Origin: Smithellaceae bacterium
GTDB lineage: Bacteria; Desulfobacterota; Syntrophia; Syntrophales; Smithellaceae
Direction of reading: 5' to 3'
NCBI GenBank assembly: GCA_030690945.1
Contig: JAUYFM010000001.1
Coordinates: forward strand, 1 to 37,954
Length of the DNA stretch: 37,954 bases
The position numbers and the translations under genes were made by a program. The notes beneath the pieces are model-generated. The model did no database searches, was not told where the DNA came from, and worked only from the letters and a program-made list of their open reading frames with translations. Every line of letters begins with the position of its first letter. Position 1 is the first letter of the stretch. Shown in pieces: positions 1 to 37,954 of the stretch.

Positions 1-129
1 AATTAAACGACAAATACAATATCAATAAATGGGAATAATATCTCCGCAAAGGTAACCAAGACAGAACTGAAAAGCCCTGATGCATTTCAAACCACATTCG
101 AGAGAGTAGGCGATTATGTTTCTGAAAAT

Positions 130-720
130 ATGACCCGTGTCATGGTGATCGGCGGAGCACTAGTTTGCGCCACTGTCATTGCTATGGGAATTTATTTTTA
201 CTGGAGCTATTACTCCAATTCTGCTTTAAAACTATACGCCAAGGCTCAGGGAAACATTCTCAAAAGCGGGGATAATAAAGAAACTATCAATGAAAATATT
301 AAGATATTCAATGACTTGATTGATAAATATCCTTACAGCTGGAGCGGTCGGATGGCGTATTATCACCTGGGTAATGTTTATTACAATAACGGCGAATTCG
401 ACAGGGCAATCAGCTCCTACGAGAAATTTGTCAGCAAAACCAGAACCGACAAAACGGGCGTTACATTTCTAGCTTTGACATCTCTGGGGTATTTATACGA
501 AGCCAAAAAGGACTTTAAGGAAGCACTAAAGTATTTTGAACAAGCGCAGAGCGCTTATAATATAGGCTTTGAAGTGATTGGATTACGTAACATCGCGCGT
601 GCATATGAAGAATTAAATAATAAAACAAAAGCTCTGGAATACTATAAGAAAGCATTGGAAAAAACAACCGAGCCTGCGGCAACCATTTTTATCAAGCGAA
701 AAATATCCACCCTGAGCTGA
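130..720 (+). CDS. Membrane-anchored TPR protein (5' end uncertain)
   Basis: The product has one N-terminal transmembrane segment (about residues 6-27, Val/Ala/Ile rich, ending in aromatic residues). A soluble domain with tetratricopeptide-type helices follows, for example around residues 72-100 and 108-185 with the typical Y-x-L-G-x-x-Y-Y and A-L-x-Y-Y-x-K-A-L patterns. It resembles YfgM-like TPR proteins that scaffold envelope complexes; that role is inferred from architecture only. The gene lies 21 bases before iorA on the same strand. The annotated ATG at 130 leaves almost no cytoplasmic leader. The frame stays open back to a stop at 4-6, and the upstream codons (from about 40) read like a normal hydrophilic N-terminus, but they contain no ATG, GTG or TTG. 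The true start may therefore be a rare codon (ATC at 40 or CTG at 67), or a base may be missing near 31-33, which would place the ATG at 29 in frame. Confidence 0.75.
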   Translation: MTRVMVIGGALVCATVIAMGIYFYWSYYSNSALKLYAKAQGNILKSGDNKETINENIKIFNDLIDKYPYSWSGRMAYYHLGNVYYNNGEFDRAISSYEKFVSKTRTDKTGVTFLALTSLGYLYEAKKDFKEALKYFEQAQSAYNIGFEVIGLRNIARAYEELNNKTKALEYYKKALEKTTEPAATIFIKRKISTLS

Positions 721-741
721 TTTACACGGAGGCACAAGCAT

Positions 742-2508
742 TTGAAAAAATTATTAATGTCAGGAAACGAAGCCATCGCCCGTGGTGTCTATGAAGCGGG
801 CGTAAGATTTGCAGCAGCCTATCCCGGCACACCCAGTACGGAGATCATGGAAGAGTTTGCAAAATATGACGGTGTTTACGCTGAATGGGCGCCGAACGAA
901 AAAGTTGCGATGGAAGTAGCCATTGGCGCAGCCCTGGGCGGAGCGAGGGCGCTGGCCGTGATGAAGCACGTTGGCGTGAATGTCGCCGCGGACCCGATTT
1001 TTACTGTCAGTTACACGGGCATTGAAGGAGCGTTGGTGATCATCAGCGCCGATGACCCGTCCATGCACAGTTCGCAAAACGAGCAGGATAACCGCAATTA
1101 CGCCAAATTTGCCAAAATTCCCATGCTGGAACCGGCGGACCCTCAGGAAGCTAAAGATTACGTAAGTCTGGCGTTTCAAATCAGCGAACAGTTCGATACG
1201 CCGGTCTTTTTACGTTCGACGACACGTGTTTCTCATTCCAAATCCGTTGTCACGTTAAGCGAACCACAACTACCTGAAGATAAAACGACACTCAAGCATA
1301 ACGCGGGAAAATACGTCATGGTTCCCATCAACGCCCGCACCAGGCGCGTGGAAGTGGAGAAACGCCAGGTGGCTCTCAAGAAGTTCGTTGAGACTTTTCC
1401 AGAAAATAAAATGGAAATCAACGACCCGGAAGTCGGCATCATCACCGCCGGCATGCCATATAATTACGCTAAAGACGTTTTCCCGAATTATTCGTATCTG
1501 AAACTGGGCATGGTCTATCCGCTGCCCGAAAAATTGATTCGTCATTTCGCGTCAAAAGTAAAAAAAATATATGTGGTGGAAGAACTTGATCCTTACCTGG
1601 AAGAACAGATCAAAGCCATGGGAATACCTGTAACCGGCAAGGACATCTTTCCCTATACCAATGAATTTGACCCCGGCGTCATTAAAAACGCAATTAACTC
1701 GGATTTGCAGGGCACTGTTTCTCCCTATAAAGAAAGTCTTGCGCAGCGTCCGCCAAATCTTTGCCCCGGCTGTCCGCATCGTGGTTTGTTTTACGCGCTC
1801 AAAAAATCAAAAGCCTATGTCCATGGTGATATTGGCTGTTATACCCTGTCTTATTTGAAACCGCTGGAAGGATTGCATTCCTGCATCTGCATGGGCGCAA
1901 GTATCGGCATGGCCCACGGCATGAGCAAAGCCCTGAAGGAAAAAGGGAAGGGCAAGGTGGTGGGCGTGATTGGCGATTCCACATTCCTGCATTCCGGCAT
2001 AACCTCGCTTTTGAATATGGCCTACAATAACAGTGACGCTTTGATCATCATTCTGGATAACAGCACGACAGCTATGACCGGTATGCAGGAGCATCCGGGA
2101 ACTGGCTATACCCTCATGGGAAAAGAGGCCAAAAAAGTTAATCTAAATGTTTTAGTATCTGCGCTAGGCATTCAAAATATAAGGGTTATCGATCCGTACA
2201 ATTTAAAAGAAACCAAAAACGCGATCAAGGAGGAACTGGCCAGTTCCGGTCCATCCGTCATCATTGCCCAGAGACCTTGCGCTTTGTTTAAAAGGGCAAA
2301 TATCAAACCACAGCCACCTCTGAAAGTTGATGCGGATAAGTGTGAAGGGTGCAAATCTTGTCTGGGGCTCAATTGTCCGCCGATTTCCTGGAAAAAAGGC
2401 GTGACCAAGAAAGACTCCAAGCGCACGGGCATCTCATTTATTGATGAAACATTTTGTAATGGTTGCGGTTTATGCGCTCAAGTCTGTAAATTCGGCGCGA
2501 TCAGTTAA
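742..2508 (+). CDS. iorA: Indolepyruvate ferredoxin oxidoreductase, alpha subunit
   Basis: This is the TPP-dependent subunit that oxidatively decarboxylates aryl-pyruvates (indolepyruvate, phenylpyruvate) to aryl-acetyl-CoA and reduces ferredoxin, in anaerobic aromatic amino acid metabolism. At 588 residues it has the family's usual length. The N-terminal pyrimidine-binding half starts near residue 5. The TPP-binding half carries a CPGCPHRG motif near 343 and a GDSTFLHSG segment near 412 followed by an Asn-containing stretch (LDNSTTAMTG). Two [4Fe-4S] sites sit at the C-terminus: C534-x2-C-x2-C-x4-C-P and C572-x2-C-x2-C-x3-C. The start is TTG at 742, chosen because a GGAGG-type site at 728-732 is well spaced. 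iorB follows after 11 bases, as expected for a two-subunit enzyme. In a syntroph it could work in either direction; the substrate cannot be settled from sequence. Confidence 0.95.
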   Translation: MKKLLMSGNEAIARGVYEAGVRFAAAYPGTPSTEIMEEFAKYDGVYAEWAPNEKVAMEVAIGAALGGARALAVMKHVGVNVAADPIFTVSYTGIEGALVIISADDPSMHSSQNEQDNRNYAKFAKIPMLEPADPQEAKDYVSLAFQISEQFDTPVFLRSTTRVSHSKSVVTLSEPQLPEDKTTLKHNAGKYVMVPINARTRRVEVEKRQVALKKFVETFPENKMEINDPEVGIITAGMPYNYAKDVFPNYSYLKLGMVYPLPEKLIRHFASKVKKIYVVEELDPYLEEQIKAMGIPVTGKDIFPYTNEFDPGVIKNAINSDLQGTVSPYKESLAQRPPNLCPGCPHRGLFYALKKSKAYVHGDIGCYTLSYLKPLEGLHSCICMGASIGMAHGMSKALKEKGKGKVVGVIGDSTFLHSGITSLLNMAYNNSDALIIILDNSTTAMTGMQEHPGTGYTLMGKEAKKVNLNVLVSALGIQNIRVIDPYNLKETKNAIKEELASSGPSVIIAQRPCALFKRANIKPQPPLKVDADKCEGCKSCLGLNCPPISWKKGVTKKDSKRTGISFIDETFCNGCGLCAQVCKFGAIS

Positions 2509-2519
2509 GGAAAAGGGAA

Positions 2520-3107
2520 ATGTCAATGATTGATTCCAAAGTAAAAAGCATATTATTCGCCGGTGTCGGCGGTCAGGGAATATTAAGGGCCAGTGATATC
2601 ATGTGTATGGCCATGATGGAAGCGGGTTTCGATGTTAAAAAAAGTGAAGTCCACGGAATGGCGCAACGCGGCGGCTGCGTAACCAGCCACGTGCGATACG
2701 GCGTGAAGGTCTATTCACCGCTAGCCGAATCCGGAAGTATCGAAACACTTGTTTCCTTTGAGAAAATGGAAACGCTACGCTATCTGAAATTCTTAACCAA
2801 AGAGGCATCTATCATTCTCAATACGGAAGAAATATATCCTCCGGCAGTCAATATGGGTGACGCGGATTATCCTCATGATGTAATTGGTTTTTTAAAGAAT
2901 CATTACCCTAAGGTAATCGCGTTTAACGCAGCAGAACTGGCGCAAAAAGCCGGCAACATCAAAGCGGCCAACGTCGTCCTTCTGGGTGCGGTATCTAATC
3001 TGATGAACGTCGAAAAGTCCGTTTGGGAAAGTGTTATTAAGGAATCCTTCCCAAAAAAATTGATAAAATTGAACTTGGACGCTTTTCAAATGGGTATCGC
3101 TGCTTAA
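2520..3107 (+). CDS. iorB: Indolepyruvate ferredoxin oxidoreductase, beta subunit
   Basis: This is the gamma-type subunit of the 2-oxoacid:ferredoxin oxidoreductase superfamily and partner of IorA in the cytoplasmic complex. The 195-residue product shows the family glycine signature GVGGQGILRASD near residues 16-27 and the conserved EVHGMAQRGG segment near 42-52. There are no iron-sulfur motifs, consistent with the clusters residing in IorA. The ATG at 2520 is preceded by a purine-rich AAGGAAAAGGGA site; an in-frame ATG at 2526 is an alternative. Separation from iorA is 11 bases, so the two are surely cotranscribed. Confidence 0.94.
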   Translation: MSMIDSKVKSILFAGVGGQGILRASDIMCMAMMEAGFDVKKSEVHGMAQRGGCVTSHVRYGVKVYSPLAESGSIETLVSFEKMETLRYLKFLTKEASIILNTEEIYPPAVNMGDADYPHDVIGFLKNHYPKVIAFNAAELAQKAGNIKAANVVLLGAVSNLMNVEKSVWESVIKESFPKKLIKLNLDAFQMGIAA

Positions 3108-3148
3108 ATTAGCCGCAATACTTCTAACAAAGGAACATTGAAAAGATT

Positions 3149-4108
3149 ATGGCAGAAGACTACTATCAAGTATTAGGCGTCGATAAAAAAGCATCCCCCG
3201 ATGAGATAAAAAAAGCATACCGCAAACTGGCGGTAAAATGGCATCCCGACAAAAATCCCAATAATAAAGCAGCTTCTGAAGAAAAATTCAAAAAAATCAG
3301 CGAAGCTTATGCCGTTTTGAGTGATGCGAAGAAGCGCGAGCAATACGACCAATTCGGTTCTGCAGACCAGTTTCGTCAACAATATTCCCAGGAAGATATT
3401 TTCCGTAATTTTGATCTGGATGAAATATTACGAAGCTTTGGTTTTGGCAGTGGCGGAAGAGGGGGAGGTAGAACAACTTTTCGAACCGGCGGTAGAAGAG
3501 GCGGCAGCGGATCGCAAAATTATGACGATCCCTTCTCTGGCATATTCGGCGGCGGTGGTGGCAGTCAGTATGCTAATATGCCACAAAAAGGCCAGGATGC
3601 AGAGTATAATTTATCAATATCATTAGAAGAAGCAGTATTTGGCGCTGACAAAAAGATTTCTCTGCAAATGGAAAATCGTATTGAAGATATCAGTGTAAAA
3701 ATACCGTCTGGAATCAGCACCGGAAAGAAATTGAGGCTACCCGGAAAAGGACTCGCAGATTTTAGTGGCGGTCCAAATGGCGATTTATATTTAAATATTA
3801 ACGTAATGCCTCATCCGATTTTTGCCCGTGACGGCAATGATCTATATATCGAAAAGACGATAAAGTTTACCCAGGCAGGCCTGGGAACGACTATAGATGT
3901 TCCGACTTTGGACGGAACATCGAAAAGATTGAAGATTGCCCCCGGCACACAAAACAACACCAAAATCCGGATGAAGGGTTTTGGCTTACCTGGACTCAAG
4001 GGCGCCGCCAAAGGCGACCAATATATAAAAATTAATGTCGAAGTTCCGAAAAAGCTCACGGACAAACAGATGAAGTTAATTGAACAGTTAGCGGCAGAAG
4101 GGATTTAA
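3149..4108 (+). CDS. DnaJ-family co-chaperone, CbpA-like (no zinc finger)
   Basis: This is an Hsp40 co-chaperone that stimulates DnaK ATPase and delivers unfolded clients. The J domain occupies residues 5-70 with the essential HPD at 32-34. A G/F-rich linker with long Gly runs follows (about 97-145), and then two beta-barrel C-terminal domains (about 150-310). The CxxCxGxG zinc-finger repeats of classical DnaJ are absent, so this is a type II (CbpA/DnaJB) protein; 319 residues is typical. It starts 41 bases after iorB with an AAAGGA site at 3129-3134, rather distant from the ATG. A strong terminator lies 51 bases after the stop, so it is the last gene of the plus-strand unit. A DNA-binding role like that of E. 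coli CbpA cannot be judged. Confidence 0.92.
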
Positions 4109-4113
4109 AGAAA

Positions 4114-4149
4114 GAAGGCTGAAGACCAATAGACTGAAGGCTGAAGATT
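4114..4149. repeat. Degenerate heptanucleotide repeat array 1
   Basis: The region reads as near-tandem 7-mers: GAAGGCT, GAAGACC, (A)ATAGACT, GAAGGCT, GAAGATT. The same unit in inverted orientation forms array 2 at 4697-4724. The exact 13-mer CTGAAGGCTGAAG at 4134-4146 recurs inverted at 4700-4712. The array lies between the dnaJ-like stop and its terminator. Confidence 0.6.
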
Positions 4150-4158
4150 TATTTTGAG

Positions 4159-4199
4159 CGGCATATTATTTCATATCAAGAGAATATGCCGTTTTTTTT
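4159..4199 (+). terminator. Rho-independent terminator after the dnaJ-like gene
   Basis: A perfect 9-bp stem CGGCATATT (4159-4167) / AATATGCCG (4183-4191) with a 15-base loop is followed directly by eight T (4192-4199). The orientation suits the plus-strand iorAB-dnaJ unit. Confidence 0.9.
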
Positions 4200-4268
4200 A
4201 ATTTCAGGAGTCCACTTCCCGAATCAATAAATTTTATCTTAGGTCTGATAAGATATGTTATGTAAACA

Positions 4269-4682
4269 TTAGATAGATTTATCTTTAGCTTTGAATATGG
4301 AAAAAGTACCAAGGGCTTTGGCGACCAAAATATCATCCTGTTTTATTTCCGCCTCCAGAACTGCGATGTTTTTTCCTTTTTGGATGATTTTTGTGTCGCA
4401 GATAAGTGTCGTAGCCGGGGCCGGTTTTAAATAGTTGATTTTAATTTCAATGGTTGCGGCTTCCTGGTCCTTTTTAAGTGTCGAATAAACGGCAACACCC
4501 ATGCCGATATCCGCCAGCGAGTATATCACACCGCCATGAACTGTTTTGTGAGAATTCCGGAAATTATCTTTTATTTTCAATGATAATTGGCACGTTCCGC
4601 TTTCCAATTTCAATACGTCCAAGCCCAGAAGCTTTATAAATGGGCTTCGTTCTCTTAAAATTTCAGTATATTCCAAAACCAT
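4269..4682 (-). CDS. PaaI-like hotdog-fold thioesterase
   Basis: This is a 137-residue single hotdog domain of the PaaI/acyl-CoA thioesterase group. The helix motif N43-S-H-K-T-V-H49-G-G, followed by Asp58 in SLADIG, matches the catalytic HGG...D region of PaaI-type enzymes that hydrolyse (aryl)acyl-CoA thioesters in the cytoplasm. The substrate is unknown. With iorAB nearby, an arylacetyl-CoA is possible, but the genes are on opposite strands and not cotranscribed. The ATG at 4682 is preceded by an excellent AAGGAGT site. It lies 43 bases downstream of the UPF0280 gene on the same strand, and the gap is filled by heptanucleotide repeats. Confidence 0.85.
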   Translation of the reverse strand: MVLEYTEILRERSPFIKLLGLDVLKLESGTCQLSLKIKDNFRNSHKTVHGGVIYSLADIGMGVAVYSTLKKDQEAATIEIKINYLKPAPATTLICDTKIIQKGKNIAVLEAEIKQDDILVAKALGTFSIFKAKDKSI

Positions 4683-4696
4683 GAATTTACTCCTTT

Positions 4697-4724
4697 ATCC
4701 TTCAGCCTTCAGACTTTAGCCTTC
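4697..4724. repeat. Heptanucleotide repeat array 2
   Basis: Four consecutive 7-mers on plus: ATCCTTC, AGCCTTC, AGACTTT, AGCCTTC. This is the inverse complement of array 1 (4114-4149), so the two arrays flank the thioesterase gene as inverted copies. A shorter copy, CTTCAGCCTTC, is at 5595-5605. Confidence 0.6.
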
Positions 4725-4725
4725 T

Positions 4726-5445
4726 TTAAATGAACTCCACCTCTCCTACTGCTCCCATGTCGCTGCCGCGGATAATGACGATCCCCTTGACTCCGGGAAT
4801 TTTTATTCCGTAATCCAGGGCGGGTTTAATGTCTTTTTTGCTTTTTAATCGGTTGCCAATGGCGGAGGCTGCAGCATCGGCTAGTGTTGCGGATCTGGAA
4901 ATGACGCAGACAGCGTCGGCGATTCCAAAGCTCAGGGATGGACCGACCGTGGCGGATGATGTGCAAATTCCAAGTGGCGTTTCTTCTGGTTTTACAATAA
5001 TATTAACTTTATAACTTAAAGTAGATTCTCCGGCGTAAATGGCGACGGTTAGTTTGTTTTTTGACCGAATAAAAATGTCTCCACCATTTTCGATAATGAT
5101 GTTTTCAGTCTGGTCGAGGAGGTCAGATCCCACAAATTCGGATACGGCACCGGCGACCGAGGCCATCGGCCCTACCCCGCAGATTTTTGATCTGGCGATC
5201 ATGTCCCTGACAATTGGAGGGGCTAAATCGTCCTCGGGAAACGGTAAGAGTGATGTACGGAATTCGGGATGGATTTTAATGTAGGTTTCTAAAGAGTGCC
5301 GATGTTGAATTAATGATTTTTCAGCCGCAGCGGCCAGGTTGGTGTCCGAACTTATAAACAGATCACTTTCGGAAATTTTTATATTATATGAAGTTAGATT
5401 ATCTTTATTAATTAATGATCTATATATTCTTTCTTCATACAACAT
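4726..5445 (-). CDS. UPF0280 family protein (ApbE-like fold)
   Basis: The 239-residue protein matches the UPF0280 family pattern. It has an N-terminal Y-R segment and a central P-x-V-x-x-M-x-x-A-S/R...GVGPMASVAGA stretch at about residues 79-103. Next comes ENGGDIF near 118-125, a motif shared with ApbE/FAD:protein FMN transferases. A Gly/Ser/Ala-rich GICTSSATVGPSLSFG...DAVCV segment follows. The biochemical function is unproven; the ApbE resemblance suggests flavin or nucleotide handling. There is no signal peptide, so it is cytoplasmic. The ATG at 5445 has no obvious Shine-Dalgarno sequence upstream (AT-rich leader). It probably forms a two-gene unit with the downstream thioesterase. Confidence 0.85.
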   Translation of the reverse strand: MLYEERIYRSLINKDNLTSYNIKISESDLFISSDTNLAAAAEKSLIQHRHSLETYIKIHPEFRTSLLPFPEDDLAPPIVRDMIARSKICGVGPMASVAGAVSEFVGSDLLDQTENIIIENGGDIFIRSKNKLTVAIYAGESTLSYKVNIIVKPEETPLGICTSSATVGPSLSFGIADAVCVISRSATLADAAASAIGNRLKSKKDIKPALDYGIKIPGVKGIVIIRGSDMGAVGEVEFI

Positions 5446-5530
5446 ATTATATATTTATCAACAATTTATTTTGTGGTCGTTTGGTCTCATGTTTCATGTA
5501 AAGGTTTCAAACCGTTCCCAATATTTAGAG

Positions 5531-5562
5531 ATTGCCACGCAGACCAAGGGTCTGCTCGCAAT
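5531..5562. repeat. REP-like imperfect palindrome
   Basis: ATTGC...GCAGACC (5531-5545), a 3-base spacer, then GGTCTGC...GCAAT (5549-5562): two nested arms of 7 and 5 bp with a small internal mismatch. The text resembles the 'ATTGC...CGCAATGAC' palindromic dispersed repeats found in intergenic regions of many bacterial genomes. Copy number cannot be judged from one window. Confidence 0.5.
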
Positions 5563-5622
5563 GACAATTAAAATGTGGAAATTGACGTTTTTTACTTCAG
5601 CCTTCGGCCTCGCGCCCCCTTG

Positions 5623-5656
5623 TGTTACCCTAACCACCAAGGTGGTTAGGGTAACA
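5623..5656. repeat. Perfect 16-bp inverted repeat between dnaE and the UPF0280 gene
   Basis: The left arm at 5623-5638 (TGTTACCCTAACCACC) is exactly complementary to the right arm at 5641-5656, with only two A between. It starts 21 bases beyond the dnaE stop on the dnaE transcript. It would form a very stable hairpin, but no T-tract follows on either strand, so it is not a standard intrinsic terminator. It could be a 3'-end stabiliser or part of a dispersed element. Confidence 0.75.
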
Positions 5657-5677
5657 GTCTGACAGTCTTCGGCATTT

Positions 5678-8600
5678 TTAACAATAAATCGTAGCGCCCT
5701 CCCCTAATATCCCGTCCGCTTCCCGTTGTAGCCTGTCACAAATATCGAGTCTGGTCTGTTCTCCAAGCCTTACGATGGTTTCACTTTTTCCATCAAGAAT
5801 ATGAATGTAACCTTCGTATTTACCGTTGTATTTCTTTATTGTGTTGTACAGGGATTTAATATTTTCCGGGGATACTTTTCCCGTATCAATCATAAAACGA
5901 ACCTGTTTATAGGGATTTTCCAGGGCTTTAGTCAGAGGGACTACATCCTGAGCAATAATCTTGAGCGATTCATCGCCGACGTCGATAATACCATGAATAA
6001 CAACCGGCTCATCGGCATGAAGCAGTTCATAATACTTCTTATAAATATCTGCCCAGAAGATAATGCTGACTGAACCCTGCAAATCTTCCAAGATGACATT
6101 GCACATCACATCTTTTTTCCTAGTCAGTCTTTCGGCAAGTGAGCTGATCACTCCGGCAATGGTTATGGCGTCCTTATCGTGTTTCGTGCTTAAGGTAATG
6201 GAATTCGCATTGGTGACCAGTTTTAATTTATCTGTATAACCATGTAATGGATGACCGGTAATGTAAAAGCCAAGCGTTTCTTTCTCGATGGAGAGCAGTT
6301 CTTTCCGATCCCATTCAGGAAGATTGGGAATCTGGAAAGATGATCCGCCATTGGCTTTAGAGGTATCCACAGCGTCCAGCTGATCAAAGATACTTGCCTG
6401 GTTGCTTAGTAATTCTTTTTGTTTACGTTGTGCTTCTTCCATGGCCTGGTCCAGACATTCCATGAGCTGTCGGCGGTAGCAACCCAGCGAATCAAAGGAA
6501 CCGCATTTAATCAGGCTTTCAATAACTCTTCTATTTACTTTGCGCAAATCGACACGGCTTAGAAAATCCATGAAGGAGGTAAAATTTGCTTCCTGGCGCA
6601 TGGCGATGACCGATTCGATGGCCGCTTCACCAACATTTTTAACGGCTGCCAGACCAAAACGGATATTTTCCCCCGAAATGCTGAAATCTTTTTGCGATTC
6701 GTTGATGTCCGGCGGCAGAATGTTGATGCCCATTTCCTTGCAGTTGGACATGTGTTTGATGATCTTGTCACGGTTGTCTTTTTCACTGGTCAAGAGCGCG
6801 GCCATAAAGGCAACTGGATAATGCGTTTTCAGATAGGCTGTCTGATACGTGATAATCGAATAAGCGGCACTATGCGACTTATTGAAACCATATTCAGCGA
6901 AGGTCTCCATCTGATCCCAGATAATTTTCGCTTTGTTTTCTTTAATGTTTTTCTTTTTCGCGCCTTCAAGAAACCTGGGTTTCTCTTTTTCCATCGCCGC
7001 AACTTGCTTCTTGCCCATCACCTTGCGCAGTGTGTCGGCTTGAGCCATGGTGTAGCCGCCGATTACGTTGGCAATTTGCATGACCTGTTCCTGATAAAGG
7101 ATGATACCATAGGTTTCTTTCAGAATCGATTCAAGCTGAGGCAGCTCATAGGTGATTTGAGTCTTGCCCTGCTTACGTGAGATAAATTCAGGTATCATTT
7201 TCATGGGACCTGGGCGATACGCCGCAATTAAAGCAATGATATCTTCAATGCGATCAGGTTTAAAATTGACCAGAAGGTCCTTCATACCAGAGCTTTCCAA
7301 CTGGAAGACACCGTCCGTATCGCCTTTCATCAATAGTTGATAAGTTTCCGGATCATCGAGAGGCAAATTATTGATGTCAATGTCAAGATTATGTGATTCC
7401 TTGATAAAATTCAGAGCGTTTTTAATCACTGTCAGGGTTTTAAGCCCCAGAAAATCAAACTTAGTCAGCCCAACTGCCTCAATATCTTTCATGGAATATT
7501 GAGAAACGATATCGTCTTTTGGGGCAAAAAGCGGCACCCTTTCGACCAGCGGCGCATCCGAGATCACCACACCGGCAGCATGAATCGAAGAATGGCGGTT
7601 GAGACCCTCCAGAACCAGTGAAAGTGACAATACTTTGTCGATTTGCGGGTTCTTCTTGCGCTCCTCTGCAAACCGGGGCTCCATTTTGAACGCCTCCGCC
7701 AGCGTTATATTTAAAACGTTGGGTACCAGTTTGGCAATACGATCCGCGTCTCCGTAAGGAATGTTGAGCGCGCGCCCGACGTCCCGGATCACGCCTTTGG
7801 CCATCATCTTTCCAAAAGTGCAGATTTGCGTGACTTTATCTTTACCGTATTTCTCCGTTACGTATTTGATGATTTCGCCGCGGCGTTCCTGGCAGAAATC
7901 AATATCAATATCCGGCATGCTGATACGATCAGGATTCAGAAATCTTTCAAAAAACAACCCGTAACGAAGAGGATCAATATCGGTAATGCGGATAGCGTAG
8001 GCCACAAGAGAACCCGCAGCGGAACCGCGTCCGGGTCCGACAGGAACGTCATTGTGTCTGGCGTGTTTGATAAAATCTGAAACGATCAGAAAATAACCGG
8101 CAAATCCCATCTTTTTAATGATTTCCAACTCTAAACGCAGGCGTTTGTTATATTTTTCCCGAACAGCCGTCTCGTCCTCTTTCTGATATTTCATAATAAT
8201 CGGCAGGAGCTTATTCAGTCCTTCTACCGACTTGCGTTCCAGATAATCTTCAAGGGATTCCTCGGGGTTTTTGACTTCAAATTTCGGCAAATAGAACTTG
8301 CCGAATTCAAAAGTCAGGTTGCAGCGTTCTGCAATGCTCACCGTGTTGGCTATTGCCTCCGGTGTTGCGGCAAAAAGTGCCTGCATTTCCTCCGGGGATT
8401 TTACATAAAACTGATCCGATGTCATCGACATCCGGTCGTTGTCTTCGATGGTTTTTCCTGTTTGGATACACAAAAGAACATTATGCGCCTCGGCATGGTC
8501 GGCATTCAGATAATGACAGTCGTTGGTGGCGATCAACGGAATGGACAGTTCTTTGCTCAGTTCAATCAAACCCTGGTTGGCAATCTTCTGCTCGGGAATA

Positions 8601-9145
8601 CCATTTTCCATAATTTCCAGATAGAAATTGTTTTCGCCGAAAATTTCCTGATAGGCTCGGGCCGATTTTCTGGCTTCGTCCATATTGCCGCGGACAATAT
8701 GGGAGGCGATTTCGCCGTGCAGACAGGCGCTCGATGCGATCAGGCCTTCGGAACATTGCTTAAGCAATTCTTTATCCACGCGGGGGCGGTAATAAAAACC
8801 TTCGATATGAGCCGCCGAGGTCAGCTTCATCAGATTTTTATAACCCTGCATGTTTTTGACCAGGACGACCAAATGTCTTGTCGCCTCGCCAATGGAGGAG
8901 GGCGTTTTGTCCAAACGGCTGCGCGGCGCGACGTAGAGTTCGCAGCCGATAATAGGCTTGATACCGTTGGCATAGGCCTGTTTATAAAAATCAATTGCAC
9001 CGAACATGTTGCCATGGTCGGTAATGGCCATAGCCGGCATTGCGTATTCCTTGGCCTTTTTGAAGAGGTCATCCAAGCGGATCATGCCGTCGAGAAGGCT
9101 GTATTGCGTATGAACGTGAAGATGGACGAAATTTGCGTGCTTCAT
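5678..9145 (-). CDS. dnaE: DNA polymerase III alpha subunit
   Basis: This is the replicative DNA polymerase catalytic subunit. The 1155 residues are normal for a DnaE1-type enzyme. The N-terminal PHP domain begins with HLHVHTQYSLLDG (residues 8-20) and ITDHGNMFG near 41-49. The polymerase palm carries GPGRGSAAGS (370-379) and the catalytic PDIDIDF at 411-417. Third-aspartate region LTKFDFLGLKTL is present. Helix-hairpin-helix and OB-fold regions lie towards the C-terminus (OB fold about 1000-1080). There is no DnaQ-like exonuclease insertion, so it is not PolC. The start at 9145 lies only 6 bases after the guaB stop and lacks a clear ribosome binding site, suggesting translational coupling to guaB. 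Pairing dnaE with guaB places replication and GTP supply on one transcript. The gene is intact. Confidence 0.98.
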   Translation of the reverse strand: MKHANFVHLHVHTQYSLLDGMIRLDDLFKKAKEYAMPAMAITDHGNMFGAIDFYKQAYANGIKPIIGCELYVAPRSRLDKTPSSIGEATRHLVVLVKNMQGYKNLMKLTSAAHIEGFYYRPRVDKELLKQCSEGLIASSACLHGEIASHIVRGNMDEARKSARAYQEIFGENNFYLEIMENGIPEQKIANQGLIELSKELSIPLIATNDCHYLNADHAEAHNVLLCIQTGKTIEDNDRMSMTSDQFYVKSPEEMQALFAATPEAIANTVSIAERCNLTFEFGKFYLPKFEVKNPEESLEDYLERKSVEGLNKLLPIIMKYQKEDETAVREKYNKRLRLELEIIKKMGFAGYFLIVSDFIKHARHNDVPVGPGRGSAAGSLVAYAIRITDIDPLRYGLFFERFLNPDRISMPDIDIDFCQERRGEIIKYVTEKYGKDKVTQICTFGKMMAKGVIRDVGRALNIPYGDADRIAKLVPNVLNITLAEAFKMEPRFAEERKKNPQIDKVLSLSLVLEGLNRHSSIHAAGVVISDAPLVERVPLFAPKDDIVSQYSMKDIEAVGLTKFDFLGLKTLTVIKNALNFIKESHNLDIDINNLPLDDPETYQLLMKGDTDGVFQLESSGMKDLLVNFKPDRIEDIIALIAAYRPGPMKMIPEFISRKQGKTQITYELPQLESILKETYGIILYQEQVMQIANVIGGYTMAQADTLRKVMGKKQVAAMEKEKPRFLEGAKKKNIKENKAKIIWDQMETFAEYGFNKSHSAAYSIITYQTAYLKTHYPVAFMAALLTSEKDNRDKIIKHMSNCKEMGINILPPDINESQKDFSISGENIRFGLAAVKNVGEAAIESVIAMRQEANFTSFMDFLSRVDLRKVNRRVIESLIKCGSFDSLGCYRRQLMECLDQAMEEAQRKQKELLSNQASIFDQLDAVDTSKANGGSSFQIPNLPEWDRKELLSIEKETLGFYITGHPLHGYTDKLKLVTNANSITLSTKHDKDAITIAGVISSLAERLTRKKDVMCNVILEDLQGSVSIIFWADIYKKYYELLHADEPVVIHGIIDVGDESLKIIAQDVVPLTKALENPYKQVRFMIDTGKVSPENIKSLYNTIKKYNGKYEGYIHILDGKSETIVRLGEQTRLDICDRLQREADGILGEGATIYC

Positions 9146-9151
9146 TTTTAG

Positions 9152-10612
9152 CTAATCGATCCAGTAATTGGGTGCTTCCTTGGTGATGATGACGTCATGG
9201 ACGTGGCTTTCCCTTAATCCGGCGGACGTGATGCGCACAAAGCGTGAATTCTCAATCAGTTCCGGAATTGTTTTGCATCCGACATAACCCATCCCTGCTT
9301 TTAAGCCGCCGATAAGCTGGACGATACTGGCGGAAAGCGATCCGCGGAATGGCACCCTGCCCTCAATACCTTCCGGCACGGTTTTCATAGCGCCCTCTAT
9401 GTCATCCTGATAATAGCGATCGCGGCTGCCCATTTTCATGGCTTCGAGCGATCCCATACCTCGATAGACCTTATAGCTGCGACCCTGGAATAAAATCGTT
9501 TCACCGGGACTTTCTTCGGTTCCGGCAAATAAGCCGCCGATCATCACACAATGAGCGCCACATCCGATAGCTTTAACAATATCACCGGAAAATTTGATGC
9601 CGCCGTCGGCAATCACCGGAATGCCATGTTTTGCAGCAACTTTGCAGGCGTCTCGAATGGCGGACATTTGAGCTATCCCCACACCGGCAATAATGCGTGT
9701 GGTGCAAATCGATCCGGGACCGACGCCGACTTTGACCGCATCCACACCCGCATCGATCAGCGCCTTGGCGCCTTCGGATGTCGCGACATTTCCCGCAATC
9801 AGTTGGCATTTAGGAAAATTGGCCTTGGTTGATTTGATGGCATCGAGCACGCCCGATGAATGTCCGTGAGAGGTGTCAATCACAATCACGTCCGCACCGG
9901 CTGACAACAAGGCGGCAATGCGCGGTTCGCGATCGACGATACCCACCGCCGCTCCCACACGCAATCTGCCTTTGGAGTCTTTACAGGCATTGGGATAACG
10001 CCTTATTTTTTCAATGTCTTTAATGGTGATCAGACCCTTTAAACGATATTTATCGTCCACGACCAGTAGTTTTTCGATGCGATGCTTGTGAAGGAGTTTT
10101 TTGGAATCTTCCAGCGAAATACTAGCGGAAACTGTGACGAGATTTTCTTTGGTCATAACGTTAGCAACCGTCTGATCCATGTTTTCTTCAAACCGCAGAT
10201 CGCGGTTGGTTAGAATGCCGACAAGTTTGCCGTCTTTGACTACCGGAACGCCGGATATGGAATATTGATTCATTAATGCCAGAGCGTCGCTGACTTTGCG
10301 TTCCGGTTCAATGGTGATCGGATCGACAATCATGCCGCTTTCCGATTTTTTCACGCGGTCAACTTCAATGGCCTGTCGTTCGATGCTCATGTTGCGGTGG
10401 ATGAAACCGATACCGCCTTCCTGCGCCATGCAGATGGCCGTGCGCGATTCCGTGACCGTATCCATCGCCGCCGAGACAATCGGAATGTTCAGGGCGATAT
10501 TCCTGGTCAGCATGGTGGCCGTATCGACATCACGTGGCAACACATCGGAAGCTGCGGGAACTAAAAGCAAGTCGTCAAAAGTTAAGGATTCTTTTACTAC
10601 GTCGTCGAGCAT
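9152..10612 (-). CDS. guaB: Inosine-5'-monophosphate dehydrogenase
   Basis: The enzyme oxidises IMP to XMP with NAD+, the committed step of guanine nucleotide synthesis, as a cytoplasmic tetramer. Its 486 residues give the complete bacterial form. A TIM barrel is interrupted by two CBS domains at about 95-205. The active-site loop GPGSICTTR is at 298-306 with catalytic Cys303. The flap region contains YRGMGS. The ATG at 10612 is preceded by a GGAGG at good spacing. The gene sits between the DUF1285-like gene (21 bases upstream) and dnaE (6 bases downstream). guaA is not in the window. Confidence 0.98.
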
Positions 10613-10633
10613 GATGGCCTCCGTCTCGGTGAA

Positions 10634-11092
10634 TTAATTATTTGTTTTTATGAAATATCTTTCGTTATTTAAAGCAATGTAAAAACGATCGGCAGCGTCG
10701 TCCATTTCAACAAATTCCGCCATTTGATAGTAACTATTCCTCGTGAAGCGGGCGGCAAATTTGCCGTCCTTAATCCGGCAATACATGACGTTGTCTTTGC
10801 CTACAAATAACGAACCCAAATCGAGTTTTTCCAGGCATTCATCACTTAAAAGGACATCAATCTGCTCATGACAGTTTATCGGTGCTTTCGTCTTATAAAC
10901 GGCTGTCACGACAAAAGCGGTATCTTCCACATCCAGATAATAGATTTCTTCGTTGAGTTCGACGAAGTATTTACCACAGTCGTCCATTTTCAGATGTTCA
11001 AAAAACACACACAAAATATCTTTGCGGAACATGTGTGCGCCCTGGTAATACCAGATGCCATCTTTGTCTATTTTTATATCACTTGATTCCAT
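10634..11092 (-). CDS. DUF1285-like hypothetical protein
   Basis: This is a 152-residue soluble protein with no signal peptide or membrane segment. The N-terminal text I-D-K-D-G-I-W-Y-Y-x-G-A near residues 8-18, then a Y-F-V-E-L-N-E-E-I-Y-Y-L-D-V-E-D-T-A-F block, resembles the DUF1285 pattern (I-D-x-D-G-x-W-x-x-x-G ... V-E-D-x-P-F). The function of that family is not established. It is embedded between dtd (7 bases) and guaB (21 bases) on one transcript. The family assignment is from memory of the motif; a profile search would settle it. Confidence 0.7.
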   Translation of the reverse strand: MESSDIKIDKDGIWYYQGAHMFRKDILCVFFEHLKMDDCGKYFVELNEEIYYLDVEDTAFVVTAVYKTKAPINCHEQIDVLLSDECLEKLDLGSLFVGKDNVMYCRIKDGKFAARFTRNSYYQMAEFVEMDDAADRFYIALNNERYFIKTNN

Positions 11093-11099
11093 GTTTCGC

Positions 11100-11549
11100 T
11101 TAAAACGCTTTTCGGCTGTCGAGTAATATAGTTACCGGGCCGTTATTGATCAATTCGATTTGCATCATTTCCTGAAATTTGCCGGTGGCCAATTTCTTCA
11201 CCTTGGGAGCGGCCTCACGTACAAAATATTCATATAACTGGTTGGCTGTGATCGGCTCTTCCGCCCGAATAAATGACGGTCTGCGTCCCTTGATACAGTC
11301 GCCAAGGAGCGTGAACTGCGACACCACCAACATCTGGCCGTCAATGTCGGTCAGCGAGAGATTCATCTTGCCTTGTTCGTCTTCAAAAATGCGTAAATTA
11401 ACCGTTTTTTCCAGAATATAATTCGCGTCCTTCTCAGAATCGTCTTTTTCCACCCCCAGCAATACCAGAACCCCTTGATCGATGGAAGAATATTCCTGAG
11501 AATTTATTCTGACACAAGCCCGGTCAACTCTCTGAATAACTGCACGCAT
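11100..11549 (-). CDS. dtd: D-aminoacyl-tRNA deacylase
   Basis: The protein hydrolyses D-aminoacyl-tRNA (and Gly-tRNA-Ala), recycling mischarged tRNA in the cytoplasm. Its 149 residues match the family. The conserved SQFTLLGD motif (about 77-84) and the NGPVTILLD motif near the C-terminus, carrying the Gly-cisPro element, are both present. The N-terminal MRAVIQRV is characteristic. The start at 11549 has a weak GGGA site upstream. It is the first gene of the dtd-DUF1285-guaB-dnaE unit. Confidence 0.96.
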   Translation of the reverse strand: MRAVIQRVDRACVRINSQEYSSIDQGVLVLLGVEKDDSEKDANYILEKTVNLRIFEDEQGKMNLSLTDIDGQMLVVSQFTLLGDCIKGRRPSFIRAEEPITANQLYEYFVREAAPKVKKLATGKFQEMMQIELINNGPVTILLDSRKAF

Positions 11550-11575
11550 GAAGAATCCCGTTTAAAAGTTCCGGC

Positions 11576-11604
11576 ATGTTAGCAACAATTGCTTGAGTCT
11601 TCAA
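11576..11604 (-). promoter_or_regulatory. Candidate sigma-70-type promoter for the dtd-guaB-dnaE operon
   Basis: On the minus strand TTGAAG (11599-11604) and TAACAT (11576-11581) are separated by exactly 17 bases, about 27 bases upstream of the dtd start. The -10 matches consensus in four of six bases, so this is a candidate only. Confidence 0.4.
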
Positions 11605-11791
11605 GTTCTTTCTAGGAATAAAATATACTGCTTAAAGATCATGGGTTTGAATTACTGAACGATAGTGCGGTTATCGGAAAGCCGTATCGAATATCCTCCA
11701 GGATCGCCGGATGGTCGAAAGGTCATGGGCATGGTATGTGGATTGCGATACATTTTGTAATTGGCTGACTTGTATGCTAAAAGGCGCATCC

Positions 11792-13162
11792 ATGAGTAAA
11801 AACATTCTGTTGATCAATCCCTGGATTTATGATTTTGCCGCGTATGATTTCTGGCTGAAACCATTGGGACTTTTATACCTGGGCGGTCTTTTGCGCGTAA
11901 ACTCCCATCGAATATCATACATCGATTGCCTTGATCCACACTCCCCGCTCATGCTGCAAAAAAGCGGGAAAGTGCCCAGGCGGCATGTTTACGGCCACGG
12001 CCGGTTCTTCCGTCAGGTGATCGACAAACCGGACTGTCTCCAAATGCTGCCTCGCAGTTATTGCCGCTATGGAATTGACCCAGATGTATTCCGAACTGAG
12101 CTTGGTCTTTATCCCGACACGGATATGGTGCTGGTTACCTCCATGATGACGTATTGGTATCCGGGTGTTTTTGAAGCCATTAAAATCGTCAAAGAGATGA
12201 TGCCGGGCATTCCCGTTGTGTTGGGCGGCAAATATGCCTCTCTTTGCTACGATCACGCCGTGGCCAATTCCGGCGCTGATTATGTGGTTCGCGGCCGCGG
12301 TGAGAAACAAATTCTTGAAATGCTCCAAAAGCTTTTCGATGAAGACATTATTTTCGATCCCGGTGAAGACGATTTGGATGCCCTGCCCTACCCTGCATTG
12401 GATCTGGTACGCCGGATCGATCAAGTTCCGATGATCGCATCGCTTGGCTGTCCGTATCGCTGCAGTTACTGCTCATCCCATATCTTTCAAAAGAAGTTTC
12501 TGAGACGTGATCCGGTCAAAGTGGTTGATGAAATCGAACATTGGCAGAAGAACTTCGGTGTGATCGATTTCAGTTTTTATGATGACGCGCTGCTGGTCGA
12601 TTCCGAAAAGATGATCATTCCCCTGCTTAATGAAGTAAAAAGACGGAAGTTATCCTGTCGTTTTCACTGCCCCAATGGTCTGCATTTAAGAGAAATCGAC
12701 TCAAAATTAAGTAAAATCCTCTATGATTCCGGCTTTAAAACCATTCGTTTCGGTTTTGAAACCGCTGATTTTCAATTGCAAAAAGAAACGGGCGGAAAAG
12801 TACAAAATGAAGAACTGCAGAAAGCGGTCATTCATCTCAAAAACGCGGGATACAAAACGGAAGATATCGGCGTTTATCTCTTATGCGGCATACCGGGTCA
12901 AAAAGAAGTGGATGTGACACAGAGCATTGATTTTGTTTTACAGTGCGGCGCCAAACCGGTGCTTGCCGAATATTCGCCGATTCCCGGCACAAAGATGTGG
13001 GCCGACGCGCTTGCGGCTTCACCATTTGACATTCAGCATGAACCTCTATATCATAACAACTCGCTATTATGCTGCCGTAATGATGATTTCAGTTACGACG
13101 CTTACAGCAGGAGCAAAGCAAAGCTCAAAACATTACCGAAAGAAACGAGTGTTGCAAGATGA
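11792..13162 (+). CDS. Radical SAM protein with B12-binding-like N-terminal domain
   Basis: This 456-residue protein belongs to the B12-binding-domain radical SAM superfamily. An N-terminal Rossmann-like region (about 1-200) includes the usual KPLGLLYLGGLLR and VVLGGKYAS...ADYVVRGRGE segments. The catalytic domain follows, with C220-x3-C224-x2-C227 (CPYRCSYC) binding the [4Fe-4S] cluster that cleaves SAM. A corrinoid-binding DxHxxG motif is not obvious, so cobalamin use is uncertain. The substrate is unknown. I chose ATG at 11792 because AAAGG lies just upstream and the protein then begins MSKNILLINP, typical of the family; an ATG at 11711 would add 27 unlikely residues. The stop overlaps the next gene's ATG by 4 bases, implying coupling. 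Upstream, 11550-11791 shows nothing else recognisable. Confidence 0.88.
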   Translation: MSKNILLINPWIYDFAAYDFWLKPLGLLYLGGLLRVNSHRISYIDCLDPHSPLMLQKSGKVPRRHVYGHGRFFRQVIDKPDCLQMLPRSYCRYGIDPDVFRTELGLYPDTDMVLVTSMMTYWYPGVFEAIKIVKEMMPGIPVVLGGKYASLCYDHAVANSGADYVVRGRGEKQILEMLQKLFDEDIIFDPGEDDLDALPYPALDLVRRIDQVPMIASLGCPYRCSYCSSHIFQKKFLRRDPVKVVDEIEHWQKNFGVIDFSFYDDALLVDSEKMIIPLLNEVKRRKLSCRFHCPNGLHLREIDSKLSKILYDSGFKTIRFGFETADFQLQKETGGKVQNEELQKAVIHLKNAGYKTEDIGVYLLCGIPGQKEVDVTQSIDFVLQCGAKPVLAEYSPIPGTKMWADALAASPFDIQHEPLYHNNSLLCCRNDDFSYDAYSRSKAKLKTLPKETSVAR

Positions 13163-13398
13163 AGACTCTTGTCCGGATTAAAAATATCATTGTTCTTTTG
13201 CTGTCGCTGTTTTTTTTAGTGTTCGGCATCGATATCCTGGTGAGTTCATTTAAGATGGCCAACCCTCTGGAATTCGTGATGACTTTATTTTCTGCCTCTT
13301 TCATCATTTTGTTTTGTATTGTCGGCATTCTTTATGCTTTCTTCCGCTTTTTTCCAAAAAAATCCAATGATGAGATAGATCATGTTGACACGAAATAG
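13159..13398 (+). CDS. Small two-helix inner-membrane protein, unknown function
   Basis: The 79-residue product has two predicted transmembrane helices (about 8-29 and 41-66) and a short charged tail. The charge pattern suggests both ends are cytoplasmic. I recognise no family. Reality is supported by a 4-base ATGA overlap with the radical SAM stop and a 17-base overlap with the following M16 gene, a spacing typical of translationally coupled genes. It might anchor or assist a neighbour; that is inference. Confidence 0.65.
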   Translation: MKTLVRIKNIIVLLLSLFFLVFGIDILVSSFKMANPLEFVMTLFSASFIILFCIVGILYAFFRFFPKKSNDEIDHVDTK

Positions 13399-14908
13399 AT
13401 TTTGTTTATTCCTGGCCTGGTTGATCATTTTTTGCTGGGCAGCTCCGGCATGGGCAATTGACCTGGAAAAAAAAGTTATCAAAGCCAAACTGGATAATGG
13501 TCTAACCATTTTGATGCTGGAGCGCAAATTCAGCCCGACGGTTTCTCTCTATATCCGCCATCGGGTAGGAACGGTCGATGAAGTCAAGGGACAAAGCGGC
13601 GCCGCGCACGTTCTGGAACACATGATGTTTAAGGGCACGACAACTATTGGTACGAAAAATTACGCGGCGGAAAAGAGGCTGCTTACACAAATCGAACAGA
13701 TCGGCTCAGCGCTGGATAATGAGAGAATGAGGCAAACAAACGTCGATCAGAAACGCATTGAACAGCTTGCCGTGAGTCTGAAGCAATTGCAGTCCGAACA
13801 CCGCCGTTATTATATTCCCAATGAGATTGACCGGCTTTACACGGAAAATGGCGGTCTGGATATGAACGCGTCCACCGGTCAGGATGTTACAACCTACCAC
13901 GTCAGCCTGCCCGCCAATAAAATTGAACTCTGGGCGCGTATTGAAGCCGACCGACTGCTTAACCCCGTCTTTCGTGAATTCTACACGGAACGCGACGTCA
14001 TTCTGGAAGAAAGAAGGCAGCGAGTGGAATCCAGCCCTGACGGTAAACTCTATGAATCCTTTATGAGCAGCGCTTATACAGTTCATCCCTATGGCGTGCC
14101 TATTATCGGCCTACCTCAGGATTTAACCTATATCAACCAGGCGGCCATTCGGCATATTCACCAAAAATATCTGTCACCGGGAAATATGGTCATCACCGTA
14201 GTCGGAGATATTAATCCCCAAAAGACTTTAAAATTGATTGATCATTACTTTGGACGGATTCCCAAAAGCAATTCCCTGCCGGCCACCATTCCCGCCGAGC
14301 CGCCGCAAACCGAGGGGCGAAAAGTGGACGTATTGTTTGATGCCAGTCCGTCGATGATCATCGGTTATCATAAACCGACTGCACCCGCTGCTGAAGACTA
14401 TGTCTTCGACGTGCTGGAGACGATTTTGAGTAAAGGCAGAACCAGCCGGCTATATGCCAAACTGGTGTTGCAAATGCAAATTGCCGACAGTATCAGCGTT
14501 CATAACGGTATGCCCGCCACAAGGTATCCTAATCTGTTTGCGATCTGGGCCCGCCCACGCCATCCGCACACGAACGGTGAACTCCTGGCGGCTATTTTTC
14601 ATGAACTGGAAAACATCAAGAACTATCCTATACCTGACAAAGAACTGACCAAGGCCAAAAATCAATTGAAGATGGATTATATTAAAAGCCTGGATTCCAA
14701 TTCTGAACTGGCTTCCATTCTTTCATACTATGAATTGCTGTTGGGAGATTACCGATACATTTCCAATTACATTTCTCATATTGACAAAGTAACAGTAATG
14801 GACATTCAGGCAGCGGCCGTAAAGTATCTGGTAGCCGAAAACCGGACTATCGCGGTTTTAAACAAAAAGACAAATGAAAATACAAACGCGGATAAAAATG
14901 AAAAATAA
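13382..14908 (+). CDS. Secreted M16 zinc metallopeptidase, catalytically intact subunit
   Basis: This is a pitrilysin/M16-family peptidase of 508 residues. A signal peptide (about 1-25, hydrophobic core LAWLIIFCWAA then AWA) predicts periplasmic export. The inverted zinc motif H76-V-L-E79-H80 is intact, and the third ligand probably lies in the VILEER segment near 200. Between them is a long charged, probably coiled-coil insert (about 95-140, many Gln/Lys/Glu). The C-terminal M16 domain follows. The next gene encodes an M16 protein without the zinc motif; active/inactive M16 pairs form heterodimers resembling the mitochondrial processing peptidase. The reading frame overlaps the following gene by 35 bases. 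Confidence 0.92.
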   Translation: MLTRNRFCLFLAWLIIFCWAAPAWAIDLEKKVIKAKLDNGLTILMLERKFSPTVSLYIRHRVGTVDEVKGQSGAAHVLEHMMFKGTTTIGTKNYAAEKRLLTQIEQIGSALDNERMRQTNVDQKRIEQLAVSLKQLQSEHRRYYIPNEIDRLYTENGGLDMNASTGQDVTTYHVSLPANKIELWARIEADRLLNPVFREFYTERDVILEERRQRVESSPDGKLYESFMSSAYTVHPYGVPIIGLPQDLTYINQAAIRHIHQKYLSPGNMVITVVGDINPQKTLKLIDHYFGRIPKSNSLPATIPAEPPQTEGRKVDVLFDASPSMIIGYHKPTAPAAEDYVFDVLETILSKGRTSRLYAKLVLQMQIADSISVHNGMPATRYPNLFAIWARPRHPHTNGELLAAIFHELENIKNYPIPDKELTKAKNQLKMDYIKSLDSNSELASILSYYELLLGDYRYISNYISHIDKVTVMDIQAAAVKYLVAENRTIAVLNKKTNENTNADKNEK

Positions 14909-16328
14909 TAATTATGTCTATATCTTAATCGGACTATTGCTATCCCTGCTTTGCGGAGTTATTCCGTCAGAGACGTTTGCGGTTCAAACATTTACACCAC
15001 CGGAAAAAATAAAATATCCCGGGCTGGAATTTCGTTTACAACAGGCCGAACGAATTTCGCTGGATAACGGCATGGTATTGTTTTATCTTCGGGATCACGA
15101 ATTGCCACTGGTCTCCATATCCGCGCTGGTGCGAACCGGATCGTTGCATGATCCCCATGGCAAAGAAGGTGTAGCGGAACTGACTGCTTCCGTGATGAGA
15201 ACAGGCGGCACAACTAAATTGGGCAGCGCCGAAATTGATCAGCGTCTGGATTTTCTGGCTGCGTCACCCTCCATTTCCATGTCGCTCGATTCCGCCTCTG
15301 TTAATTTTTCTTTTTTAAAGGGTGATCTGGACGCCTGTCTTGACCTCCTTTCGCAGATACTCATACAACCGGCTTTTGAAGAAGAGAAATTGCAATTGGC
15401 GCTTTCGTTGAAAAATGAAGAGTTGCGCCGGATAGTGGATAATCCTCAGAAACTGGCCTTTCGCGAATTCAATCGTTTGCTTTATCCTGATGATCCACGC
15501 GGGCGTTACGCTACGACAAACTCTCTTAAGCAAATCACCCGCGATGACTTGATCGCTTTTCACCGGGAATATTTTTCCCCGGCCAATATAATGTTGGCGG
15601 TTTCCGGCGATATTTCCAAGGAAGAAGCCGTGAACAAAATCCGGCAATACCTTGGCCACTGGAAAAATTCCCGGCGGGCCCTCGATGCCGCACCTCCGCC
15701 GAAAGAAGCGGGCCGTGGTGTTTTCTTTATCCGGAAACAACTTTCGCAATCAACCGTGGTCAGCGGGGAATTAACGCTAAGCAAGAATAATCCGGATTTT
15801 TACGCTTTTTCGGTTCTTGATTTTATTATCGGCAGCGGCGGTTTTTCTTCAAGAATATTCAGCGCCGTGCGCAATAATGAAGGCCTGGCATACAGTGCCG
15901 GCAGTTTTTACCGGGCACGGTTCAATTATGGTGTTTTCGGAACGTATGCTTTCACAAAAACGGCATCGACCTTTCAGGCGCTTCATTTGATTAACTCCAT
16001 CTTGCGTGATGTTGCGGCCGGTTCAGTATCTCAGACCGAACTGGACTGGGCAAAAAGATCCATTATCAATGGTTTTATTTTTTCGTTTGAGCAACCCGGC
16101 CAGATCGCCGTTCAGCAAATGACTATGGCATTTGATAAATTGCCTACTGATTATCTGAGCGGATATCGAAAAAGAATTGAGGCCGTGACACGCGATGATT
16201 TAAAACGTGTAGCCATAAAGTATCTGAATGAGAAAAGACGGCTGACGCTTATTTTAGGTGATACGGATCAGTTTGGCAAATGGCCTGATAAAGGGGAACA
16301 ACCTGTTTTTATCTCACCGCTGGAATGA
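14874..16328 (+). CDS. Secreted M16 family protein lacking the zinc motif
   Basis: This 484-residue M16-fold protein carries an N-terminal signal peptide (hydrophobic core about 14-30, cleavage near ETFA). In the position equivalent to HxxEH it reads V100-A-E-L-T, so the zinc ligands are missing and it should be proteolytically inactive on its own. It is presumably the partner subunit of the preceding M16 peptidase. The C-terminal M16 domain is complete, with the usual R-x-x-x-G-L-A-Y-S-like segment (NNEGLAYSAGS) near 339. The start could be ATG 14874 or in-frame ATG 14898; neither has a strong ribosome binding site, and both overlap the upstream gene, suggesting coupled translation. Confidence 0.92.
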   Translation: MKIQTRIKMKNNNYVYILIGLLLSLLCGVIPSETFAVQTFTPPEKIKYPGLEFRLQQAERISLDNGMVLFYLRDHELPLVSISALVRTGSLHDPHGKEGVAELTASVMRTGGTTKLGSAEIDQRLDFLAASPSISMSLDSASVNFSFLKGDLDACLDLLSQILIQPAFEEEKLQLALSLKNEELRRIVDNPQKLAFREFNRLLYPDDPRGRYATTNSLKQITRDDLIAFHREYFSPANIMLAVSGDISKEEAVNKIRQYLGHWKNSRRALDAAPPPKEAGRGVFFIRKQLSQSTVVSGELTLSKNNPDFYAFSVLDFIIGSGGFSSRIFSAVRNNEGLAYSAGSFYRARFNYGVFGTYAFTKTASTFQALHLINSILRDVAAGSVSQTELDWAKRSIINGFIFSFEQPGQIAVQQMTMAFDKLPTDYLSGYRKRIEAVTRDDLKRVAIKYLNEKRRLTLILGDTDQFGKWPDKGEQPVFISPLE

Positions 16329-16342
16329 ATTGAGGATCAACG

Positions 16343-17584
16343 ATGATTGACGAAAACACCTTTGAAAGAATTTCCCGCAGAATAGACACCTATCGAGATG
16401 ATATGATTGAATTGCAAAAAGCGTTGACGGCATTGCCTGCTGTCGGTCCGATCAACGGCGGCGACGGAGAAATGCTGAAAGCGCAGTTGCTGAAAAAACG
16501 TCTTATCGAAATGGGTTTCACATCTTTTTGTCATTATGATGCCCCGGATGACAGCGTATCCGCCGGGTTGCGTCCCAATTTTCTGACGTCCATGGAAGGA
16601 ATAAATAAATCGCGTTTCGTCTGGATCATCACGCATCTTGATATTGTTCCACCAGGCGAACTCAATCTCTGGAGCGCCGATCCCTATAAAGCCTATGTCA
16701 AGGGTAACCATATCTATGGCCGCGGCACGGAAGACAATCAGCAGGACATGGTGGCCTCTATTTTTGCCGCCAAAGCTTTTATTGATGAGGGAATTCTCCC
16801 TTCATCCTCCATTGGTCTTTTCTTTGTGGCGGACGAGGAAACCTCCAGCGGTAAAGGATTATATCACGTGCTGGACTTACCGGAAAAGATCTTCAGCAAA
16901 GATGATTTCATTGTGGTTCCCGATTCGGGGAATCCCGAGGGATCGCTGATTGAAATTGCGGAAAAAAGCATTCTCTGGCTGGGCTTCAAAACAACAGGCA
17001 AGCAATGCCACGGCAGCAAACCTCAGTTGGGCAATAATGCGTTGTCAGCCGCCTCATATCTTGTGACCAGATTAACGAAGCTACGCAAGATATTCGATGC
17101 CGTTGATTCTCTTTTTGATCCTGCCGTCAGCACGTTTGAACCGACAAAGAAAGAGGCCAACGTGGGCAACATCAACACCATTCCCGGCGAAGATGTCTTC
17201 TACATGGATTGCCGTATACTGCCGCAATACGATCTCCAAAACGTCCTGGACGAGATCACAAAGATCACAAGAAAAGTGGAAGAGAAATTTTTAGTGAAAA
17301 TTGAGATTTCAAAAGAGCAATACGTTCAGTCCACGCTCCCCACACCAGCCGATGCTCCTGTTGTTTGCGCCCTTCAGGAAGCGATCGAAAATATTTATCA
17401 TCTGAAAGCTTTTGCCGGCGGGGTCGGCGCTGGAACCGTAGCCGCCTACCTGCGCAAAAAGAACTATCCCGCAGCCGTCTGGTCCAAAACCAATATGAAT
17501 GCCCATCAGCCTGATGAAAACTGCCCAATTGACAATATGTTAGGCAACGCAAAGGTCTTTGCCCACCTGTTTTTGCAGGCGTAA
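16343..17584 (+). CDS. M20 family metallo-hydrolase (ArgE/DapE/dipeptidase type)
   Basis: This is a cytoplasmic dizinc amidohydrolase of 413 residues. Ligand and catalytic motifs are all present: H98-L-D100 (THLDIVPPG), bridging D131 in GRGTEDN, catalytic E165-E166 in ADEETSSG, D194 in VPDSG, and a C-terminal His388 in NAHQPDE. The middle lid domain holds the GNIN-type TIPG segment. It may cleave dipeptides or N-acyl amino acids; the exact substrate cannot be read from sequence. An ATG at 16343 with a TGAGGA site 7 bases away gives a clear start. It lies 14 bases after the second M16 gene, so it probably belongs to the same unit. Peptides released by the M16 pair could in principle feed it after import, but that is speculation. 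Confidence 0.9.
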   Translation: MIDENTFERISRRIDTYRDDMIELQKALTALPAVGPINGGDGEMLKAQLLKKRLIEMGFTSFCHYDAPDDSVSAGLRPNFLTSMEGINKSRFVWIITHLDIVPPGELNLWSADPYKAYVKGNHIYGRGTEDNQQDMVASIFAAKAFIDEGILPSSSIGLFFVADEETSSGKGLYHVLDLPEKIFSKDDFIVVPDSGNPEGSLIEIAEKSILWLGFKTTGKQCHGSKPQLGNNALSAASYLVTRLTKLRKIFDAVDSLFDPAVSTFEPTKKEANVGNINTIPGEDVFYMDCRILPQYDLQNVLDEITKITRKVEEKFLVKIEISKEQYVQSTLPTPADAPVVCALQEAIENIYHLKAFAGGVGAGTVAAYLRKKNYPAAVWSKTNMNAHQPDENCPIDNMLGNAKVFAHLFLQA

Positions 17585-17713
17585 ATTGTATTGCATTCAA
17601 TGCCTCATAATGATAGAAAACGCCCTCGTATAGAAGGTGCCATATGGCATTGCTCATGAAAATGATCTGCAATATCGTTTGGTTAAGATTAACATTTTAG
17701 AGGCTGATAATTT

Positions 17714-18709
17714 TTGATCAAAGCAACTAAAAACATCCAGGTTGAGAAATTAACCTTCGCCGATCATAATTTATTACAGAATCTCTGCGGCGAACATGAC
17801 AAGCACTTAAGACTTCTCGAAAAGCTTGAACAGATCAAGGTTAAACCTTGGGGCAATCATCTTTCCATCACAGGTGATGAAGCCGCCGTCCTGAAAATCA
17901 CACTTCTGCTCAAACAGCTCTATACACTCATGGAAAAAGGCTGGCATATTCATTTTTCCGATATTGACTATGCCCATCGAATTCTCACCGAAGATATCCA
18001 CTTTGAGTTAGCCCGCGTCTTTCTGGACACGGTTTTTATCTCCTCCAAAAAGCGCGTTATCACGCCCAAAAGCATTACCCAGCGTCACTACATCGATTCC
18101 ATGAGAAATGCTGATATGGTTCTGGCCATCGGCCCCGCAGGCACCGGCAAAACCTATCTGGCCATGGCAATGGCCGTGTCACATTTACTGGAAAAGAAAG
18201 TGCAGCGGATTATTCTAACCAGGCCCGCTGTGGAAGCGGGTGAACGCCTGGGCTTTCTGCCGGGCGATCTGGCTGAAAAAGTCAATCCATACTTGCGCCC
18301 TTTATATGATGCGCTCTATGACATGGTAGATATGGAAAAAGCGACTGCGCTGATTAATAAAGGACTCATTGAAGTTGCACCGCTGGCGTTCATGCGCGGC
18401 AGGACGCTCAATGATTCATTCATTATTCTAGATGAAGCGCAGAACACTACATCTGAACAAATGAAAATGTTTTTAACCCGTCTGGGTTTCAATTCAAAAG
18501 CGGTTGTGACGGGTGATATCACGCAGATTGATCTGCCGACGAAAAAATCATCGGGTTTGATCGAAGCCCAGAATATTCTGAAAAAAGTAGATGCCATCCA
18601 CATTGTTCATTTCTCGCAGGTGGATGTAGTCCGGCATCCCCTCGTTGCCGATGTCATTGCCGCCTACGCGTCCTTTGACAATGAAAATAAATCGGGTAAA
18701 CATAAATAA
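17714..18709 (+). CDS. phoH: PhoH-family ATPase (YbeZ-like)
   Basis: This is a cytoplasmic P-loop ATPase/putative RNA helicase of 331 residues that acts with the endoribonuclease YbeY in rRNA maturation and ribosome quality control. An N-terminal KH-like region (about 10-110) precedes the ATPase core, with Walker A G140-PAGTGKT-147 and Walker B FIILDEAQN near 233-241. The start is TTG at 17714, supported by an AGAGG at 17699-17703; no ATG fits the family's N-terminus. It is separated by 129 bases from the M20 gene and 5 bases from the following 7TM-HD gene. ybeY lies one gene further, reproducing the widespread phoH-(7TM-HD)-ybeY order. Confidence 0.95.
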   Translation: MIKATKNIQVEKLTFADHNLLQNLCGEHDKHLRLLEKLEQIKVKPWGNHLSITGDEAAVLKITLLLKQLYTLMEKGWHIHFSDIDYAHRILTEDIHFELARVFLDTVFISSKKRVITPKSITQRHYIDSMRNADMVLAIGPAGTGKTYLAMAMAVSHLLEKKVQRIILTRPAVEAGERLGFLPGDLAEKVNPYLRPLYDALYDMVDMEKATALINKGLIEVAPLAFMRGRTLNDSFIILDEAQNTTSEQMKMFLTRLGFNSKAVVTGDITQIDLPTKKSSGLIEAQNILKKVDAIHIVHFSQVDVVRHPLVADVIAAYASFDNENKSGKHK

Positions 18710-18714
18710 GACTT

Positions 18715-21027
18715 ATGAATTTTCTAGATTCTACATCGGAAAAAATATTTTCAACCTTTCGTAAATTGAAAGAAAAGCATAAAATTTCTTTCAAATTTCT
18801 GAATAATATCATTTTTCAGCGCTGGGCGATTGCCATAATTTTAAGCATCGGATTATCCATCATCCTTGCGCCCAAGCTCTTTAATTCAAATCCGGAATAT
18901 CGCCATGGTATGATCGCTCAAGACAACATTAAGGCGGATCGGGATTTTCTGGTTGAAGATGTCAACTCCACACGACAAAAAAGAAATGAAGCTTCTGCTC
19001 AGACGCGACCGATTTATGATTATGACGCTGAGATGGCTATTACCCTTAAAACAAAAATCAAAAAATCTTTTCAGCTGACTGCCGGGCAGCAAGAATTACG
19101 ACTCCATAAAACCTCTCTGGAAAAATCCTTAGGCATTTCTTTGACACAGAATGAATTATCTTTTCTTATAGTAAATAAATTTTCCGATGATCTGGCACAA
19201 AAACTGTCCAGAATCGTTTCCTCTTTCTATGATAATACATTAATTACTTCGAGCGCTTTTCAAAAAAACGAACGGGAAAAAGGGATTACCATCGTTAATG
19301 CGATTACGCGGGTAGAGGAAAATCTAAAGGATGTATCGTCTGTTTTAAATATCAAAGAGATTGACCCAATATTGTCTAAAAAAGTAAACACCGTATTCAA
19401 AAGCGATCAGCCCGATGCCCGGCGGTTTTCTTTTTTGCTTCTGAAAAAACTTATTGAACCCAACCTCACCTTCAATAAAGAGGCAACCGACAAGAAAATA
19501 TTGTCCGCTGCAGAAGAGGTCAAACCGGTTTACTTCCAGGTACAAAAAAATGAGATGATCGTCCGCGAAGGAGAAAAAATTGGTTATCTGGAACTGGCCA
19601 AACTGGATGCGTTTTATAAAACAGCCGCGGATAATAGAATATCCCGTCTGACGGTCATTTTGGGGATATTCTGCACCGCTCTGTTTCTCACATTGCTTCT
19701 GTACTTCTGGCGCACCCGAAACTGGCTGAAAACCACAGCCCGTTCCAATGTGGACTTTCTCGTTTTTGCCATTGTCGCCGTTCTGCAGATATTTTTTGTC
19801 AAAGTGGGAATCTTTATCTCTGTTGCCGTCAACAGAGCTTTCCCTTCTGTTCCGGTTGATGCCTGCTATTTCGCGATACCCTTTGCCTGCGGCGCCATGA
19901 TCATTGCCGTACTGGTGAATCGTAACGTGGCTTTGATTATCAGTGTCCTGGCATCATTTCTCATCAGTCTTCTTTTCGATGAAAAAATTATTTTCCCGCT
20001 TTTCTCATTTTTGGGATCTATTGCCGCTTCCTATCACATCGTCAACAGCCGACAGCGTTCCACTTTTTTAAAGGTTGGCATTTTTCTCGGCATTATCAAT
20101 ATGGCCGCCATTGTTTGTCTGAATCTTTTAACAGGCCATTTGCTTAATGACTTAATCATGCGCCTGGCCATGGGTTTTCTCGGCGGCATCATCACCGGAA
20201 TTCTGGTCGCGGGCATCACACCTATTTTTGAAAGTCTCTTCGGTTTTATCACGTATATTAAGTTGCTGGAACTGGCCAATCTCAATCAACCACTTTTCCA
20301 GAGAATGATTATCGAAGCGCCCGGCACATATCACCATAGTATTATCGTCGCCTCGCTGGTGGAGGCCGCGGCGGAAGCCATCGGCGCGAATTCACTACTG
20401 GCCAAGGTCAGTGCATATTATCATGACATCGGCAAACTGGCCAAACCCCACTACTATATTGAAAATCAACCCGGCTATGATAATCGTCACGACAAACTCT
20501 CGCCGAAAATGAGCTCGCTGATTATCATCTCGCATGTCAAGGAAGGTTACGAACTGGCTTCGCAGGTCAAACTCGGTCAGCCGATCATCAACATTATCCG
20601 TGAACATCATGGCACCAGTCTCGTCAGTTATTTTTATGATAAAGCGAAGAAAGATAAGGACGAATCGATTCGTTCTCTGACGGAAAGTGCTTTTCGTTAT
20701 CCCGGCCCTAAACCCCAAACTAAAGAAGCCGGACTGGTCATGCTGGGAGACGTTATTGAAGCCTCCTCACGCACGCTTTCCAATCCGACGCCAGCCAGAA
20801 TACGCTCGCTGGTGCGTGAGCGCATTGAGCGGATATACACAGACGGTCAGCTGGATGATTGTGAGTTAACGCTGAAAAATCTAAACACTATTGCGGAAAC
20901 ATTTACTCGAATTTTAACGGGCATCTTCCATCATCGTGTTGATTATCCGGGAACAGCTCCGAAAGAGACAAACGGTAAAAGAGAGTCTAATGAAAATTCA
21001 AATCGGAAATCAGCAGAAACGAATTAA
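18715..21027 (+). CDS. 7TM-HD family phosphodiesterase (PgpH/YqfF-like)
   Basis: The protein is 770 residues. An N-terminal membrane anchor (about 38-58) is followed by a large extracytoplasmic 7TMR-HDED domain (about 60-310). Seven or so transmembrane helices (about 313-510) lead to a cytoplasmic HD domain with H570-D571 (YYHDIGK), further His residues near AYHHSIIV (about 540) and REHHGT near 640. Characterised relatives hydrolyse cyclic di-AMP in Gram-positive bacteria. In this lineage, whether c-di-AMP is the substrate is uncertain, and no diadenylate cyclase is visible here. It overlaps the start of ybeY by 38 bases. The tail is rich in Asn, Lys and Glu. Confidence 0.93.
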   Translation: MNFLDSTSEKIFSTFRKLKEKHKISFKFLNNIIFQRWAIAIILSIGLSIILAPKLFNSNPEYRHGMIAQDNIKADRDFLVEDVNSTRQKRNEASAQTRPIYDYDAEMAITLKTKIKKSFQLTAGQQELRLHKTSLEKSLGISLTQNELSFLIVNKFSDDLAQKLSRIVSSFYDNTLITSSAFQKNEREKGITIVNAITRVEENLKDVSSVLNIKEIDPILSKKVNTVFKSDQPDARRFSFLLLKKLIEPNLTFNKEATDKKILSAAEEVKPVYFQVQKNEMIVREGEKIGYLELAKLDAFYKTAADNRISRLTVILGIFCTALFLTLLLYFWRTRNWLKTTARSNVDFLVFAIVAVLQIFFVKVGIFISVAVNRAFPSVPVDACYFAIPFACGAMIIAVLVNRNVALIISVLASFLISLLFDEKIIFPLFSFLGSIAASYHIVNSRQRSTFLKVGIFLGIINMAAIVCLNLLTGHLLNDLIMRLAMGFLGGIITGILVAGITPIFESLFGFITYIKLLELANLNQPLFQRMIIEAPGTYHHSIIVASLVEAAAEAIGANSLLAKVSAYYHDIGKLAKPHYYIENQPGYDNRHDKLSPKMSSLIIISHVKEGYELASQVKLGQPIINIIREHHGTSLVSYFYDKAKKDKDESIRSLTESAFRYPGPKPQTKEAGLVMLGDVIEASSRTLSNPTPARIRSLVRERIERIYTDGQLDDCELTLKNLNTIAETFTRILTGIFHHRVDYPGTAPKETNGKRESNENSNRKSAETN

Positions 21028-21436
21028 AATCGACAAGCGCAAGATCCGCGTTAAGGTGACCAAGCTTCTGGGACTGTTGGATTGCGGAAATAAGGAAATC
21101 AGCATCACGTTTGTCGATGACGAAACCATTCAGGGCATCAATCAACAATACCTGTCCAAAGACCGGCCCACCAATGTTATTTCTTTTTCCCTTCAAGAAG
21201 GCGAATTCGGCGACATTAATCCCAAAATGCTGGGTGACATCGTCATATCTGTTGACACGGCACGCCAAGATGCGGAAAAGGGCCATTTCAACTTCGATGA
21301 GGAAATTCTTTTTTTAATCATCCATGGCCTGTTACATTTATTGGGCTATAATCATGAAAATACGTCAAAAGGAAATACCCTGAGAATGGCGCAAAAAGAA
21401 AAAGAGCTTTTCCGGTTGCTTACGCAATCCGATTGA
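20990..21436 (+). CDS. ybeY: Endoribonuclease YbeY (rRNA maturation)
   Basis: This is a zinc-dependent endoribonuclease involved in 16S rRNA 3' maturation and 70S quality control. It is 148 residues from the ATG at 20990. The zinc motif H112-x3-H116-x5-H122 (HGLLHLLGYNH) and the preceding DIVIS strand are intact. I prefer 20990 because the first residues MKIQIGNQ fit the family and the alternative upstream start near 20936 would add 18 residues inside the pgpH-like gene. It overlaps that gene by 38 bases, indicating coupled expression with the phoH unit. The downstream gap to the converging mltD-like gene is 81 bases and shows no clear terminator. Confidence 0.95.
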   Translation: MKIQIGNQQKRIKIDKRKIRVKVTKLLGLLDCGNKEISITFVDDETIQGINQQYLSKDRPTNVISFSLQEGEFGDINPKMLGDIVISVDTARQDAEKGHFNFDEEILFLIIHGLLHLLGYNHENTSKGNTLRMAQKEKELFRLLTQSD

Positions 21437-21517
21437 ATCCGGAGGATTGGAAGCCCTGCTTATTTATCTTCGACGGCAAGAACCTGTCCCAGTGTAAGAG
21501 AGTCATGATCGGATAGA

Positions 21518-23248
21518 CTATTTTACAGATTTTGCCAAAGAAATTTCCTTTTCCTGTTTCTCCCCGCTGTTATTTCCCGTCTCATCGTACGGAATCTTCA
21601 GTGTCCAGTCGGCCTGAATGGCATTCGTTTTTAAATTATTAATTTGCTTGAGTTTGACGACAGGAACATTGAAACGTTTGGCAATGCTAAGCAGAGAATC
21701 GCCTCGTTTTACTTTGTAAGTTTGAATTGAACCAGCCGTTTTACGAGCGGTGATATTTTTACTGCCGGAAGGTTTTTGTTTCATGTATGCCGTTTCCAAA
21801 CGATTAACCGGAATTCGGATGATTTGACCCTTCGTTAATTTCGTTTTCTGATTAATGCGATTGGAGTCAAAAATTGTCTGAGTGGACACTCGATATCTTT
21901 TAGCTATAGACACCGCTGTTTCACCGGGCCGAACACGATGTTTGAGATACGTGGAGCGGCTGAAACTGAAACTTGGTCTTTCCGTTTCCGGAATATCATT
22001 ATAAACCAGATTGAATTTCTGAAGGGAATCTTGAGGGATATTCAATGAGTATTCCCGATTAGGGGTCATTCTGTATCTGAGTTCGGCGTTGAGTATATTA
22101 ATGAAGTCTTCGGACACTTCCATTCTAGAAGAAATATCCGACAGTTTCATCATCTTGTTGACCTTGACCGTTTCATAATTGAGTAAAGAGTCCAACGACG
22201 TCTGAAGATTAAAACCATATTTACCGGGATTTTTAACAATATGCAATGTCGCAAGAAAACGGGGAACATAACGGGCTGTCTCATTAGGTAATTTAGAGTA
22301 GAGATCCCAGAAACGATCAAAATAATTAATGTGTTGTCTGGATATGACACGAAGTACCCTGCCCTCGCCGCAATTATAAGCCGCAAGCACCGTGAGCCAG
22401 TCACCAAACATACCATGCAATTCCTTTAAATAAGCGATGGCCGCATGAGTGGATTTTAAAACGTCCATGCGCTCGTCTACCCATTCATCGCGGGTCAATC
22501 CGAATTTATAGCCTGTTGACGGAATAAACTGCCACAAGCCCAAAGCTCGCGCGCGCGATAAAGCACTTACCTTGAAACCGCTTTCCACCAGAGGCAACCA
22601 GAATAGTTCTTCAGGCACCCCTGCTTTTCTTAATTCACCAACAATGATTTCCTTGTATAGTCCGGAACGATAATATGAGGATGTAAAGAATTCTTTCTCC
22701 GGTCCCTGAAATGATCGTATTTCCTTTTCCACATCCGCGTTCATCAAAAGAGGAATCTCACTGGCCTTGCCATTGGTCTTTGTTTGTTTTGAAGAATAAA
22801 GAGCCAGAATGCGCCGGGAAATTAAAAGACGCAAATCATCCTTCTGTCTAGCAATTTCCACATTACCGTTCGTATCCAGAACCAACGCATAAGCTTTATC
22901 CAACGCGTCTAAGGTATTTTCGATATCACCATTTTTCCAGGATTTGTCGGCCATTTCCAGCAATTCAACGGCCTTTTCCATCAGATCCCGTTCTTCTTCA
23001 ACTTTTGCTTTGGCAGCCTTATCCGCTGAATTTCGGCCTGGCGCATTGGTAAGAATATTCTTGGTGGAATCGACTGTCACTTGCGGCACGACATGTTTCT
23101 GTTCTTTATCTTCTATCTTTTTCTTCAATAGAGCGTCATTGTGATGGACATTTTCGGCGTTTACCTGATGGCCGGCAAACAACAAGATGGCGACACTCAA
23201 ACAAAAGATAATACAAATTGATAAAACATATTTTATGCATTTCAACAT
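21518..23248 (-). CDS. mltD: Membrane-bound lytic murein transglycosylase D-like, two LysM domains
   Basis: This is a periplasmic lytic transglycosylase cleaving the MurNAc-GlcNAc bond with 1,6-anhydro product formation. From ATG 23248 (AGGAG nine bases upstream) it has 576 residues; a longer reading from 23287 adds 13 residues without a better ribosome site. A signal peptide or anchor occupies about 1-31. A helical linker with a TPR-like segment follows (about 85-150). The SLT domain has catalytic Glu222 in LVESGF and the GLWQF/IP segment after it. LysM domains lie at about 436-481 and 510-554 and bind glycan. No lipobox Cys is seen at the signal cleavage site, so lipid anchoring is doubtful. 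The name rests on architecture. Confidence 0.9.
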   Translation of the reverse strand: MLKCIKYVLSICIIFCLSVAILLFAGHQVNAENVHHNDALLKKKIEDKEQKHVVPQVTVDSTKNILTNAPGRNSADKAAKAKVEEERDLMEKAVELLEMADKSWKNGDIENTLDALDKAYALVLDTNGNVEIARQKDDLRLLISRRILALYSSKQTKTNGKASEIPLLMNADVEKEIRSFQGPEKEFFTSSYYRSGLYKEIIVGELRKAGVPEELFWLPLVESGFKVSALSRARALGLWQFIPSTGYKFGLTRDEWVDERMDVLKSTHAAIAYLKELHGMFGDWLTVLAAYNCGEGRVLRVISRQHINYFDRFWDLYSKLPNETARYVPRFLATLHIVKNPGKYGFNLQTSLDSLLNYETVKVNKMMKLSDISSRMEVSEDFINILNAELRYRMTPNREYSLNIPQDSLQKFNLVYNDIPETERPSFSFSRSTYLKHRVRPGETAVSIAKRYRVSTQTIFDSNRINQKTKLTKGQIIRIPVNRLETAYMKQKPSGSKNITARKTAGSIQTYKVKRGDSLLSIAKRFNVPVVKLKQINNLKTNAIQADWTLKIPYDETGNNSGEKQEKEISLAKSVK

Positions 23249-23302
23249 GGATAGGGTCTCCTGAATTCTTTTTCGGTTGCAAAACAAAAGTACATTGTGT
23301 TT

Positions 23303-23317
23303 CTGATCACTGATCAG
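23303..23317. promoter_or_regulatory. Palindrome CTGATCA-C-TGATCAG in the mltD leader
   Basis: Perfect 7-bp arms around a single C, 55 bases upstream of the mltD start and 50 bases downstream of its candidate -10 box. It could be an operator or a small RNA hairpin; no specific regulator can be named. Confidence 0.4.
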
Positions 23318-23366
23318 CTCGCTTTTTATCCTGGCGCAAACGACATCATGGTTAACTTTGCGGAGC

Positions 23367-23394
23367 TTTATAGCACATTTTATTTATATACCAA
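23367..23394 (-). promoter_or_regulatory. Candidate promoter for mltD
   Basis: On the minus strand TTGGTA (23389-23394) and TATAAA (23367-23372) are 16 bases apart, about 119 bases upstream of the mltD start, in the AT-rich gap after prfB. This is a consensus match only. Confidence 0.35.
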
Positions 23395-23431
23395 AACAAT
23401 TTGACAACCTTGTATATTATTATGTATTTAC

Positions 23432-24560
23432 CTAACTGACTCTGGACGCATTTGGTGCCCGATTTCCGATAATCATCAAATAGGCCTGGATAAAATCATC
23501 AAGATCGCCATCCAGCACTTTTTGAGCATTGCCAATTTCCAGATTCGTCCGATGATCTTTCACCATCTTGTATGGGTGCAAAACATAGGAACGAATCTGG
23601 CTGCCCCAGGCAATATCTTTTTTAAGTTTATTTTCTTCGTCCTGCTTTTCTTTTTTTTGTTGGAGTTCTCTTTCATAGAGCCTCGATTTAAGATACTTCA
23701 TGGCCATCGCTTTATTTTTGTGCTGCGATCTTTCATTCTGGCACTGCACGACAATGTTTGTCGGCAAATGGGTGATTCGCACGGCGGAGTCCGTTTTGTT
23801 AACATGCTGGCCGCCCTTGCCACCCGATCGGAATGTGTCGATTCTTAAATCGTCCTCATTGATATCTATTATTATTTCATCATCGACTTCGGGATAAACA
23901 AAGACGGAAGCAAAGGAGGTATGACGTCTGGCTCCCGCATCAAATGGAGAAATACGGACAAGACGGTGAATCCCGATTTCGGCTTTGGCATAACCATAGG
24001 CATATTCACCTTCCACGGTAAAAGATACGCTTTTGACGCCTGCTTCATCTCCCGGCAGATAATCAATAATATTTGTTTTAAAATTTCTCTTTTCAGCCCA
24101 ACGCAGATACATACGCATCAACATCTCCGCCCAGTCCTGCGCTTCCGTCCCTCCAGCGCCGGCATGAATGGACATAATTGCATTCATCGGATCCTGCTCG
24201 CTGGAGAGCATCATTTTGAGTTCTTCCAGCTTAACGTCGGAAGACAACTGATCCAGTTCAGAACCGAGATCATTTATGACCTGTTCGTCTTTTTCCTCAG
24301 AGGCAATTAACCAGAGATTTTCAGTATCTTTAATCTGGCTTTGAAATTTTTTCCACTGATCGAGCGAGTCGGATAATTTTGTTTTCCTCTGCAGGATGGC
24401 GCGGGCTTTTTCCTGATCATCCCAGAAATCATTTTTAGTAGATAAAATTTCAAGATCTTTAATTTTTAATTCCAGCTCGCTGACGTCAAAGACATTCTCC
24501 GATATATTGAATTCTTTTTTTCAGATCACTAATTGCTTCCTGTATGTTTTCGACGGACAT
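23432..24560 (-). CDS. prfB: Peptide chain release factor 2, with programmed +1 frameshift
   Basis: RF2 recognises UGA and UAA and triggers peptide release. The gene starts at ATG 24560 after a GGAGG seven bases upstream. It reads 24 codons to CTT-TGA, then continues one base forward from GAC at 24487 to the stop at 23432, giving 375 residues. The second frame contains the stop-recognition tripeptide SPF (about 204-206) and the GGQ catalytic motif (about 249-251), nearly the E. coli positions. The slippery CTTTGAC and an upstream purine-rich GGAGAA spaced three bases from CTT are the classic autoregulatory site: low RF2 stalls at UGA and promotes the shift. The start lies inside the 3' end of lnt (32-base overlap), so translation is probably coupled. 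An unaware annotation would call only the 23432-24247 portion. Confidence 0.96.
24485..24500 (-). promoter_or_regulatory. RF2 programmed +1 frameshift site
   Basis: Minus-strand order: GGAGAA (24495-24500, SD-like stimulator), TGT, CTT (24489-24491), in-frame TGA (24486-24488), then C at 24485. After slippage on CTT the ribosome reads GAC (24487-24485). Spacing and sequence match the canonical prfB autoregulatory signal. Confidence 0.93.
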
Positions 24561-26118
24561 TTCTTTTCCTCCCTTTTAAGCTCCATAAGAAAAAAACAAT
24601 CAGGCCTATAAAACTGACCCCTACCAGCAAATCTCCATATTTCGCGTAAAAAGTCGGCATCACAATGAATTTAACACGACCATGAATTTCATCTTTTTTA
24701 AATATTTCGGTTTGCTTGATAATTTTTCCCGTTGGGTCGACGATTGCGGAGATGCCTGTATTTGCTGCACGCACAAGATAAAGCCGTGTCTCCACGGCTC
24801 TGAAAATAGACATAGACAGGTGTTGATAAGGCGCAGATGTTGTGCCGAACCAGGCGTCGTTTGTAATATTCACCAATAATTCGGCTGCGGCATTTTTATA
24901 TGCTCTGGCCGCTTCGGGCAAGATTCCTTCGTAACAGATCATCACGCCAATTTTTCTTTCGCCCATGGTTAAAGGATAAAACCCTTTCCCTTCGGCAAAA
25001 TCACCAATTCCCGCGGCCAAACTGCTGATGAAAGGAAATATTGTTCTAAGCGGCACGTATTCTCCATAAGGAACAAGGTGTACTTTATTATATTTCCCAC
25101 GAATGTCGCCTTCGGGTGAAAGCAGATAGGCGCTGTTAAAATATTCGGTTTTCTCTCTGCCCGAGGCATAGCTCATGGAGCCGAAGATAAACCAGCTTTT
25201 CGTTTTCACCGATATCTCGCTTATCCGATGACGTAAGTCGTTTTCGTCCTGAAAGTTAAAAGGCACGGCTGTTTCCGGCCAGACAATCAAACCTCCATTG
25301 ACAGCCGGATGACGCAATGACAGATCTTCATAAATATTGATGGTTTCTTTTTGGAAATTTTCGTTCCATTTAATGGATTGATCGATGTTTCCCTGAATCA
25401 GAGATACATCCATGGCGGGAGCATCCTTCAATCTTTGATCCACCTGCTGGATTCGCCATACGCCATATGCGTAAACACCAGACCATAGAAGCAACACGCT
25501 TGCGGCCAGAGCAAATGCCTTTTTTGATCTTTCTGAAATGATTTCAAAAAAAGCGGTGTTTAAAAGAATAATCAGGAAAGATAATCCGAACATACCTGTT
25601 ATATCTGCAATCTGGATGAAAAAGATATTATTAAACTGGGAATAACCCAAATTTTCCCAGGGAAAGCCGGTAAACAACTGCGACTTGACGTATTCCAGAC
25701 ATACCCATAAAACAGGCGCAACAAAGCACAGAGGAACCTTTCTTCGTAAATAAACGATTCCTGCGGCAAATAAAGCGATATAAAGACTTAAATAACAAGC
25801 CAGCAGCAGCATGATCATTAAGCCCAGATACAAGGGCAGATGGCCGTAATTCACAACGACGTATGTGATCCAGTATATGATGCCAACGCAAGCCGTAAAT
25901 CCTGCAATCCATCCCAGGAATAATGCCCTGCGAAAGGACACAACCTCTCGTAAAGCAATAAACAGGGGAACGAAGGCAATCCAGGCAATGAATCCCAGGC
26001 CAAACTTGGGGAAAGATAAAAACAATAAAATACCGCTGAGCAATGCGAAAAAAATACTGTGGCCACTCAGCTTCTTGTTTGACGTATCCGGCTTTATTTG
26101 TGAATCGCTATTCTTCAT
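24529..26118 (-). CDS. lnt: Apolipoprotein N-acyltransferase
   Basis: This inner-membrane enzyme adds the third acyl chain to the N-terminal Cys of lipoproteins, the last step before Lol export. The 529 residues comprise six to eight transmembrane helices in the first 220 residues and a nitrilase domain (about 235-480). The catalytic triad is visible: Glu282 in WPETA, Lys345 in NKVHLVPYGEY and Cys395 in ICYEG. A last hydrophobic helix (about 490-515) and a basic tail follow. The start at 26118 overlaps the corC stop region by 11 bases, and the 3' end overlaps the prfB start by 32 bases. This is the conserved corC-lnt pair. Confidence 0.96.
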   Translation of the reverse strand: MKNSDSQIKPDTSNKKLSGHSIFFALLSGILLFLSFPKFGLGFIAWIAFVPLFIALREVVSFRRALFLGWIAGFTACVGIIYWITYVVVNYGHLPLYLGLMIMLLLACYLSLYIALFAAGIVYLRRKVPLCFVAPVLWVCLEYVKSQLFTGFPWENLGYSQFNNIFFIQIADITGMFGLSFLIILLNTAFFEIISERSKKAFALAASVLLLWSGVYAYGVWRIQQVDQRLKDAPAMDVSLIQGNIDQSIKWNENFQKETINIYEDLSLRHPAVNGGLIVWPETAVPFNFQDENDLRHRISEISVKTKSWFIFGSMSYASGREKTEYFNSAYLLSPEGDIRGKYNKVHLVPYGEYVPLRTIFPFISSLAAGIGDFAEGKGFYPLTMGERKIGVMICYEGILPEAARAYKNAAAELLVNITNDAWFGTTSAPYQHLSMSIFRAVETRLYLVRAANTGISAIVDPTGKIIKQTEIFKKDEIHGRVKFIVMPTFYAKYGDLLVGVSFIGLIVFFLWSLKGRKRNVRRKHTGSN

Positions 26119-26932
26119 TTAAATTTTCATCGTCCATTTTTGTTATTTTAACTTTTATAATACGGCGTTCGTCGGCGTTTTCGATGGTAATATCCATTCC
26201 TTCTATTTGAAAATTCTCTCCCTGGTGAGGAATTCGTCGAATCGTATTTAAAATAAGACCGCCCACCGTTTCATATCGGCCTCTTTCCAGACTCATATTC
26301 AGGTGCTCTTCTATTTTCTCGATTTCGGTGCGTCCGTCAACGATAATGGATCCCTCGTCAGTCTGGATAATGTCTTCGGAATCCGTCTTTTCCTCATGTT
26401 CATCCCGGATATCGCCGACGATCTCTTCCAGTAAATCCTCAAGGGTGACTAGACCGGACGTGCCGCCATATTCATCGATAACAATGGCAATATGCTTTTT
26501 ATTGTTCTTAAGCTCATAAAACAACAAATGAGCGTTTTTCGTTTCAGGGATGTAATAAGGCTTGGTCAGGTGTGACAATATATCGGCGATTGTCAGGGGT
26601 TGCGACCAGATTTTAAGCAGATCTTTAACATTCAAGATACCGATGATATTATCAATCGACCCCCGGTGTACAGGAATGCGTGTGTAATGAGAATCGGCAA
26701 GATCCTGAATAATGTCTTCCGGTGTATCGTCCTCGCTGATAGAGACAATATCTGTCCGTGGAATCATAATTTCGCGAACCAGGATGGATGTAAAATCCAG
26801 GATATTTTCGATCATCTTTCGTGATGCATCGTCCAAAACACCGCTTTTCTGCCCTCTGGCCAATATCGAAAAAATTTCTCGCCGAATATGTTCGGGCTTG
26901 CGCCAGAAAAATAGATCAGAAATTTTTCTCAT
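26108..26932 (-). CDS. corC: CorC/HlyC family CBS-domain protein (YbeX-like)
   Basis: The 274-residue cytoplasmic protein contains two CBS domains (about 60-185; [11 protein letters not shown] and [12 protein letters not shown] are typical segments) and a C-terminal CorC_HlyC domain (about 195-270). The N-terminal DUF21 membrane domain of longer relatives is missing, as in E. coli CorC/YbeX. Proposed roles are in Mg/Co efflux and, for YbeX, ribosome metabolism. The ATG at 26932 is preceded by CAGGAG 12 bases away. A good promoter lies 128 bases upstream, making it the first gene of corC-lnt-prfB. Confidence 0.92.
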
Positions 26933-27059
26933 ATTCGTTTTAATATCTCCTGAAATTACAGGCCTCGTAAATACTCAGGCCGCATTCTGCTTAAATCTTT
27001 TTCTTCAATGACCGAACCGATCATTTGATGACCTCATTCTAGAAAATAGTATAGTTGCT

Positions 27060-27088
27060 TATTAAACATGACCAATAGATTATGTCAA
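27060..27088 (-). promoter_or_regulatory. Probable sigma-70-type promoter for corC-lnt-prfB
   Basis: On the minus strand a consensus TTGACA (27083-27088) is followed after 17 bases by TTAATA (27060-27065). It sits between the tRNA terminator and corC. The leader would be about 120 bases; I see no riboswitch in it. Confidence 0.55.
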
Positions 27089-27114
27089 TCATCCTTATCA
27101 AGCAAGTCTCAAAC

Positions 27115-27147
27115 AAAAAAAGGGAGTCGCAATAAGCGGACTCCCTT
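27115..27147 (-). terminator. Rho-independent terminator after the tRNA-Val/tRNA-Asp unit
   Basis: On the minus strand a 9-bp stem AAGGGAGTC / GACTCCCTT (arms 27139-27147 and 27120-27128, 10-base loop) runs into a T-tract (27115-27121 as A on plus). It begins 9 bases after the tRNA-Asp 3' end. Confidence 0.9.
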
Positions 27148-27155
27148 CGATTTTC

Positions 27156-27232
27156 TGGCGGGGCCAAGGGGACTTGAACCCCTGCCCTCCGGCGTGACAG
27201 GCCGGCGTTATAACCAACTTAACTATGACCCC
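27156..27232 (-). tRNA. tRNA-Asp (anticodon GTC)
   Basis: A 77-base cloverleaf with encoded CCA. Acceptor GGGGTCA pairs with TGGCCCC, discriminator G. The anticodon stem CCGGC/GCCGG encloses loop CTGTCAC with anticodon GTC. The T arm contains GTTCAAGTC. It is 44 bases downstream of tRNA-Val and likely cotranscribed with it. Confidence 0.97.
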
Positions 27233-27276
27233 CAAAAATCATTTATTAATTTTCCTTAACTTCTTTTTTCTTATTC

Positions 27277-27352
27277 TGGTAGGCGGGACAGGGCTCGAAC
27301 CTGTGACATCCACGGTGTAAGCGTGGCGCTCTTCCAGCTGAGCTACCCGCCC
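27277..27352 (-). tRNA. tRNA-Val (anticodon TAC)
   Basis: A 76-base cloverleaf with encoded CCA and discriminator A. The anticodon stem CCACG/CGTGG encloses CTTACAC, anticodon TAC. The D arm GCTC-AGCTGGAA-GAGC and T loop TTCGAGC are canonical. The acceptor GGGCGGG pairs with CCCGCCT, so the first pair is a G-U wobble. Confidence 0.97.
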
Positions 27353-27376
27353 ACATGCCCAAAAAAAGCTGCATGG

Positions 27377-27405
27377 CTTCTAGCAATATTGAGATTTCTT
27401 GTCAA
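27377..27405 (-). promoter_or_regulatory. Candidate promoter for the tRNA-Val/tRNA-Asp unit
   Basis: A perfect TTGACA (27400-27405, minus strand) with TAGAAG 17 bases downstream (27377-27382) lies about 25 bases before tRNA-Val. The -10 is poor. A short AAGC/GCTT stem with T7 at about 27360-27381 overlaps it and may act as a weak lon terminator. Confidence 0.35.
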
Positions 27406-27427
27406 GATATAAAATCAGCAATCTCCG

Positions 27428-29836
27428 TTAATTCACAGGCTGGGCGCTAACCTGTATATCAGTTGTTACCGCATTGCTGAAATCATCCTCATCTTTTACA
27501 AAAGCAATCTCCAGCACCTCGTCGATGTGATCGACAAAAACGATTCTCAGGGCCTTTTGGACATTTTGCGGTACTTCCGCCAGATCTTTTTCATTGTCTT
27601 TCGGGATAATAACCATTTTAATGTTGCCGCGATGAGCCGCAAGAATTTTTTCTTTCAGACCACCGATAGGCAATACCCGGCCCCTTAATGTGATTTCACC
27701 GGTCATGGCCAGGTCCGCGCGGACTTTCTTTTTCATGAGAGCGGAGGCAATGGATGTGGCCATCGCAATGCCGGCGGATGGACCATCCTTGGGAATCGCT
27801 CCTTCCGGCACGTGGACATGTATGTCTATTTTCTTGTAGAAATTTTTCGCCAAACCAAACTTTTCGGCCCGTGCTCGGATATAGGTAAGAGCCGCCTGAA
27901 CCGACTCCTGCATGACATCACCCAGTTTCCCGGTCATAACCATGCGGCCTGTTCCTTCCATAATGGATGCTTCAATGGCCAGCAATTCGCCCCCGACTTC
28001 CGTCCAAGCTAAGCCGGTAGTCAAACCAATCTGATTTTTCTCTTCTGTTTCGCCATGACGGAATTTCGGAACACCCAAATACTTCGGTATGTTTTTGGAA
28101 CTGATTACAATTTTTTTCCGGGCGCCGTTACTGACAATTTCTTTGGCAACTTTGCGGCATACTGACGCAATCTCTCGTTCCAGATTACGTACTCCCGCTT
28201 CCCTTGTGTATTCCCGGATAATTCGTAGTACTGCGCCTTTTGTAAACTCAATATTTTCAACTGCCAGACCATTGGCTTCCGTTTCCTTCGTCAGGAGGAA
28301 TTTTATTGCGATTTGCAGTTTCTCCTGTTCCGTGTAACCGGCAATACGGATCACTTCCATTCTGTCCTGCAAGGGCGCCGGTATGGTCTGCAAAATATTA
28401 GCTGTAGTGATGAACATAATGTCAGATAAATCATAATCCACATCCAGATAATTATCATTGAATGCGAAATTCTGCTCAGGATCAAGCACTTCAAGCAAAG
28501 CTGAGGAGGGATCGCCGCGAAAATCGGAGCTGAGTTTATCCACTTCGTCCAGACAGAAGACAGGATTATTCGAACCCGCTTTTTTGAGCGATTGAATGAT
28601 TTTTCCCGGCATCGCGCCGATATAGGTTCTGCGATGACCGCGTATTTCCGCTTCATCGCGGACGCCGCCCAGGGATATACGAACAAACTTTCGATTCGTG
28701 GCGCGGGCTACTGATTTGGCAATCGACGTTTTTCCCACGCCGGGAGGCCCGACCAGACAGAGAATCGGCCCTTTATTTTTTTTAACCAGGGATTGAACAG
28801 CCAGATATTCAATGATTCTTTCCTTGACCTTTTTCAATCCATAATGGTCTTCATCGAGGATATTTTCTGATTCTTTCAAAGTGTGTTTATTTTCTGTGAC
28901 GTCCGACCAGGGCATATCCAACAGCCAGTCGATATAATTGCGAACAACAGTGGCTTCCGCCGACATAGGCGCCATCATCTGCAATTTTTTAATCTCCTGG
29001 CGAACTTTCTTTGTTGCTTCCTCGGAGAGCTTCTTCTGCTTGAGACGCTTTTCCAGATCTACTATTTCATTCTTAAAATCATCTTTTTCGCCCATTTCCT
29101 TTTGGATGGCGCGCATTTGTTCATTAAGATAGTAATCTTTCTGGGTTTTCTCCATCTGCTTTTTGACGCGGCGTTTGATCTTTTCTTCGACCTGCAGAAT
29201 CTCTATTTCAGAGAGCATCAGCGAATAAATGGCCTCCATCCGTTCACTGATGTTGTAGATTTCCATAATCTTTTGTTTATCTTCCAGTTTTACATTGAGA
29301 TGGGTAACCACCACATCGGCAAGCTTGGATGGGTCTTCGATTGCGGCAATCGTACCCATCATTTCCACATGAATTTTCTTGCTGAGTTTCAGATAAAGCT
29401 CAAAAGATTCTTTGATGCTGCGCATCAACGCCTGTTTTCTGATGTCATTCGGGTCATCATCGACATCTTCAATATCAGCGACTTTCACGAGAAAGAAATC
29501 GTCATTTTTGAGATATTCCTGGATAGATCCGCGCGTCTTACCTTCGACCAGCACCTTCACAGTGCCATCCGGCAAACGCAGCAGCTGGATAATAATGCCT
29601 ATCGTTCCAACCCGGTAAATATCTTCCTCTGCGGGATCATCTTTTTTCGCGTTTTTCTGGGCTACCATGAAAATTCCTTTTTCGTATTTCATGGCTGATT
29701 CCAGAGCGGCGATAGACTTTTCCCGGCCGACAAATAACGGCACAATCATATGCGGAAAAACAACCACATCCCTCAGCGGTAAAAGAGGAATGATGTTCGT
29801 TTTATTTTGGTCATTATAGTTCTGTTCTTCGATCAT
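27428..29836 (-). CDS. lon: ATP-dependent protease La
   Basis: A cytoplasmic AAA+ protease that degrades misfolded and regulatory proteins. Its 802 residues give full length. The N-terminal substrate-binding domain (about 12-205) and coiled-coil region (about 210-300) precede the ATPase, with Walker A GPPGVGKT near 367 and Walker B FCLDEVDK. The C-terminal protease has the catalytic dyad Ser687 (KDGPSAG) and Lys730 (GGLKEK). It starts 24 bases after clpX with an AGGA site, so it belongs to the tig-clpP-clpX-lon unit. The C-terminal tail is acidic and somewhat longer than in E. coli. Heat-shock control is likely by analogy, but I see no sigma-32 or CIRCE site. Confidence 0.98.
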
Positions 29837-29860
29837 TCAATTTTCCTAAGTAGTTTTTTA

Positions 29861-31120
29861 TTATGCGGACTCAGATTTTGTGTCGTATATCAAAATTGGT
29901 TTTTCCTTGTTGATAACAACTTCCTCGCTGATCACACACTCTTTCACATCCCGCTGCGACGGAATGTCGTACATCACTTCGAGCATCGTGTTTTCCAGAA
30001 CGGAGCGTAAACCACGCGCACCGGATTTTCGTTCCATGGATAATTTGGCGACACAGCGTAGTGCACCGTCGGTAAACTTCAGATTGACGTTTTCCAGTTC
30101 GAATAGTTTCTTGTATTGTTTGATGATCGCATCTTTAGGTTCCATTAAAATACGAACCAATGAGGCTTCGTCCAGATCATCCAGCGTGGAAATAACGGGC
30201 AGACGCCCGATAAATTCGGGAATAAGACCGAATTTGAGCAGATCTTCAGATCGAACTTCCGCCAGCAACTCTCCAATTCTTTTTTCTTTCTTGCTTCTAA
30301 TTTCCGCACCGAAGCCCATGGTGTTCGTGCCGATACGTTTGGAAATAATGTTTTCCAGATCATTGAAAGCGCCGCCACAGATAAACAGAATATTCGTGGT
30401 ATCAACCTGAATGAATTCCTGTTGCGGATGCTTGCGGCCGCCTTTCGGTGGAATATTGGCCATGGTTCCTTCCATAATTTTCAGCAGGGCTTGCTGAACA
30501 CCCTCACCGGAAACATCCCGGGTAATGGAAGGGTTGCCTGATTTTTTTGCGATCTTGTCTATTTCATCAATATAAACAATTCCTTTTGATGCGCGTGCGA
30601 CATCATAATCAGCATTTTGCAGCAGACTTAAAATGATGTTTTCAACATCTTCACCTACGTATCCGGCTTCAGTCAAGGTGGTGGCATCCGCTATCGTAAA
30701 GGGAACATTGAGCATTTTTGCCAGTGTCTTTGCCAGTAATGTTTTCCCCGACCCTGTAGGACCGACCAAAAGGACGTTACTTTTCTGAATTTCAACACCA
30801 TCTGTAGAACTGACATTGGAAAACAGCCTTTTATAATGATTATAAACCGCCACGGATAGTATTTTCTTTGTTTTTTCCTGACCGATGACATAGGAATCAA
30901 GAAATTTCTTAATTTCCTTCGGTTCAGGCAAAACATTTTTAGGGCCTTTTTCTACCGTCTTTTCTTCTTCTTCAACGATACAACGGCACAGTTCGATACA
31001 CTCATCGCAAATATAAGCAGTCGGACCGGCGACTAATTTACGGACTTCGCTTTGCATCTTCCCGCAAAATGAACAAAAAAGCATACCTTGACCTCGATTA
31101 TCTTTACTTCTTTTTATCAC
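29861..31120 (-). CDS. clpX: ClpXP ATP-dependent unfoldase subunit ClpX
   Basis: The AAA+ unfoldase recognises tagged substrates and feeds them to ClpP. The 419 residues include the N-terminal C4 zinc-binding domain (Cys16, Cys19, Cys38, Cys41), Walker A G120-PTGSGKT-127, Walker B VYIDEIDK, and an ISKRIG segment near the ClpP-binding IGF-type loop (here reading NTMGFG). The start codon is GTG at 31120, supported by AAGGAG eight bases upstream. It follows clpP after 12 bases. Confidence 0.98.
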
Positions 31121-31132
31121 TTAAATTCTCCT

Positions 31133-31735
31133 TTATTTAACACCGGATAACGCAGGTTTTCTTACTACTAATTCATCAATTAAACCATAGTCTTTAGCTT
31201 GATGACTGGTCATAAAGTAGTCGCGCTCCGTATCATTCATAATTTTTGCCAGTTGCTGACCGGTTAATTCAGCCAGGATTTTGTTTAATTCGTCTTTTAA
31301 TCTCAGGATTTCTCTGGCCTGAATGTCAATATCCGTCGCCTGACCCTGAAAACCACCCAGAGGCTGATGGATTAAGATTCGTGAATGCGGCAGGGCAAAT
31401 CTTTTCCCTTTTTCACCGGCCGCTAGAAGAATTGCCGCCATGCTGGCCGCCTGCCCCATGCATACCGTGGAAATTTGAGGTTTAATATACTGCATCGTAT
31501 CATAAATGGCCATGCCCGAACTGACATGTCCACCGGGCGAATTCAAATAGAAAAAAATTTCTTTATCCGGATCTTCGGCTTCCAGGTAAAGCATTTGGGC
31601 AACAACAACATTAGCGACATTATCGTCGATAGCCGTCCCCAGAAATATAATTCTGTCTTTCAAAAGGCGGGAATAAATGTCGAATGCCCTTTCGCCTCGA
31701 CCATCTTGTTCCACCACCATCGGTATTAAATTCAC
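31133..31735 (-). CDS. clpP: ATP-dependent Clp protease proteolytic subunit
   Basis: A serine protease that forms the 14-mer chamber with ClpX. In the 200-residue product, nucleophile Ser98 (GQAASMA) and His123 (ILIHQPLGG) are clear and the acid Asp is near 172, at spacing identical to E. coli ClpP. The start is GTG at 31735. It shares four bases (GTGA) with the tig stop, and a GGGAGG site lies inside the end of tig, so its translation is coupled to trigger factor. Confidence 0.98.
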
Positions 31736-33057
31736 GGGGCAACCTCCCGTTCCATTCCAATTTTTTCAACCACTTTAATATTGGCCTCACGTTCGATAAA
31801 GTCAAATACCTTTTTCTGGATAATTTCCGATTTCAAAGAGTCCACTCTCTCTTCATTGTCATATGCGCTCTTGACCACTTCATAATCCGTGTGGTGAATA
31901 TCAGCTAATTCTTTGATATGATTATCAATTTCATATTCAGAGACCGTAATGGCTTCTTTTTCAGCTATTTTTTTGAGAAGCAGGAAGGATCTAACCGTTT
32001 TTTCCGCGTCCTGCTTGAACTGATCGTGCATGCCAAAGCTCAGTTCCATCGCGTTTTTTTCATCCATACCGGCGGATTTCATCCTTTTTTGCGTATCCGA
32101 TATCATATAGAAAATCTGTCGCTCCACCAGTGACGGCGGCGCCTCAAATTCGTTGGCCTTAAGAACGGCTTCCGTTATTTTATCCCGCAACTGCGAATCG
32201 CTCTGGTGCTTGCATTGATCTTCCATTGATTTTCGAACATCATTCTTAAAATCTTCCAAGGCATTATACTTGTCGAAATTTTTAATGAAGTTTTCGTCGA
32301 TTTCAGGCAGTTTTTGCTCTTTGAGGCCTTTGATGATTACCGTAAACACAACATCCTTGCCTGCCATTTTTTTCTCATGATAATCGACTGGAAATGTGAG
32401 GTTGATCTCTTTTGTTTCGCCGTTTTTCATCCCTACGAGTTGCTCTTCAAAGCCGGGAATGAACCTTTTCGATCCCAACTCCAGCAGGAAATTGTCCGAT
32501 TTAAGCTCTGGAAGCGCTTCACCATTCAGCGTTCCTGTAAAGTCAATCGTTATAAAATCACCCATCACAGATTGCCGATCCTCCGTGACATCCTGCATAG
32601 TGGCAAACATCTTGCGGATTTCCTGAAGACGTTTCTCCATGTCTTCTTCCGATACGGAAATGTATGTCTTTTCTAAGTCAATTCCCCGATAACCTTGCGG
32701 TTCAAAGGCCGGTTCCGTTTCAAAAGAGGCGCTGAAAGCAAAGTCCGTGTTTTCCTTTAATCCATCCTGCTCGATTTCCGGACGGGAAAGCGTTACAATC
32801 CCCCGATCATCAAGTTCCTGCCAATAGTATTTATTGACAACGTTGGTAATCGTCTCCCCTTCAGCATCGGCTTTAAAATGATTTTCCAGTATCTTGCGGG
32901 GAATTTTGCCCGGACGGAAGCCTTTTATCTTGGCTTTTTTGCCAATATCACGATAAACATTTTCCAACTCATCTTTAACAAAAGCCCAGGGTATCTCAAA
33001 TGATATTTTTTTCTTAACCTGGCTGATATCCTCTACTTTTACGGAAAGCTCACTCAC
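31732..33057 (-). CDS. tig: Trigger factor
   Basis: The ribosome-bound chaperone and peptidyl-prolyl isomerase at the nascent-chain exit. Its 441 residues comprise an N-terminal ribosome-binding domain (about 1-130, with the GFRPGKIPR signature near 45-53), an FKBP-type PPIase domain (about 150-245, [10 protein letters not shown]...[14 protein letters not shown]) and a C-terminal helical chaperone domain. The start codon is GTG at 33057 with AAGGAG eight bases upstream. tRNA-Leu lies 42 bases upstream on the same strand, so the tRNA promoter may also serve this operon. Confidence 0.97.
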
Positions 33058-33099
33058 TCCTTTATTCTCCTTATTCTAAATTATTATACGTTTTCATTC

Positions 33100-33186
33100 T
33101 GGTGCGAGAGAAGGGACTTGAACCCTTAACCGCGTGTGCGGGCTGGATCCTAAGTCCAGTGCGTCTGCCAATTCCGCCACTCTCGC
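33100..33186 (-). tRNA. tRNA-Leu (anticodon TAG)
   Basis: An 87-base class II tRNA with a long variable arm and encoded CCA. Acceptor GCGAGAG/CTCTCGC is perfect. The anticodon stem CTGGA/TCCAG encloses CTTAGGA, anticodon TAG (reads CUA/CUG). T loop TTCAAGT. Confidence 0.97.
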
Positions 33187-33200
33187 CTCTTGGTTATTGA

Positions 33201-33228
33201 ATTATATATGCATTACTCAAAATGTCAA
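33201..33228 (-). promoter_or_regulatory. Consensus sigma-70 promoter for tRNA-Leu (and probably tig-clpP-clpX-lon)
   Basis: On the minus strand perfect TTGACA (33223-33228) and perfect TATAAT (33201-33206) are separated by 16 bases. The -10 ends 14 bases before tRNA-Leu, giving a leader of about 7 bases, as expected of a strong stable-RNA promoter. No terminator separates the tRNA from tig. Confidence 0.85.
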
Positions 33229-33334
33229 CGCGGATTATTATCGGCGTACTGCAACAAAACCAATTAAATTAAGCTTTTCATTGGTCGCGTTCTGTAAATG
33301 ATAATTCGATTTAATGCAAGAAAAATATTGGAAA

Positions 33335-33411
33335 TGGTCGGGGCGAGTGGATTTGAACCACCGGCCCTCTGAACCCCATTCAGATACGCTACCAGACTGC
33401 GCCACGCCCCG
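33335..33411 (-). tRNA. tRNA-Pro (anticodon GGG)
   Basis: A 77-base cloverleaf with encoded CCA. Acceptor CGGGGCG/CGCCCCG is perfect, with the unusual first pair C1-G72 typical of bacterial tRNA-Pro. The anticodon stem TCTGA/TCAGA encloses ATGGGGT, anticodon GGG with G37. T loop TTCAAAT. Confidence 0.96.
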
Positions 33412-33437
33412 ACATGATGTGCTGTAAAGTGTTGAGG

Positions 33438-33466
33438 TCATTACCACCATCGTGAAACCATGTCAA
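33438..33466 (-). promoter_or_regulatory. Weak candidate promoter for tRNA-Pro
   Basis: Perfect TTGACA (33461-33466, minus strand) but a poor -10, TAATGA (33438-33443), 17 bases further on and about 26 bases before the tRNA. Confidence 0.3.
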
Positions 33467-33585
33467 GAACAAACAAAACCAAACAGGGTTCGTCCATCAA
33501 GATTTCTCCTTTTATATTCGATAAAATGTATAGGCGATCACAAGTGAACTGGAAATTTCACATGGAAAGACGGGAAATTTTCTTC

Positions 33586-33614
33586 TTGTACTAAAATTAT
33601 CATTCAAGTATGAT
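33586..33614 (+). promoter_or_regulatory. Candidate promoter for the small lytic transglycosylase
   Basis: TTGTAC (33586-33591) and TATGAT (33609-33614) are separated by 17 bases. The -10 ends only 6 bases before the ATG at 33621, so the transcript would be leaderless or nearly so. Confidence 0.5.
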
Positions 33615-33620
33615 AAGGCT

Positions 33621-34244
33621 ATGATCTACAAGACAAACCTAAATTGTTTTCAATTAATTGGAACGCTGCTGACAATTTTCTTGGTTTCAACTTTATTGCT
33701 GCTTACGTCTGCTGTTCCCTCTTATGCGGATATTTATAAATATGAGGATGCAGACGGCGTGATCCATCTGACCAACGTACCTTCCAATCCTAAAGCCAAA
33801 TACGTCATGATCCTGAAGGAAAAAAGAGTTCATTTTTCGAAAATCATCGATATCCGTCAATATGACAAAATTATCAGCCAAGCTGCCGGTAAATTTAATC
33901 TTGATGTCGCCTTGATTAAAGCCGTCATCAAAGCAGAATCAAATTTTAATCATCAGGCTGTTTCACGTGCCGGCGCAAAAGGGCTTATGCAGTTGATGCC
34001 TCAAACCGCTTCCACCCTGAAGGTTGATGATGTTTTTCATCCCGGTAATAATATCGAAGGAGGCGCTCGCTATCTGCGTTATCTTCTGAATCTCTATAGA
34101 GGCAACCTGACGCTCGCACTGGCTGCCTACAATGCGGGCGAAGGGGCTGTGGCAAAATACAATTACGGTGTGCCGCCTTATCGTGAAACACAAAATTACA
34201 TCAGGCGCGTCCTTGCTTTTTATGAGTCCTACGGCAAGTCATAA
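33621..34244 (+). CDS. Secreted lytic transglycosylase (SLT domain) with DUF4124-like N-terminus
   Basis: A 207-residue exported murein hydrolase. A signal peptide (about 1-36, cleavage near SYA) is followed by a short DUF4124-like strand region (IYKYEDADGVIHLTNVP, about 38-54). The SLT domain covers about 84-205. Its probable catalytic Glu is in IKAESNFN near 112, followed by GAKGLMQLMP and the AYNAGEGAV motif. The architecture is common in Deltaproteobacteria. It is monocistronic and converges on the comEA-like gene, with a GC-rich hairpin between. Only AAGG at 33615-33618 lies upstream of the ATG, too close for a normal ribosome site. Confidence 0.92.
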   Translation: MIYKTNLNCFQLIGTLLTIFLVSTLLLLTSAVPSYADIYKYEDADGVIHLTNVPSNPKAKYVMILKEKRVHFSKIIDIRQYDKIISQAAGKFNLDVALIKAVIKAESNFNHQAVSRAGAKGLMQLMPQTASTLKVDDVFHPGNNIEGGARYLRYLLNLYRGNLTLALAAYNAGEGAVAKYNYGVPPYRETQNYIRRVLAFYESYGKS

Positions 34245-34276
34245 ACCTCGTGCTACATGCCTCCAACCACCCCCTA

Positions 34277-34310
34277 CCCCCGCCTAATCTGAAGGTCACG
34301 CGAGCGGGGG
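34277..34310. other. GC-rich hairpin between convergent genes
   Basis: CCCCCGC (34277-34283) is complementary to GCGGGGG (34304-34310) with a 20-base loop, in the 79-base gap between the converging transglycosylase and comEA-like genes. Without a T-tract, intrinsic termination is doubtful on either strand. Confidence 0.4.
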
Positions 34311-34323
34311 ACACAAGCTGCGC

Positions 34324-34878
34324 TTACAGCTGATCGACATAGAGATATTGTCTTAATTGAGACAGTTTTTTTTCCTTGATTCCTTTTATATCCATCAACT
34401 GGTCTAATTTATCAAATCGTCCAATTTTCTCCCGTTCTGCCACAATATTTGCAGCCAACACGTCTCCAACTCCGGGAATCAACTTTAATTCGTCCCGGTC
34501 TGCCAGATTAATATCCAAAAGCAGTCCCAACGCTAATCTTTTCGCGGCATCCATCTTCTCAACAACAATGCCTCGATGATCTTCCTCTGGGACAAGACGT
34601 ATTTTTATTCCATTTTGCAGTTGCATGTCTTCCGTGATTTTCCTGTTGAACCCCAGTTGTGAAAAAATTTGATTGACTGAAGTTCCCGGCTTAACAAAAT
34701 AGACACCGGACTCTCCGTTATCCAAAACGACCTCAATCATGAGAGCATGGGAACCGGGCATGGACAGAATCGGACTTTTTGAATTCATCTGAGAGGATGC
34801 AAAAAAACCGATAAAGGGAATAAACGCTAAGAATATGGATACCGCGATTATTCCCTTTATCTGACGTTCAAACATCAT
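34324..34878 (-). CDS. ComEA-like helix-hairpin-helix protein
   Basis: The 184-residue protein has one N-terminal membrane helix (about 8-28). A small SLBB-like beta region (about 47-80, VVLDNGESGVYFVKPGTSVNQ) follows. A C-terminal double helix-hairpin-helix DNA-binding domain ends the protein (about 123-182: INLADRDELKLIPGVGDVLA and LMDIKGIKEKKL). ComEA relatives bind incoming DNA at the outer face of the inner membrane during natural transformation, but solo proteins of this type are widespread, so competence is not implied. The start at 34878 is 6 bases after lysC and lacks a Shine-Dalgarno, so it is probably translated by coupling. Confidence 0.82.
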   Translation of the reverse strand: MMFERQIKGIIAVSIFLAFIPFIGFFASSQMNSKSPILSMPGSHALMIEVVLDNGESGVYFVKPGTSVNQIFSQLGFNRKITEDMQLQNGIKIRLVPEEDHRGIVVEKMDAAKRLALGLLLDINLADRDELKLIPGVGDVLAANIVAEREKIGRFDKLDQLMDIKGIKEKKLSQLRQYLYVDQL

Positions 34879-34884
34879 TATTTT

Positions 34885-36105
34885 TTACTTTTTCTTTTCC
34901 AAATGAAACGCGTCATGAAGCACCATAACGGCCAATTCCGTATACTTTCTCTGGATTACACAGGATATTTTAATTTCCGACGTGCTGATCATCATGATAT
35001 TGATGCCTTCATCCGCCATGGTTTGGAACATTTTTGCCGCGACACCGGAATGACTGACCATCCCTACACCGATGATCGATACTTTCGCGACTTCATCGTC
35101 CACTTCCACTCTTTTTGCGCCAATTTCTTTGGCTGTCGCTTCAACAATCTTCTGTGCTTCTTTCATCTCCTTTTTTGACACGGTGAAAGTCAAATCCGTA
35201 TAACCTTGCGCACTGGCGTTTTGAATGATCATATCGACACTGATATTTCGTTCCGACAAAGGTGTAAATAAATTCGCCGCGATTCCCGGTTTATCCGGTA
35301 TATGAACAACCGTAATTTTCGCCTGATCACGATCATACGTGATTCCTGACAGTACTTCTCTCTCCATCTCTTTATCCTCCTTCGTTACAAGTGTTCCGCC
35401 TTCATCGGAAAAGGTTGATTTGACATAAACAGGCACATCATATTTTTTAGCCATTTCCACGGAACGGGGTTGCAAAACCTTCGCGCCGGTCATGGCCATT
35501 TCCAGCATCTCGTCGTAGGAAATTCTATCCAGCCTTCTGGCATTAGCGCAGATGTTGGGGTCGGTTGTATAAACGCCGTCCACATCCGTATATATGTCGC
35601 ATCGGTCGGCATTAAGCGCCGCAGCCAATGCCACCGCGCTGGTGTCTGAGCCGCCGCGACCCAGGGTGGTAATGTTATTATCATCGTCCACGCCTTGAAA
35701 TCCGGCAACGACAACAATGGTGCCTTTCTTTAGCTCTTTCTGGATGATATCCGTATCGATCATGGATATCCGCGCTTTCTGATAAGCCTTATCTGTCAAT
35801 ATCCTGACCTGAAAACCCAGAAAGGAGCGAGAAGGATATCCCATTGAATTCAGCGCAATAGACAGCAGGGTAATCGTCACCTGTTCCCCCGTTGAAATCA
35901 GCGAGTCATACTCTCTTTTATCGGGAGAATCAGCAGCGCTATTCGCCAGATCAATCAGCCTGTTTGTTTCTCCCGCCATCGCGGAGAGCACTACAATAAC
36001 GTCATGGCCTGCATTCTTCTCACGGATCGCCTTGGCTGCTACATTTTTTATCTTTTCAACATTCGCTACCGATGTTCCACCAAATTTCTGGACAACCAAT
36101 CCCAT
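34885..36105 (-). CDS. lysC: Aspartate kinase
   Basis: The monofunctional aspartokinase catalyses the first step of the Lys/Met/Thr/diaminopimelate pathway. The 406 residues carry the N-terminal KFGGTSV signature (7-13), the kinase domain to about 245 ([16 protein letters not shown] near 149) and two C-terminal ACT domains (about 265-405) for amino acid feedback. An ATG at 36105 has GGAGG nine bases upstream. It is 3 bases after tsaE. No lysine riboswitch precedes it, so control is probably allosteric. Confidence 0.97.
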
Positions 36106-36108
36106 AGT

Positions 36109-36594
36109 CTAACCCTCCCTCTTGATATCTTTCAATAAGTCCCGGACTCTTTTTTGAGGTCCGCTGATACTTATTATCCTTTTGTTTTCATCTACATACA
36201 TAAATTTAATCGATACGGCATCAGGCGGTAAGGCATTGGCGATTTTCTCCGCCCATTCAATGGCGACCACGCCTTTCCCCGACACATATTCATCATAACC
36301 CAAATCATCCAGTTCGCCTATTCGATTCAATCGATAAACATCAAAATGGTAAAACCGGTATCGCCCCGGATACTCATTAACCAGGGTAAAGGTCGGGCTG
36401 GTAATTGTATAATTTTCGCCAACACCGAGACCGCGCGCCAATCCGCCCGTAAAGCAGGTCTTGCCTGCGCCCAGTTCACCGGATAACGCGAAGATATCCC
36501 CTTCCCCAGCCTTTTCTCCAACAGCGAAACCTATTGCGAATGTTTGCTCGGCGCTTTCCGATTCTATTTCAACGAGAGCCGTTTTTTCTTTCAT
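36109..36594 (-). CDS. tsaE: tRNA t6A threonylcarbamoyl biosynthesis ATPase
   Basis: TsaE is the P-loop ATPase of the TsaBDE complex that makes N6-threonylcarbamoyladenosine at A37 of ANN-decoding tRNAs, and is usually essential. From ATG 36594 it has 161 residues, the usual size. Walker A G39-ELGAGKT-46, SPTFTLVNEY and the FYHFDVYR segment are family hallmarks, and VVAIEWAEKI follows. The frame also stays open up to a GTG at 36625-36627, but that codon belongs to the terminal repeat of the adjacent insertion sequence, so I reject it as the ancestral start. No clear ribosome site precedes 36594. The IS ends only 30 bases upstream, so the native promoter has probably been displaced. Confidence 0.93.
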   Translation of the reverse strand: MKEKTALVEIESESAEQTFAIGFAVGEKAGEGDIFALSGELGAGKTCFTGGLARGLGVGENYTITSPTFTLVNEYPGRYRFYHFDVYRLNRIGELDDLGYDEYVSGKGVVAIEWAEKIANALPPDAVSIKFMYVDENKRIISISGPQKRVRDLLKDIKREG

Positions 36595-36624
36595 TGGACT
36601 GTCTGTAAATTTATCATTTAATAA

Positions 36625-36642
36625 CACTACTGTCCGGAATAA
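36625..36642. repeat. IS terminal inverted repeat (tsaE side)
   Basis: CACTACTGTCCGGAATAA. It contains the transposase stop (TAG on minus, 36627-36629) and a fortuitous GTG in frame with tsaE. Confidence 0.93.
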
Positions 36643-37808
36643 TCTGTGAATAAGTTCAACTGGTTACTGTTTTTATCCATGTCACTTATGTAATCATAAA
36701 ATGTAAGTAGCTGAAACATGGATGCTCTTTCAAATAGCGAGATACTCAAAACCTGTAAAATTGTGTAGAGACTTTCCTGGAGATTCAGTCGTTTTTTGAT
36801 GATCGCCACGATCAGATAGACGGAAATGGCGATCCAGATCTGAATTTTCACGGCATTCTCCGAGGTACCGAAAAAGCTCTTGATGCGCAGGTGCTGCTTG
36901 ATCCATTTGAAGAAGAGTTCCACCTGCCATCGTTGTTTGTAAAGCTGGGCGATGGTGATGGCGGGCAGAAGAAAGTTGTTGGTCAGAAACACCAAGGTTT
37001 TGTTGGTCTCGGCGTCGTAATATCTCACCCGGCGGAGTTTGTCGGGATAATCCCCGGCTGACTTCACAACGGTCAGTAGGATGGATTGGTCGCACACAAC
37101 CCCTGTGGATTTGTCCACTGGATGGGAATAAAGCCTGCGACTCTTGAGATTGGACTTGGATCGGATCACGAAGAAAGCGGAGGCTTGGGTAACAGCATAG
37201 AGTCTGGAGAAATCCGTGTAGCCGCGATCCATGATATAGAAAGCGCCTGCTTCCAGAGGAATGATATCCAGAACGTTGACCTCGTGGAGTTTTCCGTCGG
37301 AGATGTGGATGAAGCTCGGGATATTGCCCCGCAGATCCAGCAGGGTATGAAGTCGGACGGCCCCCTTTGCTGTCCGGAAGTGTGCCCAGGGAAAAATGGA
37401 CAGGCACAGATCGATCGTCGTTGCATCCAGGGCGTAAACCGTGTTTTGAAGTTCCACGGCCAATGGTTCCTTCTGGTAGAGTTTCCTGGCGATGCCGATC
37501 AGATGATGGGCAAAATCGGCGTAGATGCGCCAGTCCCGCATCTCGTTCGCTTCCGCCAGAGTACTGCGGGAAACCTTGCTGCGGATGCCCATGTGATAGA
37601 GCTTGTTGTTTTGTGCCCGAAGGCAGGCTTCGATGTCCCGCAGGCTCTCTCGATACGTCAGTTGTGCAAAAGCCATAATGCGGAACTGATCCAGACAGGT
37701 GAAGTTCTTGACGCTGAAGTTGCCTTGGTACTTCTCCACGCAGCGCTGAAATGTTTTCAACGGCATGAAGTCCATGACTTGGGTAAATACAAGCGGGCCT
37801 GTATACAT
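36627..37808 (-). CDS. IS4-family transposase (DDE)
   Basis: A 393-residue transposase with an RNase H-like DDE core. Catalytic Asp128 is in YALDATTID, Asp194 in YIMDRGYTDF and Glu297 in the IS4 signature Y290-x2-R293-x3-E297-x6-K304. The N-terminal region (about 1-75, FSVKNFTCLDQFRIMAFAQLTYRESLRDIE) resembles the DUF4372 domain common in IS4 elements. I choose ATG 37808 because AAGGAG lies 5 bases upstream; the GTG at 37814 falls inside that ribosome site. The frame is uninterrupted, so the enzyme is probably active. Its stop codon lies within the terminal inverted repeat, two bases short of the element's end. Confidence 0.95.
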   Translation of the reverse strand: MYTGPLVFTQVMDFMPLKTFQRCVEKYQGNFSVKNFTCLDQFRIMAFAQLTYRESLRDIEACLRAQNNKLYHMGIRSKVSRSTLAEANEMRDWRIYADFAHHLIGIARKLYQKEPLAVELQNTVYALDATTIDLCLSIFPWAHFRTAKGAVRLHTLLDLRGNIPSFIHISDGKLHEVNVLDIIPLEAGAFYIMDRGYTDFSRLYAVTQASAFFVIRSKSNLKSRRLYSHPVDKSTGVVCDQSILLTVVKSAGDYPDKLRRVRYYDAETNKTLVFLTNNFLLPAITIAQLYKQRWQVELFFKWIKQHLRIKSFFGTSENAVKIQIWIAISVYLIVAIIKKRLNLQESLYTILQVLSISLFERASMFQLLTFYDYISDMDKNSNQLNLFTDYSGQ

Positions 37809-37815
37809 AAGCACT

Positions 37816-37842
37816 CCTTCCCTGAAATATTCTTCGGGAAGG
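37816..37842 (-). promoter_or_regulatory. Hairpin overlapping the transposase ribosome binding site
   Basis: CCTTCCC (minus strand, 37836-37842) is complementary to GGGAAGG (37816-37822), which includes most of the Shine-Dalgarno of the transposase. Loop of 13 bases. Folding would hide the ribosome site. Confidence 0.6.
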
Positions 37843-37936
37843 TTTACAGATTCCGCTATGCGTTTTCAAGTCGAAGACAAACATAAATTGCATCTTTCGT
37901 GAAATATGTTAACCTTTTACAAATCTTAATTGTCGG

Positions 37937-37954
37937 TTATTCCGGACAGTAGTG
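37937..37954. repeat. IS terminal inverted repeat (window edge)
   Basis: Exact reverse complement of 36625-36642. The window stops at its outer base. Confidence 0.92.

Follow-up and report, generated by a model that had tools for sequence, protein, structure and literature searches.

An IS4-family insertion sequence (IS) has been inserted between acpS and tsaE in the Smithellaceae genome analysed here (G000), where it separates tsaE-lysC from folP-acpS and lies in the direction of the operon. With the 9-bp target duplication counted, the IS deleted nothing, and all 30 native bases before the tsaE ATG were kept. The window, meaning the whole stretch of 37,954 nucleotides that was analysed, is contig C4 of this 69-contig, 3.15-Mb genome. 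Expression of tsaE-lysC is probably kept up by transcripts running through the IS together with a weak promoter retained in the native bases. Transcripts entering from farther upstream must now cross the element.

The insertion sequence in the window

The features of the locus are collected in Table 1. The tsaE gene is presumed to be essential, and single matches were found in the genome for tsaE and for acpS. A first-pass annotation of this DNA had placed the IS end at 36625 and the tsaE start at an ATG at 36594 on the minus strand, and both positions are exact: the 18-bp terminal inverted repeats of the element are perfect, and the product matches Pfam PF02367 (E 8.4e-38) and TIGR00150 (112.4 bits, cut-off 60.1). 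It had also described transposase and tsaE as reading in the same direction, as they do, both on the minus strand. No RNA families were found in 34000-37954.

Table 1. Coordinates of the insertion sequence, the genes next to it and the candidate signals at the junction.
Feature	Position in window	Strand	Remark
IS4-family insertion sequence, complete, 1330 bp	36625..37954	- (transposase strand)	reaches contig end
Transposase, 393 aa, ATG start, stop TAG within terminal repeat	36627..37808	-	
Terminal inverted repeat adjoining tsaE	36625..36642	.	18/18 match with other end
Terminal inverted repeat at contig end	37937..37954	.	18/18 match with other end
9-bp target site duplication ATTTAATAA	36616..36624	.	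second copy beside acpS on contig C58
TAGTG, stop TAG (36629-36627) and GTG (36627-36625) sharing one base	36625..36629	-	
TGATAAATT, extended -10-like, from native gap, 13 nt to ATG	36608..36616	-	putative function
CGGACA, possible IS-supplied -35, 17 nt 5' of TAAATT	36631..36636	-	33% of shuffles reach score
tsaE, 161 aa	36109..36594	-	sole copy found in genome
lysC (aspartate kinase), downstream of tsaE	34885..36105	-	NF005155 633.9 bits, cut-off 346
Small gene, ComEA-like helix-hairpin-helix domain	34324..34878	-	HHH_3; comEA models below cut-offs

The transposase carries the domains DUF4372 and DDE_Tnp_1 (profile match on a 395-aa version of the ORF) and matches the IS4 family transposase model NF033592 with 273.8 bits (cut-off 115). 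It is encoded in a single 393-aa frame with the YREK signature, Y-(2)-R-(3)-E-(6)-K, at residue 290, and its start is preceded by a Shine-Dalgarno (SD) site of -8.3 kcal/mol. An alternative frame at 37893-36730 (387 aa) belongs to no Pfam or NCBIfam family and was discarded in favor of 37808-36627. A related copy in G014, 93% identical, ends in the same TAGTG.

Copies of the element and reconstruction of the insertion site

Termini of the IS are found on 16 other contig ends of the genome (8 left and 8 right), which sets the copy number, counted by left ends, at nine at least. The left ends on C27 and C30 are 94% and 98.8% identical, respectively, and the remaining 14 ends show a full match over 115-140 bases. 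The body of the element is carried by C4 alone and may be a consensus of copies. It is because the IS is multicopy that the window, and with it the contig, stops exactly at the far IS end.

All 9 left flanks were compared with all 8 right flanks for a shared duplication. An exact 9-base duplication forms eight one-to-one pairs, accounting for 8 of the 9 left ends and all of the right ends, while any other left-right pairing shares at most 3 bases. The left end on the tsaE side of C4 pairs with C58, its sole match among the 8 right ends. That the locus is an assembly artefact, in which a repeated IS was wrongly joined to tsaE, might be suspected from the exact coincidence of the window end with the IS end and from a body, perhaps a consensus, present in C4 alone. 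This is scarcely credible, given that the duplication at the tsaE-IS junction pairs with exactly one other end, which carries acpS, and that 8 of the 9 left ends pair likewise. For the left end on C45:1-140 (L008), the assembly contains no right end with the corresponding 9-base duplication, and a partial relative of the IS, 68% identical, lies inside contig C2 at 115663-116207 (L018).

All 8 paired sites fall outside ORFs of more than 75 codons. At 6 of them the closest long ORF lying upstream of the transposase, considering ORFs only, is co-directional with it. The terminal GTG opens into a recognised gene at the tsaE copy only (172 codons), the frames at the other left ends running for 1-61 codons. 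The pairing also shows that target duplications can rejoin draft-genome contigs that were broken at repeats, with 8 links recovered here.

Original gene order around tsaE

The end of C58 carries folP (DHPS, TIGR01496 318.7 bits) and acpS (TIGR00516 107.3 bits, cut-off 59.8), and the acpS stop codon immediately precedes the duplicated 9 bases. A comparison with the same locus lacking the IS had been suggested by the first-pass annotation, and it gives a uniform answer: in all 34 genus and family relatives in which both genes were located, tsaE immediately follows acpS, with one contig and one strand shared by the two, so that among 35 genomes the adjacency is broken in G000 only. Order-level genomes were left out, G035-G058 for acpS and G059-G074 for tsaE. 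The two genes are 21-48 bases apart between aligned ends, the exceptions being G008 (92) and G004 (133). Among the first 44 of 80 named loci, from Smithella and Syntrophaceae MAGs, folP, acpS and lysC occur beside tsaE in 41, counting presence and not order. The pairing with C58 and the position of acpS in the relatives therefore mean that the IS splits folP-acpS from tsaE-lysC.

In G015, the bases that follow acpS are those of the G000 gap with one difference in 33. A relative with the same 30 bases and needing nothing more had been named beforehand as an observation that would speak against dependence on the IS. The bases are indeed there, except for one position, but acpS is still attached, and G015 therefore does not show that the 30 bases suffice. 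In four Smithella-type sequences (L031, L032, L034, and L100), acpS lacks its usual stop and extends nearly as far as the tsaE start, with the TGNTA motif described below missing.

The 30 bases retained before tsaE

The native gap between the IS end and the tsaE ATG spans 36595-36624. The SD energy of tsaE against the anti-SD is +0.4 kcal/mol (-11.9 for the neighbouring lysC), which bears out the earlier statement that tsaE has no ribosome site. This energy is weaker than -3.5 kcal/mol in 36 of 40 distinct upstream sequences of the genus and family, G000 included, and judged from these sequences the IS did not bring about the lack of the site.

A TGNTA motif ends 10-30 nt before the tsaE start in 24 of the 40 sequences, 18 of which have it at 15-18 nt; the shuffles, which ignore relatedness, averaged 5.6 and reached at most 14 of 40. 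The motif is absent in the other 16, which include the nearest relatives G008 and G004 (TGATGAAT) and the four sequences with acpS running to tsaE. In the genus alignment, which holds 15 of the 19 distinct genus rows (the same four being omitted), TGAT is invariant, preceded by A in 14 rows and followed by A in 12. Across the family, by eye, the base after TG varies and TA is kept; this alignment shows 11 of the 21 further rows, chosen by eye for the TG element, while the TGNTA count uses all 40. This RTGNTARAT-like element could be an extended -10 promoter element, and through it a promoter could lie within 36595-36624, the very interval in which a promoter had been named as evidence against dependence on the IS.

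Scored row by row as an extended -10, no single site is significant: the lowest shuffle fraction is 0.024, in L032, which lacks the conserved element, and the G000 site stands at 0.172; the mean over the 40 rows is reached by 3 of 500 shuffle sets, kinship being ignored. A survey of leaderless starts covered 344 ORFs in 400 kb plus the window (about 438 kb), of which 310 were classed, 254 with an SD and 56 without. No enrichment of -10-like sequences was seen before these 56 genes, and short-leader promoters are therefore not a general habit of G000. An SLT transglycosylase gene without an SD, at 33621, carries TATGAT at six bases 5' of its ATG (window 33560-33626), a leaderless-like arrangement.

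The conserved RTG may also be read as the start codon of a leader and not as part of a -10. Translation of tsaE would then be coupled, once to acpS and now to the transposase, with termination and reinitiation at TAGTG adding 11 N-terminal residues. The in-frame GTG at 36627-36625, already reported with its 11-residue extension of TsaE, does open a 172-codon ORF; it overlaps the transposase stop, which had been overlooked, as had the multicopy nature of the IS and acpS as the native upstream gene. A GGA lies 5 nt before this GTG (-3.2 kcal/mol). Coupling would suit the lack of an SD in 36 of the 40 sequences and the acpS stop about 30 nt upstream of tsaE in the relatives. G008 and G004 read TTG at the tsaE start position, with an in-frame ATGATG upstream, and a translational role of the element is therefore also possible. 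Nonetheless, the leader frame varies, being by eye in frame in G008, G004, L026, L027, and L043 and otherwise out, and the family pattern resembles, again by eye, TGNTA rather than codons. Coupled translation is for these reasons considered unlikely.

Transcription across the junction

A search of both strands of 36400-37954 gave no terminators, against 1.5 expected in shuffles, and the earlier statement that none lies between IS and tsaE holds. A simple-consensus promoter scan gave one promoter-like site, on the plus strand and pointing away from tsaE. The weighted scan gave no score above shuffles at the IS-tsaE junction. The candidate hybrid site there, CGGACA-17-TAAATT with TG before the -10, scores 7.70, a value that 33% of shuffles reach; the native site, whose candidate -35 is TGGAAA or CTGGAA in the end of acpS, scores 7.24. 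RNA folding was applied to two gaps filled by repeats and to the junction of IS and tsaE, and the z values of -0.67, -0.92, and 1.59 gave no signal of structure.

It had been proposed that expression of tsaE-lysC now depends on the IS, through read-through of the transposase mRNA or an outward promoter lying wholly in the IS end. Of this proposal, the separation from the upstream sequence stands, while the lack of a ribosome site proves to be native and the 30 bases are still in place. IS4-family transposases are usually weakly expressed, which also weighs against reliance on the IS itself, and the best site wholly within the IS end, TTGAAA-16-GCTACT, scores at most 4.19, less than the 7.00 that best sites average in shuffles. 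The shared direction with no terminator, the 33 nt from transposase stop to tsaE ATG and the TAGTG overlap of stop and start in frame with tsaE would fit such reliance. Other IS families offer well-documented examples of outward promoters in IS ends, and also of fusion promoters with an IS-borne -35 (PMC9330008). Taken together, sole reliance on the IS appears rather unlikely. Transcripts could also come from folP-acpS by running on across the co-directional IS, a source that the proposal did not list.

The preferred explanation, insertion followed by run-through with help from a retained promoter, can be set out as follows. A multicopy IS4-family element entered the 30-bp acpS-tsaE gap of a conserved folP-acpS-tsaE-lysC row by what would be a cut-and-paste-type event, duplicating 9 bp. 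Being in the operon direction, with no detectable terminator and with a transposase frame that extends to its last bases, it acts like an extra cistron. Expression of tsaE-lysC would then be maintained by transcripts running through the co-directional IS, and a short promoter within the 30 native bases may help, its -35 now being CGGACA from the IS instead of acpS sequence.

Other insertions in the acpS-tsaE gap

The acpS-tsaE gap is filled by different repeats in several genomes. That of G008 and G004 holds a dispersed palindromic repeat, probably from one shared event, of which there are 17 copies in G008, 7 in G004, 17 in G000, 15 in G015, and none in G007 (reversed-pattern control 0). The repeat is GCGAGCAAGCTCGCGGAGAATTAACGCTCG-like, with a resemblance to the REP type, and an example in G000 is found at C15:15109-15138. 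The gaps of L067 and L070 hold 107 and 268 bases, respectively, with TGNTA kept beside tsaE in both, and their sequence is related to a pattern that is present 8 and 33 times in the respective genomes (up to 3 of 18 positions mismatched; control 0 and 1). The L071 sequence begins 91 bases before tsaE, too near for its gap to be compared. The repeats in the same gap of G004, G008, L067, and L070 therefore indicate that separation of acpS from tsaE is tolerated in several lineages. A bolder proposal would make the gap a recurrent landing site because tsaE has a compact promoter in the last 30 bases, and would add an IS-swapped -35 at 17-bp spacing and a TAGTG-coupled cistron yielding both native and 11-residue-longer TsaE; this combination is thought very unlikely.

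Comparison with known systems

The insertion is ordinary, common mobile-element biology in an instructive place. Literature searches for DUF4372 with the IS4 family found no paper, and those for Smithella or tsaE with insertion sequence gave unrelated matches only. The locus amounts to an experiment of nature in which an operon was split before a gene presumed to be essential, with split and unsplit forms that can be compared among close relatives.

According to Table 1 of PMC2266710, target duplications in the IS4 family are about 10 bp and not 4-6, and the IS4Sa subgroup comprises elements of 1150-1750 bp with ends CA------T and duplications of 8-10 bp. The window IS shares with this subgroup the one-frame DDE transposase with YREK, its length of 1330 bp, its ends CACTACTGT (CA start, T at position 9) and its 9-bp duplication, found in 8 of 8 paired insertions and within the family range of that table. 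It is an IS4-family element and IS4Sa-like, the subgroup being assigned from these table features only and not from a transposase tree, and among them nothing was found that sets it apart.

Fusion (hybrid) promoters made by an IS, which alter the expression of the next gene, are reviewed in PMC9330008. The present locus is like those described in that review in having an IS end directly 5' of a gene and, at a distance of 17 bp, hexamers that resemble a -35 and a -10. The promoters there were measured, whereas the match of CGGACA-TAAATT to the pattern does not exceed chance, and, unlike in those cases, the target tsaE is a housekeeping gene, presumably expressed before the insertion. An IS in the same orientation within a transcription unit, the ->IS-> shape, is covered in PMC9208149, and acpS -> IS -> tsaE has that shape, with one direction throughout. 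Compared with the cases in that paper, the distance to the downstream gene is here very short (30 bp), and that gene is one presumed to be essential.
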